Positions 1 through 64,000 of a stretch of 64,000 bases of DNA are shown piece after piece. Positions within the stretch are counted from its first letter, which is position 1, and each line of letters starts with the position of its first letter. The stretch comes from Candidatus Companilactobacillus pullicola (GTDB taxonomy: Bacteria > Bacillota > Bacilli > Lactobacillales > Lactobacillaceae), in the NCBI GenBank assembly GCA_019116025.1, contig DXCM01000035.1, forward strand, positions 1-64,000. Direction: 5' to 3'. A model generated the notes under the pieces. It had not been told where the DNA came from. It saw only the letters and a program-made list of their open reading frames with translations, and did no database searches. The position numbers and the translations under genes were made by a program.

Positions 1-773
1 CCCCCTTGGTCGGAAACTGTACGGCTGTAGTCCAAGATAAGGAAATTGAAATGCAGCAGGGTGACTTACTTTTTGTCGGTAACCAGTCAGTTCATACGGT
101 CAAACCCATCGGCACTGACGATATCGTAATCGACATTGCTTTAAGGAACACGGCGTTTTCTTTAAATGAGTTGAACACACTTTTACATGACAATCGTCAA
201 ACTAGTATTTCAGGGATGTTATTTTCGTTGTTATCAGATAGAAATTACGGAAAGGGACAATATAGTTTCTTTAAAACCAATAACAATTCCAAAATAAGTC
301 GAAATGTTTGGGAAATCATTGATGAATATTACCATCCTGATAAGGAATCGGATAAAATCATTCGACTAGAAATCATGATCTTATTTTCACGACTTATTCG
401 AGAGTCATATAAGACCGTTGATGTTAAATGGAAGATGAATGATAAAAAAAGAGCTAATATCCTGTCGCTATTACTTTACATTGAGAGTAATTACGCCGAT
501 ATAACATTGGAAGAGATGGCTCAACATTTTGGATACAATGCCAATTACTTATCATCATTCTTAAAAAAATCGACAGGAATGACTTTTATCAAATTGGTTC
601 ATTTACAAAGAATCAACGCTGCTGCGGAATATTTGAACTACACTAATGCGCCAATTGATAAAATTTCCTTCAAAGTAGGATATGAGAATCCGTCATATTT
701 CTATAAAATTTTTAAAAAAGTTTTGGGTATCTCACCAGATCTTTATCGTCAAAAGGCCCATTCTAACACCTGA
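1..773 (+). CDS. AraC-family transcriptional regulator (5' partial)
   Basis: The frame is open through the left edge, so the start lies upstream; the TTG at position 6 is probably internal. The visible part begins inside a cupin-like sugar-sensing fold (GDLLFVGNQSVHTV), followed by a linker. It ends in about 100 residues with two helix-turn-helix units typical of AraC/XylS proteins (ITLEEMAQHFGYNANYLSSF, then IDKISFKVGYENPSYFYKIF). It is probably a sugar-responsive activator. It lies upstream of and codirectional with the MFS permease at 942, separated by a hairpin and a cre site, so it may control that permease or genes outside the window. The family call is secure; the effector is unknown. 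Confidence 0.88.
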   Translation, partial: PLVGNCTAVVQDKEIEMQQGDLLFVGNQSVHTVKPIGTDDIVIDIALRNTAFSLNELNTLLHDNRQTSISGMLFSLLSDRNYGKGQYSFFKTNNNSKISRNVWEIIDEYYHPDKESDKIIRLEIMILFSRLIRESYKTVDVKWKMNDKKRANILSLLLYIESNYADITLEEMAQHFGYNANYLSSFLKKSTGMTFIKLVHLQRINAAAEYLNYTNAPIDKISFKVGYENPSYFYKIFKKVLGISPDLYRQKAHSNT

Positions 774-815
774 TAGAATAGCATCCCGGTGATAAATAAA
801 AATGTGTATTCAAAA

Positions 816-846
816 AGCTAACCTGTGAAATGAACACAGATTAGCT
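816..846 (+). terminator. Hairpin after the first AraC gene
   Basis: Arms AGCTAA-C-CTGTG and CACAG-A-TTAGCT flank a 7-nt loop, giving 11 pairs and one mismatch. Only a weak T-run follows (CGTCTTTGG), so termination may be inefficient. Confidence 0.5.
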
Positions 847-898
847 CGTCTTTGGATATAGGTGAAAGTTATTTTCCAGAATATGATTAATTTGTAAA

Positions 899-912
899 TG
901 AAAGCGCAATCA
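899..912 (+). promoter_or_regulatory. cre site (CcpA operator) upstream of MFS permease
   Basis: TGAAAGCGCAATCA matches the TGNAANCGNWWWCA cre consensus at every position. It lies about 30 nt before the permease start, so it would give carbon catabolite repression. Confidence 0.75.
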
Positions 913-941
913 TAATTAATCATAATTTGGAGGTCAGTTTC

Positions 942-2135
942 ATGAATAAAAAGAAGATTCCATTAGTTCTTGGTATTTTAAGTATGAACTTGCTATTGAT
1001 GTCAACATCAGCCGTTACAGCTGCTATTGCCGCCATAGCAAAATCTTTCCCAAAGGAACCTATTTCTAAGGTTCAAATGATCGGATCAATTCCTCAACTA
1101 GGACAATTGATTGCTACAGTGCTATTCAGTTATTTAGCATTTAAGTTAACTAGAAAAAACTTAGGTGTTTTAGCCGTAGCCGTTGTCGGAGTGGCTGGTT
1201 TACTTCCTGTATTTTATGGTAGTAGTTTAAATCTAATTCTAGCATGTATGGTTCTTGTTGGATTTGGTACTGGTATTATTAGTAACGTTAGTCCTGTTTT
1301 ACTACAATCAAATTTCGATGGTGAAGATCGTGCCACAGCTATGGGTTGGTCAGTTGGTGCCAATAATATTGGTATGATGCTCTTTACAGCTCTAGGTGGT
1401 ATTCTTGGTGGAAGTGATTGGCATAATCTATTTTGGATCTATGCTTTCTCAATTGTTATTATTTTAATGGTATTTTTCCTAGTTCCACAAGATGTCAAAC
1501 TTTCTAAGACTGCTGAAGAAAAGAATCAAAAGGCTAGTCTTAAAACCGTTTTCGGTTCATTAAACAAGCATGTATATTTAATTTTAGGAATTACTTTTGT
1601 TTTGTCACTTTGCATGATGTTATTTATGACAAACCAATCTATCGTTCTTGCCGGTAAAGGTAAGGGTACAGCTTATGTTGCCTTAGTTACAGCCATCGGT
1701 AATATCGGTGGTATTGCTACAGCCGTTCTTATCAAATACATCCGTAAAATTACTAAGACCAATACTATTGCTTGGGGCTTCATTGCTTTCATGTTGTCAT
1801 TCGTTCTAGTATTATTCACAAATAATTTTGCCCTTCACATTTTAGGTAACATGTTCTCTGGTGTTGGTATCGTACTAGTAAATGCTACACTTCCATATGA
1901 ACTATCAATTCTTACAAATGAAAAGCAATTTACAGTTGCTATTGCTATGAATACATTCGTTTCCTCAGTTGCCGGTATGTTTGCTCCAATCATTATTTCA
2001 TTGGTTAACATTTCAGCAGGGGATGGATCATTCATTGCCGGAACTATCTTATCGGCATTAATGTTCTTACTATTATTTATCAGTAGATTTGGTAAGAAGA
2101 TTGAAAAAGTTGGTTCATTGCACGCTACTGTTTAA
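942..2135 (+). CDS. MFS permease, sugar or glycoside uptake (island paralogue 1)
   Basis: This is a polytopic protein of 397 residues with about 12 hydrophobic segments, the size of a major facilitator. The ATG at 942 is chosen because GGAGG at 929-933 sits in front of it; a TTG at 927 would place the ribosome site inside the gene. The N-terminus carries a KSFP motif after the first helix, which is shared with the permeases at 6717 and 15545, so the three are paralogues. The cre site just upstream and the surrounding glycosidase genes suggest transport of a sugar or small glycoside. It has no enzyme partner in its own unit. A terminator follows. Substrate unknown. Confidence 0.82.
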   Translation: MNKKKIPLVLGILSMNLLLMSTSAVTAAIAAIAKSFPKEPISKVQMIGSIPQLGQLIATVLFSYLAFKLTRKNLGVLAVAVVGVAGLLPVFYGSSLNLILACMVLVGFGTGIISNVSPVLLQSNFDGEDRATAMGWSVGANNIGMMLFTALGGILGGSDWHNLFWIYAFSIVIILMVFFLVPQDVKLSKTAEEKNQKASLKTVFGSLNKHVYLILGITFVLSLCMMLFMTNQSIVLAGKGKGTAYVALVTAIGNIGGIATAVLIKYIRKITKTNTIAWGFIAFMLSFVLVLFTNNFALHILGNMFSGVGIVLVNATLPYELSILTNEKQFTVAIAMNTFVSSVAGMFAPIIISLVNISAGDGSFIAGTILSALMFLLLFISRFGKKIEKVGSLHATV

Positions 2136-2160
2136 TTGAAGAATCTTATAACCCTATGAT

Positions 2161-2193
2161 AAAAGAGCTACAGTCAAAAACTGCAGCTCTTTT
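2161..2193. terminator. Bidirectional terminator
   Basis: AAAAGAGCTACAG and CTGCAGCTCTTTT form a hairpin with one mismatch, with A- and T-runs on both sides. It serves the convergent MFS and AraC genes. Confidence 0.8.
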
Positions 2194-3031
2194 ATTGTCT
2201 TTTACGATTCTGGCTAGGTAATTTGCCAAATCTTTTTTTAAATTCTTTATTAAACTGAGCATAATTAGCAAATCCAGTTTGTTCAGCAATTTCTAGAATA
2301 GGTAGATCTGTTGTTGAAATTAGGGAACTAGCATGATTTAATCGGACATTTGTTAAGTAAGTATAAAATGACATTCCGTAATGCTTCGAGACAAATCGAG
2401 ATAAGTATTCTGGGTTCAAATGTACTTCTTTAGCGAGCCTAGACAAAGTAATAGTTTCTGAATAATTGTCTTCTATGTAATTATTAATTTTGAAAATTCT
2501 ATCATAGTATTTTTGATTCAAATGTATTTTTTTCTCAGATACTTTTTCACTAAATTGCTTAAAAAGTATATTTAACAGATACATTACATCACCATATGAT
2601 TTCAAATACACAAAATTTTCCCCGCTTTCAGATTGTGCAAGCAGTGATTCTAAAATATGAATCACTGCTTTTTTGCACTTTGGAGAACCTTTAGAAAAGT
2701 AGAATTTATAATAATCTGCACTAGGAACCACTTGTTTAATCAAATCAAAAGAAATTTGTAAAACGATTCCTTTTAATACCCATCCTCTAAAACTAGTCGA
2801 GTGAACCGAATTAGAATTAAAAATATGAAATTCACCCGGATGCAAGATAGATCTGTTAGTGGAATCCAAAACTTTGAGGTCTCCTTGCGTAATATAAATT
2901 ATCTCAATTGCCTCATGCATGTGCGGGATTATTAAAGATTTTCCGCGATCATAACCTCTAAAAATTCTTATAGGAATATTACCATCAAAGGATATATTTT
3001 CTCTTATTTTAGAATGTGCTTCTAATTTCAT
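2192..3031 (-). CDS. AraC-family regulator, divergent from GH43-GH3 operon
   Basis: The 279-residue protein has an N-terminal cupin sensor (HMHEAIEIIYITQGDL, then LHPGEFHIFNSNSVHS) and a C-terminal double helix-turn-helix (ITLSRLAKEVHLNPEYLSRF, then ILEIAEQTGFANYAQFNKEF). The ATG at 3031 is preceded by GGAGG; a TTG 12 nt upstream would overlap that site. It is divergent from the GH43-GH3-MFS-GH78-like operon, with a cre site in between, so it is the likely local activator of that operon, responding to a pentose or a pentose-containing glycoside. The effector is inferred only from context. Confidence 0.88.
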   Translation of the reverse strand: MKLEAHSKIRENISFDGNIPIRIFRGYDRGKSLIIPHMHEAIEIIYITQGDLKVLDSTNRSILHPGEFHIFNSNSVHSTSFRGWVLKGIVLQISFDLIKQVVPSADYYKFYFSKGSPKCKKAVIHILESLLAQSESGENFVYLKSYGDVMYLLNILFKQFSEKVSEKKIHLNQKYYDRIFKINNYIEDNYSETITLSRLAKEVHLNPEYLSRFVSKHYGMSFYTYLTNVRLNHASSLISTTDLPILEIAEQTGFANYAQFNKEFKKRFGKLPSQNRKRQ

Positions 3032-3103
3032 TTGTTCCTCCAATAATACTAAATGTCAAAATATCTATATTTTTAAGCTAATATATCAGCTAACTAACAT
3101 CAT

Positions 3104-3117
3104 AGTATGCGCTTACA
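3104..3117 (-). promoter_or_regulatory. cre site between AraC gene and GH43 operon
   Basis: Read on the minus strand it is TGTAAGCGCATACT, one mismatch from the cre consensus. It lies about 45 nt before the GH43 start in the divergent promoter region. Confidence 0.65.
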
Positions 3118-3159
3118 ATTGTACTTGTTAACAGATATTAATTGCAAGGAGTGAATAGA

Positions 3160-4446
3160 TTGAATCCAATATTAAAGTCAAATAACTATATTCCTGATGT
3201 GGAAGCTAGAACTATGCCAGACGGAAAAGTTTATTTGTATGGTTCTAGAGACAATCCCGGTGATACAGAATTTTGTAGTACGCAATATCAGACTTTTTCT
3301 TCTCAAGACTTAATTCATTGGCAAGATGAAGGGACCATATTTAATAGTACTGATGAAATATATGGGGTAAATAATGGTCTAACTTTAGGAGCACCTGACT
3401 GCATCTATTATGAAGGAAAATACTATCTTTATTATTGCATGTATGGAAATCGTATGGGAGTCGCTGTCTCTGATACACCTGTAGGCCCCTTTAGAAACTT
3501 AGGAAATATTACTCCTGCCGACCGTCAGAGTATTGATCCCGCAATATTTGTGGATGATGACGGAACCTGCTACTACTTTTGGGGACAATTTCATCTTCAA
3601 GGTGGCAAGTTAGACAAAGATATGAAGACAGTTATTCCTGAAACAATCAATTCCAATATTTTGACTGAACATGAACAAGGCTTTCATGAAGGTGCATCTA
3701 TTCGCAAAATAAATGGTACTTACTATATCACATATACCGATATTTCACGTGGAAGAGCAAGTTGTTTGGCGTATGCCACTTCTAAGTCTCCGTTAGGTCC
3801 ATATAAAAAACGTGGAATTATTATTGATAATACTGGTTCCGATTCCGAAGATTGGAATAATCATGGATCAATAGAAATGTTTCAAAACAATCTTTACGTT
3901 TTTTATCATCGTTCTAGTCAAAACAGCATTTACAACCGTAGGGTATGCATAGAACCCTTATCCATGGATTCAGATGGTAATATCTCTGAAGTTCACATGA
4001 CATCAAATGGGGTGGAAGACCATTTTCCAGCAAATAGTCCCATAAATGTACGTCACTTATCCAAAATGAGACTTAAATTGCCGTTCAATAGTTTGATACA
4101 TCCAATGTCTTTAATGCCCAGAGATAATGAGGAAGTACTTTCATATACCAAAAATCAAGATTGGATTCAGTTTAATCGCGTTGATTTAGGAAAAAAATGT
4201 CAAAAGGTGGAAATAGATGCTGCTTCACCAAAACCAATGACTGTTGAATTTTGGATTGAGAATAACCATAAAATTGGTCAAATCACTGTAAACCCCACTG
4301 GTTCAACGTGGAATATTTATAAAAAATTTGCAGGTCAAATTGAGTCAACCTCAGGAATTCACACAATTTGGATTCGATTTGTTTCCAAAGATAATGCAGT
4401 AGGCCGACTCGGAGATCTCAAAGATTTCTGTTTTAAGGAGGAGTAA
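3160..4446 (+). CDS. GH43 glycosidase (beta-xylosidase / alpha-arabinofuranosidase type)
   Basis: The 428-residue protein has a GH43 five-bladed propeller, and the three acidic positions are visible. They are Asp13 (NYIPDVEART, general base), Asp126 (SIDPAIFVDDDG, pKa modulator) and Glu177 (FHEGASIRK, general acid). The last 110 residues or so resemble a CBM6-like beta-sandwich, a common GH43 accessory. The TTG at 3160 is chosen because AAGGAG lies 8 nt before it. No signal peptide is present, so the enzyme is cytoplasmic and probably trims xylosyl or arabinosyl units from imported glycosides. It is the first gene of an operon with GH3 (gap of 4 nt). Xylose versus arabinose specificity cannot be decided from sequence alone. 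Confidence 0.88.
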   Translation: MNPILKSNNYIPDVEARTMPDGKVYLYGSRDNPGDTEFCSTQYQTFSSQDLIHWQDEGTIFNSTDEIYGVNNGLTLGAPDCIYYEGKYYLYYCMYGNRMGVAVSDTPVGPFRNLGNITPADRQSIDPAIFVDDDGTCYYFWGQFHLQGGKLDKDMKTVIPETINSNILTEHEQGFHEGASIRKINGTYYITYTDISRGRASCLAYATSKSPLGPYKKRGIIIDNTGSDSEDWNNHGSIEMFQNNLYVFYHRSSQNSIYNRRVCIEPLSMDSDGNISEVHMTSNGVEDHFPANSPINVRHLSKMRLKLPFNSLIHPMSLMPRDNEEVLSYTKNQDWIQFNRVDLGKKCQKVEIDAASPKPMTVEFWIENNHKIGQITVNPTGSTWNIYKKFAGQIESTSGIHTIWIRFVSKDNAVGRLGDLKDFCFKEE

Positions 4447-4450
4447 AGAA

Positions 4451-6730
4451 ATGCTTAAGACACCTAGCATAGAGCAACAAGCTGACGAGATAATTGAATC
4501 ACTAGATATGTCTCAGAAAGCACAATTATTGTCTCAGGTGATTTGGGAAACGACATCCATTGATCACTTTGATAAAAGATTAAATAAATTTCTATTAGCG
4601 GACGGCCCTGCGGGGATTCGTCGATTAAAAGAATACTTCGACGATGATATTTATAACACTAAGCCTAGTACTTCTTATCCATCTCCTAGCACATATGCCA
4701 GTTCTTGGAATAAAGATTTAATCAATGAATTAGGTATTCACATTGGTAAAGAGGCTTTACAAGAAGATGTAGATACAATGTTGGCACCAGCAATTAACCT
4801 GAAACGAAGCCCATTGGGGGGACGTAATTTCGAATATTACTCAGAGGACCCACAATTAACAAGTGAATTAGCAACATCATTTATAAAGGGAATTCAGAGT
4901 CAGGGTATCGGAGCCTGTCTAAAACACTTTGCGTTAAACAATCAAGAAACTAGACGAATGAATATAGATGTTAGAGTTGATAAACAGACCTTACATGAAT
5001 TGTACTTAAGAGCCTTTGAAAAACCTGTCAGAGTGGGGAAGCCCAAAATGGTAATGACTTCTTACAATCAGATTAACGGTGAATACTGTGCAAGCAATCC
5101 CTTACTTTTAGATATTTTACGAAGAAAATGGGGTTTTGAAGGTGTAATCGTTACAGACTGTTTTGCAGCTCATGATCTAGGAAAAGGCATTGCTCATGGA
5201 CTTACACTTCAGATGCCTGGTGAACCAAAAGAAAAAATTGTGAAACAAATCAAGAAATTAATTTCCAGTAATCAATTAACCGAAGAACAACTTAATAATG
5301 CCGTTAAAAGAAATATTATCTTTGATTTAGATGCTCAGCAAAATCATTCTAGAAGATCAAAATATGATCGTGATAGCCATCATAACTTTGCTCGTCAAGT
5401 TGCAGAAGAGAGCATGGTTTTACTTCAGAACAATAACAACGTTCTTCCACTTAATGAAAAACAAAATATTTTAGTAGTCGGGGAGCTAGCTCAAAAGCCA
5501 AGATTTCAAGGTGGAGGTAGTTCGCACGTAAATCCTTATAAATTAGAAATTCCACTGCAAGAACTAAAAAAGTTGAATTCTAATATAACTTACAGTCAAG
5601 GATATAAGTTAAATGAAAAAACTGATGAATCCTTAATAAATCAAGTTAAGGAGCAAGCAGCATCAACAGATATTATTGTAGTATTTGCGGGATTACCAGA
5701 CTTAGTGGAATCAGAAGGGTACGACAGGAATAACCTTTCTTTACCAGATAATCAAAATGATTTGATTAAATCATTAAGTAGCATGGGCAAACCACTTGTT
5801 GTTGTATTAGCTAACGGTTCAGTAGTTGAAATGCCTTGGAGAAATAAAGTTGACGGGATTCTTGAAAGTTATTTAGGTGGTGAAGCAGGTGGAAGTGCCG
5901 TGGCAGATATTTTATTTGGCAAAATCAATCCATCAGGTCACTTAGCAGAAAGCTTTCCCGAAAAACTTCAAGATAATCCCACATATCTAAACTTCCCAGG
6001 AAATCAGCACGATGTCATTTACGGCGAAGGTAGATTTATTGGTTACAAGTATTATTGTGCTGTTAATAAGAAAGTTGCATTTCCATTTGGATATGGTTTG
6101 TCTTATACAAAATTTAATTTCCATCATTTAGTTACAAAAATTAATAAAGAAATCCAAACCGCGACAATTGAATTAACCAACACGGGTTCTAGGGCTGGAA
6201 AAGAGGTCGTTCAAGTTTATACAAAATTTTTGGACACTGTAGGAAGTCCTGAACCTCTACAATTAGCTGGATTCAAAAAAATTGAATTATTGCCCAACCA
6301 AACAAAGAAAGTAGAAATAAAATTAGATCCAAAAGTATTTGAAATATTTGATGTAACTACAGATCAATGGATTCAACAAAACGGTAAATATCAATTATTT
6401 GTTGGAGAATCCTGCCTAGATGATAGTTTGTCTACAACTATTGACATTAAAGCCTCAAGAACAAGGATTACCGCAAATCACAATTTGGGAGATATTCTAA
6501 GACAGAATCCAGATATCTATAGTGAATTAGAACATGTTTTCCAGAAACATCCTAAATCATTAGGCTTTCTTCAAATGATTAAAGACGATGATCCATTAAA
6601 GTCTCTCTCCATGAGTTCCCTGATGACTTTAAATACTCTTCGAAGAGCTGATCCTACTTTAGATGAAGATTCCATAGCATCAATATTAACTATTCTTAAT
6701 AGAGGAGATAACAAACATGCAAAAGATTAA
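4451..6730 (+). CDS. GH3 beta-glycosidase (beta-glucosidase / beta-xylosidase)
   Basis: The 759-residue protein shows the GH3 order: a TIM barrel with GGRNFEYYSEDP and KHFALNNQE, and the nucleophile Asp236 in VIVTDCF. Then come the alpha/beta sandwich and a fibronectin-III-like domain (about 560-650). Beyond the usual end there is a helical tail of about 85 residues (LGDILRQNPDIYSELEHVF onward); a similar tail ends the rhamnosidase at 19131. No signal peptide, so it acts inside the cell on beta-linked glucosides or xylosides. AAGGAGG precedes the ATG. The stop overlaps the next MFS gene by 14 nt, which implies coupled translation. Confidence 0.9.
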   Translation: MLKTPSIEQQADEIIESLDMSQKAQLLSQVIWETTSIDHFDKRLNKFLLADGPAGIRRLKEYFDDDIYNTKPSTSYPSPSTYASSWNKDLINELGIHIGKEALQEDVDTMLAPAINLKRSPLGGRNFEYYSEDPQLTSELATSFIKGIQSQGIGACLKHFALNNQETRRMNIDVRVDKQTLHELYLRAFEKPVRVGKPKMVMTSYNQINGEYCASNPLLLDILRRKWGFEGVIVTDCFAAHDLGKGIAHGLTLQMPGEPKEKIVKQIKKLISSNQLTEEQLNNAVKRNIIFDLDAQQNHSRRSKYDRDSHHNFARQVAEESMVLLQNNNNVLPLNEKQNILVVGELAQKPRFQGGGSSHVNPYKLEIPLQELKKLNSNITYSQGYKLNEKTDESLINQVKEQAASTDIIVVFAGLPDLVESEGYDRNNLSLPDNQNDLIKSLSSMGKPLVVVLANGSVVEMPWRNKVDGILESYLGGEAGGSAVADILFGKINPSGHLAESFPEKLQDNPTYLNFPGNQHDVIYGEGRFIGYKYYCAVNKKVAFPFGYGLSYTKFNFHHLVTKINKEIQTATIELTNTGSRAGKEVVQVYTKFLDTVGSPEPLQLAGFKKIELLPNQTKKVEIKLDPKVFEIFDVTTDQWIQQNGKYQLFVGESCLDDSLSTTIDIKASRTRITANHNLGDILRQNPDIYSELEHVFQKHPKSLGFLQMIKDDDPLKSLSMSSLMTLNTLRRADPTLDEDSIASILTILNRGDNKHAKD

Positions 6731-7913
6731 AAACAAACATAGTTTTTGGTTTAAAGCTTCAATTTTATCAATTGCTATTGATTCAACGGTTTCAGGCGTT
6801 GTTTCTGGTGCCATTCCTTTGATGGTTAAATCGTTTCCCAATGCACCTCAATCCATAGTTGAATCAATATCGTCATTACCTAGTTTAGCTATTATGTTAG
6901 CTGTCATGATCAGTCCATTTGTCACGACAAAAATCGGTTATAAAAAGACTGTCCTAATCGGGCTGTTTATCTCATTTCTTGCCGGTATAGCTCCAGCCTT
7001 TGTACCAAATATTTATTTAATTTTAGGATTTAGATTGATTTTCGGATTTGGAATTGGTTTATTGAATCCTTTATCATACAGTATTGTAGCGTTCTTTTAT
7101 GATGGCGATGAGCGTTCACAAATGTACGGACTAATAGGTACTGTTTCCAATTTAGCATCATGGATCCTAACCGGATTAGTCGGTGTCCTATTACAATATA
7201 GTTGGCATTATAGCTTTCTAACTTACTTCGTATTGCTAGCCATTATGGTTTTGGTTTACTTTGTTTTGCCTGAAATGGATATTAAGACTGAAAAGTCTAA
7301 TAATAGTAAAACCAATTTCTTACAGATGGATCATAGAGTATATTATTTAGCCGTTGTTATGTTCTTTTTATTCATGGTTTGGATGACGTTCAACCAAAAA
7401 TTTGGTCTCTTAGTTACTGGCAAAAAATTAGGTGACGCTTCACAAGCAACATATATTTTAAGTTTGACAGCTCCTATAGGAATGATTGTTGGCGTCTTCT
7501 TTGGATTATTACATAAATGGTTAAAGAACTTATTATTACCAATTGCCATGCTAATTCTAGCAGTCGCATTTATTGTAACTGGTTCCGCCAATAGTTTGGT
7601 AATGGCTGGTCTAGGTGTTGTTTTAGCAGCCATTTCATTTACATGTTGTTCTACATCTATCTTTTTAAGAGTTTCAGAAATTACTCCTAAAGAATTAAAC
7701 AATGCTGCCTCATCTGTAGAATTAATAGTTACTAATATTGGAATTTTTGTTGCCCCTTACTTTATGAGTATGATAGGTTCACTAGTAGGTAATGGAAGCT
7801 CAGATATGATGCTAAAAATTTGTTCAATCATTTTGATAGTCATGGCATTATGTATGTTCATAGGAAAATTCTTTTATCGGAGTCAAAGTAAAACAATTCA
7901 ACAGGAAGGTTAA
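6717..7913 (+). CDS. MFS permease (island paralogue 2)
   Basis: The 398-residue protein has about 12 hydrophobic segments. The N-terminal part (VSGAIPLMVKSFPNAPQS) repeats the KSFPN motif of the other two island permeases, so it belongs to the same paralogous group. It lies inside the GH43-GH3-permease-GH78-like operon, overlapping GH3 by 14 nt and ending 2 nt before the next gene. The likely role is proton-coupled uptake of the glycoside or oligosaccharide that the operon degrades. AGAGGAG is placed 8-10 nt before the ATG. The substrate is inferred from neighbours only. Confidence 0.82.
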   Translation: MQKIKNKHSFWFKASILSIAIDSTVSGVVSGAIPLMVKSFPNAPQSIVESISSLPSLAIMLAVMISPFVTTKIGYKKTVLIGLFISFLAGIAPAFVPNIYLILGFRLIFGFGIGLLNPLSYSIVAFFYDGDERSQMYGLIGTVSNLASWILTGLVGVLLQYSWHYSFLTYFVLLAIMVLVYFVLPEMDIKTEKSNNSKTNFLQMDHRVYYLAVVMFFLFMVWMTFNQKFGLLVTGKKLGDASQATYILSLTAPIGMIVGVFFGLLHKWLKNLLLPIAMLILAVAFIVTGSANSLVMAGLGVVLAAISFTCCSTSIFLRVSEITPKELNNAASSVELIVTNIGIFVAPYFMSMIGSLVGNGSSDMMLKICSIILIVMALCMFIGKFFYRSQSKTIQQEG

Positions 7914-7915
7914 AT

Positions 7916-9487
7916 ATGTCTTTTAAATTTCAAATAAATAAGGATGTCGAGTTTTCAAGAAATAAAAAATTCTTAAAAATTGCCGAAGAAAACAAACCAC
8001 ATTTATTTCATCAAGAACATTTAGCACAAAGATGTATCAAGATAAATAAAGAAAAGAATCAGTTACAAACTATTAATGAGGAACCGTCTATTTCCAATTT
8101 AGATTCTAAAATATTGGGCAAAGGCGACTATCTTATTTTAGATTTTGGTGATCACTTTGTAAGCCACTTTTCTATTAATATAAAAAGACATGGTTCATTA
8201 ATGGATGCACCATTAACCTTAAAACTTCAATTTGCAGAAGTACCCGATGAGTTGCTCCATGAATCTAGTAATTATAACGGTTGGTTATCAAGTTCATGGA
8301 TTGCGGAAGAAAGAGTCCATATAGATCAGTTACCAACTAAATTACGTCTTCCAAGAAGATATAGTTTTAGATATGTAAAAATAACAGTCCTTGATACTTC
8401 CCCTAAGTGGAAAATCAGTCTGGATTCACCATCGGTAACTTCTGAGAGTTCCGTCGATGAGAATAATATGCCTCAAATTAACACAGAAGACCCGGAATTA
8501 CAAAAAATTACGGAAATCAGTATCAAAACACTAGCTGAGTGTATGCAGGATGTTTTTGAAGATGGTCCGAAAAGAGATCAAAGATTGTGGTTGGGGGATT
8601 TACATCTTCAAGCATTGGTTAATTACACTACATTCAAAAACTATAGTCTCGTCAAACGGTGCTTATATTTATTTGCTGGAATGACTACCTCAAACGGAAA
8701 GTTAAGTGCAGATATTTTTACGAATAATCAACAAGTAAATGCTGATGATACCTTTTTATTTGATTACAGTTTATTCTTTGTCAGTTGTCTTAAGGATTAT
8801 TTGGAAAATTCTGATGATAAAAAAACTGTTATGGATTTATATAGCGTTGCTAAAAATCAAATTGACCTGGCTAGAAAGTATGTTTCTCATAATGGTAAAT
8901 TGAATTTGCCTCAGGATTGGCCTGCATTTATTGATTGGGGAGACGATTTAGATAAAAGTACTGCTGCACAGGCCGTCCTTATAAAAGTTTTAAGAGATTT
9001 TATAAATCTGAATAACCAATTAGGATTCAAGACGGATGATGATTATTTCGTGCTATTGGATTCTATGGTCAGTTATTCTATTCAGAATCTTTTCGATGAA
9101 AAAACAAAGATGTTCATTTCAAATGGTGAATTAAATATTTACAGTCAAATTTGGATGGCATTGGCAAACGTTCTCCCAAAAGATGAGAATATTAAATTGA
9201 TGAATAAAACCTACAAGAAGTTTTTTCCTGTCCAAAACGTAGCCACTCCATATATGTACCATTTTATTGTTGAAGCATTGCTTCAAAATGGTATGAAAAA
9301 AGAGGGGACAGCTTTAATTAAAGACTATTGGGGAAAGATGATATCTCTGGGCGCAGATACTTTCTGGGAAGCATTCAAACCTGATGATCTTAATTTCTCA
9401 CCTTATGGAAGTCCACTAGTAAACAGTTATTGCCATGCTTGGGCATGTACGCCCGTGTACCTTATTGAAAAATATAATTTACGTTAA
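7916..9487 (+). CDS. GH78-like (alpha-L-rhamnosidase-related) protein, short form
   Basis: The 523-residue protein matches the beta-sandwich plus (alpha/alpha)6 barrel part of alpha-L-rhamnosidases (RYSFRYVKITVLD, then VFEDGPKRDQRLWLGDLHLQ). It lacks the large N-terminal binding domains of the 757- and 931-residue members in this window. At the canonical D-C-P-x-R-D-E-R motif it reads D216-G-P-K-R-D-Q-R, so the usual general-acid Glu is Gln222. Either another acid (Glu215 or Asp221) does the job or the activity differs from rhamnosidase. It is the last gene of the operon, before a terminator. The family is fairly clear; the substrate is not. Confidence 0.72.
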   Translation: MSFKFQINKDVEFSRNKKFLKIAEENKPHLFHQEHLAQRCIKINKEKNQLQTINEEPSISNLDSKILGKGDYLILDFGDHFVSHFSINIKRHGSLMDAPLTLKLQFAEVPDELLHESSNYNGWLSSSWIAEERVHIDQLPTKLRLPRRYSFRYVKITVLDTSPKWKISLDSPSVTSESSVDENNMPQINTEDPELQKITEISIKTLAECMQDVFEDGPKRDQRLWLGDLHLQALVNYTTFKNYSLVKRCLYLFAGMTTSNGKLSADIFTNNQQVNADDTFLFDYSLFFVSCLKDYLENSDDKKTVMDLYSVAKNQIDLARKYVSHNGKLNLPQDWPAFIDWGDDLDKSTAAQAVLIKVLRDFINLNNQLGFKTDDDYFVLLDSMVSYSIQNLFDEKTKMFISNGELNIYSQIWMALANVLPKDENIKLMNKTYKKFFPVQNVATPYMYHFIVEALLQNGMKKEGTALIKDYWGKMISLGADTFWEAFKPDDLNFSPYGSPLVNSYCHAWACTPVYLIEKYNLR

Positions 9488-9496
9488 GGATAAAGG

Positions 9497-9530
9497 AATA
9501 GCACATTGCTTAATAAAGTAATGTGCTATT
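9497..9530. terminator. Bidirectional terminator
   Basis: AATAGCACATT and AATGTGCTATT form an 11-bp stem followed by TTCTTTATTTC. It lies between the convergent GH78-like and AraC genes and covers the AraC stop codon. Confidence 0.8.
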
Positions 9531-10512
9531 TCTTTATTTCATCCCGATATTTCTTGGGTGTCATACCAACAAATTCCTCAAATCTTCTATAAAAGTTAGT
9601 CATATTATTGATTCCAACTTTTTCAGCAACATCATTAACATTCAATGTTTCATCCTGTAAAAGTATTTTAGCCCGTTCCATACGTTGATAATTAATCAAT
9701 TCCTTAAATGTTTTCCCCGTATTTTGATGGATAACTCGGCTAATATGAGAGGGACTGTAATTAATTTGTTGGCAAAATTTATTCAGTTCGCCTTCTTTAT
9801 AATTTTCTTGAATATACTTATTGACTGCAGAAATAATTTTTTGAATGCGTAAATTGGAATTATCAAAGTTGGTTTCAACTGGTTTTAATCGAATCAAAGT
9901 CATAAATATTATCATAATATAATTGTCAATGACGGCACTAGCAAATTTTTTCTTATCCAAATCTTCACATAATATATTCTGAATTGAATTACGGATAATT
10001 GGTAAATTATTTGTAGAGAAGAACAAAAAATGGTTGTGGGCGTATTGATGACTCATTAATTCAATCATAAAATTGGGCAAAGAGTTATTTTTATCAGATT
10101 TAATAATGGTATTTTCAAAAAAATTATTATCTAAAATTATATTAATTCCTAAATCATTCTTAGAAGTGGGCAAAACTGCATGAGGAACATACTTATCCAA
10201 TATAATTAAGTCACCTTTTTTTAAAAGAATCTTTTGGCCTTCGACTAACATTGTTATTGTTCCTGAATAAACATAGGTCAAGACAATAAAATGATAGGTA
10301 TGGTAGGGGACTCTACTCATATTTCTTCGATGTAACTGAATCAGATGATTACCACTATTAAAAGGCCGGTCATCATTAAAAATAAAGAGTTGTTCATCCT
10401 TGTAAGGCACTGATTCATACTTATTTTGGAAATGCTCTCGTATTTCATCACTAGTAGCACGATTATAAGTCGAAGGACCTGACAAAAATTCTTCTAAATC
10501 TTGATAATTCAT
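9526..10512 (-). CDS. AraC-family regulator, divergent from PTS EIIC-GH78 unit
   Basis: The 328-residue protein has an N-terminal cupin sensor (YHTYHFIVLTYVYSGTITML, then LKKGDLIILDKYVPHAV) and a C-terminal AraC DNA-binding domain (LNKFCQQINYSPSHISRVIH, then VNDVAEKVGINNMTNFYRRF; the ending TPKKYRDE is typical). AAAGGAG precedes the ATG. It is divergent from the PTS permease at 10636, with a cre site between them, so it probably activates that permease and the GH78 enzyme. The inducer is unknown. Confidence 0.88.
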   Translation of the reverse strand: MNYQDLEEFLSGPSTYNRATSDEIREHFQNKYESVPYKDEQLFIFNDDRPFNSGNHLIQLHRRNMSRVPYHTYHFIVLTYVYSGTITMLVEGQKILLKKGDLIILDKYVPHAVLPTSKNDLGINIILDNNFFENTIIKSDKNNSLPNFMIELMSHQYAHNHFLFFSTNNLPIIRNSIQNILCEDLDKKKFASAVIDNYIMIIFMTLIRLKPVETNFDNSNLRIQKIISAVNKYIQENYKEGELNKFCQQINYSPSHISRVIHQNTGKTFKELINYQRMERAKILLQDETLNVNDVAEKVGINNMTNFYRRFEEFVGMTPKKYRDEIKK

Positions 10513-10568
10513 TCTTGCACTCCTTTGATATCAAAAAAAGATACTTTTTAAAATAGATTATCGCATTG

Positions 10569-10582
10569 TGAAAGCGCTATAC
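10569..10582 (+). promoter_or_regulatory. cre site upstream of PTS EIIC
   Basis: TGAAAGCGCTATAC keeps the TGAAAGCG core; the last two positions deviate. It lies 54 nt before the permease start, in the divergent intergenic region. Confidence 0.6.
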
Positions 10583-10635
10583 TAATTGCTATTATAGCAT
10601 CGTAAAGAAAGAATAATTCAAAGGGGTGCACTATT

Positions 10636-11931
10636 TTGAGTAATATTATGGATAAGTTTCAATCCTCATTAGGTAAATTATCAATGGCCTTTAATAAGAA
10701 TATCTATATAAATGCTATTAAAAATGGAATGTTAGCATACATGCCGTTCACAGTTATTACTTCCGTATTCTTAATCATTGGTAATTTTCCGGTTCCAAGT
10801 GTCAATGCTTGGATGGCTTCACTTTTCAATCTAACTGTTACACAATGGTCAACTAAGCTGGCCATCGTTAACGATGCCAGTTTAGCTATTGGTGGTTTAC
10901 TAGTTCTGCTAGCAGTATCAAGAACGCTTGCTGACGAAATGAAAATCAATGGCATGCAAGTAATGCTCACATCAGTAGTTAGTTTTATGGTTTTAACACC
11001 TTACAAAACTACTAAAGCCGGTAGCTTTTTAGACATTACAACTATTGGAGCTCAATCAATTTTTCTAGCTATTTTAGTATCTATTGCAGTTGCCGTGATT
11101 TATCGAGCAATTGACCGTAAAGGTATCAAGATTAAAATGCCAGCTTCAGTTCCTCCAGCAGTTTCATCTCCATTTGAATCACTAATTCCATCGTTTGTAG
11201 TTATTACGCTATTTTGGATATTTAGATTAGTTTTAGACAACTTTGCTAAATTAAGTGCTTTGGAATTATTTAACATGATCTTAGGAACACCATTAAAGGC
11301 AATGGGTGGTTCACTAATTGGTATTATTTTAGTTAAAATGTTCGGTCAACTTCTATGGTTCTTTGGTATCCATGGTGATTCAATCGTTAACGGTGTTATG
11401 ACACCGATTTTTCAAGTTTTACAAGATGAGAATAAAACAGCCAGTTTAGCACATCACGCTATTCCTAACATTATTTCTCAGAGTTTCTGGGATGGATTTG
11501 CCAGTATCGGTGTTATCGGATCAATCTTCGCTATTATCTTAATTGCACATAGTCATCGTTATAGTGAGATGAAAAAGGTTGCTGGGATTCCATATCTTTT
11601 CAATATTGGGGAACCAACACTCTTCGGTATTCCACTAATGCTTAATGTAACTTACTTTATTCCCTTATTATTCAGTAATGTAGTATCCATCGTGATTTCT
11701 TATACGGCATTTGCTCTACACTTAGTACCGCTACCAACCGGTTTAGTACAAGTACCTTGGACAACTCCAATTGTAATCAGTGGTTATCTAGTAACAGGTA
11801 GTATTTCTGGAGCTATTTTACAACTAGTTTGTTTTGTTGCTGTCATTTTGGTTTGGTTACCATTCGTCAAAATTGCTGACAAAGAAATAATGGTTGAAGA
11901 AAAGCAGGAAGAGGAGAAACAAAATGAGTAA
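10636..11931 (+). CDS. PTS sugar permease, EIIC of the lactose/cellobiose family
   Basis: The 431-residue membrane protein shows EIIC features of the Lac/Cel family, with a conserved block around WFFGIHGDSIVNGVMTPIF and NIGEPTLFGIPLMLN. No EIIA or EIIB domain is fused or encoded next to it, so it must borrow these from elsewhere in the genome. The start is TTG at 10636, with AAAGGGGTG 8 nt upstream; an ATG 12 nt later is too far from it. It overlaps the GH78 gene by 8 nt. Pairing with a rhamnosidase-type enzyme suggests uptake and phosphorylation of a rhamnosyl-glucose disaccharide or glycoside. That is inference. Confidence 0.87.
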   Translation: MSNIMDKFQSSLGKLSMAFNKNIYINAIKNGMLAYMPFTVITSVFLIIGNFPVPSVNAWMASLFNLTVTQWSTKLAIVNDASLAIGGLLVLLAVSRTLADEMKINGMQVMLTSVVSFMVLTPYKTTKAGSFLDITTIGAQSIFLAILVSIAVAVIYRAIDRKGIKIKMPASVPPAVSSPFESLIPSFVVITLFWIFRLVLDNFAKLSALELFNMILGTPLKAMGGSLIGIILVKMFGQLLWFFGIHGDSIVNGVMTPIFQVLQDENKTASLAHHAIPNIISQSFWDGFASIGVIGSIFAIILIAHSHRYSEMKKVAGIPYLFNIGEPTLFGIPLMLNVTYFIPLLFSNVVSIVISYTAFALHLVPLPTGLVQVPWTTPIVISGYLVTGSISGAILQLVCFVAVILVWLPFVKIADKEIMVEEKQEEEKQNE

Positions 11932-14197
11932 AAAGGAATTTGTTGGTAATTGGATACAAGCTCCTCAAATGGACTACGGACCCGATGATCGTAACTATTA
12001 TTTACAAAATCCTAATCCAATTTTCACACAGACATTTGAAATCACGGATTTAAATAATATTAAATTAAAGATTGCTGCATTAGGATATTATATCGTTCGT
12101 ATTAATGACAATCGTGTCGGAAATTTTGAATTGAATAATGACTGGACCGATTTTTCTAAAAGAATTTACTATGACGAATACGATGTTACAGATTTAATTA
12201 AAAAGGGTAAAAACGAGATTGAAGTCGAATTAGGAAATGGGATGTACAATCCAGTACCACTAAGATTATTTGGTAAATATAATTTGCGTCAACGCCTAGC
12301 AAGAATCGGTGAACCAAAATTTATTCTCAACTTATTCAATAATGAAGATCTAATTCAACTTTCCAATAAAGAATGGTTGGTTCACCAGGGAAATATTACG
12401 ATGAATAATCTATATTTAGGTGAACACGTTGATTTCACACAATCTAAAGCTAAAGATGTTTCCGCAATAGAAATCCCAGTTGATAAACAAGATCAGAAAA
12501 ATATGTCTGCCAGTTTCATCCCTAAAATAAAAAGAACCGGAATCGTCACGCCATCACATGTTTCTCAAGTTGAAAACGACGTATTGATTGATTTTGGCGA
12601 AACTATCAGTGGATTCATAAGTCTAGCAATCAATGGGTATGCGCATCAAAATATCTCCCTAAAATATAGTGAGACTATGGAAAATGGAAAATTATTGTTC
12701 AATACTTCCTACGCCGGTAATATAGGTGAAATCTCTGAAATCACTGGAGGTCCAGGCGCTCCTGAAAAAGCCATTCAAGAAGATCAAATAATTTGTCGCG
12801 AAGGTTCTCAGACTTTTGAAAACAAATTTACATATCATTCATTTAGATATGTTTTGATTTCTAATGTCGATAAAAATGATTTGTCCAAAATTAAAGCTGT
12901 TTATGTACATACCAGCTTAGAACAAATTGGAAAAGTAGCAACAGATAATAACTATTTAAACCAATTGTTTACTGTAGGAATAAGAACAAAGCTCAACAAT
13001 GTTCATTCTGTTTTCGAAGACTGCGCACGTGAAAGGTTAGGTTATGGTGGCGATATAGTTGCTCTGGCAAATTCAAATTTATACAGTTTTGATCTTAAAA
13101 AATTCTATGAAAAAACTATTTCCGATTTCGTACTTGAGCAAACAAAGAATGGTGGTATTCCTGAAACAGCTCCATACATGGGTATTCAAACTAATGGTAC
13201 TGGACGAGGTGAGGGGCCTATTCTTTGGCAATTAGTTCTGCCATATCTTCTTTGGAAACATTATCAATTTTACGGGGACAAAACTCTAGTAAGTAAATAC
13301 TATGAGGCTGCTAAAAAACAATATGACTATCTTCAATCAATTCCAGTGGATAAATTAGCTAATGATTGCATTGGTGATCATGGAAGTATCCTTGTTAAAA
13401 GCTTTTATGATAAAACTCCGGATAAATTGTTAATTGGTTATTGTACAATTCTCGGTTTCAGTATTTTAATGGAACGCTTAGCCATCATTTTAAATAGAAA
13501 TACTGATGCTGACAAAATAGATAGTCAGAAAGAAACCTTAATTAAGACTATTAAATCGAAATTCTCTAATGATGACAGAACTCTTGGCCAAGGGACTCAA
13601 AGTGGTTTAGCTTTCGCTATACTTTTGAAACTAGGTGACAAGCAAACACTTTTGAAAGCTCTGATTAAACAAATAAAAACTGATAATGGTATCTTTACCG
13701 CAGGAATATTTGGAATGCCCGTATTATATCGTGTGCTTCATGAAAATGGTTATGATGATATTGTAGACAATTGGCTTAAACAAAAGAGTGAAGTTGGCTT
13801 TTATAATATGTTAAGTAATGGAAACCAAGTTTTATCAGAACTCTTCAGAAATAAGCACTCATCGGCCAATCACGCGATGTTCTCAAGTTATATTCAATGG
13901 TATTATGAAGCACTTGGAGGAATACAAATTAGTAATTCAGCTGTTGGTTGTTCAGATATTATTATCAATCCTTACTTTGACAAAGGAACAAACCACGTTG
14001 ACTGTCAATTAAAGACTGTTGCTGGAACTATTCAATCTAAATGGCAAAGAATTGATCAACAAATTGAATTACAATTACAAATTCCTAAAGACATAACTTA
14101 TCATTTGAATATTTCTGATAAATATCATACGAAGTCATCAAATACAATTACACAGGGTAATTACGTTTTGATAAGATGTCTCATTAGTGAAGAATAA
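11924..14197 (+). CDS. GH78-family alpha-L-rhamnosidase-type glycosidase
   Basis: The 757-residue protein has an N-terminal beta-sandwich (ALGYYIVRINDNRVG, DWTDFSKRIYYDEYDVTDLI), a second binding domain (VLIDFGETISGFISL, YHSFRYVLIS) and an (alpha/alpha)6 barrel. The barrel begins with EDCARERLGYGGD (Glu365-Asp366, with Glu370 in the place of the family's general acid). The motif is two residues shorter than the classical DCPQRDERLGW. No signal peptide. The ATG at 11924 is chosen for the GAGGAG in front of it; the gene overlaps the PTS permease by 8 nt, so the two are coupled. It probably cleaves rhamnosyl from a phosphorylated or free disaccharide glycoside. Exact sugar not proven. Confidence 0.8.
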   Translation: MSKKEFVGNWIQAPQMDYGPDDRNYYLQNPNPIFTQTFEITDLNNIKLKIAALGYYIVRINDNRVGNFELNNDWTDFSKRIYYDEYDVTDLIKKGKNEIEVELGNGMYNPVPLRLFGKYNLRQRLARIGEPKFILNLFNNEDLIQLSNKEWLVHQGNITMNNLYLGEHVDFTQSKAKDVSAIEIPVDKQDQKNMSASFIPKIKRTGIVTPSHVSQVENDVLIDFGETISGFISLAINGYAHQNISLKYSETMENGKLLFNTSYAGNIGEISEITGGPGAPEKAIQEDQIICREGSQTFENKFTYHSFRYVLISNVDKNDLSKIKAVYVHTSLEQIGKVATDNNYLNQLFTVGIRTKLNNVHSVFEDCARERLGYGGDIVALANSNLYSFDLKKFYEKTISDFVLEQTKNGGIPETAPYMGIQTNGTGRGEGPILWQLVLPYLLWKHYQFYGDKTLVSKYYEAAKKQYDYLQSIPVDKLANDCIGDHGSILVKSFYDKTPDKLLIGYCTILGFSILMERLAIILNRNTDADKIDSQKETLIKTIKSKFSNDDRTLGQGTQSGLAFAILLKLGDKQTLLKALIKQIKTDNGIFTAGIFGMPVLYRVLHENGYDDIVDNWLKQKSEVGFYNMLSNGNQVLSELFRNKHSSANHAMFSSYIQWYYEALGGIQISNSAVGCSDIIINPYFDKGTNHVDCQLKTVAGTIQSKWQRIDQQIELQLQIPKDITYHLNISDKYHTKSSNTITQGNYVLIRCLISEE

Positions 14198-14204
14198 TTT
14201 CCAC

Positions 14205-14236
14205 AAAAATAGCCGATCTTTTGATCGACTATTTTT
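14205..14236. terminator. Bidirectional terminator
   Basis: AAAAATAGCCGATC, a TTTT loop and GATCGACTATTTTT form a strong hairpin with one mismatch. It lies between the convergent GH78 and AraC genes. Confidence 0.85.
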
Positions 14237-14272
14237 CTATTTATTAATTGAATTCGTTTCAACACATATATT

Positions 14273-15364
14273 TCACTTCTTTTGTTTACGAAAAGAGGTT
14301 GGTGTAATGCCAACTTCCTTTTTAAATATCGTTGAAAATTGACTTTGATTATTGTATCCAGAATCATAAGCAATTTCTTCAATAGATTTTTTAGTAAAAA
14401 TCAAATAATGCTGTGCTTGTTTAATCTTTTCACGGTTTATTAGATTAATTAACGAATGTCCCGTTTCCTTCTTAAAAAGATGTTGTAAATAAGATGTACT
14501 TACTCCGATTGATTGGGCGATTTCGTTTACGCTCGTAATACTACGAAAATTAGCGTAAATATATTCTTGCGCTTGATAAACAGTTGACGTTAAATTCATT
14601 CTTTTATGACGGATTATACGATTAATAAAAATTTCTCCAATTGCACGCGAGTATTCATAGTAATTTAAAATGGTCGAGTCTTTTTCAATCTGTTTAATAA
14701 TATGATCACTCAAACCGTAAGCTTGACTGGCGGGCAATCCACCGGCAATCGCTGCACGAGTGTACAAAGTTGTTGCTGCAATTGCCATATCCTTTGCATC
14801 ACGGTTTTTATCTTTACTAAAAGTTCCAAAGTTTCCTTCTTTAATAAAAATTGAAAAGAACTTATTAAATCGAGCTAAATTTCCCTGGGTCACAGCATCC
14901 ATTAACTCTTTTTCTGACAAATAACCTTCGTAAGTACTATTATTATTTGTCGGTTCGTCGTCGATACTTTCGCCAACCAGAATTTTCTCTTGAATACTAT
15001 TAATGTGGGGCCATTTTTGAAAGAACATATAATAAAGACAACTCATTTGATTACTAAATTCCTTATAGTCCAACATGGGAGCTTTTCGCAAATAACCCCC
15101 TTTGCCGCTAGTCGTAAAATCAGGGTTCCAACCAATAATTTTATAGTTGTCTAATTTAAAAATACCCAAACTACTTTTGTTGGTAATCAAATATATATCT
15201 AGTTCAGAACTAAGTGGTGCTTTTTTTATCAAATTTTCTTTTAAATTTGGAGCTAGAGGCGGGGTATAGCGGGCAACCATCTCATTATTTTCATTTAGAA
15301 CATAAAGACTGAGATTACATGCTGCGTGATAATTATATAGAATTGTTTCATTACTTTTATTCAT
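14273..15364 (-). CDS. AraC-family regulator with long sensor domain
   Basis: The 363-residue protein ends in an AraC double helix-turn-helix (VNEIAQSIGVSTSYLQHLFK, then IEEIAYDSGYNNQSQFSTIF, finishing TPTSFRKQ). The N-terminal 250 residues do not look like the cupin of the other AraC genes here. They begin YNYHAACNLSLYVLNENNEM and resemble the YesN/PocR-like sensor type seen next to sugar genes, though I cannot name the domain with certainty. The ATG at 15364 has only a weak AAGAAG-type ribosome site. It is divergent from the MFS-apiosidase-MBL unit, with two cre-like sites in between, so it is the likely regulator of that unit. Confidence 0.85.
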   Translation of the reverse strand: MNKSNETILYNYHAACNLSLYVLNENNEMVARYTPPLAPNLKENLIKKAPLSSELDIYLITNKSSLGIFKLDNYKIIGWNPDFTTSGKGGYLRKAPMLDYKEFSNQMSCLYYMFFQKWPHINSIQEKILVGESIDDEPTNNNSTYEGYLSEKELMDAVTQGNLARFNKFFSIFIKEGNFGTFSKDKNRDAKDMAIAATTLYTRAAIAGGLPASQAYGLSDHIIKQIEKDSTILNYYEYSRAIGEIFINRIIRHKRMNLTSTVYQAQEYIYANFRSITSVNEIAQSIGVSTSYLQHLFKKETGHSLINLINREKIKQAQHYLIFTKKSIEEIAYDSGYNNQSQFSTIFKKEVGITPTSFRKQKK

Positions 15365-15403
15365 TCGATTATCTTTAACTTCTTTTTTACTTTTATAGTA
15401 TCA

Positions 15404-15417
15404 TGAAAGCGTTTGTA
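15404..15417 (+). promoter_or_regulatory. cre-like site near AraC promoter
   Basis: TGAAAGCGTTTGTA keeps the core and deviates at the 3' end. It is 40 nt upstream of the AraC start codon. Confidence 0.5.
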
Positions 15418-15490
15418 TAAATAACATATTTTTGTAAAAAATAACATAAATTCAAAAGTGAGTTTTATTAAAGTTCATATACTAAATAGA

Positions 15491-15504
15491 TGTAAGCGCT
15501 TAAC
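15491..15504 (+). promoter_or_regulatory. cre site upstream of MFS-apiosidase unit
   Basis: TGTAAGCGCTTAAC is centred about 48 nt before the MFS start. The half TGTAAGCG and its partner CGCTTAACA are nearly palindromic. Confidence 0.6.
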
Positions 15505-15544
15505 AAAAAGTTAACTAATTCTATAGTTAGAGAGGAAAGTTCAA

Positions 15545-16762
15545 ATGAACATAAGTAAATCAAAAAAATGGTTATTAATTATTTCATTGATGGCTGTCTC
15601 AATTGTCGAACAAGCAACAGGTGCAACAGCTTCGACAACACCATTAATGGCTAAAAGTTTTCCTAATATCTCACAGGCAAATATTCAAATGGTAACTACC
15701 TTTGGTGCAATTGCCACAACAATATTCATTTTCATTAGTGGATTGATTGCCAATAAATTCAGTCAAAAGAGAATTGCTATTATCGGATTAATTATTGCTG
15801 CTATTTTTTCAATTGTTCCGGCCATTTCAAAAAGTTATTTAGTTATTTTAGCCTCCAGAGCCTTAATGGGTGTCGGAGTTGGATTAGCTAATCCTATTGC
15901 CGTTGCACTTTTAAGTGAATTCTTCGAGGGTCATGAATTAGATAACTTGATGGGGTGGAGATCGTCAATTGCAAGTTTAGGATCATCCTTTATTACAATG
16001 CTAGCTGGACTTCTAATGGTTAGTGATTGGCATAATGCTTATTGGGCATATTTAGTATTTGTTCCAGCATTACTTTTGCTTATCTTCTTTGTTCCGAATC
16101 CTGAAAAAGAGGGATTACAGGCCAGAGCAGAACAAGCCGCTAAAGATAAAAACCAAAAGGTTGAAAGCAAACAGTTACCAACACATGCAGAATTACGCGT
16201 GATCCTAATATCATTAGCAATGTTCATCATCATGGGTACTGTTATGACAATTATGTTGAATTTAGCTGTCATGTACGTTCAACAAGGAATTGGATCCCCT
16301 ACTGATGCAAGTACAACTTTAAGTATTTGGAGTATGACTCAGGTACTTGGAGGTATTATATTTGGCTGGTTATATAAACATATAGGTAAATATGTCTTCC
16401 CACTGGGAGTATTTGTATTCGGATTAACTTTTGCAGCATTAGCATTTGTAAGAAATCAACCAACCATTTATGCATTAATGGTACTAAATGGATTAATTGG
16501 TGGTACAGCAATGCCATTTATGTTTACTAGAATCGCTGAATTATCTAATAGCAAAACTAATACATTCAATAATGGACTAGTTTTAATTGGTTCAAATATT
16601 GCTTCATTTTTAGCTCCATATTTTAGCATGTTATTAGGACAGGGATCGGCTAGGATTGCTGTTCAAAATGCCGGGTTTTTATCAGTAATACTATCAGTTG
16701 TAATTTTATTAGTAATGTATTTTGCATTTAAAGAAAAAACACAAATCGTAAAAGTTAATTAA
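15545..16762 (+). CDS. MFS permease (island paralogue 3)
   Basis: The 405-residue protein has about 12 membrane segments. The N-terminal TASTTPLMAKSFPNISQANI carries the same KSFPN motif as the permeases at 942 and 6717. A hydrophilic central loop (about 190-215, KEGLQARAEQAAKDKNQK) separates the two six-helix halves, as in other MFS carriers. AGAGGAAAG precedes the ATG. It is the first gene of a unit with the apiosidase-like and MBL-fold genes, so it probably imports an apiose-containing or related branched glycoside. The regulator is probably the divergent AraC protein. Substrate is inferred from the neighbours only. Confidence 0.82.
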   Translation: MNISKSKKWLLIISLMAVSIVEQATGATASTTPLMAKSFPNISQANIQMVTTFGAIATTIFIFISGLIANKFSQKRIAIIGLIIAAIFSIVPAISKSYLVILASRALMGVGVGLANPIAVALLSEFFEGHELDNLMGWRSSIASLGSSFITMLAGLLMVSDWHNAYWAYLVFVPALLLLIFFVPNPEKEGLQARAEQAAKDKNQKVESKQLPTHAELRVILISLAMFIIMGTVMTIMLNLAVMYVQQGIGSPTDASTTLSIWSMTQVLGGIIFGWLYKHIGKYVFPLGVFVFGLTFAALAFVRNQPTIYALMVLNGLIGGTAMPFMFTRIAELSNSKTNTFNNGLVLIGSNIASFLAPYFSMLLGQGSARIAVQNAGFLSVILSVVILLVMYFAFKEKTQIVKVN

Positions 16763-16768
16763 AAAAGT

Positions 16769-16806
16769 GAAGAGACTTAATTCATTAATTTGAGTGAAGT
16801 CTCTTC
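16769..16806 (+). other. Intergenic hairpin between MFS and apiosidase-like gene
   Basis: GAAGAGACTT and AAGTCTCTTC are a perfect 10-bp inverted repeat with an 18-nt loop, only 10 nt before the ribosome site of the next gene. No T-run follows, so it is more likely an mRNA processing or stability element than a terminator. Confidence 0.6.
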
Positions 16807-16829
16807 TAATATATAGAAAGGATTTAATT

Positions 16830-18110
16830 ATGCTTACAGTTAAAGACAAATATTTGTATTCCAAAGGACGACGTATATTTTATTTAGCAGATACGAATTG
16901 GGGAGCTTTTTCTAGTATCAATATGAATGACTGGAAATATTATTTACACACTAGAAAAGAACAAGGATTTAATGCCATTCAAATAAATTTGCTTCGTCAA
17001 TGGGACAATGGAGAACCTCTAAAGGGGAGAAATCCATTTCCAATCAGTAAGGAAATAGATGGTAAATACAAATATGATTATACTAAAATCAATGAGTCAT
17101 ATTTTGATAATGCTGAGAAAATGCTTGACGAAATGATGAAGATAAATATGATTCCAAGCTTAGTCCTACTATGGGGAAATTATGTGCCAGGAACTTGGAT
17201 GAGAGGAATATCCCCAAATAATATAATGCCATTTGAAGACATAAAACCCTATATTGAGTATGTCGTCGAAAGATTTAAAAAGTATCACCCATTATGGATT
17301 GTCAGTGGTGATGTTGGTTTTGGAAAAGCAGAAGGTCCTGATCCAGAGAAAACAAAAAAATATTACCAAGAAGTTTTAAATGTAGCTAAAACAGTAGATA
17401 CAAAAGGTATTTTTTCCTTTCACATTAATGGTGGCTCATCATATTTACCGCAAGAGTTTCTAAAAGAAGTAAATGTTTTCCTATATCAATCAGGACACGA
17501 TATTAGTACCCAGTCCTCTGCCTACAGTATTCCCAGACAGTTGCGCAAACGTGGTTTCAAGGGACCAATAATTGACTCAGAGCTTTGCTATGAAGGACTG
17601 ATTGAAATTAGTAAAGATAACCTTGAACGATATCATGATTATGATGTAAGAAAAGCGGCTTGGGAGGCAGTTTTAAGTGGGGCTGATGCAGGCCTAGGAT
17701 ATGGCACCTTTGGAATCTGGCCCTGGACAGATTCTACCCGTCCAGAAACATTGGCCAGAAATATTTTTACCCGTGATCTAAAACCCTTTGACTGGCGTGT
17801 TTGTTTGAACTTAAAGGGAGCAAGAGACCTTGGCTTCTTAAAACAATTAATGTTGAATTTGTCAAAAGATGAATTAATGCCTATTAATAATAAAAGTAAG
17901 GACTTCTTTGCCGCTGAAAGTAGAAACCATATATTAATTTATCTTCCAACTAATAACACATTTAATTTTGATGACTTAGGTTTAACAGTTGATTGTTGTC
18001 AGGTTGTCGAACTTGACTCTAATGATATTAAAGAAGGTACCATTATAAATAATACTTTACAGTTAGGGACATCTTTAGAGGACAAGCTGATTGTTATTGA
18101 TAAAAAATAA
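16830..18110 (+). CDS. GH140-like glycosidase (apiosidase-like, DUF4038 type)
   Basis: The 426-residue protein has the DUF4038/GH140 TIM-barrel start (FYLADTNWGAFSSINMNDWK, then GFNAIQINLL). Two acidic residues sit where apiosidases have theirs: Asp161 in WIVSGDVGFG and Glu251 in IIDSELCYEG. A small C-terminal beta domain follows. It has no signal peptide, unlike the secreted GH140 enzymes of gut Bacteroides. The ATG at 16830 follows AAAGG; the frame extends 12 codons further upstream, but that part overlaps the hairpin. It probably releases apiose or a similar pentose from plant glycosides. The family match is good; the substrate is by analogy. Confidence 0.75.
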   Translation: MLTVKDKYLYSKGRRIFYLADTNWGAFSSINMNDWKYYLHTRKEQGFNAIQINLLRQWDNGEPLKGRNPFPISKEIDGKYKYDYTKINESYFDNAEKMLDEMMKINMIPSLVLLWGNYVPGTWMRGISPNNIMPFEDIKPYIEYVVERFKKYHPLWIVSGDVGFGKAEGPDPEKTKKYYQEVLNVAKTVDTKGIFSFHINGGSSYLPQEFLKEVNVFLYQSGHDISTQSSAYSIPRQLRKRGFKGPIIDSELCYEGLIEISKDNLERYHDYDVRKAAWEAVLSGADAGLGYGTFGIWPWTDSTRPETLARNIFTRDLKPFDWRVCLNLKGARDLGFLKQLMLNLSKDELMPINNKSKDFFAAESRNHILIYLPTNNTFNFDDLGLTVDCCQVVELDSNDIKEGTIINNTLQLGTSLEDKLIVIDKK

Positions 18111-18126
18111 GAAGGAGGAGTTTGAA

Positions 18127-18981
18127 ATGACAGAGTACTTTACAACAAAAAAATTGAATGATCATTTAATACTGATTCAGACTGTCACAGGTGAAGACCT
18201 GTATTTTATCCAAGGTGAAAAACATGCTGTTTTAATTGATACTAGTGTGGGTATGAGTCCTTTAAAACCCTTGATTGATGGGCTGGCTCGAACAGATTAT
18301 GATATCATTTTATCTCATGGACATATTGATCATGCTATGGGCGCAATAGAATTTCTACCAGAACATAAAGTCTATATGAATCTTGCTGATCGTTTAGTAT
18401 ATGATGGTATGGCGGATCTAAAGCAAAGGACAGAATATACTAAAATGTCCATCCCAGAAACCATTGATTACAATGATTTACCAATCGCTCCTGTTAATGC
18501 AGTTCACGCTGACGATGAATTTCATAACTTAGTAGATGGAGAAATTTTTGATCTTGGTGGTATTCATATTCAGGCTTTTAGTTTCCCTGGCCACACACCT
18601 GGAATGATGGCATTGTTATTAAAAGAAGACAGAATACTAATAACAGGCGATGGAGCTAACCGCTCAACGTTTGTTTGGGATAATTATGCACCTAGTTTAC
18701 ATAGCTACCTGTCTAGTTTGAAGGAGTTACAAAGAAGAACTGATGGATTATATGATCATATTTTTATTACACATGGTAATTATGAAGTGAGTCCCATGCT
18801 TTTACAGAATTTGATAAACCTTTGTGCTGATATTTTTGCTGGTAAAGTAGACAATATCCCATTTGAATTCATGGGTAATAAGGCCTTGATTGCGAAGAAA
18901 ATTGACTTTTCAATTCCTGGATATCCCAAGCGAATCGACGGTGGTGATGGTAATATCTTTTACAATCCAAATAATTTATAA
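18127..18981 (+). CDS. Metallo-beta-lactamase-fold hydrolase
   Basis: The 284-residue protein has the metal-binding HxHxDH motif His64-Gly-His66-Ile-Asp68-His69, then FPGHTPGMMALL and the metal-bridging Asp in LITGDGANRSTF, and ends with a later His in FITHGNYEV. This is the glyoxalase-II/lactonase-like branch, probably with two zinc ions. AAGGAGGAG precedes the ATG at 18127. It follows the apiosidase-like gene by 16 nt and ends at a terminator, so it belongs to the glycoside unit. It could hydrolyse a lactone or ester produced during glycoside breakdown. That function is guesswork from position. Confidence 0.8.
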   Translation: MTEYFTTKKLNDHLILIQTVTGEDLYFIQGEKHAVLIDTSVGMSPLKPLIDGLARTDYDIILSHGHIDHAMGAIEFLPEHKVYMNLADRLVYDGMADLKQRTEYTKMSIPETIDYNDLPIAPVNAVHADDEFHNLVDGEIFDLGGIHIQAFSFPGHTPGMMALLLKEDRILITGDGANRSTFVWDNYAPSLHSYLSSLKELQRRTDGLYDHIFITHGNYEVSPMLLQNLINLCADIFAGKVDNIPFEFMGNKALIAKKIDFSIPGYPKRIDGGDGNIFYNPNNL

Positions 18982-18989
18982 AATTTTTC

Positions 18990-19014
18990 AAGAGGCATAA
19001 TTGCCTCTTTTTTT
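18990..19014 (+). terminator. Rho-independent terminator
   Basis: AAGAGGCA, a TAAT loop and TGCCTCTT, followed by a T-run. It closes the MFS-apiosidase-MBL unit. Confidence 0.88.
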
Positions 19015-19093
19015 GATCACAAATTTAGCAGAAAAAAGCAAAAAAGAACACAATTGATTAAATCATACTCTGAATTTATAGAATAATTGTTAA

Positions 19094-19107
19094 TGAAAGC
19101 GATGTCA
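19094..19107 (+). promoter_or_regulatory. cre site upstream of alpha-rhamnosidase-ROK operon
   Basis: TGAAAGCGATGTCA has one deviation from the cre consensus and lies 24 nt before the start codon. Confidence 0.7.
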
Positions 19108-19130
19108 TTAAATAAAATGGAGGAGAACTT

Positions 19131-21926
19131 ATGGAAATTTCAAGGGTTGAAATTAATCATATGGACAAGCCATTAGGTTTTAATTTGGATAATCATTTGC
19201 ACATTACTGGTTATTTAAACGAAGCCTATTCAGAAAAAATATACAGAAAACTAATTATTAAGGCACATAATAAAATTGTCTATCAAACAGAATGGGAAAT
19301 GGCTCAGAATCTAATTTTTGACTTTCCATTTACAATGCAAGCGAGAACTCACTATCAGGTTGAATTACTGATTAAAACAGGGGATCAAAAATTAATTAAG
19401 CATAGTACTTGGTTTGAAACTGGCTATTTAGGACAAAAGATGAAAGGCCATTGGATTGGATTTTCTGATAAGAATGTACACAGCATTGTTCTCTCTAAGA
19501 CTTTTACTACCTATAATGTTGAAAAAGCTCGCTTATATATTACCGGTTTGGGTTTATATGAGGCTTATCTCGATGGTAAAAAAGTTGGAAATGAATTCTT
19601 AACACCTGGTTTTACTGATTATAATTATTACACTCAATTGAATACTTATGATGTTAGTACAGAATTATTTGATGGTGAACATAAACTGGAAATCATGCTT
19701 GCCGATGGCTGGTATAAAGGAAAAATTGGCTTAAAAGAACATGGTGGTGTTTCCGATAATTATGGTGACAGATTAATGTCTCTTGCAGATCTGCGAATAA
19801 TTGATCAAAGTGGTGCAGAGCATATAATTTCCACTGATGAATCATGGCAAGTTTTGAATTCACCTATTACCCATTCTGGTATTTATTATGGTGAAGACAT
19901 CAATCTAAATAAGAAATCTCAAATATTGGGTACCGCGATCAATGAAAAATCGATTAATCAGCATCTGCTTGATCGTCTGAGCTTACCAATTAAGAAACAT
20001 GAACATTTTAATATTAAAAAGACTATTCATACTAACAATGGTGATACTGTTCTTGATTTTGGGCAAAATTTTGCTGGCTGGATTGAATTTAAAGATCTCC
20101 TAAAAAAAGGTGACAAGGGGTCCATTGAATTCGGAGAAATTATGCAAAATGGTGAATTCTATCGTAATAATTTACGTTCAGCCAGGGCAGAATTCACTTA
20201 TATTAGCGATGGATTAGGTAAAACAATTCATCCACATTTCACTTATTTCGGTTTTCGATATGCCAGATTAAAGGGATTTCCAAAAGATATTGAAGAATCT
20301 AATTTTACTGGTATTGCACTTTATTCAGATATGTCTAAAACAGGAACTATAGAGACAAGTAATAAAGATGTTAATCGATTATTTGAAAATGTTAAGTGGG
20401 GACAAAAATCTAATTTTATAGATATTCCGACAGATTGTCCTCAACGTGATGAACGGTTAGGTTGGACTGGGGATGCGGCAATTTTTGCTAAAACTGCTTC
20501 TTACAACATGAACACTTTTGAATTTTTTAGAAAATTTAGTTTTGATATTGCAGTTGAACAGAGTAAAAATAACGGATTTGTCCCATTGTACGTTCCAGCT
20601 CCAGATCAAAAAGATGGTGGAAAGGCTGTATGGGGTGATGCTTCGACAATCATTCCTTGGAATACTTATCAAAGAACTGGTGATAAAGCTGTTTTACAAC
20701 AGAATATTGGTGCAATGATGTCCTGGGTTGATTGGATTCATGAAAGAGCGATAAAAAATAATAACGAATACCTATGGCTTGGAGACGACCAATTAGGTGA
20801 TTGGTTGGCATTAGACACGGAAGATATCATGAAACTTAAAGGAAAAACACCTGATGATTTAATTGCCAGTGCTTACTATTACCACTCATCTAAAATTGTA
20901 AGTCAGGCTACTGAGACCTTAAAAATGAAACACGAGGCCCAATACTATGGTCAATTAGCTAAATTAGTTAAGGAAGCTTTCATTAAACATTTCTTCACTG
21001 TAGATGGTTTACCACTTGCAAATACACAAACAGGACTAGCAATTTGCTTACAATTCAATCTATATCCTGAAGGATCTCGTGATATATTGATTAATAATTT
21101 AGTAAATGAAATTGAAAAGGACGATAATCATCTGGCAACAGGATTTGTCGGAACACCATTACTTCTACCTGCCTTGTCTGAAAACAATCAAAATGATTTA
21201 GCCTTAAGAATCTTTTTAAATAATGATTTTCCAAGTTGGCTTTATGAAGTAAAACTTGGTGCTACAACTATTTGGGAACGCTGGAATTCAGTGAAACCAA
21301 ATGGTGAAATTGCCGAAAATGGAATGAATTCTCTTAATCATTATTCAGCTGGCTCAGTAATGGGATGGGCTTATGAGTATCTTTTAGGTATAAAACAAAC
21401 TCATAATGATGCTGTTTTTAAACCGATAATCAATGCAAAAATATCTGAAATTAAGGGACAATGTGCTTTACCAACTGGAATTTTAAAAGTTGCTTGGAAG
21501 CTTGTTAATGCTAATAAAGTTGAAATCACATTATCAATACCATTTGGTTCAAAAACTAAAGTGTCACTACCAAGGGCTGACAAAATTTGGATAAATAATA
21601 AAATTGCTGATAATAATATTATTTTATCGGCAGGTAACTACGAGATTTCCTACGTACCAACCAAACCAATCACTAATACTAGTGACGTTCACACCCCTTT
21701 AAAAGAATTTATTGGCGATAAAATTCTCTGTGCCAATCTTAAAGAACTAGTACCTTTCTGGGACTTTCTTGAAATTTCTGGCAATATGGAACGCTTTAAG
21801 AAATATTCTCTTTATCAACTAAGTCAAGAAATGCGTGGAATTGGTTTCAAACCATTTAACCAAAAACAAATTAACCAAATTAATGATCTGTTTCAAAAAT
21901 CTTTGCTGGAAGGTAATCAAAAATGA
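19131..21926 (+). CDS. Alpha-L-rhamnosidase, GH78
   Basis: The 931-residue protein has the full GH78 layout. It starts with an N-terminal fibronectin-like domain, then a rhamnosidase N domain (ITGLGLYEAYLDGKKVG) and a concanavalin-like domain (VLDFGQNFAGWIEF). The (alpha/alpha)6 barrel has Asp435 and the general acid Glu441 in TDCPQRDERLGWTGD, then GATTIWERW with the probable base Glu716, and NSLNHYSAGSVMGW. A helical tail of about 80 residues follows the usual C-terminal beta domain. No signal peptide. GGAGGAG precedes the ATG. It should release terminal L-rhamnose from flavonoid or other plant glycosides inside the cell. It is operonic with the ROK kinase (4-nt overlap). Confidence 0.92.
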   Translation: MEISRVEINHMDKPLGFNLDNHLHITGYLNEAYSEKIYRKLIIKAHNKIVYQTEWEMAQNLIFDFPFTMQARTHYQVELLIKTGDQKLIKHSTWFETGYLGQKMKGHWIGFSDKNVHSIVLSKTFTTYNVEKARLYITGLGLYEAYLDGKKVGNEFLTPGFTDYNYYTQLNTYDVSTELFDGEHKLEIMLADGWYKGKIGLKEHGGVSDNYGDRLMSLADLRIIDQSGAEHIISTDESWQVLNSPITHSGIYYGEDINLNKKSQILGTAINEKSINQHLLDRLSLPIKKHEHFNIKKTIHTNNGDTVLDFGQNFAGWIEFKDLLKKGDKGSIEFGEIMQNGEFYRNNLRSARAEFTYISDGLGKTIHPHFTYFGFRYARLKGFPKDIEESNFTGIALYSDMSKTGTIETSNKDVNRLFENVKWGQKSNFIDIPTDCPQRDERLGWTGDAAIFAKTASYNMNTFEFFRKFSFDIAVEQSKNNGFVPLYVPAPDQKDGGKAVWGDASTIIPWNTYQRTGDKAVLQQNIGAMMSWVDWIHERAIKNNNEYLWLGDDQLGDWLALDTEDIMKLKGKTPDDLIASAYYYHSSKIVSQATETLKMKHEAQYYGQLAKLVKEAFIKHFFTVDGLPLANTQTGLAICLQFNLYPEGSRDILINNLVNEIEKDDNHLATGFVGTPLLLPALSENNQNDLALRIFLNNDFPSWLYEVKLGATTIWERWNSVKPNGEIAENGMNSLNHYSAGSVMGWAYEYLLGIKQTHNDAVFKPIINAKISEIKGQCALPTGILKVAWKLVNANKVEITLSIPFGSKTKVSLPRADKIWINNKIADNNIILSAGNYEISYVPTKPITNTSDVHTPLKEFIGDKILCANLKELVPFWDFLEISGNMERFKKYSLYQLSQEMRGIGFKPFNQKQINQINDLFQKSLLEGNQK

Positions 21927-22822
21927 ATAAATATCTAAGTATTGATATTGGTGGAACAAACGTAAAATATGCCTTACTTGACCATAATGGTAATTTAATT
22001 AAAAAAAATAAAATTAAAACTGAGAATACCAAGGATAAATTTTTGGATAAACTTGATACTCTGATATATTCAAATACTGGAGAAATAAAGGGAATAGCGA
22101 TTTGTGCACCAGGTAAAATTGAGAAGAATGAGATTCATTTTGGTGGATCATTACCATTTCTTGATGGACTAAATTTTGTTCAACGATATAAAAATTTAAA
22201 TCTACCTATAGCTACAATTAATGATGGTAAAGCAAGTGTTTTAGCAGAAAATTGGTTAGGAAGTCTGAAAAATATTAGTAACTGTGCTTCGATTACTCTA
22301 GGAACCGGTGTTGGCGGCGGAATTATAATAAATGGGAAATTACTTAACGGGGTTCACTATCAAGCCGGAGAGCTTAGCTTTATACAAATGGATGTTCACG
22401 ATATGAGCCTTAATGGGATGGCCGGAGGATATAGCTCCGCAGTAAAAATGATTGAGCAAATTAATAGGGCTATAAACAATCCAGACATCAAGGACGGTAA
22501 AACAGCATTTGAAGCTATCATAAAGGGCGACGTAAAAGCAAAACAAATTTATGAAGAATTTTGTAAAAGAATTGCTTATTTGATTTTGACCATACAGGCA
22601 GTGGATGATTTAAAACGTATTGCAATCGGTGGTGGTATATCTGCACAACCATGCGTAATACAGGGGATCAACAAAGCTTATGATGATATGCTAAACACAA
22701 ACGAATTGTTAAAACAAACACTTACCAGGCCAGAAATTGTCGAGGCAAAGTTTAAAAACGATGCAAATATCTTTGGTGCATTAAACAATTTGTTAATTCA
22801 TATCAATAAGAACAACAACTAA
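21923..22822 (+). CDS. ROK-family sugar kinase
   Basis: The 299-residue protein has the phosphate-binding start YLSIDIGGTNVKYALLD (Asp8 to Asn13), the ROK catalytic region INDGKASVLAENW and TLGTGVGGGIIING. The usual ROK zinc site (CxCGxxGC) is missing: after HYQAGELSF it reads MDVHDMSLNGMAGG. That is also seen in some lactobacillal and streptococcal ROK kinases of uncertain substrate. The start overlaps the rhamnosidase stop by 4 nt (ATGA). It probably phosphorylates glucose or another hexose released by the upstream enzyme. Rhamnose itself would need a different kinase family. Confidence 0.85.
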   Translation: MNKYLSIDIGGTNVKYALLDHNGNLIKKNKIKTENTKDKFLDKLDTLIYSNTGEIKGIAICAPGKIEKNEIHFGGSLPFLDGLNFVQRYKNLNLPIATINDGKASVLAENWLGSLKNISNCASITLGTGVGGGIIINGKLLNGVHYQAGELSFIQMDVHDMSLNGMAGGYSSAVKMIEQINRAINNPDIKDGKTAFEAIIKGDVKAKQIYEEFCKRIAYLILTIQAVDDLKRIAIGGGISAQPCVIQGINKAYDDMLNTNELLKQTLTRPEIVEAKFKNDANIFGALNNLLIHINKNNN

Positions 22823-22862
22823 AAAAATCCGCATTCAACATAAAAGTTGAATGCGGATTTTT
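22823..22862. terminator. Strong bidirectional terminator
   Basis: A 17-bp perfect stem (AAAAATCCGCATTCAAC with GTTGAATGCGGATTTTT) and a 6-nt loop. It separates the ROK gene from the convergent ponA-recU genes. Confidence 0.9.
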
Positions 22863-22868
22863 GATTCC

Positions 22869-25340
22869 TTACTGACCAGAACTGTCAGTAGAAGATCCAT
22901 TAGTAGTAGCGCCACCATTAGTAGAACTACCACTGTTACTATTGTTATTTGTTGTACCACCAGTATTCGAATCACCGGAATTTGATGAATTATTACTATC
23001 GCTACCGGAATTGTTATTATTTGTGGTACCACCATTACTGTTATTATTGCCAGTATTCGTGTTGTTATTGGAATTAGTATTTCCAGTATTTGAATTATTA
23101 TTCGTAGTAGATGAGTCACTCGAATTATTAGTTGTTGTGTTATCACTATCACTACTGTTGCTGTCGGAATCTGATCCGGTACCAGTTTCAGTATTATCAC
23201 TAGCACTCGTATCGTTGTCAGAATCGCTTGATTCAGATGAACTGCTTGAATGGTTATTCGTTGTTACTTCATTGCTGCTGGACTTAGATGCACTGCTTGA
23301 TGAATAATCGGAATCCTTGTATGGATTTGCTGGTGCATGTCCTTTAACGAACAACTCTTTAGTGTAACTAGATGAACTGGAACTAGGAGAGGCTACCACT
23401 GGTGTCTCAGAACCAGAGTTTGAAATTCTCATTGAAACGACAGAACTTGGTTTCTTCCAGTTAGGATTGCTGTTAGTATTTTCAGCCAAATAACTCATTT
23501 CAGCTTTGTAAATCTTTCCAGCAACACTTTGATAAGTGGATGAAATACCATTCTGATTTGGAGAATCATAACCGGTCCAAACACTAATTGAATAATTCTT
23601 TGTATAACCGTTATACCATGAATCTTTAGCTGTACCGCTCAAAGCAGGATTTTGGGCAATAGAATTAGAGTCATAGTTGGTTGTACCAGTTTTACCAGCT
23701 TGATGTAAACCGGAGATATTAGCATAAGTAGCATAACTTGAAGGTACACCTTTAAGCATATCGGTAATCATGTAGGCGGTTGAATCTTTCATTGCTTGCT
23801 TACCATTTTTACCGTAAGTATGGGTGATCCCATCAGCCGTTTCGATCTTAGAAACATAGTATGGTTTGTAGTATGTCCCACCATTAGAAAAGGCAGAATA
23901 GGCTGCTGCACCTTGAAGTGATGAAACATTACCACCGATACCAACTGACAAACCATTTTCCTTAACCGTAATTCCTAATTTCTTAACAAAACTTTTAGCG
24001 TTAGAAAGTCCAACGGCTGATAAAGTTCTAACAGCTGGGATATTTCTTGAGTTAACTAAGGCCTTACGCATGCTCATTTGACCTTCGTATTGCTCATCCC
24101 AATCCTTCAATTGAATATTGGTACCGGCATAAGTATACTCAGTATCTTCCAATTGATGGTATGTAGACCAGTTTAGATTTTCAATGGCTGGAGCATAATC
24201 AAGTAGAGGTTTCATAGTAGAACCATTACTACGACCAGTCTGAACGGCACGGTTCAAACCAAATTGAACATTTCCAAGGTTACGGCCACCAATCATGGCT
24301 ACGACTTTACCATTATTAGGGTTAACAACGGTTGCACCAACTTGCATCTTCGAATCAGGGAAGGATACATAGTTAGAAGAGTTAACAATATTGTAAAGAC
24401 GTTTTTGGGCATCATAATCCATATTGACCGTGATTTTTAAGTTATCACGGTATGGATCAAAGCCCTTTTTCTTAACTTCGGTAATTGCTTCTTTAATATA
24501 AGGATCAGCGATAATTCGTTTAGAATTGTTGCTATTGCTTACCTTCTTATATGGTTGCAATCCTGAAGTAATCGGTGTATTCATAGCTTCATCGGCTTGA
24601 GCTTTAGTGATCTTGTTATTGTTGTACATTGCTTGAATAACTAAATCACGACGTTGCTTAGCTTCTGTTGGATGAGTGTAAGGATCATAATTACTTGGTG
24701 CATTTGGCAAACCAGCTAGCATTGCCATTTGCGGTAAACTCAATTGTTTTAAGTTCTTGCCATAATAGTACTTAGCACCAGTTTCAACACCATAGATACC
24801 ATTATTCAAATAAACTTTGTTCATATAAAACTCAAGAATCTGTTGCTTTGAAAACTTTTGACTGACCCTCATTGCCAACCAAGCTTCCCGCATCTTACGT
24901 TTAAAAGTCTGATCTTTCGTTTCAGTAGAGAAGACCGTCAATTTAACTAATTGTTGGGTCAAAGTACTTCCACCTTGGAGAGTACCTTTAGTAACGTTGT
25001 TAAAAGCTGATTTAGCAATTCTGACAGGATCAATACCTAAAGGTTCATTGTAGAAATTCTTATCCTCAATAGAAACAACAGCGTCTTCCATTTGTTGTGG
25101 AACCTTATCGATAGTAACGTAATTTCTCTTATTATCGCCTAGAGACGCAATTTGCTTACCAGTGGAATCTACGATTGTTGAAGAACCACCACTTTGAAGG
25201 TTCTCTTGACTAACCGCTGGAGCACTGAAAGCGTAGTATACAAAGACAAACAAGAATATTCCGGCCAAGACAGCCACGATGGATAAGATCCATTTTAAAA
25301 TATTTTTGAAAGTTAATATACTGGTATTCTTATTCTTCAT
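22869..25340 (-). CDS. ponA: Penicillin-binding protein 1A (class A, bifunctional)
   Basis: The 823-residue protein polymerises and cross-links peptidoglycan at the membrane. It has a short cytoplasmic start, one membrane helix (about 13-38), a GT51 transglycosylase domain with Glu92 in the EDKNFYNE motif and GGSTLTQQLVK, and a transpeptidase domain with the STMK serine motif and KTGT. From about 681 to the end it is a tail of 143 residues made almost only of Ser, Asn, Thr, Gly and Asp. That tail is longer than the short tails of most PBP1A proteins. AAGGAG precedes the ATG. The gene follows recU with a 4-nt overlap, the classic Firmicutes pair. Confidence 0.96.
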   Translation of the reverse strand: MKNKNTSILTFKNILKWILSIVAVLAGIFLFVFVYYAFSAPAVSQENLQSGGSSTIVDSTGKQIASLGDNKRNYVTIDKVPQQMEDAVVSIEDKNFYNEPLGIDPVRIAKSAFNNVTKGTLQGGSTLTQQLVKLTVFSTETKDQTFKRKMREAWLAMRVSQKFSKQQILEFYMNKVYLNNGIYGVETGAKYYYGKNLKQLSLPQMAMLAGLPNAPSNYDPYTHPTEAKQRRDLVIQAMYNNNKITKAQADEAMNTPITSGLQPYKKVSNSNNSKRIIADPYIKEAITEVKKKGFDPYRDNLKITVNMDYDAQKRLYNIVNSSNYVSFPDSKMQVGATVVNPNNGKVVAMIGGRNLGNVQFGLNRAVQTGRSNGSTMKPLLDYAPAIENLNWSTYHQLEDTEYTYAGTNIQLKDWDEQYEGQMSMRKALVNSRNIPAVRTLSAVGLSNAKSFVKKLGITVKENGLSVGIGGNVSSLQGAAAYSAFSNGGTYYKPYYVSKIETADGITHTYGKNGKQAMKDSTAYMITDMLKGVPSSYATYANISGLHQAGKTGTTNYDSNSIAQNPALSGTAKDSWYNGYTKNYSISVWTGYDSPNQNGISSTYQSVAGKIYKAEMSYLAENTNSNPNWKKPSSVVSMRISNSGSETPVVASPSSSSSSYTKELFVKGHAPANPYKDSDYSSSSASKSSSNEVTTNNHSSSSSESSDSDNDTSASDNTETGTGSDSDSNSSDSDNTTTNNSSDSSTTNNNSNTGNTNSNNNTNTGNNNSNGGTTNNNNSGSDSNNSSNSGDSNTGGTTNNNSNSGSSTNGGATTNGSSTDSSGQ

Positions 25341-25966
25341 TTTTTCTCCTTCCCACTTTCTATCAACTGTTGAACAGCCTTAATATAGGGTAAAGTAGGA
25401 TTATAATCTGCTTTGATTTCGATGGAACTGTCGACGATATCTTTCAACTGTATTGATTTGGGACCATCGTTCTTTTGAGCATCCCAGTGTACAAAGATTT
25501 CATCAGCAGGCGTTACAAAATAGCGTTTTAATTCTACGTATTTTATAATGACAAAGCAAATGCCACCTTGTTTCTGACACATTTTAAGATGGTCAATTTG
25601 ATGCTGATGAAAATTCTTTAACGGAAAAATATTCTTATTCTTAGTTTCCTTAGCTTCAAAATCAACGTAATAGCCATTGTACACACCATTATAATCAGTA
25701 GTAGAGGCATGGCGGAAGTAAGCTTCTCTAATAACAGCTTTACTTCTTTTAGGGTAATCTACCTTAACGATTTGAATCGGTGTTGGCTTCTTATATATTA
25801 CCGCTATATCGTGACTACGATAATATTTATTACTTTCATTAATCTCTTCCTCAAGTGTCATACCGCGATCACCAAAAATCATTCTCTTTTTGGCACTCGT
25901 TTCACTAAGAGGAGATTGTGATGGTTTATTGTTAAAAGTTCGACCATCAGGATAGTTTATTTTCAA
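25337..25966 (-). CDS. recU: Holliday junction resolvase RecU
   Basis: RecU cuts Holliday junctions during recombination repair and chromosome segregation. The protein (about 209 residues) has the start KINYPDGRTF, the active-site block YVDFEAKETKN and the conserved HQHQIDHLKMC. The TTG at 25966 fits best: it puts GGGAG 8 nt upstream and matches the usual RecU N-terminus. A GTG 15 nt earlier would place that site inside the gene. It overlaps ponA by 4 nt and is divergent from ypsA. Confidence 0.94.
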   Translation of the reverse strand: MKINYPDGRTFNNKPSQSPLSETSAKKRMIFGDRGMTLEEEINESNKYYRSHDIAVIYKKPTPIQIVKVDYPKRSKAVIREAYFRHASTTDYNGVYNGYYVDFEAKETKNKNIFPLKNFHQHQIDHLKMCQKQGGICFVIIKYVELKRYFVTPADEIFVHWDAQKNDGPKSIQLKDIVDSSIEIKADYNPTLPYIKAVQQLIESGKEKK

Positions 25967-26032
25967 AATATCAACTCCCACTGTGCAAATTATACCATGA
26001 TGCCGAAAATATTAATTAGAGGAGAATTCTTT

Positions 26033-26584
26033 ATGATAAAAAATTTATGGGTAACCGGTTATCGGTCTTTTGAGCTAGGTATTTTTAAAGATAATGACCC
26101 AAAAGCCAAAGTAATTCAAGACTTTTTTCAAGAAAGACTAATTAATTATGCCGAAAATGGAACCGAATGGATCATAACCGGTGCACAATTAGGTACGGAA
26201 CAAATTGTTGGCAAATCTATACAAGAAGTTAAGAAAAAAGGCTATAATATAAGACATGCAGTGATATTACCGTACGCTGAATTTGGAAACAAGTGGAATG
26301 AGAACAATCAGCTATTACTAAAAAATTTTTTAAGAAACGCTGACTATGTCAACAAAGTTTCCAATATGAGTTATCATTCAGGTAGACAATTAAGAGTATG
26401 GCAAGGTTTCATGTTGCAACATACTAATGGAGCTTTGATTTTTTACGATCCCGATAGTGGTGGCAAGCCCAAATATGATTACGAGGCAATCAAAGCCTAT
26501 CAGGATGGCGGCAACGATTACCAATTAGAATTAATAGATTTTGATTCTATGCAGGATTTTGCTAATATGTTATCAGATAGCTAG
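26033..26584 (+). CDS. ypsA: YpsA / DUF1273 family protein (SLOG fold)
   Basis: The 183-residue protein has the SLOG-type nucleotide-binding pattern of YpsA: WVTGYRSFELGIF at the start and EWIITGAQLGTEQI. In Bacillus and Staphylococcus YpsA is linked to cell division. The ATG at 26033 is preceded by AGAGGAG. It sits between divergent recU and codirectional gpsB, a neighbourhood conserved across Firmicutes. The ligand is unknown. Confidence 0.88.
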   Translation: MIKNLWVTGYRSFELGIFKDNDPKAKVIQDFFQERLINYAENGTEWIITGAQLGTEQIVGKSIQEVKKKGYNIRHAVILPYAEFGNKWNENNQLLLKNFLRNADYVNKVSNMSYHSGRQLRVWQGFMLQHTNGALIFYDPDSGGKPKYDYEAIKAYQDGGNDYQLELIDFDSMQDFANMLSDS

Positions 26585-26630
26585 TTTCAGTCGTTTTTAG
26601 AATAATAATTAACACTGGGGTGTTTAAAAA

Positions 26631-27275
26631 ATGAACAACATGAATGGAATGAACCAAAACGGTAGTAATGGGAATAATAACGGCAATGAATTTGCTTTAA
26701 ATTATCAACCCAACGATATCTTACAAAAAGAATTCAAGACAAAGATGAGAGGATACGATCCTAACGAAGTCGATCAATTCTTGGATGGCATAATTAAGGA
26801 TTACGAAACATTTACAAGTGAAATCAGTCAATTGAAGGCTGAAAATGAAAGTCTCATGCAATCACGCAACATGAATGCAAATCCATCAGCACAACGTAGA
26901 CCTCAAGTCCAAAATAGAAGACCACAACCTCAAGCTCAACAAAAGCCAGTTTCAAGTTCAATTGCTGAAGCTTCAACTAACTATGATATTTTGAGACGTC
27001 TTTCTAACTTGGAAAAACGTGTCTTCGGTCATGACTTTGCTAATGGTGTTCCCGAAAACAGTAATGACGGTGCCAAACAATTTGCTTCAGCTGTTGTTCC
27101 TAACAATATGAACAATGGTCATGATGGTGTTGAAAGTGGTCATACTGAGATCAATCCTAATATGAACAATGGCTTCAACAACCAAAATAATTTTCAAGGA
27201 AATCGCCCAATGAATGGGAATTCTGGACAAAATCAAAATAATTTTAATAATAATAACAATTTTAACAGATTTTAG
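26631..27275 (+). CDS. gpsB: Cell division protein GpsB with extended Asn-rich tail
   Basis: The 214-residue cytoplasmic protein carries a DivIVA-like N-terminal domain (about 22-75: DILQKEFKTKMRGYDPNEVD, then a coiled coil). It also has the short GpsB C-terminal helix (DILRRLSNLEKRVFG, about 123-137). The usual GpsB is about 100 residues. Here the N-terminus starts with 19 Asn/Gly-rich residues, the linker is Gln/Pro rich, and a tail of about 75 Asn/Gly-rich residues follows the C-terminal helix. GpsB ties peptidoglycan synthases, including PBP1, to the divisome. GGGGTG precedes the ATG. RNase P RNA lies directly downstream. Confidence 0.93.
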   Translation: MNNMNGMNQNGSNGNNNGNEFALNYQPNDILQKEFKTKMRGYDPNEVDQFLDGIIKDYETFTSEISQLKAENESLMQSRNMNANPSAQRRPQVQNRRPQPQAQQKPVSSSIAEASTNYDILRRLSNLEKRVFGHDFANGVPENSNDGAKQFASAVVPNNMNNGHDGVESGHTEINPNMNNGFNNQNNFQGNRPMNGNSGQNQNNFNNNNNFNRF

Positions 27276-27290
27276 TGTATACTATTTAAG

Positions 27291-27670
27291 TCGGTAAGTT
27301 ACGAGTAATCGCGGTCTAGTTATCTAGGCTGAGGAAGGTCCACGCCCGCGCGAGCTGAGATGCTTGCAGTGTTTGTGCTTGGCCCAATAAGCCAAGGTAC
27401 CTTCGGGTAACGGCAGCGAAAGCACTAAGGTCCTTTGACTATGTGTTAATAGCTTGAAAGTGCCACAGAGACGGATTATTGTGAGAAATTGCAATGGTGG
27501 AACGAGGTAAACCCCGCAAGCGGGCAACCCAAACTTTGGTAGGGGCGCTTCATAACGAGAAATGAATCTACTGTGAAGGCTTAATTGTAGATAGATGATT
27601 ACTAACTGTGTTAGGATTGCCAGCCTAACATATGAACAGAACGTGGCCTATAGGAATTTATCGAGGCAAA
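27291..27670 (+). ncRNA. rnpB: RNase P RNA (B-type)
   Basis: The conserved RNase P core is visible: GAGTAATCGCGG near 27302, GAGGAAGGTCCACGC near 27333, CGGGTAACGGCAGCGAAAG near 27405 and the universal 3' element ACAGAACGTGGC near 27637. The 5' GGTAAGTT and the 3' AATTTATC pair to form P1. This catalytic RNA trims tRNA 5' leaders. It lies between gpsB and ypsC as in many Firmicutes. Exact ends are uncertain by about 10 nt. Confidence 0.95.
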
Positions 27671-27695
27671 GGGACGACTTGTTCGTCCTTTTTTT
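27668..27695 (+). terminator. Terminator of rnpB
   Basis: GGGACGA and TCGTCC form a stem with a 5-nt loop and a run of 9 T directly after it. Confidence 0.85.
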
Positions 27696-27732
27696 ATACA
27701 ATCAATTAAAAATTAAACTAAGAGGGAGCAAT

Positions 27733-28851
27733 ATGAAATTAATTGCGACTATGTCAAGCGGCTTTGAATCTGTAACCGCAAAAGAACTACAGAATTTGGG
27801 ATACGATACAAAGACCGAGAACGGTAAGGTCTATTTTGACGGTGAATATGAAGATATTGCGAAAACTAACTTGTGGCTTCGCAGTGCTGATCGAATCAAA
27901 ATTTTGATTGGTACTTTCAAAGCTACAACTTTCGAAGAATTATTCGATAAAGTTTATGCAATCGACTGGGATAATTGGCTACCTTTAAATGCAGCTTTCC
28001 CTATTAAGGCTAGAACTGTCAAATCACAATTACATTCTGAACGTGATATTCAAGCTATTACTAAAAAAGCTATTGTTAACAAAATGGCTGATGTTTTCAT
28101 GCGTCGTGGACGTTTACCAGAGACTGGTGCAAAATTTCAAATTGAAACTCGTATTCATAAAGATATGGTTGAAGTAACACTTGATACAACCGGCGAATCA
28201 CTTTATAAACGTGGTTACCGTGTGGAACATGGTGCTGCTCCATTGAAGGAAAATTTTGCGGCAGCAATGATTCTCTTGACTGTTTGGCATCCAGAAGAAG
28301 ATCCATTCATGGACCCTACAACAGGTTCTGGTACAATTGCGATTGAAGCAGCTCGTATGGCGAAAAACATTGCTCCTGGTATCTTACGCCACTTCCTATT
28401 TGAGGATTTTGACTGGTTCGATCCTAAGATTCTCGCTAATCTTAAAGAAGAAGCCAAGGCTGGTGTCAAAAAAGATCTTGATTTAGATATTTTTGCCAGT
28501 GATATCGATGGATCAATGATCGACGTGGCTAAATTAAACGCTCACGATGCCGGTGTCTTACACGATATCCAATTCAAACAGATTGCTGTAAAGGATTTGA
28601 AGATCGAAGGAGAGTACGGAACAATTATTTCTAACCCTCCTTATGGTCAACGTATGAGTGACATGGCTGGCGTTAGAAAACTATATAAAGAAATGGGAGA
28701 AGTCTTCTCGACCGCTCCCACTTGGAATAAATATATTCTAACCAGTGATGTTGAATTTGAAAAATATTATGGTGAATTAGCTACTAAGAAACGTAAACTT
28801 TATAATGGTTCTATCAGAACTGATATGTACCAATACTGGGCAAAGCACTAA
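27733..28851 (+). CDS. ypsC: THUMP-domain class I RNA methyltransferase (YpsC/RlmL-like)
   Basis: The 372-residue protein has an N-terminal ferredoxin-like plus THUMP region (about 1-160) and a Rossmann methyltransferase domain. The latter has DPTTGSGTIAIEAA (SAM loop) and the catalytic SNPPYGQRM motif of N2-guanine methyltransferases. It should methylate 23S rRNA guanosine. A longer frame runs upstream into rnpB; the ATG at 27733 with AGAGGGAG in front is the sensible start. It converges with the CorA gene, overlapping by 4 nt. Confidence 0.92.
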   Translation: MKLIATMSSGFESVTAKELQNLGYDTKTENGKVYFDGEYEDIAKTNLWLRSADRIKILIGTFKATTFEELFDKVYAIDWDNWLPLNAAFPIKARTVKSQLHSERDIQAITKKAIVNKMADVFMRRGRLPETGAKFQIETRIHKDMVEVTLDTTGESLYKRGYRVEHGAAPLKENFAAAMILLTVWHPEEDPFMDPTTGSGTIAIEAARMAKNIAPGILRHFLFEDFDWFDPKILANLKEEAKAGVKKDLDLDIFASDIDGSMIDVAKLNAHDAGVLHDIQFKQIAVKDLKIEGEYGTIISNPPYGQRMSDMAGVRKLYKEMGEVFSTAPTWNKYILTSDVEFEKYYGELATKKRKLYNGSIRTDMYQYWAKH

Positions 28852-29792
28852 AGACTATTGCGTCTATGCAAGTCCCAAAGAATAACTAAAATAATAACGA
28901 CGGTAACGATTAATGAAAAGATCCAAGACCATTCTTGGTTAGCCACGGGCAATTTCATATTCATACCGTAAAAACCTGATACGATCGTGGGGATGCTTAA
29001 AATGATAGTGTAAACTGTCAGCACCTTCATGGTCGTATTTGTTCTATTATTCAAAATATTGTTGTAAGTGTTAGAAATCCGATCAATAATATCGGAACTC
29101 AGATTGACTTGATTCTTGATCTGTTCAATTTCGATAACAGAATCATGAAGATGCTCGTGCGTAGCTTTAGTTAGGTGAAGTTGTTGGACTTTCCCACTAG
29201 AAATGAGCTCTATCTCATTTAAAACAGTTGCATTGCCATTAATGGCGGTACTCAAATAAGTAGTTAGATCCTGTAATTCAGCCAGATCCAAAATTTGGCT
29301 TTCTGAGGAACGATGTTTCTTGATCAATCGTTGAATCTTATTTCTTGTAGAGTCGGTTTCGCTGATCTGATCGCTGTAATCACTGGAAATCTGATCAAAA
29401 GTATGAAAAATCAACTCCCAAAGCAGGTCTTCTCGGCCTTCATTAAAGTTTTCTTTTGCGTACAGGAGATAATCTCTCACATAATGAGTAGCGTCATTTG
29501 TAAACAAAAAGAGCTGCTTATCTTTGATGGCAAAAGAAATGGGTAAGACTCTTTGGGATAAGTCGTTACTCTGTTCATTTTCGTTTTGTACATTGTAGAC
29601 AATCAGAAAAGTCTGACTGTATTCATCATATTCAAATCGAGCACGTTCATTTTCATCATCAGCGTAATCAAGAATCTCATTGGTTAAACTGTAGTTTTCA
29701 ATTAAAGAAGTTCGGTCTGAATTGCTTAAATTGGTGGTTGAATGAACATCCACTAATGTATAATTTTGGTCTAACGCTTTTTCATTAATCAT
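28848..29792 (-). CDS. CorA-family divalent cation transporter
   Basis: The 314-residue protein has a long soluble, helical N-terminal part and two membrane helices at the very end. The family signature GMN is present at the end of the first (SGFYGMNMKLPVA). It probably carries Mg2+ or another divalent cation into the cell. AAGGGGAT precedes the ATG at 29792. It lies behind lplA, but a strong terminator sits between them, so it probably has its own promoter. Confidence 0.93.
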   Translation of the reverse strand: MINEKALDQNYTLVDVHSTTNLSNSDRTSLIENYSLTNEILDYADDENERARFEYDEYSQTFLIVYNVQNENEQSNDLSQRVLPISFAIKDKQLFLFTNDATHYVRDYLLYAKENFNEGREDLLWELIFHTFDQISSDYSDQISETDSTRNKIQRLIKKHRSSESQILDLAELQDLTTYLSTAINGNATVLNEIELISSGKVQQLHLTKATHEHLHDSVIEIEQIKNQVNLSSDIIDRISNTYNNILNNRTNTTMKVLTVYTIILSIPTIVSGFYGMNMKLPVANQEWSWIFSLIVTVVIILVILWDLHRRNSL

Positions 29793-29829
29793 TTTTTATC
29801 CCCTTATTAAGGATAATGATACCAAAAAT

Positions 29830-29870
29830 AAAAAGTGGGTTGAGAATTATTTTTCTCAATCCACTTTTTT
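29830..29870. terminator. Terminator of lplA
   Basis: AAAAAGTGGGTTGAGAA and TTCTCAATCCACTTTTT form a 17-bp stem with one G-T pair and poly-A/T on both sides. Confidence 0.88.
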
Positions 29871-29885
29871 ATATGAATAAGTAGG

Positions 29886-30899
29886 TTATGGTGTGAATAA
29901 TTTCAATAATTCAACTTCGGGAATACCCTTGAAGTAGTCATCCAAATTAAATTGGTCTAATACTTTTAAAATATCTTCACGATCAAATTTAACATTCAAT
30001 AATTTTTGTTTAATATCATTAACATCTTTCATACCAAAGAAATCACCGTATATTTCAACGTTTTCAACTTTACCACTTTCAATATTGTAACGAATATCAA
30101 CCGTTCCCATATCGAAGTGTTTTATTTGTTTAGCAGTGAAAGCAGGGGACTTGCCATAAACCCAATCCCAATTGTAGTAATATTTCTCTTTGATCTTATC
30201 AATTTCTTTTTGGTCTTCAGGAGTAACAATGTATTCACGATCTTTAATGTCATCCAAGTTATCGGCGTGGAATAATTCCAATAGTAATTTATCACGGAAT
30301 TGTTCAGTTGTTAGATCTTGATACTCAGGTGCTAGATAAGGACGTAAGTTAGTTACACGACTTCTGATCGATTTAATACCCTTAGAGGCAATCTTGTCCT
30401 TTTGAACATGTAAAGCCTTTGTTAGGACATCTAGATCCACATCAAGTGACAAAGTTCCATGTGAGAATGTTTTACCATTTCTAGAATACATAGCATTGCC
30501 AGAGAATTTCTTTCCATCAACTAATAGGTCGTTTCGACCAGAAACTTCAGCGGTAGTTGCACCCATTTGGTGAAGGGCGTCGATGATTGGTTGTGTGAAT
30601 GACTTGAAGTCACCAAAATTCTTATCATCTGAGTCAACCACAAAACTAAAACAAAGGTTACCTAGATCTTGATAAACTGCACCACCACCAGAAATTCTGC
30701 GGGTTACAGTAATGTGATTATCGGCTATATAATCACTGTTGATTTCTTCGATCGTATTTTGATTACGACCAACAATGATACAAGGTTTTTCAATGTAGAA
30801 AAGGACTAGTGGCTCATCGAATTCAACATTGTTCATTAAATATTGTTCGGTAGCAAGGTTATCACGAATATCGCGATCTTTCATAACAACGTAGTACAT
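29886..30899 (-). CDS. lplA: Lipoate-protein ligase A
   Basis: The 337-residue enzyme activates lipoate with ATP and attaches it to the E2 and GcvH lipoyl domains. Seen are the lipoate-binding RRISGGGAVYQDLGNLCFSF, the catalytic-lysine region GKKFSGNAMYSRNGKTFSHG and a C-terminal accessory domain (about 250-337). AGGAGG precedes the ATG. A cre-like site lies upstream. No lipoyl-enzyme genes are adjacent. Confidence 0.95.
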   Translation of the reverse strand: MYYVVMKDRDIRDNLATEQYLMNNVEFDEPLVLFYIEKPCIIVGRNQNTIEEINSDYIADNHITVTRRISGGGAVYQDLGNLCFSFVVDSDDKNFGDFKSFTQPIIDALHQMGATTAEVSGRNDLLVDGKKFSGNAMYSRNGKTFSHGTLSLDVDLDVLTKALHVQKDKIASKGIKSIRSRVTNLRPYLAPEYQDLTTEQFRDKLLLELFHADNLDDIKDREYIVTPEDQKEIDKIKEKYYYNWDWVYGKSPAFTAKQIKHFDMGTVDIRYNIESGKVENVEIYGDFFGMKDVNDIKQKLLNVKFDREDILKVLDQFNLDDYFKGIPEVELLKLFTP

Positions 30900-30922
30900 A
30901 AAAAGTACCTCCTCATCTGAAT

Positions 30923-30936
30923 TGGAAACGTTTTTA
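30923..30936 (+). promoter_or_regulatory. Possible cre site upstream of lplA
   Basis: TGGAAACGTTTTTA has one deviation from the cre consensus and lies about 25-40 nt upstream of the lplA start. Carbon control of lipoylation is plausible but unproven. Confidence 0.45.
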
Positions 30937-30968
30937 TACTAGCACAGTTATCAATTTTTAGAAACAAA

Positions 30969-31370
30969 TTAACCACGGTTTTTACGTAACGATAACATTT
31001 TCTGATGAACTAGAGCGTGAGCTTCGCGATTATCCTTATCTGCTATGTGTTTGATGAAGTAACTTGGAAATTCTTCTAAATTCTGCAAAATCTCATCCAA
31101 TATTGCTTGATAATGTTTTGAATACCTTTTTTCAACACTATCGACCACAATTTGACTGTCAGAATGAATTAAAACTATCTCATCGTTCCAATGATTTTTT
31201 ATAATTTTATCCAAAGCTATTTTTAATGCCATAAATTCTAAAAAGTGATTATCATCAGAATTTTGAGCTTGAGCATCAGTATAAATTTTATTATCAAGCC
31301 TTATTACAAAGCTAACGACGCCTAGATTTAAATTAGTATTTAATCCGGCATCGGTGTACAATTTAATCAT
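30969..31370 (-). CDS. RNase H-like protein (RNase HI fold)
   Basis: The 133-residue protein follows the RNase HI pattern. An acidic residue ends the first strand (KLYTDAGLN, Asp7), Glu lies in HFLEFMALKIAL, Asp in LIHSDSQIVV and Asp in KDNREAHALVHQ. It resembles the short cell-wall-enzyme or ribonuclease HI paralogues that sit next to ebsA in lactic acid bacteria (EbsB-region genes). It could degrade RNA in RNA-DNA hybrids. Divergent from ebsA. Confidence 0.82.
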   Translation of the reverse strand: MIKLYTDAGLNTNLNLGVVSFVIRLDNKIYTDAQAQNSDDNHFLEFMALKIALDKIIKNHWNDEIVLIHSDSQIVVDSVEKRYSKHYQAILDEILQNLEEFPSYFIKHIADKDNREAHALVHQKMLSLRKNRG

Positions 31371-31397
31371 ATTTATTAAAACCTTTCAGGAGAAATT

Positions 31398-31796
31398 ATG
31401 TCAAAGAAACATTTTGTTCAACCAGCAGGCCCATGGGGAATCATAATGTGGTCGCTTGCGCTCAGTCTTGTATGTTTGGGGATTATTTTACAACTGGAGA
31501 TAATGTCTTTGAGTATTGTTCCGTTCTTAGTTTGGATTCTAGACGCAGTCTACGTAATCTATATTATATCTAACTCTTGGGTGAAGTTTACAAATAGTCA
31601 AGTTGTTATCAAGGAACCTTACTACAAAACGCGTATTTTTGAGAGTAAAGATGTTAATATTAGGGCGAATAACCAATGGACTTTGGAATTTAGTTTCAGT
31701 AATCATGATTATTTTCCATTTAAGATTACTTCCACAAAGGGTATTTTAAAATTAATTAGAAAAGAAGCAGGTGAAAGCAATGTCATTTCCAAGTGA
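31398..31796 (+). CDS. ebsA: EbsA family membrane protein
   Basis: The 132-residue protein has two hydrophobic helices (about 13-32 and 36-56) and a beta-rich C-terminal part ([20 protein letters not shown]). This matches the EbsA family first described in an enterococcal pheromone-response locus; its function is not established. The gene is divergent from the RNase H-like gene and overlaps fhs by 17 nt. Confidence 0.75.
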
Positions 31797-33462
31797 TATC
31801 GAAATTGCTCAAATAAATGAGCACGATAATATGAAAAATATTAACGAAATTGCCAACAAAATCGGTTTGACACCAGATGATATTGAACCATATGGACACT
31901 ATAAAGCTAAGTTTTCTGGTCGCAGTATTGCCAAATCAATGGAAAAAGACGATGGAAAACTTATTTTAGTTACATCGATCAATCCAACTCCAGCCGGAGA
32001 GGGTAAATCAACTGTCGCTATCGGATTAGCTGATTCACTTCAATCATTGGGCAAGAAAACTGTTCTAGCATTACGTGAACCTTCATTAGGACCTGTCATG
32101 GGTATGAAGGGTGGCGCCACTGGTGGTGGTTACGCTCAAGTAGTTCCTATGGAAGATATTAATTTACATTTTACAGGCGATATGCACGCCTTAACTTCAG
32201 CTGTTAACACTTTAGCAGCTTTGATCGATAACCATATTCATCAAGGGAACCAATTAAACATTGATCCTCGTCGTATTGTTTGGAAACGTGCTTTAGATAT
32301 TAATGATCGTGCCTTAAGAAATACCGTTATTGGTTTGGGTGGACCATTTAACTCCATGCCACGTGAAGAACACTTTGAAATTACGGTTGCCAGTGAATTA
32401 ATGGCTGTCCTTTGCTTAGCTCAAGACATTGATGATTTGAAAGAAAGAATCTCAAGTATCTTGATTGCTTATACTTTTGACAAGAAACCTATCTTTGTTC
32501 GTGACTTACACATTGAAGGGGCAATCACAGTTCTATTAAAAGATGCTTTGAAACCTAACTTGGTACAAACACTTGAAAACACACCAGCTATCATTCATGG
32601 TGGTCCATTCGCTAATATTGCCCATGGATGTAACAGTATCTTAGCTACTAAACTAGCTATGAAACTAGGCGACTACGCTGTCACAGAAGCTGGATTTGGT
32701 GCTGATCTTGGTGGCGAGAAGTTCATGGATATCGTAACTCCTAGATTGAGTCACGCTCCAAATGCTATCGTCATTGTTGCCACAATTCGTGCTTTGAAGT
32801 ACAACGGTGGTCAGGCTCTTAGTGACATTCAAAATGAAGATCTCAACGCTTTGAATCTTGGTTTCAAGAATTTGAAACGTCATATTCACAACATGCGTTA
32901 TTATCATGTGCCAGTTGTCGTAGCTATCAACAAGTTTGCAACTGATACAGATAACGAAATCAAACTTTTGATCAGTCTCTGTGATGAAGTAGGCGTTGAT
33001 GTACAACTCGCTGAAATCCATCATGAAGGTAGCAAGGGTGGACAAGCTCTAGCTAAAGCTGTTATTAAAGCAACTGAAAAGGAATCACAATACACTCGTC
33101 TTTATGAAGACGAAGAGACTACCGAAGCTAAAATCGCTACGATTGCTTCTGAAGTTTATGGTGCTAACAACGTTGAATACAGTAAAAAGGCTAGAAATCA
33201 ATTACAAGTATTAAAAGATAATGCTTGGGATGACCTACCAATCTGTGTTGCCAAAACACAATATTCACTTAGTGATGATCCTAAACGTCTTGGTAGTCCT
33301 AAAGACTTTACACTTCACGTTACTGATATCGTGCCAAAACTTGGTGCCGGATTCGTCGTTGTCTTAACTGGTAACATTATGACAATGCCTGGTTTACCAA
33401 AGAAACCCGCTGCCTTGAATATGGATGTTGATAATGAAGGAACTATTGGAGGATTATTCTAG
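31780..33462 (+). CDS. fhs: Formate-tetrahydrofolate ligase
   Basis: The 560-residue enzyme makes 10-formyl-THF from formate, THF and ATP for purine and fMet synthesis. Its P-loop is [19 protein letters not shown] near residue 67, followed by [20 protein letters not shown] and the conserved [12 protein letters not shown] at the end. Length is normal. The ATG at 31780 follows AGGTGA. Its stop overlaps the lspA start by one base. Confidence 0.97.
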
Positions 33463-33926
33463 TGCAGTTGATTTATTGGTTGCTTTGCGCAATCTTAATT
33501 GTTGGTGATCAGGGACTTAAATTTTATGTCACCAATAATATTGCTCCAATGAGTGTCCATGAGTTTATTCCAGGAATTCTGTCTATAACACATATCACTA
33601 ATACTGGTGCAGCTTGGAGTATGCTTGAAGGGAAGATGATGTTCTTTTATCTAGTAACTATCATTGCTGTCGTAGTGTTAGTTTATCTTTTCATCAAAGC
33701 TGCTAAAAATGAATACATGTATCGTTTTGCTCTGATTTTCCTTTTAGCGGGAACAATTGGTAACGCAATTGATCGTTTTAGTAGACATTTTGTGGTAGAT
33801 ATGTTTAATTTAGATTTTATGAATTTTCCAATATTTAATTTAGCGGACACTTATATTACGATTGGTGTAATATTAATAATTGTATCTTTGTTTGTCCAAT
33901 TAGCAGGTGAGAAAAATAATAAGTAA
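33462..33926 (+). CDS. lspA: Lipoprotein signal peptidase (SPase II)
   Basis: The 154-residue membrane protease removes lipoprotein signal peptides. Four membrane segments are visible, and the two catalytic Asp lie in GNAIDRF and FNLADTYI. The GTG start at 33462 shares one base with the fhs stop codon and is preceded by GGAGG. It overlaps rluD by 20 nt. Confidence 0.96.
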   Translation: MQLIYWLLCAILIVGDQGLKFYVTNNIAPMSVHEFIPGILSITHITNTGAAWSMLEGKMMFFYLVTIIAVVVLVYLFIKAAKNEYMYRFALIFLLAGTIGNAIDRFSRHFVVDMFNLDFMNFPIFNLADTYITIGVILIIVSLFVQLAGEKNNK

Positions 33927-34827
33927 GTCTTTCGAATTAGAATACAGTGAACCAAAGAAGAATCGTTTAGACGCCTATTTGAATAGTGAATTAGACGATT
34001 TAACCAGATCTCAGATCCAAAAATTAATTAAAGAACAACACATCCTAGTCAATGGTCAGCCAGTTAGTAAAACTGGCTACAAGATCGTAGCTAACGACAA
34101 GATCACGGTCAATATCCCTGAAGAAGAACCTATTAAGGCTGTTCCTGAAGATATTCCAATCGACGTCGTCTATGAAGATCAAGATGTGATTGTCGTCAAT
34201 AAACCCCAGGGAATGGTTGTCCATCCCGCTGCCGGTCATCCAGATAAGACACTCGTAAATGCTATCTTATATCACAGTAAGATCAATGATGACGATGTAG
34301 TACGTCCAGGAATCGTGCACCGTATCGATAAGGACACTTCAGGGCTACTCATGATTGCTAAAAATAATTTAGCTAAACAATCATTGATGAAACAGTTAAA
34401 AGATAAAAGTAATTTACGTGAATATCTGGCAATTGTTCATGGTAACTTTAAAGAGAAAAAAGGAAAGATCAACGCTCCTTTAGGCAGATCAAAGTTTGAT
34501 CGTAAAAAGCAAGCCGTCGTCGAAGATGGTCGTCATGCCGTAACTCACTTTGAAGTTCTAGAACAATTTGAGGACTACTCGTTACTGAAATTGAAACTGG
34601 AAACTGGTCGAACTCATCAAATCAGAGTTCATATGCAATATATTGGTCATCCTGTTGCAGGAGATCCTTTGTATGGCCCTAAGAATACGTTACCTGGTAA
34701 GGGACAATTCTTACATGCTCAGACACTTGGATTTGAGCATCCCAGAACTCATGAGTGGATGCAATTTTCAATCGAGCCTCCAAAAATTTTTCAAGAGACT
34801 CTTAAGCAATTACGTTCTCAACATTAA
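33907..34827 (+). CDS. rluD: 23S rRNA pseudouridine synthase, RluD type
   Basis: The protein of about 306 residues has an N-terminal S4 RNA-binding domain (LDAYLNSELDDLTRSQIQKL) and the catalytic Asp in GIVHRIDKDTSGLLMIAKN. It should isomerise uridines in 23S rRNA helix 69. The start is unclear. The GTG at 33907 has no good ribosome site, while AGGTGA at 33905-33910 would suit an unusual ATA codon at 33916 or 33919. The lspA-rluD-pyrR order is conserved in Firmicutes. Confidence 0.95.
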   Translation: MRKIISKSFELEYSEPKKNRLDAYLNSELDDLTRSQIQKLIKEQHILVNGQPVSKTGYKIVANDKITVNIPEEEPIKAVPEDIPIDVVYEDQDVIVVNKPQGMVVHPAAGHPDKTLVNAILYHSKINDDDVVRPGIVHRIDKDTSGLLMIAKNNLAKQSLMKQLKDKSNLREYLAIVHGNFKEKKGKINAPLGRSKFDRKKQAVVEDGRHAVTHFEVLEQFEDYSLLKLKLETGRTHQIRVHMQYIGHPVAGDPLYGPKNTLPGKGQFLHAQTLGFEHPRTHEWMQFSIEPPKIFQETLKQLRSQH

Positions 34828-34831
34828 GTCG

Positions 34832-34840
34832 TGCTATAAT
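34832..34840 (+). promoter_or_regulatory. Extended -10 promoter of pyrR unit
   Basis: TGCTATAAT is an extended -10 box right after the rluD stop. The -35 region is weak. Transcription would begin near 34847, upstream of the leader terminator. Confidence 0.6.
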
Positions 34841-34877
34841 CTACAAATAGAATTGTGTGCGATTATAAAATAAATTG

Positions 34878-34904
34878 AAGCACTCACTTTGTGAGTGCTT
34901 TTTT
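34878..34904 (+). terminator. Terminator in the pyrR leader (possible attenuator)
   Basis: AAGCACTCAC, a TTT loop and GTGAGTGCTT form a 10-bp stem followed by a T-run, 17 nt before the pyrR start codon and downstream of the putative promoter. It may end the lspA-rluD transcript, attenuate pyrR, or both. Confidence 0.8.
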
Positions 34905-34920
34905 GAAAGTAGGGAAAAAT

Positions 34921-35448
34921 ATGGCTAAAGAAATTATTGACGGTCAAACAATGACTAGAGCTTTGACACGTATAACTTATGAAATTATTGAAAGAAATAA
35001 GGGGATTGAAGATTTAGTCCTTGTCGGAATTAAAACACGCGGAGTTTTCGTAGCTCACCGTATTGAGTCACGTTTAAAACAGTTGGAAAATATCTCTATT
35101 CCTGTCGCTGAATTGGATATAACTCCATATCGCGACGACAAAACACACGAAGAAAAGGATATTTCCGAAGTAAAGACTCAGCCTTTAGATATCGATATCA
35201 ATAACAAACACATTATTTTAACTGACGATGTTTTATACACAGGACGTACGATTCGTGCAGCTATGGATGCCTTAATGAGTTCAGGTCGTCCAAAGAAAAT
35301 TTCTTTGGCTGTATTGGTTGATCGTGGACATCGTGAATTGCCAATCCGCGCTGATTTTGTTGGAAAAAATATACCAACTTCTCAAAAAGAGAAAATCAAA
35401 GTTTCGATGAAAGAAATCGATGGAGAAGATAAGATTGAAATCGAATAA
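34921..35448 (+). CDS. pyrR: PyrR, pyrimidine operon regulator / UPRTase-like
   Basis: The 175-residue protein has the phosphoribosyltransferase fold with the PRPP-binding loop [20 protein letters not shown] and the PyrR-typical ending [18 protein letters not shown]. PyrR binds pyr mRNA leaders when UMP is high and so causes termination. Start ATG at 34921 with AGGG in front. It is followed after 26 nt by the CarA-like and CarB-like genes, so this is a short pyrR-led operon without pyrB or pyrC. The leader lacks the classic PyrR-binding loop I looked for. Confidence 0.95.
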
Positions 35449-35474
35449 CTACAATTTTTGAGGAGTTGCTAAAA

Positions 35475-36563
35475 ATGAAACGTTATTTAATCTTAGAAGA
35501 CGGAACTGTGTTTCCTGGAGAAGGGTTCGGATCTTCTATCATTACCACGGGACAATTGGTAATATCAAATAATCGTACTGGAATTGAACAATCCGTAACC
35601 GATCCTAATGCCGAGGGTCAAATTATTGCATTCACAATTCCTTCTGTTGGTAGCTCAGGAATTAATCGAGATTTTTATGAATCTATCAATTCACAATGTA
35701 AGGGTGTCGTTATCGGTTCATCAAGCACTTCGACTGTTGATGATTCCGTATCCTTTCAAGACTGGATCGCCAGTTTAAGAATACCTGGAATTAAGAACGT
35801 TGATGTCAGAGCTTTATCAAGACACATCGCCGAACATGGTGAAATGAAAGCTAGTATCATGGATACCCATGATGAACATGCTATCGACCAAATTAAGGCG
35901 TTAGTTTTACCACCCGATTTGGTTAAAAGAGTCTCAACACGACAATCGTATCCCAATCCTAATACTGGCTTGAAGATTGTTATTGTTGACTTAGGATTAA
36001 AGTATTCTATTTTACGTCAATTATCATACCGAGATTGTAATTCTATTATTGTCAATTACAACTCGACTGCAAAAGAAATCGAGAACTTGCATCCCGATGG
36101 CATAATCTATTCTAATGGACCAGGTAATCCTAAGGATCTGCCAAATGTCATCAAGACTATTCAAATTTTACAAAAGAGACATCCAATTTTGGGTATTGGC
36201 TTAGGTAACTTGTTGATAGCTTTAGCTAATGATTGTCAAATAATTCCATTAGCTAATCCACATCACGAATCTTCATTGGCAGTTAAGGAAGTCGCCAGTG
36301 GCAAGATTGATTTTGTAAACCATAATCATTCTTATACCTTGGACCAAAAATATATCGGTTCATCCGATTTTATCGTTACCAACATTTGTGTGGCTGATGG
36401 AACGATTGAAGGTATCCGTCATGAATATTTACCAATTATGGGGGTACTCTTCGAACCAGAAGCTGCGCCGGGACCAACTGATGGTTATTATGTCTTCGAT
36501 GAATTTATTGATTTGATCGATTCAGTTAAACAACAAGAGGGGGCTGGAAATCAATGGAATTAA
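35475..36563 (+). CDS. CarA-like protein, glutaminase site lost (pseudo-CPSase small subunit)
   Basis: The 362-residue protein aligns end to end with carbamoyl-phosphate synthase small subunit: LILEDGTVFPGEGFGSS at the start, then the class I glutaminase domain. The catalytic residues are changed. Where CarA has GICLGHQ, this reads GIGLGNL, so the nucleophile Cys is Gly242 (codon GGC). Where CarA has FHPEASPGP, it reads FEPEAAPGP, so the catalytic His is Glu327; only Glu329 remains. Glutamine hydrolysis should be impossible. The frame is intact and the ribosome site is good (AGGAG, 9 nt), so the gene looks maintained. It overlaps the CarB-like gene by 10 nt. Confidence 0.85.
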   Translation: MKRYLILEDGTVFPGEGFGSSIITTGQLVISNNRTGIEQSVTDPNAEGQIIAFTIPSVGSSGINRDFYESINSQCKGVVIGSSSTSTVDDSVSFQDWIASLRIPGIKNVDVRALSRHIAEHGEMKASIMDTHDEHAIDQIKALVLPPDLVKRVSTRQSYPNPNTGLKIVIVDLGLKYSILRQLSYRDCNSIIVNYNSTAKEIENLHPDGIIYSNGPGNPKDLPNVIKTIQILQKRHPILGIGLGNLLIALANDCQIIPLANPHHESSLAVKEVASGKIDFVNHNHSYTLDQKYIGSSDFIVTNICVADGTIEGIRHEYLPIMGVLFEPEAAPGPTDGYYVFDEFIDLIDSVKQQEGAGNQWN

Positions 36564-38944
36564 ACGAAGTACACACAATTCTAATTATCGGCCCAACAAT
36601 TAGTGATAAAAATGTTGATTTGTCGACCGCACTTTACGATACAGTAGATATCTTGCACCAATTAGGATACAAACTCTCTATTATCGTCGAAGATCCAACT
36701 TCACTGCTTTCTTCAGGTAGTTTTTTCGATAAAACTATTGTTGAAAAAGTCAGCGGTGAAAATGTTTTAAAATTTGTTCAAAAATATCATCCTGACGCTA
36801 TTTTGCCAACAGTAGGGGACCGTAATGCTCTGGGAATCGTATCCAGTCTGAATGGTAAAATTGGCACCACTAAGATACTAGGAGCAAATTACGCATCTTC
36901 TTTAGCTACTTTTAAACGTGATTTGTTCATCAAACGTTTGAACAAAGCTAAATTACCAGTTATTAACTTCATCTCTTCAGATGATGAAAAAGAAATTTAT
37001 AGTTTTATCCGTTCAATTGGTTTTCCCATTATTGCCAGAAGACGTTACTCTAATCGTCATTCTAGTGGTTGGACTAATATCAACAATCTATTTGAACTTG
37101 ATAATTTTATGGCTTTAGATGATTTGGATGACACCAAGATTGAAATCGAAAGAAGTATTCGTGGTTTTAGTGAATATTCCTTTACGATTTTAAGAGATAG
37201 TTTTGACAACTCATCATTAGTAGGCACAATTGAAGATATTGAGCCTATTGGTATTCATCATCTGGATTCCAATTTAATATCGCCAGCAATTTCTCTGAAC
37301 GATTCTAAATTACAACGTTTAAGAAATTATTCGATCAAATTAGCACGAGTTTTCAATATCGTGGGAGTCTGTACCGTTCATTTTGCTTACAATCACACTA
37401 CTAACGAAAGCTATATAACCGAATTTATCCCTCGTTTGAGTGAGGAAACTAAGTTCCTTGAATATGCGACAAGTTACCCTGTAGCTACAGCCGTTGCTGA
37501 ATTGTGTGTTGGTTTTCATTTGGACAAGTTGCAACTAGATGCTGGTAACTTTTTCAACGGTGCAACTGAACCTTTCGTTGATCATATCACTTCACGTTTC
37601 CCACAGTGGAATACGCCTGGTCAAAAATATCTGGGTCCTAGTAAAACTTCGAACTCCAGCATTATCGTTAATGGCTTCAGTCTTGAAGAAGTCCTTAACA
37701 AGGGCGCTCTCAATGACAAATTAAATAATAATTTTAAACGTTATGAAGAACTTCGTAAGTTAGATGATGATGAGTTATTTGAAAAAATCATTCATCCTAC
37801 TAACTGGATGTTAGATGTTTTGATGGAAGCAATGCGTCGAAACTTTGAAAAACCTGTCTTATCAGAAATTACTGGCATCAACATGCCATACTTGACGGCT
37901 TTGCAAAATATCATTGATAATAGCTTGATTATCCGTGAAGGTGAAATCGATGGTAATAACGTCGAACGCATGGTTGAAATGGGTGTCAAAGGCGTTGGCC
38001 ATAGTAAATTATTGTTGGACAGTCCTGATATTGTTACTAAGTCGGTTGTAAAGAGTAAGACATCTATTTCTGTAGCTAATAAGGATTATCCTAACCATAA
38101 CTACTTTGTTACGAGTGGTATCAATAATGAGTTGGAATTAAGCGACCGCAAAAAAATTATTGTTCGTACACCAATCATCACGTCTAAAACTGATACAACT
38201 ATCAGACAATTTGTTTTGTTCCAATTAGCTAAGTCGATTGATCAAAATGGTTTGGAACCTATCATAATTGGCCGTGAACCTTGGAACGCACCACTAGTAA
38301 TGCGCCGAAAGATCGTTGAAATTGACGATCCTCATATGGAAATGAGCTCATTGGATTTGATACCTAGTAAGAGTATTTTAAATATTATCGATTTATCAAA
38401 GAATCTAGTTGATACAGACGATAAACGTGTTTTTCAATTCAGTGCGCAAGAGATTAAAAATATGGATCTCAAGGCCAATACTTCTGCCAGAGTAATGGTT
38501 GTTTCCGATGGAGAAAACTTCCTAGTACCATCAGTTATTTACCGAACTAAGAAAAATAATCATCTCTATGAAGTTAGTTCCGTCAATAATTTTATGACAC
38601 AGTCTAACTATGATGAATTTAACCATTTGATTGCTCAAGAATTAGAGAAAGACGATCAAGTCGCTATCTATAATTTTGAAATGATCAAACAAGAGGATCA
38701 CTGGTTAGTAACTAAGAAGTATCGTGGCATGACTAACGATATTATTCGACACGAATTAGCTAGTTCGGTTCATGTTATTGATACGCTGGTGAAGTTGTTG
38801 CTCGGAAATAAGATAGGCGCTGACTTATCATTGGATGAAATATTCAATAATGCTGACGAGCAGTATCTTTTAACGATTGACGACAAACGCTATAAGTTAT
38901 TGAATAAAGAAGAAATGCAAAAGACTGTAGATGAATTAGATTAA
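36554..38944 (+). CDS. CarB-like protein, shortened and active-site-degenerate
   Basis: This 796-residue protein resembles carbamoyl-phosphate synthase large subunit (normally about 1,060). Residues 1-395 follow the first synthetase domain (RDLFIKRLNKAKLPV, IEDIEPIGIHHLDS, YPVATAVAELCVGF). However, the ATP-grasp glycine loop is replaced by RRRYSNRHSSGW (162-173), and the metal-site ENNPR motif reads EFIPR (290-294). Residues about 395-500 match the oligomerisation domain (FEKIIHPTNWMLDVLMEAMR). After about 500 the second synthetase is only a remnant, with about 200 residues I cannot match well. It cannot be a working synthase by these criteria. It ends at a strong terminator. Confidence 0.82.
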   Translation: MELNEVHTILIIGPTISDKNVDLSTALYDTVDILHQLGYKLSIIVEDPTSLLSSGSFFDKTIVEKVSGENVLKFVQKYHPDAILPTVGDRNALGIVSSLNGKIGTTKILGANYASSLATFKRDLFIKRLNKAKLPVINFISSDDEKEIYSFIRSIGFPIIARRRYSNRHSSGWTNINNLFELDNFMALDDLDDTKIEIERSIRGFSEYSFTILRDSFDNSSLVGTIEDIEPIGIHHLDSNLISPAISLNDSKLQRLRNYSIKLARVFNIVGVCTVHFAYNHTTNESYITEFIPRLSEETKFLEYATSYPVATAVAELCVGFHLDKLQLDAGNFFNGATEPFVDHITSRFPQWNTPGQKYLGPSKTSNSSIIVNGFSLEEVLNKGALNDKLNNNFKRYEELRKLDDDELFEKIIHPTNWMLDVLMEAMRRNFEKPVLSEITGINMPYLTALQNIIDNSLIIREGEIDGNNVERMVEMGVKGVGHSKLLLDSPDIVTKSVVKSKTSISVANKDYPNHNYFVTSGINNELELSDRKKIIVRTPIITSKTDTTIRQFVLFQLAKSIDQNGLEPIIIGREPWNAPLVMRRKIVEIDDPHMEMSSLDLIPSKSILNIIDLSKNLVDTDDKRVFQFSAQEIKNMDLKANTSARVMVVSDGENFLVPSVIYRTKKNNHLYEVSSVNNFMTQSNYDEFNHLIAQELEKDDQVAIYNFEMIKQEDHWLVTKKYRGMTNDIIRHELASSVHVIDTLVKLLLGNKIGADLSLDEIFNNADEQYLLTIDDKRYKLLNKEEMQKTVDELD

Positions 38945-38990
38945 AAAAACGAGTAAACCAATTCCCAAAAGAATGGTTTACTCGTTTTTT
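38944..38990. terminator. Bidirectional terminator
   Basis: A poly-A stretch plus CGAGTAAACCA pairs with TGGTTTACTCG plus poly-T around a 13-nt loop. It serves the CarB-like and rqcH genes. Confidence 0.85.
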
Positions 38991-38993
38991 AGA

Positions 38994-40658
38994 TTATTTA
39001 GCTTTTAAATCAGCCACTAGTTGACGATCTGGATCAACTAAAATCGTCTTTTGACCCTCAAAGATAACGTAACCTGGTTTAGCACCATTAGGTTTACGAA
39101 TATTTTTGATTTTAACGTAATCAACGGGAACTTTGCTTGAATCACGAGCCTTTGAATAATAGGCTGCAATCGTTGCGGCTTCAGTAATTGACTGTTCATC
39201 GGGATCGCTAGACTTCAAGATAACGTGTGAACCAGGAATATCTTTCACATGGAACCAGTAGTGATTCTTTTGTGACAACTTCATGGTTAGCTGATCATTT
39301 TCGATATTATTCTTACCAACAACAATATCTACACCAGTCGATGATTGGAATTCTTCACCAACATGCTTCTTACGTTTCTTACGTCCATTACGACGTTTTT
39401 TCTTGATATAGCCGGAATCAACTAATTCGTCAACAATACCATCGACATCTTCAATGTCAACATACTCAAGAGATGCCAACACAGACTCTAAGTAATTAAC
39501 CTCATTAGTAGTTATCTCTAACTGCTCTTTGATATGAGGAATCGAGTTTTGTAACTTACGATATTTCTTGTAATAGTGCTGAGCATTGTCAGAAGGGGAG
39601 TACTCTGGATTCAACTTAATTTTGACATCTTCGTTATTGTAATAGTTATTCAAAACAATCGAACTAGCTCCACGTTTAACTTGTGACATATAAGTCGTCA
39701 ACAATTCACCGTAAAGATTATATTTTGCCATAATATCAGTTTGTGACAACTGTTTATTAAGCTTTTTGATCTTGGATTTATCTTTTTTCAAGATAATATC
39801 CAAACGATGGGTAATACTCTTAGTTTGTTGCTCAATACGGTCAACTCTAGCCTTATCAAGATAATAATTATCCAAGAGCTCACTCAAACTAGTATAAGTA
39901 TTAACTATTTCGGTTGTATTATTAAACCCAATAGGGAAAAAACCTAATTTGTGTTTATCATTTGAATTGGCTGTGTTTGGAGCTAAGTGATTTTCATATA
40001 GATCGATGAAATCATCCAGTGATCCGCCAGCTGCGACAAATTTTTCTAATTCGGCGGAAGTGTCTAAGCCAATTCCTTCATACTTTTGACGAATATCGGC
40101 TGCTGAGAAATCTTTAAGATTTTCATCTTTCGTTGAAAATGGATTGATTTTATTCTGTGCAGGCGGTAACTTATAATCGTCCCCAGGTAGAAGGCCACGG
40201 AAGCTATTATTCTCTGGAGAAACACGTTTAATTAGGTCAATGATCTTGCCATTTTCCTTATTTACAAGAAAAATATTGCTGTGTCGACTCATGATTTCAA
40301 TGATCAATCGATATTCGTGAATATCGCCTAGTTCATTCTTAGCACTTAAATCGACCATTACGATACGGTCATTATTTAATTGCTTGAAATCTTGAACAAT
40401 CGCACTAGTGATATACTTTCTTAATGACATAACAAAAGTTGAAGGTTTTGCAGGGTTAGCGAAGGGCTGATCCGTAATTTGAACTCTTGCGTATGAGGGA
40501 TGAGCTGATAATAATAGTTGTTGATTCTTGCGATTACTTCTAATTGTAAGGATCAATTCATTAGCGAACGGTTGTTGAATTTTAGCAATTCTGCCGCCGC
40601 GGAGGTTCTGATTCAATTCGTTTACCATCACATGGGTAAACATTCCGTCAAAGGACAT
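38994..40658 (-). CDS. rqcH: RqcH / NFACT-family ribosome quality-control protein (FbpA homologue)
   Basis: The 554-residue protein has the NFACT-N start (FDGMFTHVMVNELNQNLRGG), a long central coiled coil (about 270-415) and the NFACT-R domain with HYWFHVKDIPGSHVIL. In Bacillus RqcH adds alanine tails to chains stuck on 50S subunits; older work on this family names it fibronectin-binding protein FbpA. AGGAAG precedes the ATG. Convergent with the pseudo-car genes. Confidence 0.93.
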   Translation of the reverse strand: MSFDGMFTHVMVNELNQNLRGGRIAKIQQPFANELILTIRSNRKNQQLLLSAHPSYARVQITDQPFANPAKPSTFVMSLRKYITSAIVQDFKQLNNDRIVMVDLSAKNELGDIHEYRLIIEIMSRHSNIFLVNKENGKIIDLIKRVSPENNSFRGLLPGDDYKLPPAQNKINPFSTKDENLKDFSAADIRQKYEGIGLDTSAELEKFVAAGGSLDDFIDLYENHLAPNTANSNDKHKLGFFPIGFNNTTEIVNTYTSLSELLDNYYLDKARVDRIEQQTKSITHRLDIILKKDKSKIKKLNKQLSQTDIMAKYNLYGELLTTYMSQVKRGASSIVLNNYYNNEDVKIKLNPEYSPSDNAQHYYKKYRKLQNSIPHIKEQLEITTNEVNYLESVLASLEYVDIEDVDGIVDELVDSGYIKKKRRNGRKKRKKHVGEEFQSSTGVDIVVGKNNIENDQLTMKLSQKNHYWFHVKDIPGSHVILKSSDPDEQSITEAATIAAYYSKARDSSKVPVDYVKIKNIRKPNGAKPGYVIFEGQKTILVDPDRQLVADLKAK

Positions 40659-40733
40659 ATTTGACTTCCTCTCTATATTACATGATAAATTCTGAAACTT
40701 TTGCAGTGTAACAAATATAAACCTGATTGAATA

Positions 40734-40742
40734 TGATATAAT
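40734..40742 (+). promoter_or_regulatory. Extended -10 promoter upstream of the DegV gene
   Basis: TGATATAAT is an extended -10 box 51 nt before the start codon. No clear -35 hexamer is seen. Confidence 0.5.
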
Positions 40743-40793
40743 TTAAGGGTTATACAATCATTATACGTAACCAAACAAGGAATTGATAAATTT

Positions 40794-41660
40794 ATGAAAA
40801 TAGCCATTGTAACAGATAGTACATCTTATTTGCCACAAGAAACAGTCGATAAATATAATATAACAGTTGTGCCGATAGAGGTAGTATTTAATACCAAAAC
40901 ATATCGTGAAGATATTGATATTACTACATCTCAATTCTACGAACTCTTACACGAATCGCCAGAATTACCCTCAACAGCTCAACCTTCAATTGGTGAAATG
41001 ATGAACGTATACGACAAGCTGGCTAAAGAAGGCTATGATACCGTAATTTCGATTCATTTAGCAAGTACTATTTCTGGGTTTGTAAATAATCTAAAAAGTG
41101 CTGCTCAAACTATTGAAGATATCAATGTCGTTGTTTATGATTCACATATCACTGTACGCCTAATGGGCTATTTAGCTCAAGAGGCTGCCAGAATGGCTCA
41201 AGAAGATAAACCGCTTGGCGAAATTCTCGATCGTTTGGATGATCTAAGAAGTTCAATTGGTGAATCTTTTGTGGTAAATGATTTGAAGAATTTAGTTAAA
41301 GGTGGAAGATTATCAAACACTTCTGCCGTTATTGGTACCATGTTAAATATTAAGCCATTATTAGAATTTGATGAAGACAGTCATAAAATCGTTGCTTACG
41401 ATAAAGTTCGTTCCATGAAAAAAGCTAAGTTAAAAGCTGAAGAAAAATTAGCTGATGCAATGGAAGAAGCACCGTATCCCCTTCGTTTGTTGGTGATTGA
41501 CGCTGACGATAAGAAAGACGGCGACCAGTGGGCAAGCGAATTACATGAAAAATACCCTGACATCACGTTGGATCGCTCATACTTTGGACCTGTAATTGGT
41601 GCTCATTTAGGTAAGGATGCACTGGCAATTGCTTGGATCAAAGATTTTGATAAAGCATAA
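40794..41660 (+). CDS. DegV family fatty-acid-binding protein
   Basis: The 288-residue protein matches the DegV/FakB fold: KIAIVTDSTSYLPQE at the start, YDTVISIHLASTISGFVNN, and VVNDLKNLVKGGRLS in the second domain. Members bind a fatty acid and present it to the kinase FakA for phosphorylation. No kinase gene is next to it. AAGGA precedes the ATG. A hairpin terminator follows. Confidence 0.93.
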   Translation: MKIAIVTDSTSYLPQETVDKYNITVVPIEVVFNTKTYREDIDITTSQFYELLHESPELPSTAQPSIGEMMNVYDKLAKEGYDTVISIHLASTISGFVNNLKSAAQTIEDINVVVYDSHITVRLMGYLAQEAARMAQEDKPLGEILDRLDDLRSSIGESFVVNDLKNLVKGGRLSNTSAVIGTMLNIKPLLEFDEDSHKIVAYDKVRSMKKAKLKAEEKLADAMEEAPYPLRLLVIDADDKKDGDQWASELHEKYPDITLDRSYFGPVIGAHLGKDALAIAWIKDFDKA

Positions 41661-41663
41661 TTA

Positions 41664-41690
41664 AAAGCCCTATGGCTTTTTTATTTTACC
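41664..41690 (+). terminator. Terminator
   Basis: AAAAGCC, a CTAT loop and GGCTTTT, followed by TTATTTT. Confidence 0.75.
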
Positions 41691-41790
41691 GAAATAATAT
41701 AAAATATTTATTATAAATAATGCTTTATAAATGCTTTCATTGAGTTAAAATGAGTGTAACCATTATTTTCACAAGGAAAAGGGGAGTATC

Positions 41791-43089
41791 ATGTTTTCTA
41801 AAACTAAGAGAGCAGCTATTTTAATAGCCGCAAGTGCACTTCTTGCAACAAGTTTGGGAGGAAATATTGTTTACGCTGATACAACTTCAGCTGATGCCAA
41901 TACTTCTGTAACAAATACTACTGCAACTAACAATGACACTACGACAAATACTGCTGATAAGGGTACTAGTGTATCAACTGCCACAAATAATAATAGTGAT
42001 ACAAATAATCAAGTTGTAAATCCAGCAACTAAGACACCATCTAATGATACAACAAGTTTAACTAATAGTGACACCAATACCGCTTCTACAACAACTGCTA
42101 AAACACAAGCAACCTATAACAATATTGACGTTGTTGCTGTCAAGAAGGCTATGGTGGCTGAATTAAATCGTCTCCGTGCACAAAATGGACTTACAGCTTT
42201 GACTTCTGTAGCTACATTGAACAATTACGCACAGTCAAGAACTGAAAGCTTCACAAGTACCGGAGTTGATAATCACGCTGGCTGGAATTCAGCTAATATG
42301 TATCCATATTACTTAGATGCCGAAGAAAATATTGCTCAAATGCCATATTCAATGTTAGGCACATCTGATCCAACTGTTATCGCTCAAAAGATTACACACG
42401 AATTTTACAGTGAAATGTACGACCCCGAACCTAACTATGGTCACAGAAAGAACATGCTTAACCCTTACATCAATTATGTTGGTGTTGGCGTAAGTATCGG
42501 TTCCGACGGTATGGTTTACTTCTCACAAGAAATGGGTAACGATCAAGCCGCTCATAGTAAGTACAATGCTGATGATATTTATGCATACTACTTAACTAAT
42601 GAAAATGATTATTCAAACGTTTCTAAATATGACATTGCAGACAGCAATCGCACAAATGCCGATTATGTTAGCCGCGACAATTATGCCGTAGCTGACATCA
42701 GAGGTGGAGTTACAACTAAGAACAAGATGACTACCATTTATGATCGAAATGGTAACAAACGTGTCGATATGGCCTTAGGTCCTGACACTTCATGGCGTTC
42801 AGATATTATTGCAATTATTGATGGTAACTTCTTCTACCATGTAAGTACCAACGGTTTCGTTTCCGCTGACGATGCTCTACCATGGGCAAGCTTCTTATCA
42901 GGTACAACCGTAACAGCAACAACTACTGCCAAGGTTTACACTGACAGTGGTGTTTACGCAGGATATACTGTAGCTCCTAGATCTTCATGGATTGTTGATC
43001 GTCGTGCTGTTAATCCAACAACTAATATTAAAATGTACCGTATCGGTACTAACGCTTGGATTCAACAAAATGAATTAGCTTTGAACTAG
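41791..43089 (+). CDS. Secreted CAP/SCP-domain protein with C-terminal wall-binding-like domain
   Basis: The 432-residue protein has a signal peptide (positive start, hydrophobic stretch, cleavage after VYADT region, about 30). A Thr/Asn/Ser-rich linker follows (about 31-108), then a CAP domain (about 112-262: MVAELNRLRAQNGLTAL, YAQSRTESF, NYGHRKNMLNPYINYVGVGV). The C-terminal repeat-like part of about 150 residues resembles an SLAP or SH3-like surface-binding domain (TTIYDRNGNKRVDMALGPD, VYTDSGVYAGYTVAPRSSW). No LPXTG motif. AAGGGGAG precedes the ATG. It is probably bound to the cell surface; the activity of bacterial CAP proteins is mostly unknown. Confidence 0.88.
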   Translation: MFSKTKRAAILIAASALLATSLGGNIVYADTTSADANTSVTNTTATNNDTTTNTADKGTSVSTATNNNSDTNNQVVNPATKTPSNDTTSLTNSDTNTASTTTAKTQATYNNIDVVAVKKAMVAELNRLRAQNGLTALTSVATLNNYAQSRTESFTSTGVDNHAGWNSANMYPYYLDAEENIAQMPYSMLGTSDPTVIAQKITHEFYSEMYDPEPNYGHRKNMLNPYINYVGVGVSIGSDGMVYFSQEMGNDQAAHSKYNADDIYAYYLTNENDYSNVSKYDIADSNRTNADYVSRDNYAVADIRGGVTTKNKMTTIYDRNGNKRVDMALGPDTSWRSDIIAIIDGNFFYHVSTNGFVSADDALPWASFLSGTTVTATTTAKVYTDSGVYAGYTVAPRSSWIVDRRAVNPTTNIKMYRIGTNAWIQQNELALN

Positions 43090-43100
43090 AAAATGCATAT

Positions 43101-43136
43101 AAGCCATCAGAACAATTAAGTTCTGGTGGCTTATTT
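43101..43136 (+). terminator. Terminator after the CAP gene
   Basis: AAGCCATCAGAAC and GTTCTGGTGGCTT form a 13-bp stem (one G-T pair) followed by ATTTTAG. Confidence 0.8.
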
Positions 43137-43207
43137 TAGTTATACTAATAAAGGAACGTTACATATTAAATATTTATATGAAATAATTAATAGTGAGGGC
43201 TTTAAAA

Positions 43208-43792
43208 ATGAAATTAACTGGTTATGAAGATCTACGTGTTCAACGGACAATTTCAAATATATATAAGGCATTTGAAGAACTGATTTGTGAGAAAGAATAT
43301 CAAAAAATCACAGTCAAAGAATTGGCAGAACTGGCGCAGATCAATAAAAAAACATTCTATAGATACTATCCAACACTTGATGATTTATTAGCTGAGATGC
43401 AGGCTCAATATGCAAAAGAATACTTGAAAGAGATTGAAGATTTTCAATATCCTAGAGACCTTGCTAAAAGTGTCCGTGCTTTCTTCACATACTCGGCCAA
43501 ACAGGGAGAAGCTTATGATAAAATCACTTCTAGTTCTGTAGGGGGATACGTAGGTATCCGTAAACAGATGATCGATACTGTAATGAATCCCACCTGGGGA
43601 CAATCCAAGGAGTTTAATCTACTTGATGATTGGAAAAAGCAAATCTTATTACAATATGTAGAGCAAACTGGAATTAGTGTTTATAAACAGTGGGTCGATA
43701 ATGGTAAAAAAGAACCAATCGATGATGTCATTGATGCCACAATTGCCTTAATGCAAGGTGGAGTCGATAATTTTTTGAAAAAGAATAAATAG
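43208..43792 (+). CDS. TetR-family regulator
   Basis: The 194-residue protein has an N-terminal TetR helix-turn-helix (ITVKELAELAQINKKTFYRY YP region, about 38-60) and a helical ligand domain with a C-terminal TetR_C-like part. The ATG at 43208 has GAGGG 9 nt upstream; a GTG five codons earlier has none. It has its own terminator and is followed by two genes with a shared upstream element, which makes it their likely repressor. The ligand is unknown; the DHA2 exporter nearby suggests a drug or small aromatic compound. Confidence 0.88.
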   Translation: MKLTGYEDLRVQRTISNIYKAFEELICEKEYQKITVKELAELAQINKKTFYRYYPTLDDLLAEMQAQYAKEYLKEIEDFQYPRDLAKSVRAFFTYSAKQGEAYDKITSSSVGGYVGIRKQMIDTVMNPTWGQSKEFNLLDDWKKQILLQYVEQTGISVYKQWVDNGKKEPIDDVIDATIALMQGGVDNFLKKNK

Positions 43793-43797
43793 AAAAC

Positions 43798-43830
43798 AGA
43801 CGTTGATTTATAGTGACGTCTATTTTTTTT
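43798..43830 (+). terminator. Terminator after TetR gene
   Basis: AGACGT and ACGTCT with a 12-nt loop, followed by eight T. Confidence 0.75.
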
Positions 43831-43841
43831 GCCCAAAATTT

Positions 43842-43934
43842 GTAACTTTATGACACCTTTTTGTTGAAAGAGTTACTTATGTCACTAATTGGAAAACATT
43901 GCCCATTTTTTGGAATCATCAGTCGTTGCATAAT
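43842..43934 (+). promoter_or_regulatory. Promoter/operator of NTF2-like + DHA2 unit, copy A
   Basis: It contains two direct TetR-like half-site groups, GTAACTTTATGACAC (43842-43856) and GTTACTTATGTCAC (43872-43885). A block shared with the region at 45844-45906 follows: ACTAATTnnAAAAnATTGnCC, a T-run, GTCG and CATAAT, in the same spacing. Both sites fit an imperfect GTNAC-N4-GTNAC palindrome. Confidence 0.55.
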
Positions 43935-43965
43935 GAATTCATCGCAAAGAAACGAGGCATTAATT

Positions 43966-44346
43966 ATGACAATAAAAATTAGTGAAGAAAAAAAGGTAGC
44001 AACGGTTGTTCGTCAACAAGTATCAGGTATGGTTGATGGTAATTTAGATATCTTGAATAAAGTGATTGCACCAAATGCAAAGTTTATTCATATTACCGGA
44101 GCTGTTCAAAGCAAAGACGAATGGCTGAAACAAATTAAGATTGGTAGAATGCACTACTTCAATAGTAAAGAAAAGTTAATGCAAGTTGAAATAGATGGAA
44201 ACAATGCTTTAGTGATTTCGAGAAATGAACTAGACGCTAGAATCTATGGTTTTCGTAATACTTGGCCTCTTCAATCAAGAACTGAATTAACAAAAAATAA
44301 TAATGGTCAGTGGCAAATCATTAAGTCACAGGCCGAGATGTATTAG
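43966..44346 (+). CDS. NTF2-like (DUF4440/SnoaL-type) protein
   Basis: The 126-residue protein has the NTF2 cone fold pattern (VRQQVSGMVDGNLDILNKVI, then NAKFIHITGAVQSKDEWL, and SRTELTKNNNGQWQIIKSQA at the end). The ATG at 43966 with GAGG in front is more likely than an upstream ATG or TTG in the promoter region, since the 35 codons before it overlap the conserved promoter block. It is 14 nt upstream of the DHA2 exporter. Such proteins are small binding or isomerase-like proteins; function unknown. Confidence 0.75.
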   Translation: MTIKISEEKKVATVVRQQVSGMVDGNLDILNKVIAPNAKFIHITGAVQSKDEWLKQIKIGRMHYFNSKEKLMQVEIDGNNALVISRNELDARIYGFRNTWPLQSRTELTKNNNGQWQIIKSQAEMY

Positions 44347-44360
44347 GGAGAGGAAAAAGT

Positions 44361-45815
44361 ATGACAAAAAGAAGAATGGCAATCGCAACAATTGCATTAT
44401 TAATCGCTAATTTTATGGGTGGTTTAGATGCCACAATTGTTAATACAGCTTTACCAGCAATTACGAGTGATTTAAATGGAATCAGACTGATTGGCTGGAT
44501 CAGTTCAATTTTTCTATTAGGGACTGCCGTTACCACCGTTTTATGGGGACGAGTTGGTGAAATAATTGGGAAAAAATTAACTTTTCAAATTTCATTAATG
44601 TTATTTGTTATCAGTTCCGCAGTCGGAGGTATGTCAACGAACATGGTTATGTTGATTATCGCCAGGGCCTTTATGGGAATTGGTGCCGGTGGAATGGTTT
44701 CTATTCCGTTTATTATTTACGCAGATATTTATCCCAATCCTTCACAACGTGCGAAAGCTTTAGGCTGGGTAACTGCTTCATATACACTTTCAACCGTAGT
44801 GGGACCACTGATTGGTGGTTGGTTAGTCGATGCATTATCTTGGCATTGGGTTTTCTTTATTAATTTGCCAATTGGAATTATTTCTCTATTGATGTTGCAG
44901 TTTACCTATCAAGAAAATAGAACCGAAACTATTGATAAATCTTTTGATTATTTGGGTTCAGGCATGTTAATCCTTACCTTAATAGTTTTGTTGTTTGCTA
45001 GTGACTCCATTGCTTCAAGTCTGACTAGAGCCGTGATTTTATTAATTATTGGTTTAATTTTGATGGTTATTTTCTATCGAATTGAAGCTTCCAAGAAGAA
45101 TCCATTAGTTCCAACCGAACTACTAAAGAATTGGAGAATTCAGTCACAAAACGTCATTATGTTTCTAATCAATGGCTTCTTCATTGGATACAGTGTTTAT
45201 GCTCCAATGTGGTCTCAAGGACTACTCGGAACTAATGCAACCTATGGTGGTTTAACACAAATCGGTGGATCAGTTCTATTACTATTAGGAACACGTCTTA
45301 CAGCTAGATTAATGCCGAAAATCTCTTACAAGAGAATTGTCATGATAGGAAGTATTAGTATCTTTATTTCCGCATTGGCGATGGTCATGGCAACACAATA
45401 CTCTCCATACTGGTGGTTATTAATTAGTGGTGCTTTTGAAGGTTTTGGCATGGGATTGTCGTTCACACCGATGCAAGTGTCATTACAAGACGGTGTTAGA
45501 AAAGAATTGATCAGTGTTTCTACAACTTTTGGATTGTTATTCCGTACTCTAGGTCAAACATTTATGTCCGCCATTTTCGGAGCCATCTTGAGTATTAGTA
45601 CAGCTAGTCAAGTGGGTGGAAAAATAACCAGTCGTATGATCAATAAATTAACTGACGCATCTTCTGCTAAAACTTTACCTCAAGATTTATTGCCACAACT
45701 ACGAACTATTCTCTTTAATGGTCTGCATACTATTATGTTGATTGGATTTGTTTTGGTAGTGGTTGCTATTATTATCAATCTCACAAGAAAAGAACCGGAA
45801 AAACAGCTTAGATAA
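44361..45815 (+). CDS. MFS drug exporter, DHA2 family (14 membrane helices)
   Basis: The 484-residue protein has the DHA2 signature NFMGGLDATIVNTALPAIT in helix 1, GWISSIFLLGTAVTTVLWGRVGE (motif A) and a motif C region in helix 5 (LGWVTASYTLSTVVGPLIGG). It probably exports a lipophilic or cationic compound by proton antiport. AGGGAGAGGA precedes the ATG. It is cotranscribed with the NTF2-like gene behind the TetR regulator. Confidence 0.92.
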   Translation: MTKRRMAIATIALLIANFMGGLDATIVNTALPAITSDLNGIRLIGWISSIFLLGTAVTTVLWGRVGEIIGKKLTFQISLMLFVISSAVGGMSTNMVMLIIARAFMGIGAGGMVSIPFIIYADIYPNPSQRAKALGWVTASYTLSTVVGPLIGGWLVDALSWHWVFFINLPIGIISLLMLQFTYQENRTETIDKSFDYLGSGMLILTLIVLLFASDSIASSLTRAVILLIIGLILMVIFYRIEASKKNPLVPTELLKNWRIQSQNVIMFLINGFFIGYSVYAPMWSQGLLGTNATYGGLTQIGGSVLLLLGTRLTARLMPKISYKRIVMIGSISIFISALAMVMATQYSPYWWLLISGAFEGFGMGLSFTPMQVSLQDGVRKELISVSTTFGLLFRTLGQTFMSAIFGAILSISTASQVGGKITSRMINKLTDASSAKTLPQDLLPQLRTILFNGLHTIMLIGFVLVVVAIIINLTRKEPEKQLR

Positions 45816-45843
45816 AATTTATTGTCACACATTTATAAAAACA

Positions 45844-45906
45844 GTGGCATAAGTAACTAATTAAAAAATATTGACCATTTTTTTATATCTGTCGAGACCC
45901 CATAAT
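45844..45906 (+). promoter_or_regulatory. Promoter/operator of second NTF2-like unit, copy B
   Basis: It carries GTGGCATAAGTAAC (45844-45857), the inverted form of the site before the first NTF2 gene. Then comes the same block: ACTAATTnnAAAAnATTGnCC, T-run, GTCG, CATAAT. The spacing of ATTGACC to CATAAT is 24 nt in both copies. CATAAT is here the loop of AGACCC/GGGTCT (45895-45912). Confidence 0.55.
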
Positions 45907-45953
45907 GGGTCTTGTAAACAAGAATTATTAAAAATTAAGGAGCATTTTTTATT

Positions 45954-46394
45954 ATGAATACACAAGAAATTTCAGATCGCATTGAATTAAAGGAACTAGT
46001 AGATTTATTTTCAAATTACTCAGATACAAGGGAAAACGATAAACAGGTAGCACTCTTTACCGAAAATGGTGTTGTAAATATTATTAATGACGGCAAAATC
46101 AGTTTCACTCTTAATGGAAGAAAAGAAATCTTTAATGCTTTCAGCTCATCAATGGACGAATATTCAGCCGTATTTCACATGAGTGGTCAACAAACAGTTG
46201 ATTTTGTAGATGCGACTCACGCTAATGGCGTTGCTTATAACTATGTTGTACTAGTCAAAAATAACGATGAAAATAAGGCGGTTACAACTAAAGAGGGCGT
46301 TAGATACCAAGACAAGTATGAAAAGGTCAATGGCAAGTGGTTGATCGCTGAACGTAATTCAAACTTTATCTGGCATACCGAAGAAATTAAATAA
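45954..46394 (+). CDS. SnoaL-like NTF2-fold protein
   Basis: The 146-residue protein has the SnoaL_4 pattern: RIELKELVDLFSNYSDTREN, LFTENGVVNI and YQDKYEKVNGKWLIAERNSN. It is the first gene of a unit with an NAD(P)-binding protein and an aldo/keto reductase. AAGGAGC precedes the ATG. It could be a small-molecule isomerase or hydratase acting on an aromatic compound. That is a family-level guess. Confidence 0.83.
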   Translation: MNTQEISDRIELKELVDLFSNYSDTRENDKQVALFTENGVVNIINDGKISFTLNGRKEIFNAFSSSMDEYSAVFHMSGQQTVDFVDATHANGVAYNYVVLVKNNDENKAVTTKEGVRYQDKYEKVNGKWLIAERNSNFIWHTEEIK

Positions 46395-46413
46395 TTTACT
46401 TGGAGATATTATT

Positions 46414-47013
46414 ATGAAAAATATATTAATTATTGGAGCAACCGGTTCGATCGGCAATGCAGTAAGACAGATGTTTTTAAGAGAAACAGATGCTCAGTTA
46501 ACGTTATTTTCCAGAAGAGCTAATAGATTAAAATTAGATGATTCTAGAGAAAAGTCTATTTCAGGAAGTGTAACAGACGATACTGAATTGGCACTGGCAG
46601 TAAAAAATCAGGATTTCGTTTTCGTGGCTTTAAGTGGTGATATGAAGACATTTGCCGAGCATATTGTAAAAGTAATGGATCAGGAAAATGTTCAAAGACT
46701 AGTATTCATCACAACAATGGGTATCTATCAAGAGATCCCTTCTTGGTTAGGTGATTCTCCAGAACCTTATAGCAACGGTGTTTTACGGCCATTCAGAGAA
46801 GCCGCAGATTTAATTGAACAATCAGACTTGAACTATACAATCATTCGTCCTGGTTGGTATACCAACGGTCCTGTTAATTATGAAATTACACAAAAGGGTG
46901 AACCGTTCGGCGGACACGATGTTTCCAGAAATAGTATTGCCGACTATGTTGTTAAATTAAGCGAAAATGACACCTTAGATAATAGGTCAAGTGTAGGAAT
47001 CAACGAAGGTTAG
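46414..47013 (+). CDS. NAD(P)-binding atypical SDR protein
   Basis: The 199-residue protein has a Rossmann start ILIIGATGSIGNAVRQMF with the GxxGxxG-like NmrA/YwnB type motif and a later TIIRPGWYTNG region. The usual YxxxK catalytic pair is missing, as in other NAD(P)H-binding proteins of this class. It is related to the gene at 62357 (both have SRRA/FARRA after strand 2 and GIYqEi/GIYDEV). It lies in the middle of the NTF2-AKR unit, with 10 nt to the next gene. Confidence 0.85.
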   Translation: MKNILIIGATGSIGNAVRQMFLRETDAQLTLFSRRANRLKLDDSREKSISGSVTDDTELALAVKNQDFVFVALSGDMKTFAEHIVKVMDQENVQRLVFITTMGIYQEIPSWLGDSPEPYSNGVLRPFREAADLIEQSDLNYTIIRPGWYTNGPVNYEITQKGEPFGGHDVSRNSIADYVVKLSENDTLDNRSSVGINEG

Positions 47014-47022
47014 GAGAAAATT

Positions 47023-47877
47023 ATGGATAAAAAAATTAAATTAAACAATGGCATTGAAATGCCAACTTTAGGGTTTGGAGTATTTCAAATTCCCGATTAC
47101 GATGACTGTAAACAAGCAATTTTACAAGCACTTAAAAATGGATACCGTTTGATTGACACTGCTGCAGCTTATCTGAATGAAGGTGCTGTGGGTGACGCAA
47201 TCAAAGAAAGCGGCATTGATCGAAAAGAGATTTTCATAACAACCAAACTTTGGGTACAAGATGCAGGTTATGAAAATACTCAAAAGGCTATTGATGCTTC
47301 ACTAAAAAGATTAGGTTTGGATTATATTGATCTATATTTGATTCATCAGCCACTTGGCGACGTCTATAGTTCATGGAGAGCAATGGAAGATGCCTATAAG
47401 GCAGGAAAATTAAAATCGATTGGTGTAGCCAATTTTGAAAATGACAGACTACAAGATTTGATGATGCACAATGAAATCAAACCAGCAGTTGACCAAATTG
47501 AATTGCATCCCTTCTTTGCCCAACCAGAACGTGTTCAATGGTTGTTAGATAACGACATCGTACCAGAGGCTTGGGGACCATTTGCTGAAGGAAAACAAGG
47601 TATCTTTACTAACTCCACAATCAAGAAAATTGCCGATAATCATGGTAAAACAAATGGTCAAGTAATTTTGAGATGGTTGAACCAACGTAATATTGTCGTT
47701 ATTCCTAAATCTGTTCACGAATCCAGAATTATTGAAAATGCTGATATTTTTGATTTTGCTTTGAATGATTCAGAAATGAAGCAGATGGAATCCTTAGATC
47801 AAGGAGTCAGTTTGTTTGGTAATATGCACGATCCACAAACTGTTAAACAACTTGGTAGTGCTAAATTTGATTATTAG
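47023..47877 (+). CDS. Aldo/keto reductase
   Basis: The 284-residue TIM-barrel enzyme has the catalytic tetrad: Asp and Tyr in LIDTAAAYLNE, Lys in ITTKLWVQD and His in LIHQPLGD. The NADP-binding IPKSVHESRI is close to the C-terminus. It reduces aldehydes or ketones; 2,5-diketogluconate-reductase-type sequences are the closest style. Third gene of the unit, followed by a large terminator. Confidence 0.93.
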   Translation: MDKKIKLNNGIEMPTLGFGVFQIPDYDDCKQAILQALKNGYRLIDTAAAYLNEGAVGDAIKESGIDRKEIFITTKLWVQDAGYENTQKAIDASLKRLGLDYIDLYLIHQPLGDVYSSWRAMEDAYKAGKLKSIGVANFENDRLQDLMMHNEIKPAVDQIELHPFFAQPERVQWLLDNDIVPEAWGPFAEGKQGIFTNSTIKKIADNHGKTNGQVILRWLNQRNIVVIPKSVHESRIIENADIFDFALNDSEMKQMESLDQGVSLFGNMHDPQTVKQLGSAKFDY

Positions 47878-47897
47878 AATCACAGTATTAATTACGA

Positions 47898-47944
47898 GAA
47901 TAGCCCTCACGTACTTATTTTTATAAGCGCATGGGGGCTATTTC
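47898..47944. terminator. Bidirectional terminator
   Basis: GAATAGCCC and GGGCTATTTC (one G-T) enclose an inner imperfect stem (CTTATTTTTATAAG), with poly-T beyond. It is shared by the AKR and the convergent LysR gene. Confidence 0.75.
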
Positions 47945-47963
47945 AATTTTCAGAATTGAAGGT

Positions 47964-48848
47964 TTAACTAACAACTGTTTGTTTTAATATAGCAATAAAA
48001 TCCTTCATTTTTTCAGATGGATGCTTTGCATAAATAACTCCATAAGGTGATTTATAGTTCCAATCTACCTCCAAAGCTCTCTGCATAGGCGATAAATTCT
48101 CAAAGGATTCTCGTGTTAAAACAAGATCATCGGCATATTCATTAAATGTATTGGGAGAAAAGTATTGTTCTGTATTAATAATATTTATTGTCGGATGAGT
48201 TGTGTTCAAATCATTACACATTTTTCTAACCACACTTGCCTCTAGGGGAGGCATAATAAGTGTTTCGCCATCCAAGTCATTAAGTGATAGTTTCTTTTTT
48301 TGTGCTAAACGACTTTTTAGGGGAACAGCAATTTTAAAACACTCATATCCAAGGACGTAAATACTATAATGTTTAGACCATTGGTTTGCATCGCACGGTC
48401 CGACAATACAATCAATTTTATTACCAATATCCGTAGATGGACTTTTTACCGTTACACCTTGATCGTTGAAAGATACGATTCGTAAATTATAGTTTTTGAG
48501 ATTGTCACCGGCCTGGCGCCATATATTTATTAATTGATCTGCAGGACGCATAAAGGAAGCTCCTAAATTAATAATGACTTTGTCCTGTTCACCAATAGCT
48601 TTTGCCTCATTAATTGCACTGTTTGCATCTTGCTTTATTTTAATGGTTTCAGAATAAAGAAATCTTCCTGCTTTAGTCAGTTTTATTCCACGATTATTTC
48701 TAATAAAAAGTTTTAAATCAAGACTATCTTCCAAGTTATTCATTTGTTTCATTACTGAAACTGGAGAAACAAATAATTTCTTAGATGCCTTAGCAAAACT
48801 GCCACTCTGAACGACCTGTAAAAAAGTTAAATACACTTGTGAAAGCAT
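47964..48848 (-). CDS. LysR-family regulator (paralogue 1)
   Basis: The 294-residue protein has an N-terminal winged helix (FLQVVQSGSFAKASKKLFVS, VSVMKQMNNLEDSLDLKLFI) and a type-2 periplasmic-binding effector domain. It is similar to the LysR protein at 58721, including the rare VMKQ in the recognition helix. AAAGGAG precedes the ATG. It is divergent from the DMT transporter gene, with a perfect dyad in between, so it is the likely regulator of that unit. Confidence 0.93.
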   Translation of the reverse strand: MLSQVYLTFLQVVQSGSFAKASKKLFVSPVSVMKQMNNLEDSLDLKLFIRNNRGIKLTKAGRFLYSETIKIKQDANSAINEAKAIGEQDKVIINLGASFMRPADQLINIWRQAGDNLKNYNLRIVSFNDQGVTVKSPSTDIGNKIDCIVGPCDANQWSKHYSIYVLGYECFKIAVPLKSRLAQKKKLSLNDLDGETLIMPPLEASVVRKMCNDLNTTHPTINIINTEQYFSPNTFNEYADDLVLTRESFENLSPMQRALEVDWNYKSPYGVIYAKHPSEKMKDFIAILKQTVVS

Positions 48849-48870
48849 GTTTGGTAACTCCTTTCATTCA

Positions 48871-48891
48871 GCTTTAACTATAGGTTAAAGC
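48871..48891 (+). promoter_or_regulatory. LysR-type binding dyad
   Basis: GCTTTAAC and GTTAAAGC form perfect 8-bp arms around TATAG in the divergent region between the LysR and DMT genes. It has the T-N11-A shape of LysR boxes. Confidence 0.6.
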
Positions 48892-48975
48892 CACACTACT
48901 ACTTTACACTCTTCCGAATAATAAAAACATCACTAAACTATAAAGTACAGTTAATTATTCAGGAGGAAACAAAAA

Positions 48976-49917
48976 ATGTTTTTATTTTTAATCCCCGTAC
49001 TCATGGGGCTGACTGTGGCAGCTCAAACTGCCGTTAATTCACGTTTAGGAAAGTATACACAGACGCCATTCATGGCTTCGGCAATTTCATTTTCCGTTGG
49101 TTCTTTATTTTTACTTGTAATGATGTTGGTAACTAGAACGTCAATTCTTATCCCTTTAACAACTTTTACAAATAATCCTTGGTGGTTGTGGATTGTCGGT
49201 TTTACTGGGGCTTTTGGATTGACCGTCAATATCTTGATTTTTCCAAGATTGGGAAGTGTTCAAACAGCAGTGCTGCCTATCTTCGGTCAAATCATAGCTG
49301 GTGTTTTAGTCGATCAATTTGGTTTGTTTTATTCACCCGTTTCTAAAATCACACTATTAAAACTATTAGGTTTAATCTTAGTACTACTTGGGATGCTAGC
49401 AGCAGTTGTTTTAGGAAACAAAAATGGATCTAAAACGGGTACTAATCAAAACGGAACACAGATTTTCTGGCAATTACTTGGAATATTTGCAGGATTAGTA
49501 ATCGGCTTTCAAACTGCCATTAACGGCCGACTTGGAACAGTTTTACATTCACCAATTAAAGCTACTTTTGTCGCTTTTTTGATTGGTGCAATTGTTCTTA
49601 CTATTGTTACTTTATTATTAGGTACACCAATGAGAACTCGTTTTCATGCTATCAATCACGGTATCAAAAAAGGCGAGTGGTGGATTTTAATTGGAGGTAT
49701 TTGCGGTAGTTTGTATGTCTTCTTTGCGGCTTGGTTAGTCCCACTTATCGGTACTGGCTCAGTTATTGTAATCGCACTATTTGGACAATTGTTTTTCAGT
49801 GCAATTATCGATCAATTAGGGATGTTTTATTCTGTCAAACGAAGCCTGAACTTATTTAAAGTCATTGGTTTAGTTGTGATGTTAGTCGGTATCATTATTA
49901 TTCGTTTCATTGCATAA
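48976..49917 (+). CDS. DMT-superfamily transporter (YdcZ/DUF606 duplication)
   Basis: The 313-residue membrane protein consists of two similar halves of about 150 residues. Each starts with a QTAVNSRLGK / QTAINGRLGT motif and carries a later VLVDQFGLFYSP / AIIDQLGMFYSV motif. This is the DUF606 (YdcZ) pattern with five helices each; here both halves are fused, while many relatives are single. AGGAGGA precedes the ATG. It is the first gene of a unit with SDR-type enzymes under the LysR gene. The substrate is unknown. Confidence 0.88.
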   Translation: MFLFLIPVLMGLTVAAQTAVNSRLGKYTQTPFMASAISFSVGSLFLLVMMLVTRTSILIPLTTFTNNPWWLWIVGFTGAFGLTVNILIFPRLGSVQTAVLPIFGQIIAGVLVDQFGLFYSPVSKITLLKLLGLILVLLGMLAAVVLGNKNGSKTGTNQNGTQIFWQLLGIFAGLVIGFQTAINGRLGTVLHSPIKATFVAFLIGAIVLTIVTLLLGTPMRTRFHAINHGIKKGEWWILIGGICGSLYVFFAAWLVPLIGTGSVIVIALFGQLFFSAIIDQLGMFYSVKRSLNLFKVIGLVVMLVGIIIIRFIA

Positions 49918-49951
49918 CAAAAAATTAAGAATTCTGATAGGAGAAAATATC

Positions 49952-50581
49952 ATGAAATTTATTATTATAGGAGCCTACGGTAAATCTGGGCGTGAATTAG
50001 TTTCAGCAGCTGAAAAGAATGGTCACGAGGTTCTTGCAGTTGCCCATAAAAAACATGACGACATTCAATTTAAAAACGTATTAATTAAAAGTAGTATCGA
50101 TTTAACGAAAGAAGATATAGCAGGATATGATATTATCATTGATGCCATTAGTGCCTGGACACCAGAGACTTTTCCTATTCATACACAGACGGCTATTCAT
50201 ATTGCCCATTTAATTAAGGGAACAAAAACACGTTATATCAAAATTGGTGGGGCCGGCACGATGTATATCGATTCTGAACATACAAGAATGTTACGTGACT
50301 GGTCTGATTATCCCAAGGCCAATTTACCATTAGCCGATGCATTAATTAATAATCTAAATTGTATTCGTTCATATTCCGATATTGCATGGACATACGTAAC
50401 ACCTGCATTTAATTATGATCCTGAGGGCATTTATACTGGTCAATATCGAATTAATGAGGAAGATATGGAATTAGCTAATCTATTGAAATCTCAAATTAGC
50501 TATAAAGATATGGCAAAGGCCATTATTGATCTAGCAGAGCAACAACGCTATATCCGTCAAAGAATTATCGTTTTCAACTAG
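49952..50581 (+). CDS. NAD(P)-binding protein (NmrA/SDR-like)
   Basis: The 209-residue protein has the Rossmann start KFIIIGAYGKSGRELVSAAE and later IKIGGAGTMYID, typical of the YwnB-type flavin-reductase-like SDRs. No classic YxxxK pair. AGGAGA precedes the ATG at 49952. It is the second gene of the LysR-linked unit, 11 nt before the next SDR gene. Its job may be quinone or flavin-like reduction. Confidence 0.85.
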   Translation: MKFIIIGAYGKSGRELVSAAEKNGHEVLAVAHKKHDDIQFKNVLIKSSIDLTKEDIAGYDIIIDAISAWTPETFPIHTQTAIHIAHLIKGTKTRYIKIGGAGTMYIDSEHTRMLRDWSDYPKANLPLADALINNLNCIRSYSDIAWTYVTPAFNYDPEGIYTGQYRINEEDMELANLLKSQISYKDMAKAIIDLAEQQRYIRQRIIVFN

Positions 50582-50592
50582 GAGAAAAAATT

Positions 50593-51312
50593 ATGGTAAA
50601 AATTTTAATTACAGGATCTTCAACCGGCTTAGGCGCACTTGCAGCTATGGATCTTTTGGCCCAACATAACGATGTTGTCTTACACGCGCGAAATCAGGAG
50701 CGAGCTGAAGCTGCCTTGAAGAGAAATCCAATGGCATCCGGTGTACTTATCGGTGACCTGTCCAAGTTATCTGATATTCGATCAATTGCTCAACAAGCTA
50801 ATCAAATAGACTCTTTCGATGTCGTTATACATAATGCCGGAGTTAATAGTTCCAATTCTATGTTAACTAGTACCGTAAATATCATGGCACCATATATGCT
50901 AACTGGTCTCATGAATCGTCCCAAACGATTGATTTATGTTTCGTCTGGTATGCATCGAGGTGCATCCTTAGATATCGAAAATTTGGAATCAACTGTTGAC
51001 TACTCCGGTTCAAAACTGGCTTTGTTGATGCTGATGAAATACGTTTCTAATCGCTGGACTAATACAATAGTAAATGCTGTCGATCCCGGATGGGTTCCAA
51101 CTAGAATGGGCGGTTCTGCAGCTAATGATGATTTAAAACAAGGTTATTCATCACAAGTTTGGTTGGCAACTGGGAATGATTCCCAGGCATTAAAGACAGG
51201 AAATTACTACTATCACAAAAGTCTATCACGTTATGATCAGCGAGTAGACAATCAGTCACTTCAAAGAGAATTAATACAAAAACTAGAAACATTGACTGAC
51301 GTTAAATTTTAA
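50593..51312 (+). CDS. Short-chain dehydrogenase/reductase
   Basis: The 239-residue protein has the NAD(P)-binding ITGSSTGLGALAA, the strand-4 HNAGVNSS and the catalytic YSGSK (Tyr and Lys). AGGAGA precedes the ATG. It is the third gene of the LysR-linked unit. The substrate is unknown. Confidence 0.92.
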   Translation: MVKILITGSSTGLGALAAMDLLAQHNDVVLHARNQERAEAALKRNPMASGVLIGDLSKLSDIRSIAQQANQIDSFDVVIHNAGVNSSNSMLTSTVNIMAPYMLTGLMNRPKRLIYVSSGMHRGASLDIENLESTVDYSGSKLALLMLMKYVSNRWTNTIVNAVDPGWVPTRMGGSAANDDLKQGYSSQVWLATGNDSQALKTGNYYYHKSLSRYDQRVDNQSLQRELIQKLETLTDVKF

Positions 51313-51352
51313 TTAATAAAGCACAATGTATGCTTAACATTAAATTTCTCTC

Positions 51353-52021
51353 TTGAAAGGAACAAATATTATCGAAAATTCACTACAAACGAGAATTATT
51401 GGTTTAGTTTCAGGACTGTTACTAAGTGCTTTAGGTAATGGCCTTAGTATTTCTGCAAATATGGGGAGTGGTCTATGGACTGCATCAGCAGTTAATCTTA
51501 GCAAATTGTTAGGCTGGAATACAGGGTTATTTCTATTTATTGTTGGTTTCATTAATGCCGTTACTAATCAATTCTTAATTAGAAGAATAGACGGTAAAAG
51601 AATGTTTGGAGAAGTATTGTATGTAATGTTTTTCAGTTATTTCGTAAATATTTTTACTAATCTATTAAATAACTTGGGTGTTCCAAATTTTCCTATCTTC
51701 ACTCGAACAATTTTATCTTGCTTTGGAATCATTATTTTTTGTATTGCAATTTCACTTTACCAACGAGCTAATATTCTGATGCATCCTAATGATGATACTA
51801 CTAATATTTTAAGATTTATGTATTTGAATGGTAATTCGACAGCAGCACAGTTGATTGACTTTATACCACCGATTGTCATAATCGTTGTATCCAGTATAGT
51901 TACTCAAAAAATCTATTCTGTTAACATAGCAACCATCTTTTCACTTTTCTTTAATGGTGTAATTATTAGTAAAGCAGATAAGTGGATTTGGCCAACTTTA
52001 AAACATAACTTTAAGAGGTAA
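51353..52021 (+). CDS. YczE/YitT-like membrane protein
   Basis: The protein of about 222 residues has five hydrophobic segments and the YczE/YyaS signature SALGNGLSISANMGSGLWTA. Function is unknown; some members affect lipopeptide production. No ATG or GTG exists near its start. The TTG at 51353 has no ribosome site, while GAAAGGA (51355-51361) fits an ATT codon at 51368. Translation may therefore begin at a rare start codon. It follows the SDR gene by 40 nt. Confidence 0.83.
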   Translation: MKGTNIIENSLQTRIIGLVSGLLLSALGNGLSISANMGSGLWTASAVNLSKLLGWNTGLFLFIVGFINAVTNQFLIRRIDGKRMFGEVLYVMFFSYFVNIFTNLLNNLGVPNFPIFTRTILSCFGIIIFCIAISLYQRANILMHPNDDTTNILRFMYLNGNSTAAQLIDFIPPIVIIVVSSIVTQKIYSVNIATIFSLFFNGVIISKADKWIWPTLKHNFKR

Positions 52022-52097
52022 TGATTCTTCCAGATAACCTTGACTTCGAGTATTATTAATTTTGTGTTATATCCATATAAATGACTGGAGTATACAA

Positions 52098-52904
52098 ATG
52101 ATAAAAAAGGACATTTATGAAAATATTCAAAATGCTGAATCTATGTATGATCAATTACCTTTTAAATTTATTATTGGAAACAAGATTTTTTCAAAAGAAG
52201 ACTTAGCCGACTGGCAATATAGAGAATACAAAAAGACAGCTATATTATTGAATAAGCTGTTTAATGCTGATTTAGATCCAAACTTGTCATATTTAGATTT
52301 AAAGAAATCCGTAATAACTTTTAAAATGGCTATTGGCCAAGAAACGTTATCTAGACGTCTTTTGGGACAATTGAAATTGGGAAATTTGGCTACGGTTGTA
52401 GGTACAAAGACTGCTTTTCAACGACGAAAAGTCTCTATTGCTGACATTTATTTGAATACCGATATTGATGCACAATTTTTCATTGATACCTTTAATCAAA
52501 TGATGATGGCAAATAGTGAGGAGAACCAATTTTATAACTTTAAGGCTAATCCTAATCATTTCTACAGCAGTGGTTCAGATACTAGTCAAACGGTCATTGA
52601 AATGACTGGTGGCACTCGAATTGCAAATAAATTTACTCTCGTTTACGGGGATGAATCAGGACTAAAGACTAATCCTAATCCTGATTTTCAATTTGAGTCT
52701 GCGGGAACTGGAAAAAATGATTCCGGACTTGTAATTGGTGGTGTCAGACACTTAATGACATCTAGCAATGGTGTTTTTCATGCAAGATTACAAGTTGAAT
52801 TTCCGGCATCAATGCCAAATTATTTCATTAACCAACATGCAATTCACTTATTGGTTGAATTTAGTCATTGGTTAACTGATATTGAAATGAAACATCATTC
52901 TTAG
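52098..52904 (+). CDS. Unrecognised conserved-looking protein
   Basis: I do not recognise this 268-residue protein. It is soluble, with no signal or membrane segment. The first half is helical (IYENIQNAESMYDQLPFKFI, LADWQYREYKKTAILLNKLF); the second half is Gly/Thr-rich with beta character and ends LLVEFSHWLTDIEMKHH. No active-site motif is evident. The ATG at 52098 follows GGAG. It stands alone between YczE and the oxidoreductase gene, with codon use like its neighbours. It could be a restriction- or phage-free stress protein, but nothing firm can be said. Confidence 0.6.
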   Translation: MIKKDIYENIQNAESMYDQLPFKFIIGNKIFSKEDLADWQYREYKKTAILLNKLFNADLDPNLSYLDLKKSVITFKMAIGQETLSRRLLGQLKLGNLATVVGTKTAFQRRKVSIADIYLNTDIDAQFFIDTFNQMMMANSEENQFYNFKANPNHFYSSGSDTSQTVIEMTGGTRIANKFTLVYGDESGLKTNPNPDFQFESAGTGKNDSGLVIGGVRHLMTSSNGVFHARLQVEFPASMPNYFINQHAIHLLVEFSHWLTDIEMKHHS

Positions 52905-52951
52905 TTGTATTATCATATTTAATGACACTAAGTAATTCAGGAGGATTTTAA

Positions 52952-53944
52952 ATGCAAGTATACAGTTTCACTTCCCAAAAACAAGCCGGTTTAGAAGATC
53001 TAAAAATACATGAATCGACAATCCCTAGTCCAAAGCCCAACGAGGTTTTAATTAAGGTGGATAGTATTGGTTTGAATCCAGTCGATTATAAATTGATTGA
53101 ATCACCATCACCTGACTTTGACTATCCGCATATTTTTGGTCTAGATGCAGCTGGTACAGTGGTATCCGTTGGTAAAGATGTTACAGACTTTACCGTCGGT
53201 AAGCGTGTTTCAGGACACAACAACTTGGCAAATAATGGCGTTTTTGCTGAATACGCAGTCTATCCTGAATATTGTTTAGCCAAAATTCCTGATAAGATTT
53301 CTTTTGAGCAAGCTGCGGCTATGTTGTGTGGAGCTATGACTGCATATCAAGCAATTTTCCGGAAAATGAATTTAACTGGTAAGAAAAATGTTTTGATTCA
53401 TGCTGGTGCGGGTGGCGTTGGCTTGATTGCAATTCAGTTGGCAAAGCTAATGGGACTAATCGTAATTACTACCGTTTCAACATCTAAAACAGAGTTTGTT
53501 AAGCCTTTTCATCCCGATAAGATAATTGATTACAAAAAAGAAGATGTAACTGCCGAGGTTATGAAGTATACCAAAGGAGTGGGTGTCGATCTGATTTTGA
53601 ACACAGTCAGTGGTGAAGCAAAAGCGGATATTGAAGAACGATTAGCTTATAACGGACAATTAGTTTGGATCAATGAGGCCCCAGAATCTATCGATCAGAA
53701 TTTTCTTGCTCAACGAGGCATTACTATTAGTGCTTTGAATCTAGGTGGGGCACATAGAAGTAACAGTTACTCTCAAAAAAGAGATTTAGGAGTTATGGCC
53801 GCTGAATTATTGAACTTAGTCGCACAAGAAAAATTGAATCCTTGTATTACTGAGATTTTGCCGTTCAATCAATTAGTTAATGGACTGGAAAAACTATATC
53901 ATCACGATACGGTTGGAAAGATTGTTGTTAAGGTTTCAAAATAA
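52952..53944 (+). CDS. Zinc-free MDR alcohol dehydrogenase (quinone oxidoreductase type)
   Basis: The 330-residue protein has the MDR start VLIKVDSIGLNPVDYKLIE, the NADP loop IHAGAGGVGLIAIQLAKL, and no zinc ligands. It therefore belongs to the quinone reductase (Qor/YogA) group that reduces quinones or activated alkenes. AGGAGG precedes the ATG. A terminator follows 100 nt later. Confidence 0.91.
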   Translation: MQVYSFTSQKQAGLEDLKIHESTIPSPKPNEVLIKVDSIGLNPVDYKLIESPSPDFDYPHIFGLDAAGTVVSVGKDVTDFTVGKRVSGHNNLANNGVFAEYAVYPEYCLAKIPDKISFEQAAAMLCGAMTAYQAIFRKMNLTGKKNVLIHAGAGGVGLIAIQLAKLMGLIVITTVSTSKTEFVKPFHPDKIIDYKKEDVTAEVMKYTKGVGVDLILNTVSGEAKADIEERLAYNGQLVWINEAPESIDQNFLAQRGITISALNLGGAHRSNSYSQKRDLGVMAAELLNLVAQEKLNPCITEILPFNQLVNGLEKLYHHDTVGKIVVKVSK

Positions 53945-54045
53945 TATTTACGTTGAATTTTTTGTAATGAGACAATTTGATTTTAAACAACTTATTTTAA
54001 TTAATGTTATGTAACCTTGGATGATATTCATTTACAAATATAGCA

Positions 54046-54090
54046 AAACAGGATTCAGTATTGTGAAATTTCCAATACTGAATCCTGTTT
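54046..54090. terminator. Bidirectional terminator
   Basis: An 18-bp stem (AAACAGGATTCAGTATTG with CAATACTGAATCCTGTTT) and a 9-nt loop, between the MDR gene and the convergent PTS gene. Confidence 0.85.
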
Positions 54091-54166
54091 TATTTAAAAA
54101 ATTTATAAGAAATATTACAACCAAGTTATATTGAAACATCGAGTATGCCTCTTTTTTACAATACAA

Positions 54167-56050
54167 TTAAACGGTTAGAATTAAGTCCCCATCAACAACA
54201 TTGTCATCGATATGAGATTTCTCTACGTTTTTATCTGTATCTGTAATAAGTATAGGAGTGACGGTATCATAACCAGCATTTTTAATTTCATCAAGATCGA
54301 CAGTCATTATTAATTGACCTTTAGTCACTTTATCACCTAATTTTATTTTTGGATAAAAATACCTTCCCTTTAACTCAACTGTATCTATACCGATGTGAAT
54401 CAATACCTCTGTGCCATTATTTGATTTCAATCCAATAGCATGATTAGTAGGGAACAGTGCAGTTATTTTACCATCAAACGGAGCGTATATTTGGTTATCT
54501 GTTGGCTCAATTGCCACACCATCACCTAATATCTTTTGAGAAAATACATCATCTTTTATTGATGATAGTGAGATTACTTTACCAGCAATAGGTGTCAAAA
54601 TACTTTCAGTTGTAGCATCTATTGATAAGATGTTTTCGGAATTTTTAAATGAACTATCTGATGCTGTTTTTTCGAAACGTTTGAATAATACTATTGTCGC
54701 AAAGGATGTTACGACCATTGTAATAGCAAGGGAAATAATTATTTGATAGAAATAATTCATTGTATTATCACCAATGTACATCATGACAGCTGGCAATCCT
54801 GAAGAGCCTGTTGCAAATCTTCTAGTGGCAGTAATACCTGCAAAAATACCACCACAGGCACCACCAATAGCTCCTGCTATTAGAGGATATTTCTTAGGAA
54901 AGTTTAGCCCATACATTGCAGGTTCAGATACTCCCATTAAAGCAGTGACACCAGTTGAAGTACCAATTTGTTTGGTTTTATTATCTTTTGACATTAAACC
55001 AACTATTAATGCGGCAGTTCCTTGACCAATATTCGCTAATAAAACTCCGGGTCCAAAGACTGAATCGTAACCCATTTGAGATAATTGAATAAATCCAATT
55101 GGAGCTAAACTGTGATGTAGTCCAAAGACAACTAAAATTGAGTAAACACCGCCCAAAATAAATGGAGGAGCCCAACTAGCATTCTTACTTAACCATGTAA
55201 AGACAGATGTTAAGGCTGATCCAACGAAGTCTCCTAATGGGCCGACAATAGATAGGGCTAAAATACCCATAATAATGAATAAGATCATAGGTGCAAATAC
55301 AATTCTTATAGAGTTCGGAATAACTCGGTTTAGAAAGCGTTCGATGGGTGCTTGAAGCAAGATAACTAAGATAACAGGAATAACAGTTCCTGTATACTTG
55401 ACAGCATATAACGGAATCATACCAAATAAGTGAATTGCCTTACCTGAATCTACCAACGTTGCCCATGTTGGATGAACCATGATTGCCGCTACCGCGACTG
55501 CTAAAAACGGATTAGTTTTTAACTTTTGTGCAGTAGTAAAAGCAAGCAGTATAGGTAGGAAGGCAAATGTTCCATCACCAATCATATTTAAAATAATATA
55601 ACTTTGACTAGTTTGTGCAATTAGATTGAAAGTAACTAATACCGCTAATAAGGCCTTTACCATACCTGCTCCTGCAAGTGCCGGTATTATAGGAGAGAAA
55701 ATACTAGAAATGAAATCTGCTACTAAATCAAACTTGTTTTTAGGCTTTTCTGTAATGTCTTTTTCCTGGAACATTTTTTCAGTAGAGGAGTTACTCTGAG
55801 TTTTGAGATAATCTTCCACTGCATCATAAACTTCTGCTACTTGCATACCAATAATTACTTGAAATTGACCACCACTGACGACCACTTTTAATACATCTTT
55901 ATTTTTTGATATCTCATCTTGATTGGCCAAATCATTATCTTTTAATTTGAATCTGAGTCTTGTCTGACAATGATGCAATGAATCGATATTTTTTGATCCA
56001 CCAACATTATCAACAATAATTTTCGCTAACTGACGATAATCTGAACTCAT
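54167..56050 (-). CDS. PTS beta-glucoside-specific EIIBCA permease
   Basis: The 627-residue protein has EIIB at the start with the phosphorylated Cys28 (HHCQTRLRF), EIIC (about 105-455, ten membrane helices, GVSEPAMYGLNFP) and a Crr-like EIIA with active His552 (LIHIGIDTVELKG). It should take up and phosphorylate aryl-beta-glucosides such as salicin or arbutin. GAGGTGA precedes the ATG. It is divergent from the 6-phospho-beta-glucosidase gene, with a cre site and an inverted repeat in between. Confidence 0.94.
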   Translation of the reverse strand: MSSDYRQLAKIIVDNVGGSKNIDSLHHCQTRLRFKLKDNDLANQDEISKNKDVLKVVVSGGQFQVIIGMQVAEVYDAVEDYLKTQSNSSTEKMFQEKDITEKPKNKFDLVADFISSIFSPIIPALAGAGMVKALLAVLVTFNLIAQTSQSYIILNMIGDGTFAFLPILLAFTTAQKLKTNPFLAVAVAAIMVHPTWATLVDSGKAIHLFGMIPLYAVKYTGTVIPVILVILLQAPIERFLNRVIPNSIRIVFAPMILFIIMGILALSIVGPLGDFVGSALTSVFTWLSKNASWAPPFILGGVYSILVVFGLHHSLAPIGFIQLSQMGYDSVFGPGVLLANIGQGTAALIVGLMSKDNKTKQIGTSTGVTALMGVSEPAMYGLNFPKKYPLIAGAIGGACGGIFAGITATRRFATGSSGLPAVMMYIGDNTMNYFYQIIISLAITMVVTSFATIVLFKRFEKTASDSSFKNSENILSIDATTESILTPIAGKVISLSSIKDDVFSQKILGDGVAIEPTDNQIYAPFDGKITALFPTNHAIGLKSNNGTEVLIHIGIDTVELKGRYFYPKIKLGDKVTKGQLIMTVDLDEIKNAGYDTVTPILITDTDKNVEKSHIDDNVVDGDLILTV

Positions 56051-56115
56051 AAAATCACCTCATAAATTTGTTTCACCGGTGTACGTTTATTAGATTAAGG
56101 TCATTTTCAAAAACT

Positions 56116-56129
56116 TACAAGCGCTTTCA
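56116..56129 (-). promoter_or_regulatory. cre site between PTS and bgl genes
   Basis: On the minus strand it reads TGAAAGCGCTTGTA. It is nearly symmetric, so it can serve both divergent genes. Confidence 0.65.
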
Positions 56130-56135
56130 ACTATG

Positions 56136-56153
56136 TTGGAACGACGTTCCGAA
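56136..56153 (+). promoter_or_regulatory. Candidate RpiR operator
   Basis: TTGGAACGACGTTCCGAA is an almost perfect palindrome (core GGAACG-A-CGTTCC) next to the cre site. The local regulator gene is RpiR-type. Confidence 0.5.
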
Positions 56154-56186
56154 CTTTATTCAATTTTGATGCCAAACATGAAATAG

Positions 56187-57737
<1,551 letters not shown>

Positions 57738-57764
57738 TAAATAACAATTTAGTGAGGTGTTCAC

Positions 57765-58661
57765 ATGTCATTAATACAAGAATTAGAAGAAATTTCAGTT
57801 ACCGAAATAAATGCTAAGAAATATATTGCTGAATTTCTTTTAAAGGAAAAGGAACATATCAACAAATATTCAATGCAACAAATAGCAGATCAAACCTTTA
57901 CTTCCAAATCTACATTATTTCGATTCGCCCAGAATCTCAACTATTCTGGGTGGAAAGAATTTATGCAAACCTTTTTAAAAGAAATAGATTACATTAATAA
58001 ACACTATTCCAACATTGATCCAAACCTACCATTTTTAGCAGGGGAGTCTTCTCAATCTATTGTCGAAAAATTAACTGAAATTCAAATCGAAAGTATCAGA
58101 AATACAGCTGATCTGATTGATTATGAAATGTTAAACCTTGCAGTTGATAGAATTCTAAATGCATCAAGGAATATAGTTTTATTCGGAATCAGTCCCAACA
58201 ATTTAATGGGACAATTATTACGAAGAAAACTAAATAGCATAGGTATTATCTTAACGATTGCCAACACTGATGAAAACGGGATGTTAGCTTCAGGCTTAAA
58301 TAAAGGCGATTGTGCAATATTGGTATCCTATTCTGGAAATAATAAAAGTCGAGAACCAATGCGTTTTCTAGAACTTCTTAAAAAAAATCATGTTAATTTG
58401 ATTGCAATTACTAGTGCTGAAAATAATTATTTAAGAGAGAATGTTGATTGTTGTTTAACCATTTCTTCACGCGAAAAGTTATACAGTAAAATCGGTAACT
58501 TTACTACTGAGGAATCCATTCTACATATTTTCAACTTAATATACGCCTGCTTATTTTCAAGAAACTTTATACATAATTATAATTATAAAGTGAAGAATTC
58601 GGAGAACTTTGAATATAGAAGAAACGCATCCTTATTTGATATTCAGGAAAAGCGAGACTGA
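57765..58661 (+). CDS. RpiR-family regulator (HTH + SIS domain)
   Basis: The 298-residue protein has an N-terminal HTH_6 (MQQIADQTFTSKSTLFRFAQ, NYSGWKEF) and a C-terminal SIS sugar-isomerase domain (NIVLFGISPNNLMGQ, AILVSYSGNNKSREP). It senses a phosphosugar, probably the glucose-6-phosphate-type product or the phosphorylated glucoside. GTGAGGTG precedes the ATG. It replaces the BglG/LicT antiterminator that usually accompanies EIIBCA-Bgl. Confidence 0.92.
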   Translation: MSLIQELEEISVTEINAKKYIAEFLLKEKEHINKYSMQQIADQTFTSKSTLFRFAQNLNYSGWKEFMQTFLKEIDYINKHYSNIDPNLPFLAGESSQSIVEKLTEIQIESIRNTADLIDYEMLNLAVDRILNASRNIVLFGISPNNLMGQLLRRKLNSIGIILTIANTDENGMLASGLNKGDCAILVSYSGNNKSREPMRFLELLKKNHVNLIAITSAENNYLRENVDCCLTISSREKLYSKIGNFTTEESILHIFNLIYACLFSRNFIHNYNYKVKNSENFEYRRNASLFDIQEKRD

Positions 58662-58720
58662 TTTTCCATCTAGTTAATTACCACATTGAATCAGAAATAT
58701 TAAACTGTCGCCTTTCATTA

Positions 58721-59617
58721 TTAATTCAACTTCAATACTTTCCTTAATTTAAGTATGAAATCATCCACGTTTCTTCCAGGCATCTTAGTAGTCAAGATAC
58801 CGTAGGGCACATGTATATCCGTCTTTAACGGAATAGAAACCAAATTAGGGTGGATACTCTTCCATGGTGTAACAGTAATCAATGGAATATTCTCCTCAAC
58901 GGCCTGATTAAAAGTATTCATATCATAACGTCCCGAAGTTTCCACGATATGAATTTGAGGATAGTCTTTACTTATAATTCTTCTCAACTGATCATTGGTA
59001 TCACTGATTCCCATTGGCACACTCAATAACGATCCACCTTTGAGATCATCAAAAGATATTTCACTTAATTTTGCCAGTTTATTGTCACTACGCACGGCAA
59101 TACCAAAATCATACTGGCCAAGTTGAACGGCTTTGAAAGATTGCTTTAAGGTCGTATTGTCAAAAGTTCCCACGATTAAATCACAACTTCGCCCTAGCAT
59201 TGCATATTCACGGTTTTGAGAATGTAGATCTTCCTGTAACTGCACAATTCGGATTTGAAAATCTGACATTTGTGCAGTTATTTTTTTCCAAATATCCATA
59301 AATGGCTCAGCAGGGTGCAGGATAGACGTTCCAACGGTGATAATATTCTGTTCTGAAAATGAAGATTTTCTAGTTTGATCGATTGCAGTATCTAATAAAC
59401 CCAAAATTTGTTTGACATAAGGTAGAAAGGTCTGGCCCTCCGTCGTCAACTCTGTACCGGTGGCGGTTCGAACGAAAAGTTTTAAGTTCAATTCATCTTC
59501 AAGCCGATTGATTTGTTTCATAACAGCTGTTCCGGAGATGAAGCTTTGTTCTCCAGCCTTAGTAAAACTGCCATACTGGCTAACCTTAATAAAAGTTTGT
59601 AATTGTGTAATATCCAT
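58721..59617 (-). CDS. LysR-family regulator (paralogue 2)
   Basis: The 298-residue protein has the winged helix (FIKVSQYGSFTKAGEQSFI, TAVMKQINRLEDELNLKLFV) and a LysR effector domain. It is a paralogue of the LysR protein at 47964. The ATG at 59617 is preferred over the one at 59623 because AGGAG then lies 9 nt upstream instead of 3. It is divergent from the small membrane-anchored protein and transporter genes. Confidence 0.92.
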   Translation of the reverse strand: MDITQLQTFIKVSQYGSFTKAGEQSFISGTAVMKQINRLEDELNLKLFVRTATGTELTTEGQTFLPYVKQILGLLDTAIDQTRKSSFSEQNIITVGTSILHPAEPFMDIWKKITAQMSDFQIRIVQLQEDLHSQNREYAMLGRSCDLIVGTFDNTTLKQSFKAVQLGQYDFGIAVRSDNKLAKLSEISFDDLKGGSLLSVPMGISDTNDQLRRIISKDYPQIHIVETSGRYDMNTFNQAVEENIPLITVTPWKSIHPNLVSIPLKTDIHVPYGILTTKMPGRNVDDFILKLRKVLKLN

Positions 59618-59642
59618 TGTCATATTCTCCTAACCTTTTTAG

Positions 59643-59661
59643 TATAAACCATTGGTTGATA
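59643..59661 (+). promoter_or_regulatory. LysR-type dyad near the second LysR gene
   Basis: The core AACCA-T-TGGTT is a perfect palindrome, extended by TAT and ATA with one mismatch. It lies between the two divergent start codons. Confidence 0.5.
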
Positions 59662-59757
59662 CTGCATCAATAGTTAGATTCTTCAAATTACCTAGAATCC
59701 GCCTATACTAGTATTTGTAATCAAGAACGAGTAACAACGAAAGGGAAGGAAATGTGA

Positions 59758-60144
59758 ATGAATAAAAAATACAAGTATTTGATACGAACATTGTTGTTCG
59801 TAGGAATTTTATTAATAATCAGTTTTCGATATGGTCCCAAAGATACTCCTGATGTGGTTCAGGGAAGTTCAAATGTACAAACAAAGCAAATAAAAACTTC
59901 AGATATCGTTGGAGTATGGATCAATCATCATAATAAGGATATCCATCAGAAGATAACTTTTACCAAGAATCACCGTTGGCATGAGAATCAACATGGTGTT
60001 AAGAATATCTATTCTGGAACTTGGAAAATTGTTGGTAAAAGAACTATTAATCTTGCGCCTTACGGTGAAAAAATTGTTATCAATAAAAATAATAAACGAC
60101 AGATGAATGTCGTTAGTTATCATCATATTTTAAACAAACAATAA
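59758..60144 (+). CDS. Small membrane-anchored protein, lipocalin-like body
   Basis: The 128-residue protein has a positive start and one membrane helix (about 9-23, RTLLFVGILLIISF). A short extracellular beta-rich domain follows with IVGVWINHH, ITFTKNHRWHE and YSGTWKIVGKRTINL, which is the strand pattern of small lipocalin-like proteins. No lipobox cysteine. AAGGGAAGGA precedes the ATG. It is the first gene of the LysR-linked unit, 28 nt before the transporter-like gene. Function unknown. Confidence 0.7.
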   Translation: MNKKYKYLIRTLLFVGILLIISFRYGPKDTPDVVQGSSNVQTKQIKTSDIVGVWINHHNKDIHQKITFTKNHRWHENQHGVKNIYSGTWKIVGKRTINLAPYGEKIVINKNNKRQMNVVSYHHILNKQ

Positions 60145-60172
60145 AGTGGCAATCAGAAAGAAGCAATTGTAA

Positions 60173-61579
60173 ATGAGACGATTTATTAATAAAGAGAATA
60201 TTTATCATGGTTTGATCATGGGATTAGTTGTAATTCAATTATTGAGTTTAGTTTTATCAATCGATTTCACATTATTGGATTCTATAATTGCACTCAGTGT
60301 TTTAATCCTAGGTATTAAAAATCTCAGTCGTTCATTTCAAATTGCTACACTGATTTTCTTTATTGCCGGTATTTTGTTATTAAGTACGACCGGAATAACT
60401 ATTCATAGTACAGGTTTGGCAATTAAATCAATGGTAAATATCGTTGTTTTACTTGTTATCATGCAACTATTTCTAATTCCAGTGACCGTTGGAAATTACC
60501 AAGCAGCTGTTGAAGAATTTATGCAAAAACACGTTCATGGTCCCAAGGCAACATACACATTTGTCATGTTAGTTACACATCTATTATCCAGTATTCTCTC
60601 TATGGGTACAGTTGCTATTGTCCTTTCAATCCTAGGTGACAGTATCAAACGCCAGGTAAAAGATTCAGCACGTTTTTCAGCAACTTCTGTAACTCGTGCC
60701 TTTACATTAGGAACCTTATGGGCTCCAGGTGCAGCAACAATTTTCTTGATCAGTACAGTAACTGGAGTTGGTTGGTCTAAATTATTTATTCCTTGTTTAC
60801 TTTTAGGAATTGTTGGTTTGATTTTAGCTTATGTAATGGAACGTAATCAATCATACATGAAAGAAAAGCCCAGTGAATCTACTATTGTGTCTCAAACAAA
60901 ACTTGTCGACCATGCATCATTAGTTAGTCTGGTTCTAGCAGTTGTCGCATTATTAACACTCAGTTTTATTTTTATGGAAGTTAAAGTTGCTAGTTCAATG
61001 GACTCAGTCACATTGGCAGGGCTCTTGACGGTTATCATTTGGATCATCCTACTTAGTCAGAGGCATTCACAAAATAACTTGAGATTTAAATCATCTTTAA
61101 AAAAAGCTGCTGTTTCTTATTGGCACCACGGAATTGGTAGCGGAGCTGCACTTGCACCATTCTTTGTTGGAATTGGAACATTTACATATGGATTTCAGCA
61201 TTCATCAGTAATCATTAAATTGACATCTGTTTTGTCACCAGTCTTTGCTCGATTTGGTTGGTTACTGGTTGTTCTAATTCCAATCATTGTTGTTATCGTT
61301 TCATTGATTGGAATTCATCCATTAGCATCAGTTGCACTTATCGGAAAAGTTATTATGGCAATGCATCTCACACTATCACCATTATTAATAGCTTTAAGTT
61401 TAAATATTGGAAGTGTGGCAGCCTATATGCTATCTCCGTTTGCTGGAATCGTAATGATCGTAGCAACGATTTTAAACGTCAAGCCGACCCAGGTATCAAT
61501 TCGTTGGAATTGGAAGTTTTGTCTCGCATTTATGGTAGTAGATTTAGTTTTTGCATCTGTTTTAAGTTTCATATTTTAA
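60173..61579 (+). CDS. Polytopic membrane transporter-like protein (ion transporter superfamily style)
   Basis: The 468-residue protein has about 11-12 hydrophobic helices and two similar halves, each with a conserved Gly/Ala/Pro-rich region (FTLGTLWAPGAATIFLISTV and HPLASVALIGKVIMAM). This layout resembles DctM/ArsB-type ion transporters, but I could not name a family firmly. The weak AGAAAGAAG is the only ribosome site. It lies between the small anchored protein and an SDR gene, which suggests transport of an organic acid or a related compound. Confidence 0.65.
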   Translation: MRRFINKENIYHGLIMGLVVIQLLSLVLSIDFTLLDSIIALSVLILGIKNLSRSFQIATLIFFIAGILLLSTTGITIHSTGLAIKSMVNIVVLLVIMQLFLIPVTVGNYQAAVEEFMQKHVHGPKATYTFVMLVTHLLSSILSMGTVAIVLSILGDSIKRQVKDSARFSATSVTRAFTLGTLWAPGAATIFLISTVTGVGWSKLFIPCLLLGIVGLILAYVMERNQSYMKEKPSESTIVSQTKLVDHASLVSLVLAVVALLTLSFIFMEVKVASSMDSVTLAGLLTVIIWIILLSQRHSQNNLRFKSSLKKAAVSYWHHGIGSGAALAPFFVGIGTFTYGFQHSSVIIKLTSVLSPVFARFGWLLVVLIPIIVVIVSLIGIHPLASVALIGKVIMAMHLTLSPLLIALSLNIGSVAAYMLSPFAGIVMIVATILNVKPTQVSIRWNWKFCLAFMVVDLVFASVLSFIF

Positions 61580-61603
61580 ATAAAAATTAGGAGGACATTA
61601 AAT

Positions 61604-62347
61604 ATGTCAGTAGAAAATAAAGTAGTAGTAATCACAGGAGCATCATCAGGTATCGGAGAAGCAACTGCTAAGTTATTAGCAAGTAATGGAGCAGCCGTTG
61701 TCTTAGGAGCTAGACGTGAAGAACGTTTGCAAGAAATCAGTCAAGAAATTATCAATAACGGTGGTAAAGCTGCCTATCGAGTAACCGATGTTACAGATCC
61801 AGAAGATTTAAAACAATTAGTATCTTTAGCAAAAGAAAAGTTTGGAGCTATTGATGTAATTTACAACAATGCCGGAATCATGCCCACATCACCAATCAGT
61901 GCTCTCAAGGTTAACGAATGGAACGCTATGATCGATGTTAATTTGAAAGGGGTTCTAAATGGTGTCGCTGCCGTAATGCCCGACTTCACTAGTCAAAAAC
62001 ATGGTCAAATCATTACCACATCATCAGTTGCCGGCTTGAAGAGTTTCATCGGTTCCGGTGTCTATGGAGCAACTAAATTTGCGGTTAGAAACTTAATGGA
62101 AGTAATTCGTATGGAAAGTGCACAAGAAAAGACCAATATTAGAACAGCCACAATTTATCCAGCTGCTATTAACACCGAACTATTGCAACACATTACCGAT
62201 AAAAATGCTAAACAAGGTATGGATAAGCTTTATCAATCAGTTGGAATTACACCGGATGCAATTGCAAGAGTAGTTAACTTTGCGATTGATCAACCAGAAG
62301 ATGTTAACGTCAACGAATTTACTGTTTACCCAACAAAACAAGGATAG
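61604..62347 (+). CDS. Short-chain dehydrogenase/reductase
   Basis: The 247-residue protein has the classical SDR marks: ITGASSGIGEATAKLLA, NNAGIMPTSP, a catalytic Ser in TTSSVAG and YGATK. It resembles YdfG/serine-dehydrogenase-like SDRs. AGGAGGA precedes the ATG. It is followed by the NAD(P)-binding gene with 9 nt between. Confidence 0.93.
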   Translation: MSVENKVVVITGASSGIGEATAKLLASNGAAVVLGARREERLQEISQEIINNGGKAAYRVTDVTDPEDLKQLVSLAKEKFGAIDVIYNNAGIMPTSPISALKVNEWNAMIDVNLKGVLNGVAAVMPDFTSQKHGQIITTSSVAGLKSFIGSGVYGATKFAVRNLMEVIRMESAQEKTNIRTATIYPAAINTELLQHITDKNAKQGMDKLYQSVGITPDAIARVVNFAIDQPEDVNVNEFTVYPTKQG

Positions 62348-62356
62348 GAGTTACTT

Positions 62357-62995
62357 ATGAAAAAAATTATTTTATTAGGAGCTACAAGCAACATTTCTAA
62401 ATATTTAATCCCCATGCTCTTAGAAAAGACTGACGTGGAAATCACCTTATTTGCTCGTAGAGCACAGCAACGATTAACTGAATTTAACAAGAATCAAAGA
62501 ATTACCATTGTTGACGGTAATTGGAACAATTTAAGTGATTTGAACCAAGCCATTAAAGGACAGGATATTGTCTATATGGCTACAGGACATTTTACCGATG
62601 CCAACAAAAACGTCGTACAAGCTATGAAAAATAATAATGTAAAACGTTTGATCGTCGCTGGTGGTCTAGGAATTTATGATGAAGTAGCCGGAAAGTTTGG
62701 ACAATGGAACGCACGAATGATGGGCGACTACACGGAAATAAAGAGATCTGCAGCTGTGATTGATAACAGTGGTTTGGATTATACATTTTTAAGAATGAGT
62801 TGGCTTTATAACCAAGATAACAATTATAAATATGAAGTCATCCCTCAAGGTCAACCGATGAAGGGAACTCAAGTTACTAGACAAGCGGTTGCCAAGTTAA
62901 TCACTGATATTGTGATTGATCCAGAACTCTACAAGGCCCAAAGTATCGGCGTCGTTGAGCCAAATACTGAATGGGACAAACCATCATTTTATTAA
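62357..62995 (+). CDS. NAD(P)-binding atypical SDR protein
   Basis: The 212-residue protein starts IILLGATSNISKYLIPML, so the usual glycine motif GATGxxG is GATSNIS, with two glycines lost. Later parts (GQDIVYMATGHF, GLGIYDEV, YTFLRMSWLYN) agree with the YwnB-like SDR family and with the paralogue at 46414. AGGAG precedes the ATG. Cofactor binding may be weaker or different. Confidence 0.82.
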   Translation: MKKIILLGATSNISKYLIPMLLEKTDVEITLFARRAQQRLTEFNKNQRITIVDGNWNNLSDLNQAIKGQDIVYMATGHFTDANKNVVQAMKNNNVKRLIVAGGLGIYDEVAGKFGQWNARMMGDYTEIKRSAAVIDNSGLDYTFLRMSWLYNQDNNYKYEVIPQGQPMKGTQVTRQAVAKLITDIVIDPELYKAQSIGVVEPNTEWDKPSFY

Positions 62996-63008
62996 AGAGG
63001 AGGACTCT

Positions 63009-63503
63009 ATGGAAATAAACGTTAAATTAGACCAAGGTTATATCCCCGATAAATATAGTAAGTTTTCTGATATAAAACAAAACGATCAACCAATAGTTTC
63101 ATTTCCGATTCATTTAGAGAAAATACCTAAGGGTACAAAATCCTTGGCTGTCTCTTTGATTGACTATGATGCCGTCCCAAGGACTGGTTTCCCTTTCATT
63201 CACTGGTTGGCTGCTGATATACCAGTGACAAATGATATTCCAGAAGATTTTAGTCGAAACTTCAAGGGACCACAAGGTAAGAATGCTTGGTTTTCCAGGT
63301 TTTATGATTTCCATGATGACTACGTAATTAATCATTATGCGGGACCAGTTCCACCAGACAAGCCACATATCTATACACTCACGGTCTACGCATTAAATAG
63401 TGCCACACATCTAAACAACGGATTTTTTTACAATGATTTTCGTAACAGTTTAAAAAATAAAATTATTGATCAAGTAGAGATTGGCTTAAAGGCTAGAAAT
63501 TAA
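63009..63503 (+). CDS. YbhB/YbcL-like PEBP protein
   Basis: The 164-residue protein matches the phosphatidylethanolamine-binding fold of bacterial YbhB/YbcL: SLAVSLIDYDAVPRTGFPFI, HWLAADIPV, HYAGPVPPDKPHIYTLTVYAL. No signal peptide. The ATG at 63009 is preceded by GAGGAGG; the frame extends 31 codons upstream but into the previous gene. The role of such proteins is uncertain. Confidence 0.9.
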   Translation: MEINVKLDQGYIPDKYSKFSDIKQNDQPIVSFPIHLEKIPKGTKSLAVSLIDYDAVPRTGFPFIHWLAADIPVTNDIPEDFSRNFKGPQGKNAWFSRFYDFHDDYVINHYAGPVPPDKPHIYTLTVYALNSATHLNNGFFYNDFRNSLKNKIIDQVEIGLKARN

Positions 63504-63512
63504 GGAGCAAAT

Positions 63513-63944
63513 ATGATGAGTAATAACGAAGATGCAGTTAAACAAGGTTTGTTTGCAATTGGCGACAAAAACCTTAAATTTCAAAAGTACTTTACAGGAC
63601 AAACATTTCATAATTCTTTGGTAAAAGATCCTAATGTTAACGTCACTGTCAGCAACGTTAGTTTTGAACCAGGCTCTCGCAACAACTGGCATATTCACCA
63701 CAATGGTTATCAAATCTTATTAGTAACCGGCGGTGAGGGTTGGTACCAAGAAGAAGGTAAAAAGGCTCGTTTACTAAAACCTGGTGATGTTGTTGTCACG
63801 CTTGATGGCATTAAACATTGGCACGGTGCTACAAAGGACAGCTGGTTCAGCCATATTGCCATAACTGCAGGTACACCGATTTGGGAAGAACCAGTATCAG
63901 ATGCAGAATACAATCAACTTTCAAAGGAGCAAGATAATGACTAA
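63513..63944 (+). CDS. Cupin-domain protein
   Basis: The 143-residue protein has a cupin barrel with the metal-binding HxH in NNWHIHHNGYQILLV and a later His in GIKHWHGATKD. It resembles the small cupins next to carboxymuconolactone decarboxylases. AAGGAG is 5 nt before ATG 63513; ATG 63516 is also possible. It overlaps the next gene by 8 nt. Confidence 0.9.
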   Translation: MMSNNEDAVKQGLFAIGDKNLKFQKYFTGQTFHNSLVKDPNVNVTVSNVSFEPGSRNNWHIHHNGYQILLVTGGEGWYQEEGKKARLLKPGDVVVTLDGIKHWHGATKDSWFSHIAITAGTPIWEEPVSDAEYNQLSKEQDND

Positions 63945-64000
63945 AGTAACAATTTCTATAGATGGAAATAAATTAGACGCTGATTTTAACAATAGTGATA
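63937..64000 (+). CDS. Cyclophilin-like fold protein (3' partial)
   Basis: A short frame starts at ATG 63937 with AAAGGAGC 7 nt upstream, and runs off the window end. The 21 visible residues (MTKVTISIDGNKLDADF) look like the first strands of the small bacterial cyclophilin-like proteins, which often follow such cupin genes. It is a weak but reasonable call. Confidence 0.5.
   Translation, partial: MTKVTISIDGNKLDADFNNSD

Follow-up and report, generated by a model that had tools for sequence, protein, structure and literature searches.

Why would a bacterium that encodes canonical carAB keep, directly behind pyrR, a second CarA–CarB pair that has lost the residues of its chemistry? The question is raised by a locus of Candidatus Companilactobacillus pullicola, which we analyzed in a window of 64,000 nucleotides (assembly GCA_019116025.1, contig DXCM01000035.1, positions 1 to 64,000). 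The pair almost certainly lacks carbamoyl-phosphate synthase (CPS) activity. As judged from its sequence and a predicted model, it is a pseudoenzyme derived from CarAB, with the fold kept, the catalytic residues lost and purifying selection maintained. A preserved pair without the residues of the chemistry, encoded beside PyrR, suggests an enzyme turned regulator or sensor.

The locus

All features described here lie on the forward strand, except the convergent rqcH (NFACT) homologue (38994–40658, reverse strand), which serves as the downstream synteny marker, as lspA and rluD (33462–34827) do 5' of pyrR. The pyrR gene (34921–35448) encodes 175 aa from its likely ATG, scores 280.6 bits with the NCBIfam PyrR equivalog NF003548 (cut-off 218), and is the single PyrR match in the window genome (E ≤ 1e-20). 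It is followed by the pseudo-CarA gene (35475–36563), encoding 362 aa from its likely ATG with the Pfam domains CPSase_sm_chain and GATase, and by the pseudo-CarB gene (36554–38944), encoding a CarB relative. The starts are most likely the ATG codons at 34921 and 35475, not the first GTG or TTG of the open reading frame list. A first-pass annotation of this DNA had described the frame at 36554–38944 as open and as overlapping the CarA-like frame. Both statements hold, with 796 aa encoded and an overlap of 10 bases up to the end of the CarA-like frame at 36563. The overlap suggests that pseudo-CarA and pseudo-CarB may form a heteromeric complex.

The pair shares with CarAB (EC 6.3.5.5) of the pyr-operon type, as found in Lactobacillales and Bacillus, both subunit folds, the overlapping carA–carB order and the chromosomal site lspA-rluD-pyrR-...-carA-carB-...-rqcH. 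Unlike CarAB, it has no catalytic Cys and His, no intact ATP site, no N-lobe of the second ATP-grasp and no allosteric domain.

Catalytic residues missing from pseudo-CarA and pseudo-CarB

In pseudo-CarA, the Cys-His-Glu triad of class I glutaminases is incomplete, and Glu355 is the only member kept. A Gly codon (36198–36200) replaces the catalytic Cys (GIGLG for GICLG; Cys269 to Gly, E. coli numbering), and a Glu codon (36453–36455) replaces the catalytic His (FEPE for FHPE; His353 to Glu). Gly stands at position 269 in 51 of 51 CarA linked to a short CarB, and Cys in six of six canonical Lactobacillaceae rows. Among 117 aligned CarA rows, near-copies included, 83 have Gly at 269, with His353 kept in two, and 34 have Cys, with His353 kept in 33. 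Pseudo-CarA passed the CarA model NF009475 (347.1, cut-off 221) and narrowly missed TIGR01368 (301.2, cut-off 307.35). The picture drawn by the first-pass annotation is thereby extended: the CarA-like partner, too, is almost certainly inactive, its catalytic Cys and His being replaced.

In the first synthetase of pseudo-CarB, RRRYSNRHSSGW (37037–37072, residues 162–173) aligns at the site of the canonical glycine loop RPx(F/Y)T(L/M)GG(S/T)GGG, in agreement with the replacement claimed earlier, and is largely invariant among 27 aligned sequences. The motif EFIPR (37421–37435, residues 290–294), which has lost Asn and kept Glu and Arg, is present as claimed, but the canonical CarB motif that it replaces is ExNPR and not ENNPR. 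In addition to the replaced loop, Q285 has become His and N301 Ile, both of which we take to be Mg ligands in the active enzyme; E299 and R303 are kept. Canonical CarB retains R129, R169, G175, G176, E215, H243, Q285, E299, N301, R303 and the second-site set in 28 of 28 rows. Among 66 short CarB rows, 12 keep G175, 11 keep R129, 14 keep E299, 14 keep N301 and 8 keep R303; more commonly kept are Q285 (39), E215 (61) and H243 (62).

One could read the remodelled first site as that of a neofunctionalised enzyme with another chemistry, since in the window's clade the equivalents of R129, R169, E215, H243, E299 and R303 are retained and a new motif, RRRxxNRxSSGWT, is nearly fixed. Nevertheless, the window protein has lost the glycine loop, Gln285 and Asn301 along with the second site. 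Moreover, 52 of the 66 short rows carry Lys or Arg in place of E299, and only the 8 rows counted above keep R303. We therefore regard a new catalytic function as very improbable.

The region behind the first site was described earlier as a recognizable oligomerisation domain followed by a strange, unmatched C-terminal part. The former stands: a remnant of the domain (37751–37993, residues ~400–480) is supported by alignment and by Pfam CPSase_L_D3, although the score of 20.1 bits is under the cut-off of 26.6. The latter does not, as the last ~270 residues align with the second synthetase, first its pre-ATP-grasp fold and then its ATP-grasp C-lobe. In this degenerate second synthetase (38132–38941, residues 527–796), the N-lobe and lid are mostly deleted. 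The AF2 model of residues 527–796 alone reached a pLDDT of 86, and its best seven PDB matches in Foldseek were CPS large chains (1m6v_A, E 9.4e-9), followed by other ATP-grasp enzymes (PylC, 5.2e-7; pyruvate carboxylase, 8.9e-7). Alignment, model and Foldseek together rule out fusion to a foreign C-terminal domain. R715, G721, G722 and D753 of the second ATP-grasp site fall into gaps in all 66 short rows. The C-terminal allosteric (MGS) domain is truly absent from the window protein, and occupancy of the MGS region (E. coli 936–1073) is 3% in short versus 90% in canonical rows.

Mammalian CPS I (CPS1), which appears among the Foldseek matches, resembles the pair in keeping a CarA-like domain as a non-catalytic part without the catalytic Cys. 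CPS1 has its two ATP sites intact, however, and forms carbamoyl phosphate with ammonia as the nitrogen source, whereas both ATP sites of the pair are broken. We rejected an ammonia-dependent CPS, as even the full-length rows L155, L170, L171, L172 and L264 have a broken second site. Arginine-type CarB is another class of CarB, and the short CarB was rejected as its representative: separate places hold matches of ~1020–1040 aa (55–60% to canonical CarB).

Pseudo-CarB scores under the CarB model cut-offs (NCBIfam CPSaseII_lrg, 203.6 bits against 1027; PRK05294, 213.9 against 599). The retained oligomerisation and A-half folds, together with the canonical carAB in the same genome, would be consistent with a regulatory paralogue, in which the inactive subunits enter mixed oligomers with canonical CarA or CarB and tune carbamoyl-phosphate synthesis. 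However, pseudo-CarB is only 25–29% identical to the canonical CarB of its genus, and 21 of 76 short-CarB genomes, two of the 21 in the window's genus, have no canonical CarB (E ≤ 1e-300) among the matches listed; 20 of these 21 have one CarB-like match in all among those listed. We give this explanation little credence.

Conservation and selection

The first-pass annotation took the pair for a pseudo-CPS and not a decaying gene. This reading is supported by the catalytic residues that pseudo-CarA and pseudo-CarB have lost, by purifying selection, by conservation throughout the family and by the synteny with pyrR. A search for broken copies, carried out on other species of the genus, returned an intact, full-length relative in 29 of 29 loci of Companilactobacillus and close kin, and five of five same-genus genomes were full-length as well, which rules out a sequencing error or a broken gene. 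Against the nearest species, C. kimchii, dN/dS was 0.031 for pseudo-CarA and 0.020 for pseudo-CarB. It lay between 0.02 and 0.04 for both genes in pairs with dS < 2; several dS values were saturated, so that only close pairs count, and in one of the saturated pairs (L115) pseudo-CarB reached 0.153. Against genome G128, dN was 0.062 for pseudo-CarA versus 0.130 for canonical CarA. Pseudo-CarB evolved faster than canonical CarB when the same genomes were compared (dN 0.125 versus 0.087).

A slow decay without function could draw on the rapid divergence in the final part of pseudo-CarB and on the graded loss over genera, in which full-length CarB with a broken second site (L155, L171, L172, L170) precedes truncation. 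Set against decay are the low dN/dS of both genes, the 29 full-length loci and a profile match in all 26 genomes sampled from the window's genus, at a threshold which canonical CarB, too, is able to clear and which does not separate dead from active forms. This already disfavoured explanation seems to us scarcely credible.

The short CarB occurs in at least 76 of 151 sampled Lactobacillaceae genomes, as counted by hand from frame length, with Gly confirmed only in the fetched loci. None was among the matches listed for genera g11, g12, g25, g30 and g31. The ten best records listed by a PLSDB search were ordinary carB or unannotated.

Ancestry of the pair

The pair occupies the site of the ancestral pyr operon, which is complete in 12 of 20 loci of other Lactobacillales; an NFACT gene lies 3' of the pyr operon also in B. 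velezensis. PyrR and carAB already lay side by side in the ancestral arrangement, so the linkage of pyrR and the pair is partly inherited. All trees were quick searches with many weak forks. An initial CarA tree, built from 99 of 109 rows after removal of 10 near-copies, grouped streptococcal-type dead CarA with streptococcal-type active CarA (96). With a second CarA tree, of 91 of 117 rows, the AU test gave p 0.479 for a single origin shared with the Lactobacillaceae pair and so did not reject it, and a tree of the CarB A-half (53 of 103 rows) joined the streptococcal-type and Lactobacillaceae proteins (98.9) on very long branches. The active-type CarA of L168 fell inside the dead Lactobacillaceae group in the initial CarA tree and outside it in the second, where L264 was inside.

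Linkage to PyrR and the leader

In 64 of 69 Lactobacillaceae loci with Gly-CarA, pyrR lies directly 5' of the pair. Fifteen of the 69 had been fetched around pyrR itself; among the 50 fetched first, via CarB alone, the figure is 45. The remaining five of the 69 (genera g3 and g5) have pyrR elsewhere, and the stretch examined in genus g37 (L168) lacks a dead pair but holds two PyrR. Fourteen genomes have neither canonical CarB nor ATCase. In all 14, pyrR adjoins the dead pair (L163 and L167 having been fetched around pyrR), and the pyrP, pyrB and pyrC that intervened in the old operon have been lost. A PyrR box was found in 12 of these 14, above the cut-off in six.

The leader of the three-gene unit (34835–34905), upstream of the pyrR ATG, contains a -10-like TATAAT (34835–34840) and a terminator-like hairpin with a T run (34878–34900), and is a possible attenuator. 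By eye, the hairpin is kept with changed stems in 24 aligned leaders, six of 30 (L109, L110, L112, L115, L117, L118) having been left out. RF00515 had no match in the window, and relaxing the threshold yielded none in the leader either. Where pyrR precedes the pair, RF00515 was found in front of that pyrR in two of 20 Lactobacillaceae genomes so arranged (G069, G044), both below the cut-off, and over the cut-off in three of three streptococcal-type genomes searched. A PyrR-type loop motif occurs in 12 of 94 pyrR leaders. Two of the 12 (L157, L168) are not pair loci and two (L117, L118) repeat L038 and L039, giving eight distinct pair loci, L. plantarum included. Elsewhere in the window genome, attenuators under PyrR control lie before pyrBCFED, canonical carAB and a uracil-type permease.

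What, then, might the pair do? Our tentative preference, held with rather less than even confidence, is that this pseudo-CPS has been retained as a non-catalytic partner of PyrR. The pair descends from the CarAB that ancestral Lactobacillales had in their pyr operon; it has lost the glutaminase and the chemistry that depends on ATP, and is kept as a protein almost certainly without CPS activity. As a putative ligand-sensing partner of the neighbouring PyrR, it could bind one of the small-molecule ligands of the former CPS pocket, either an anion (bicarbonate or phosphate, for example) or a nucleotide, and modulate the control by PyrR of its attenuators. In favour of such a role, the glutaminase and the second site are dead at locus L155 (genus g21) while every listed residue of the first site, the bicarbonate-activating half, is kept. 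As a working analogy only, HisZ is a dead enzyme that serves as regulatory partner of a phosphoribosyltransferase-type protein. HisZ is the enzyme-derived regulatory subunit of ATP phosphoribosyltransferase, with a fold unrelated to the pair.

Alternatively, the pseudoenzyme complex might act outside PyrR, as a scaffold or metabolite sensor in salvage, the stringent response or nitrogen metabolism, with the pyrR linkage only inherited. The ancestral linkage, the five loci without adjoining pyrR and the persistence of the pair in genomes without CPS and ATCase speak for such a role, which we consider somewhat unlikely: in all 14 genomes of that kind pyrR has stayed directly 5' despite the loss of the genes between, and PyrR-type leader motifs precede the unit in eight distinct loci.

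Comparison with L. plantarum

A genome that we identified as L. plantarum by its pyruvate oxidase (one difference in 603 to PDB 4fee, presumably from L. plantarum) encodes two PyrR. One of them belongs to a full pyr operon; the other is followed by a Gly-CarA and a CarB of 853 aa. The arrangement of PyrR before a dead pair is thus shared with the window, as read in this genome and not in WCFS1; unlike the window genome with its one PyrR match, L. plantarum has the further PyrR in the pyr operon. The names pyrAa1/pyrAb1 are reportedly in use for L. plantarum, and would imply an earlier naming of a pyrAa2/pyrAb2. Our literature search, with most subscription journals outside its reach, found no description of the dead pair. 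PyrR2 of L. plantarum is reported to respond to inorganic carbon (PMC3582564), and lp_1782 is given as pyrR2 (PMC7911632). By exclusion, PyrR2 would be the PyrR that precedes the dead pair. Our searches found no receptor for the inorganic-carbon signal of PyrR in L. plantarum. The dead pair might be this missing sensor of PyrR2, for inorganic carbon or carbamoyl phosphate, an idea that we regard as improbable; a former bicarbonate-activating enzyme would then bind its old substrate without turnover and signal to an RNA-binding attenuation protein.

Implications

Both subunits of a central biosynthetic enzyme have apparently been inactivated together and kept across a family of food and probiotic bacteria. 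Annotating the pair as carbamoyl-phosphate synthase would lead to wrong predictions of prototrophy in metabolic models, because 21 of the 76 short-CarB genomes show no canonical CarB among the matches listed. If the sensor reading were true, lactobacilli would set pyrimidine synthesis and uracil uptake by the supply of CO2.

Organization and residue losses of the pair

On the plus strand of the window, fhs, lspA, rluD, pyrR (likely start ATG 34921), a carA-like gene (likely start ATG 35475, end 36563) and a carB-like gene (36554-38944, 796 aa) lie in this order; beyond them come a minus-strand rqcH and then degV. Because the carA-like frame ends inside the carB-like frame, the two ORFs overlap. 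The genome comprises 2.93 Mb in 99 contigs (completeness 99.4, contamination 8.2), and the closest named relative of the carB-like gene belongs to Companilactobacillus kimchii (94% identity). The window also carries a class B RNase P RNA (27297-27655, plus strand; RF00011, 292.8 bits).

Alignment to E. coli CarA revealed that the CarA relative has Gly for Cys269 (hereafter Gly-CarA) and Glu for His353 and retains Glu355. In the CarB relative, aligned to E. coli CarB, the glycine loop is replaced by RRRYSNRHSSGW, Gln285 by His and Asn301 by Ile, while R129, R169, E215, the GIH243 motif, E299 and R303 are retained. Much the greater part of the N-lobe and lid of the second synthetase is missing, as is the whole C-terminal allosteric domain, and by eye the GGxGGG loop was seen in none of the 51 aligned short-type CarB rows. 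Judged by the roles of these residues, both subunits are dead, and the pair almost certainly lacks carbamoyl-phosphate synthase (CPS) activity.

The first-pass annotation had described about 200 unmatched residues at the C-terminus of this pseudo-CarB; alignment, AlphaFold2 and Foldseek identified them instead as a second synthetase of reduced size. The equivalent stretch of less diverged genera is easily aligned to canonical CarB as far as the C-lobe. The AlphaFold2 model of pseudo-CarB, built with 26 locus relatives (pLDDT 73, pTM 0.72), had E. coli CarB as its top Foldseek match (911 alignment columns, E 1.6e-40). For residues 527-796 modeled alone (pLDDT 86), the seven top matches were CPS large chains (E 9.4e-9 to 8.6e-8), with other ATP-grasp enzymes ranking after them from E 5.2e-7.

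Selection and distribution

Between the window and C. kimchii, dN/dS was 0.031 for the carA-like and 0.020 for the carB-like gene, values close to those of rluD (0.025) and rqcH (0.032). Between the window genome and a second genome (G128), dN was 0.062 for the dead and 0.130 for the canonical CarA; the dead CarB (0.125) evolves faster than the canonical CarB (0.087), and its last part is the fastest (0.28 vs 0.08 for the first 400 codons). We are highly confident that the pair has a maintained function.

The first-pass annotation had singled out the phylogenetic spread and the synteny with pyrR for checking. A scan of genome contigs with the genus alignment gave 29 loci, all in the order pyrR, carA-like (Gly), carB-like; 27 come from named Companilactobacillus records and the other two from an uncultured Lactobacillus and a Lactobacillus sp. 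A second, short CarB was seen in many genera, both in a 151-genome family sample and in a 397-genome profile search whose threshold canonical CarB also passed. By a count compiled by hand, at least 76 of the 151 genomes have the short frame (791-901 aa in 75, 643 aa in one). Among 69 fetched Lactobacillaceae Gly-CarA loci, CarB is 643-901 aa long in 65 and 1054-1067 aa in four, and rluD lies upstream in 68. The gene pyrR is directly upstream in 64, in a sample biased toward pyrR since 15 loci were fetched around a pyrR match; among those fetched by CarB it adjoins in 45 of 50. Five loci (L044, L059, L060, L076, L079) have no adjoining pyrR.

Graded losses at an ancestral pyr-operon site

In Bacillus velezensis, lspA and an RluA-family gene are followed by pyrR, pyrP, pyrB, pyrC, carA, carB, pyrK, pyrD, pyrF and pyrE, with an NFACT (rqcH) gene farther along. 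Behind rluD in other Lactobacillales families, pyrR to pyrE is complete at 12 of 20 fetched loci (L174-L182, L184, L186, L190), and CarA has the catalytic Cys at 19 of the 20 and Gly at one (L191). Within Lactobacillaceae, four loci (L172, L155, L171, L170) read pyrR-pyrP-carA(Gly)-full-length carB, and at L040, where pyrF and pyrE are close by, the order is pyrR-pyrP-carA(Gly)-carB(643 aa). At L155 (genus g21), the 1054-aa CarB beside Gly-CarA keeps every listed first-site residue while the glutaminase and second site are broken, so the bicarbonate-activating half was lost last there; this CarB may still bind or activate bicarbonate. The full-length CarB beside Gly-CarA at L172 (genus g10; 55% identity to canonical) retains the glycine loop, N301 and R303 and has lost R129, Q285 and E299, apparently an early stage of decay. 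At the equivalent site L264 (genus g33), CarA retains Cys without His353 and Glu355, and both ATP sites of the 1066-aa CarB are broken, which looks like a different route to the same loss of activity. In the CarA trees, dead CarA groups with moderate support with pyr-operon CarA of other Lactobacillales, not with the canonical copy in the same genome. Canonical Lactobacillaceae carA (L085, L086, L087, L088, L266) falls outside the Lactobacillales pyr-operon carA in these trees and thus may stem from another lineage, either acquired or retained. Together, the loci form a graded series of losses at one ancestral site.

Outside the family, Gly-CarA occurs in 10 of 15 sampled genomes of genus g43 (family f4, inferred to be Streptococcus-like), eight of the ten being about 98% alike, and is their sole CarA match at E<=1e-40. 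The three fully sequenced-through loci examined (L191, L259, L260) have the layout pyrR-(pyrB)-carA(Gly)-carB(577-579 aa), and a PyrR box over cut-off directly precedes pyrR of this unit in all three genomes searched. This seems to be a second dead CPS pair, with a CarB shorter than in lactobacilli; the CarA trees and the CarB tree are compatible with one origin of both pairs as well as with independent origins.

Association with PyrR

The single PyrR match of the window genome is the neighbor of the pair. This genome has four PyrR-box (RF00515) matches, of which one exceeds the cut-off. Two, arranged in tandem, lie ahead of pyrB-pyrC-pyrF-pyrE-pyrD, and the other two precede the canonical carAB and a uracil-type permease, respectively; none lies within the 64-kb window. 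Canonical CarB is missing from 21 of the 76 short-CarB genomes, and 14 of these 21 also lack ATCase over cut-off. All 14 have one PyrR match, with pyrR directly upstream of the pair, indicating that CPS and ATCase were lost and pyrR and the pair retained. Twelve have a PyrR-box match (six over cut-off). What follows the best box is a uracil permease in G013, G024, G044 and G076, and probably also in G051; in G131 it is pyrF-pyrE, and in the other six the genes were not recognised.

A hairpin and a promoter-like site before pyrR of the unit are kept in the genus. The PyrR-loop motif precedes pyrR in 12 of 94 leaders, eight of them distinct pair loci, where about one is expected by chance among all 94 as estimated from the motif pattern. 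In Lactobacillaceae, RF00515 matched before the pair's pyrR in two of 20 genomes with that arrangement (G069, G044), below cut-off. A highly conserved leader segment of the TAGAATTGTGTGCGATTATA type (TGTGAGA in other species; window 34841-34920, plus strand), also present in the leaders of L090-L116, precedes a terminator-like hairpin and then pyrR; it is a candidate attenuator, either of a derived PyrR type or of another type. The leaders of three Companilactobacillus species (L109, L110, L112) have a different hairpin, AGCTAGGGC...GTCCTGGCT.

Possible role of the pair

Genome G258 (3.3 Mb) is identified as L. plantarum by its pyruvate oxidase, which differs at one of 603 positions from the L. 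plantarum enzyme of PDB 4fee. One of the two PyrR of this genome heads pyrB-pyrC-carA(Cys)-carB(1058)-pyrD-pyrF-pyrE, and the other, which by exclusion we equate with PyrR2, stands behind rluD before the pair, carA(Gly)-carB(853). Published L. plantarum gene names may imply the existence of the pair there. We found no account of a conserved dead CPS pair in a literature search that reached a minority of subscription journals. L. plantarum PyrR2 is reported to respond to inorganic carbon (PMC3582564; reference title in PMC5712122). On this placement of PyrR2 beside the pair, the pair could be a sensor. Starting from its established presence, ancestry, catalytic-residue losses, selection and adjacency, we infer that the subunits would most likely form a CarAB-like complex without turnover, which would convey the presence of a small molecule to PyrR. 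That the pair functions through PyrR is a tentative proposal, somewhat short of an even chance, and inorganic carbon or carbamoyl phosphate as the ligand is improbable. We rate the pair as a two-subunit metabolic pseudoenzyme.
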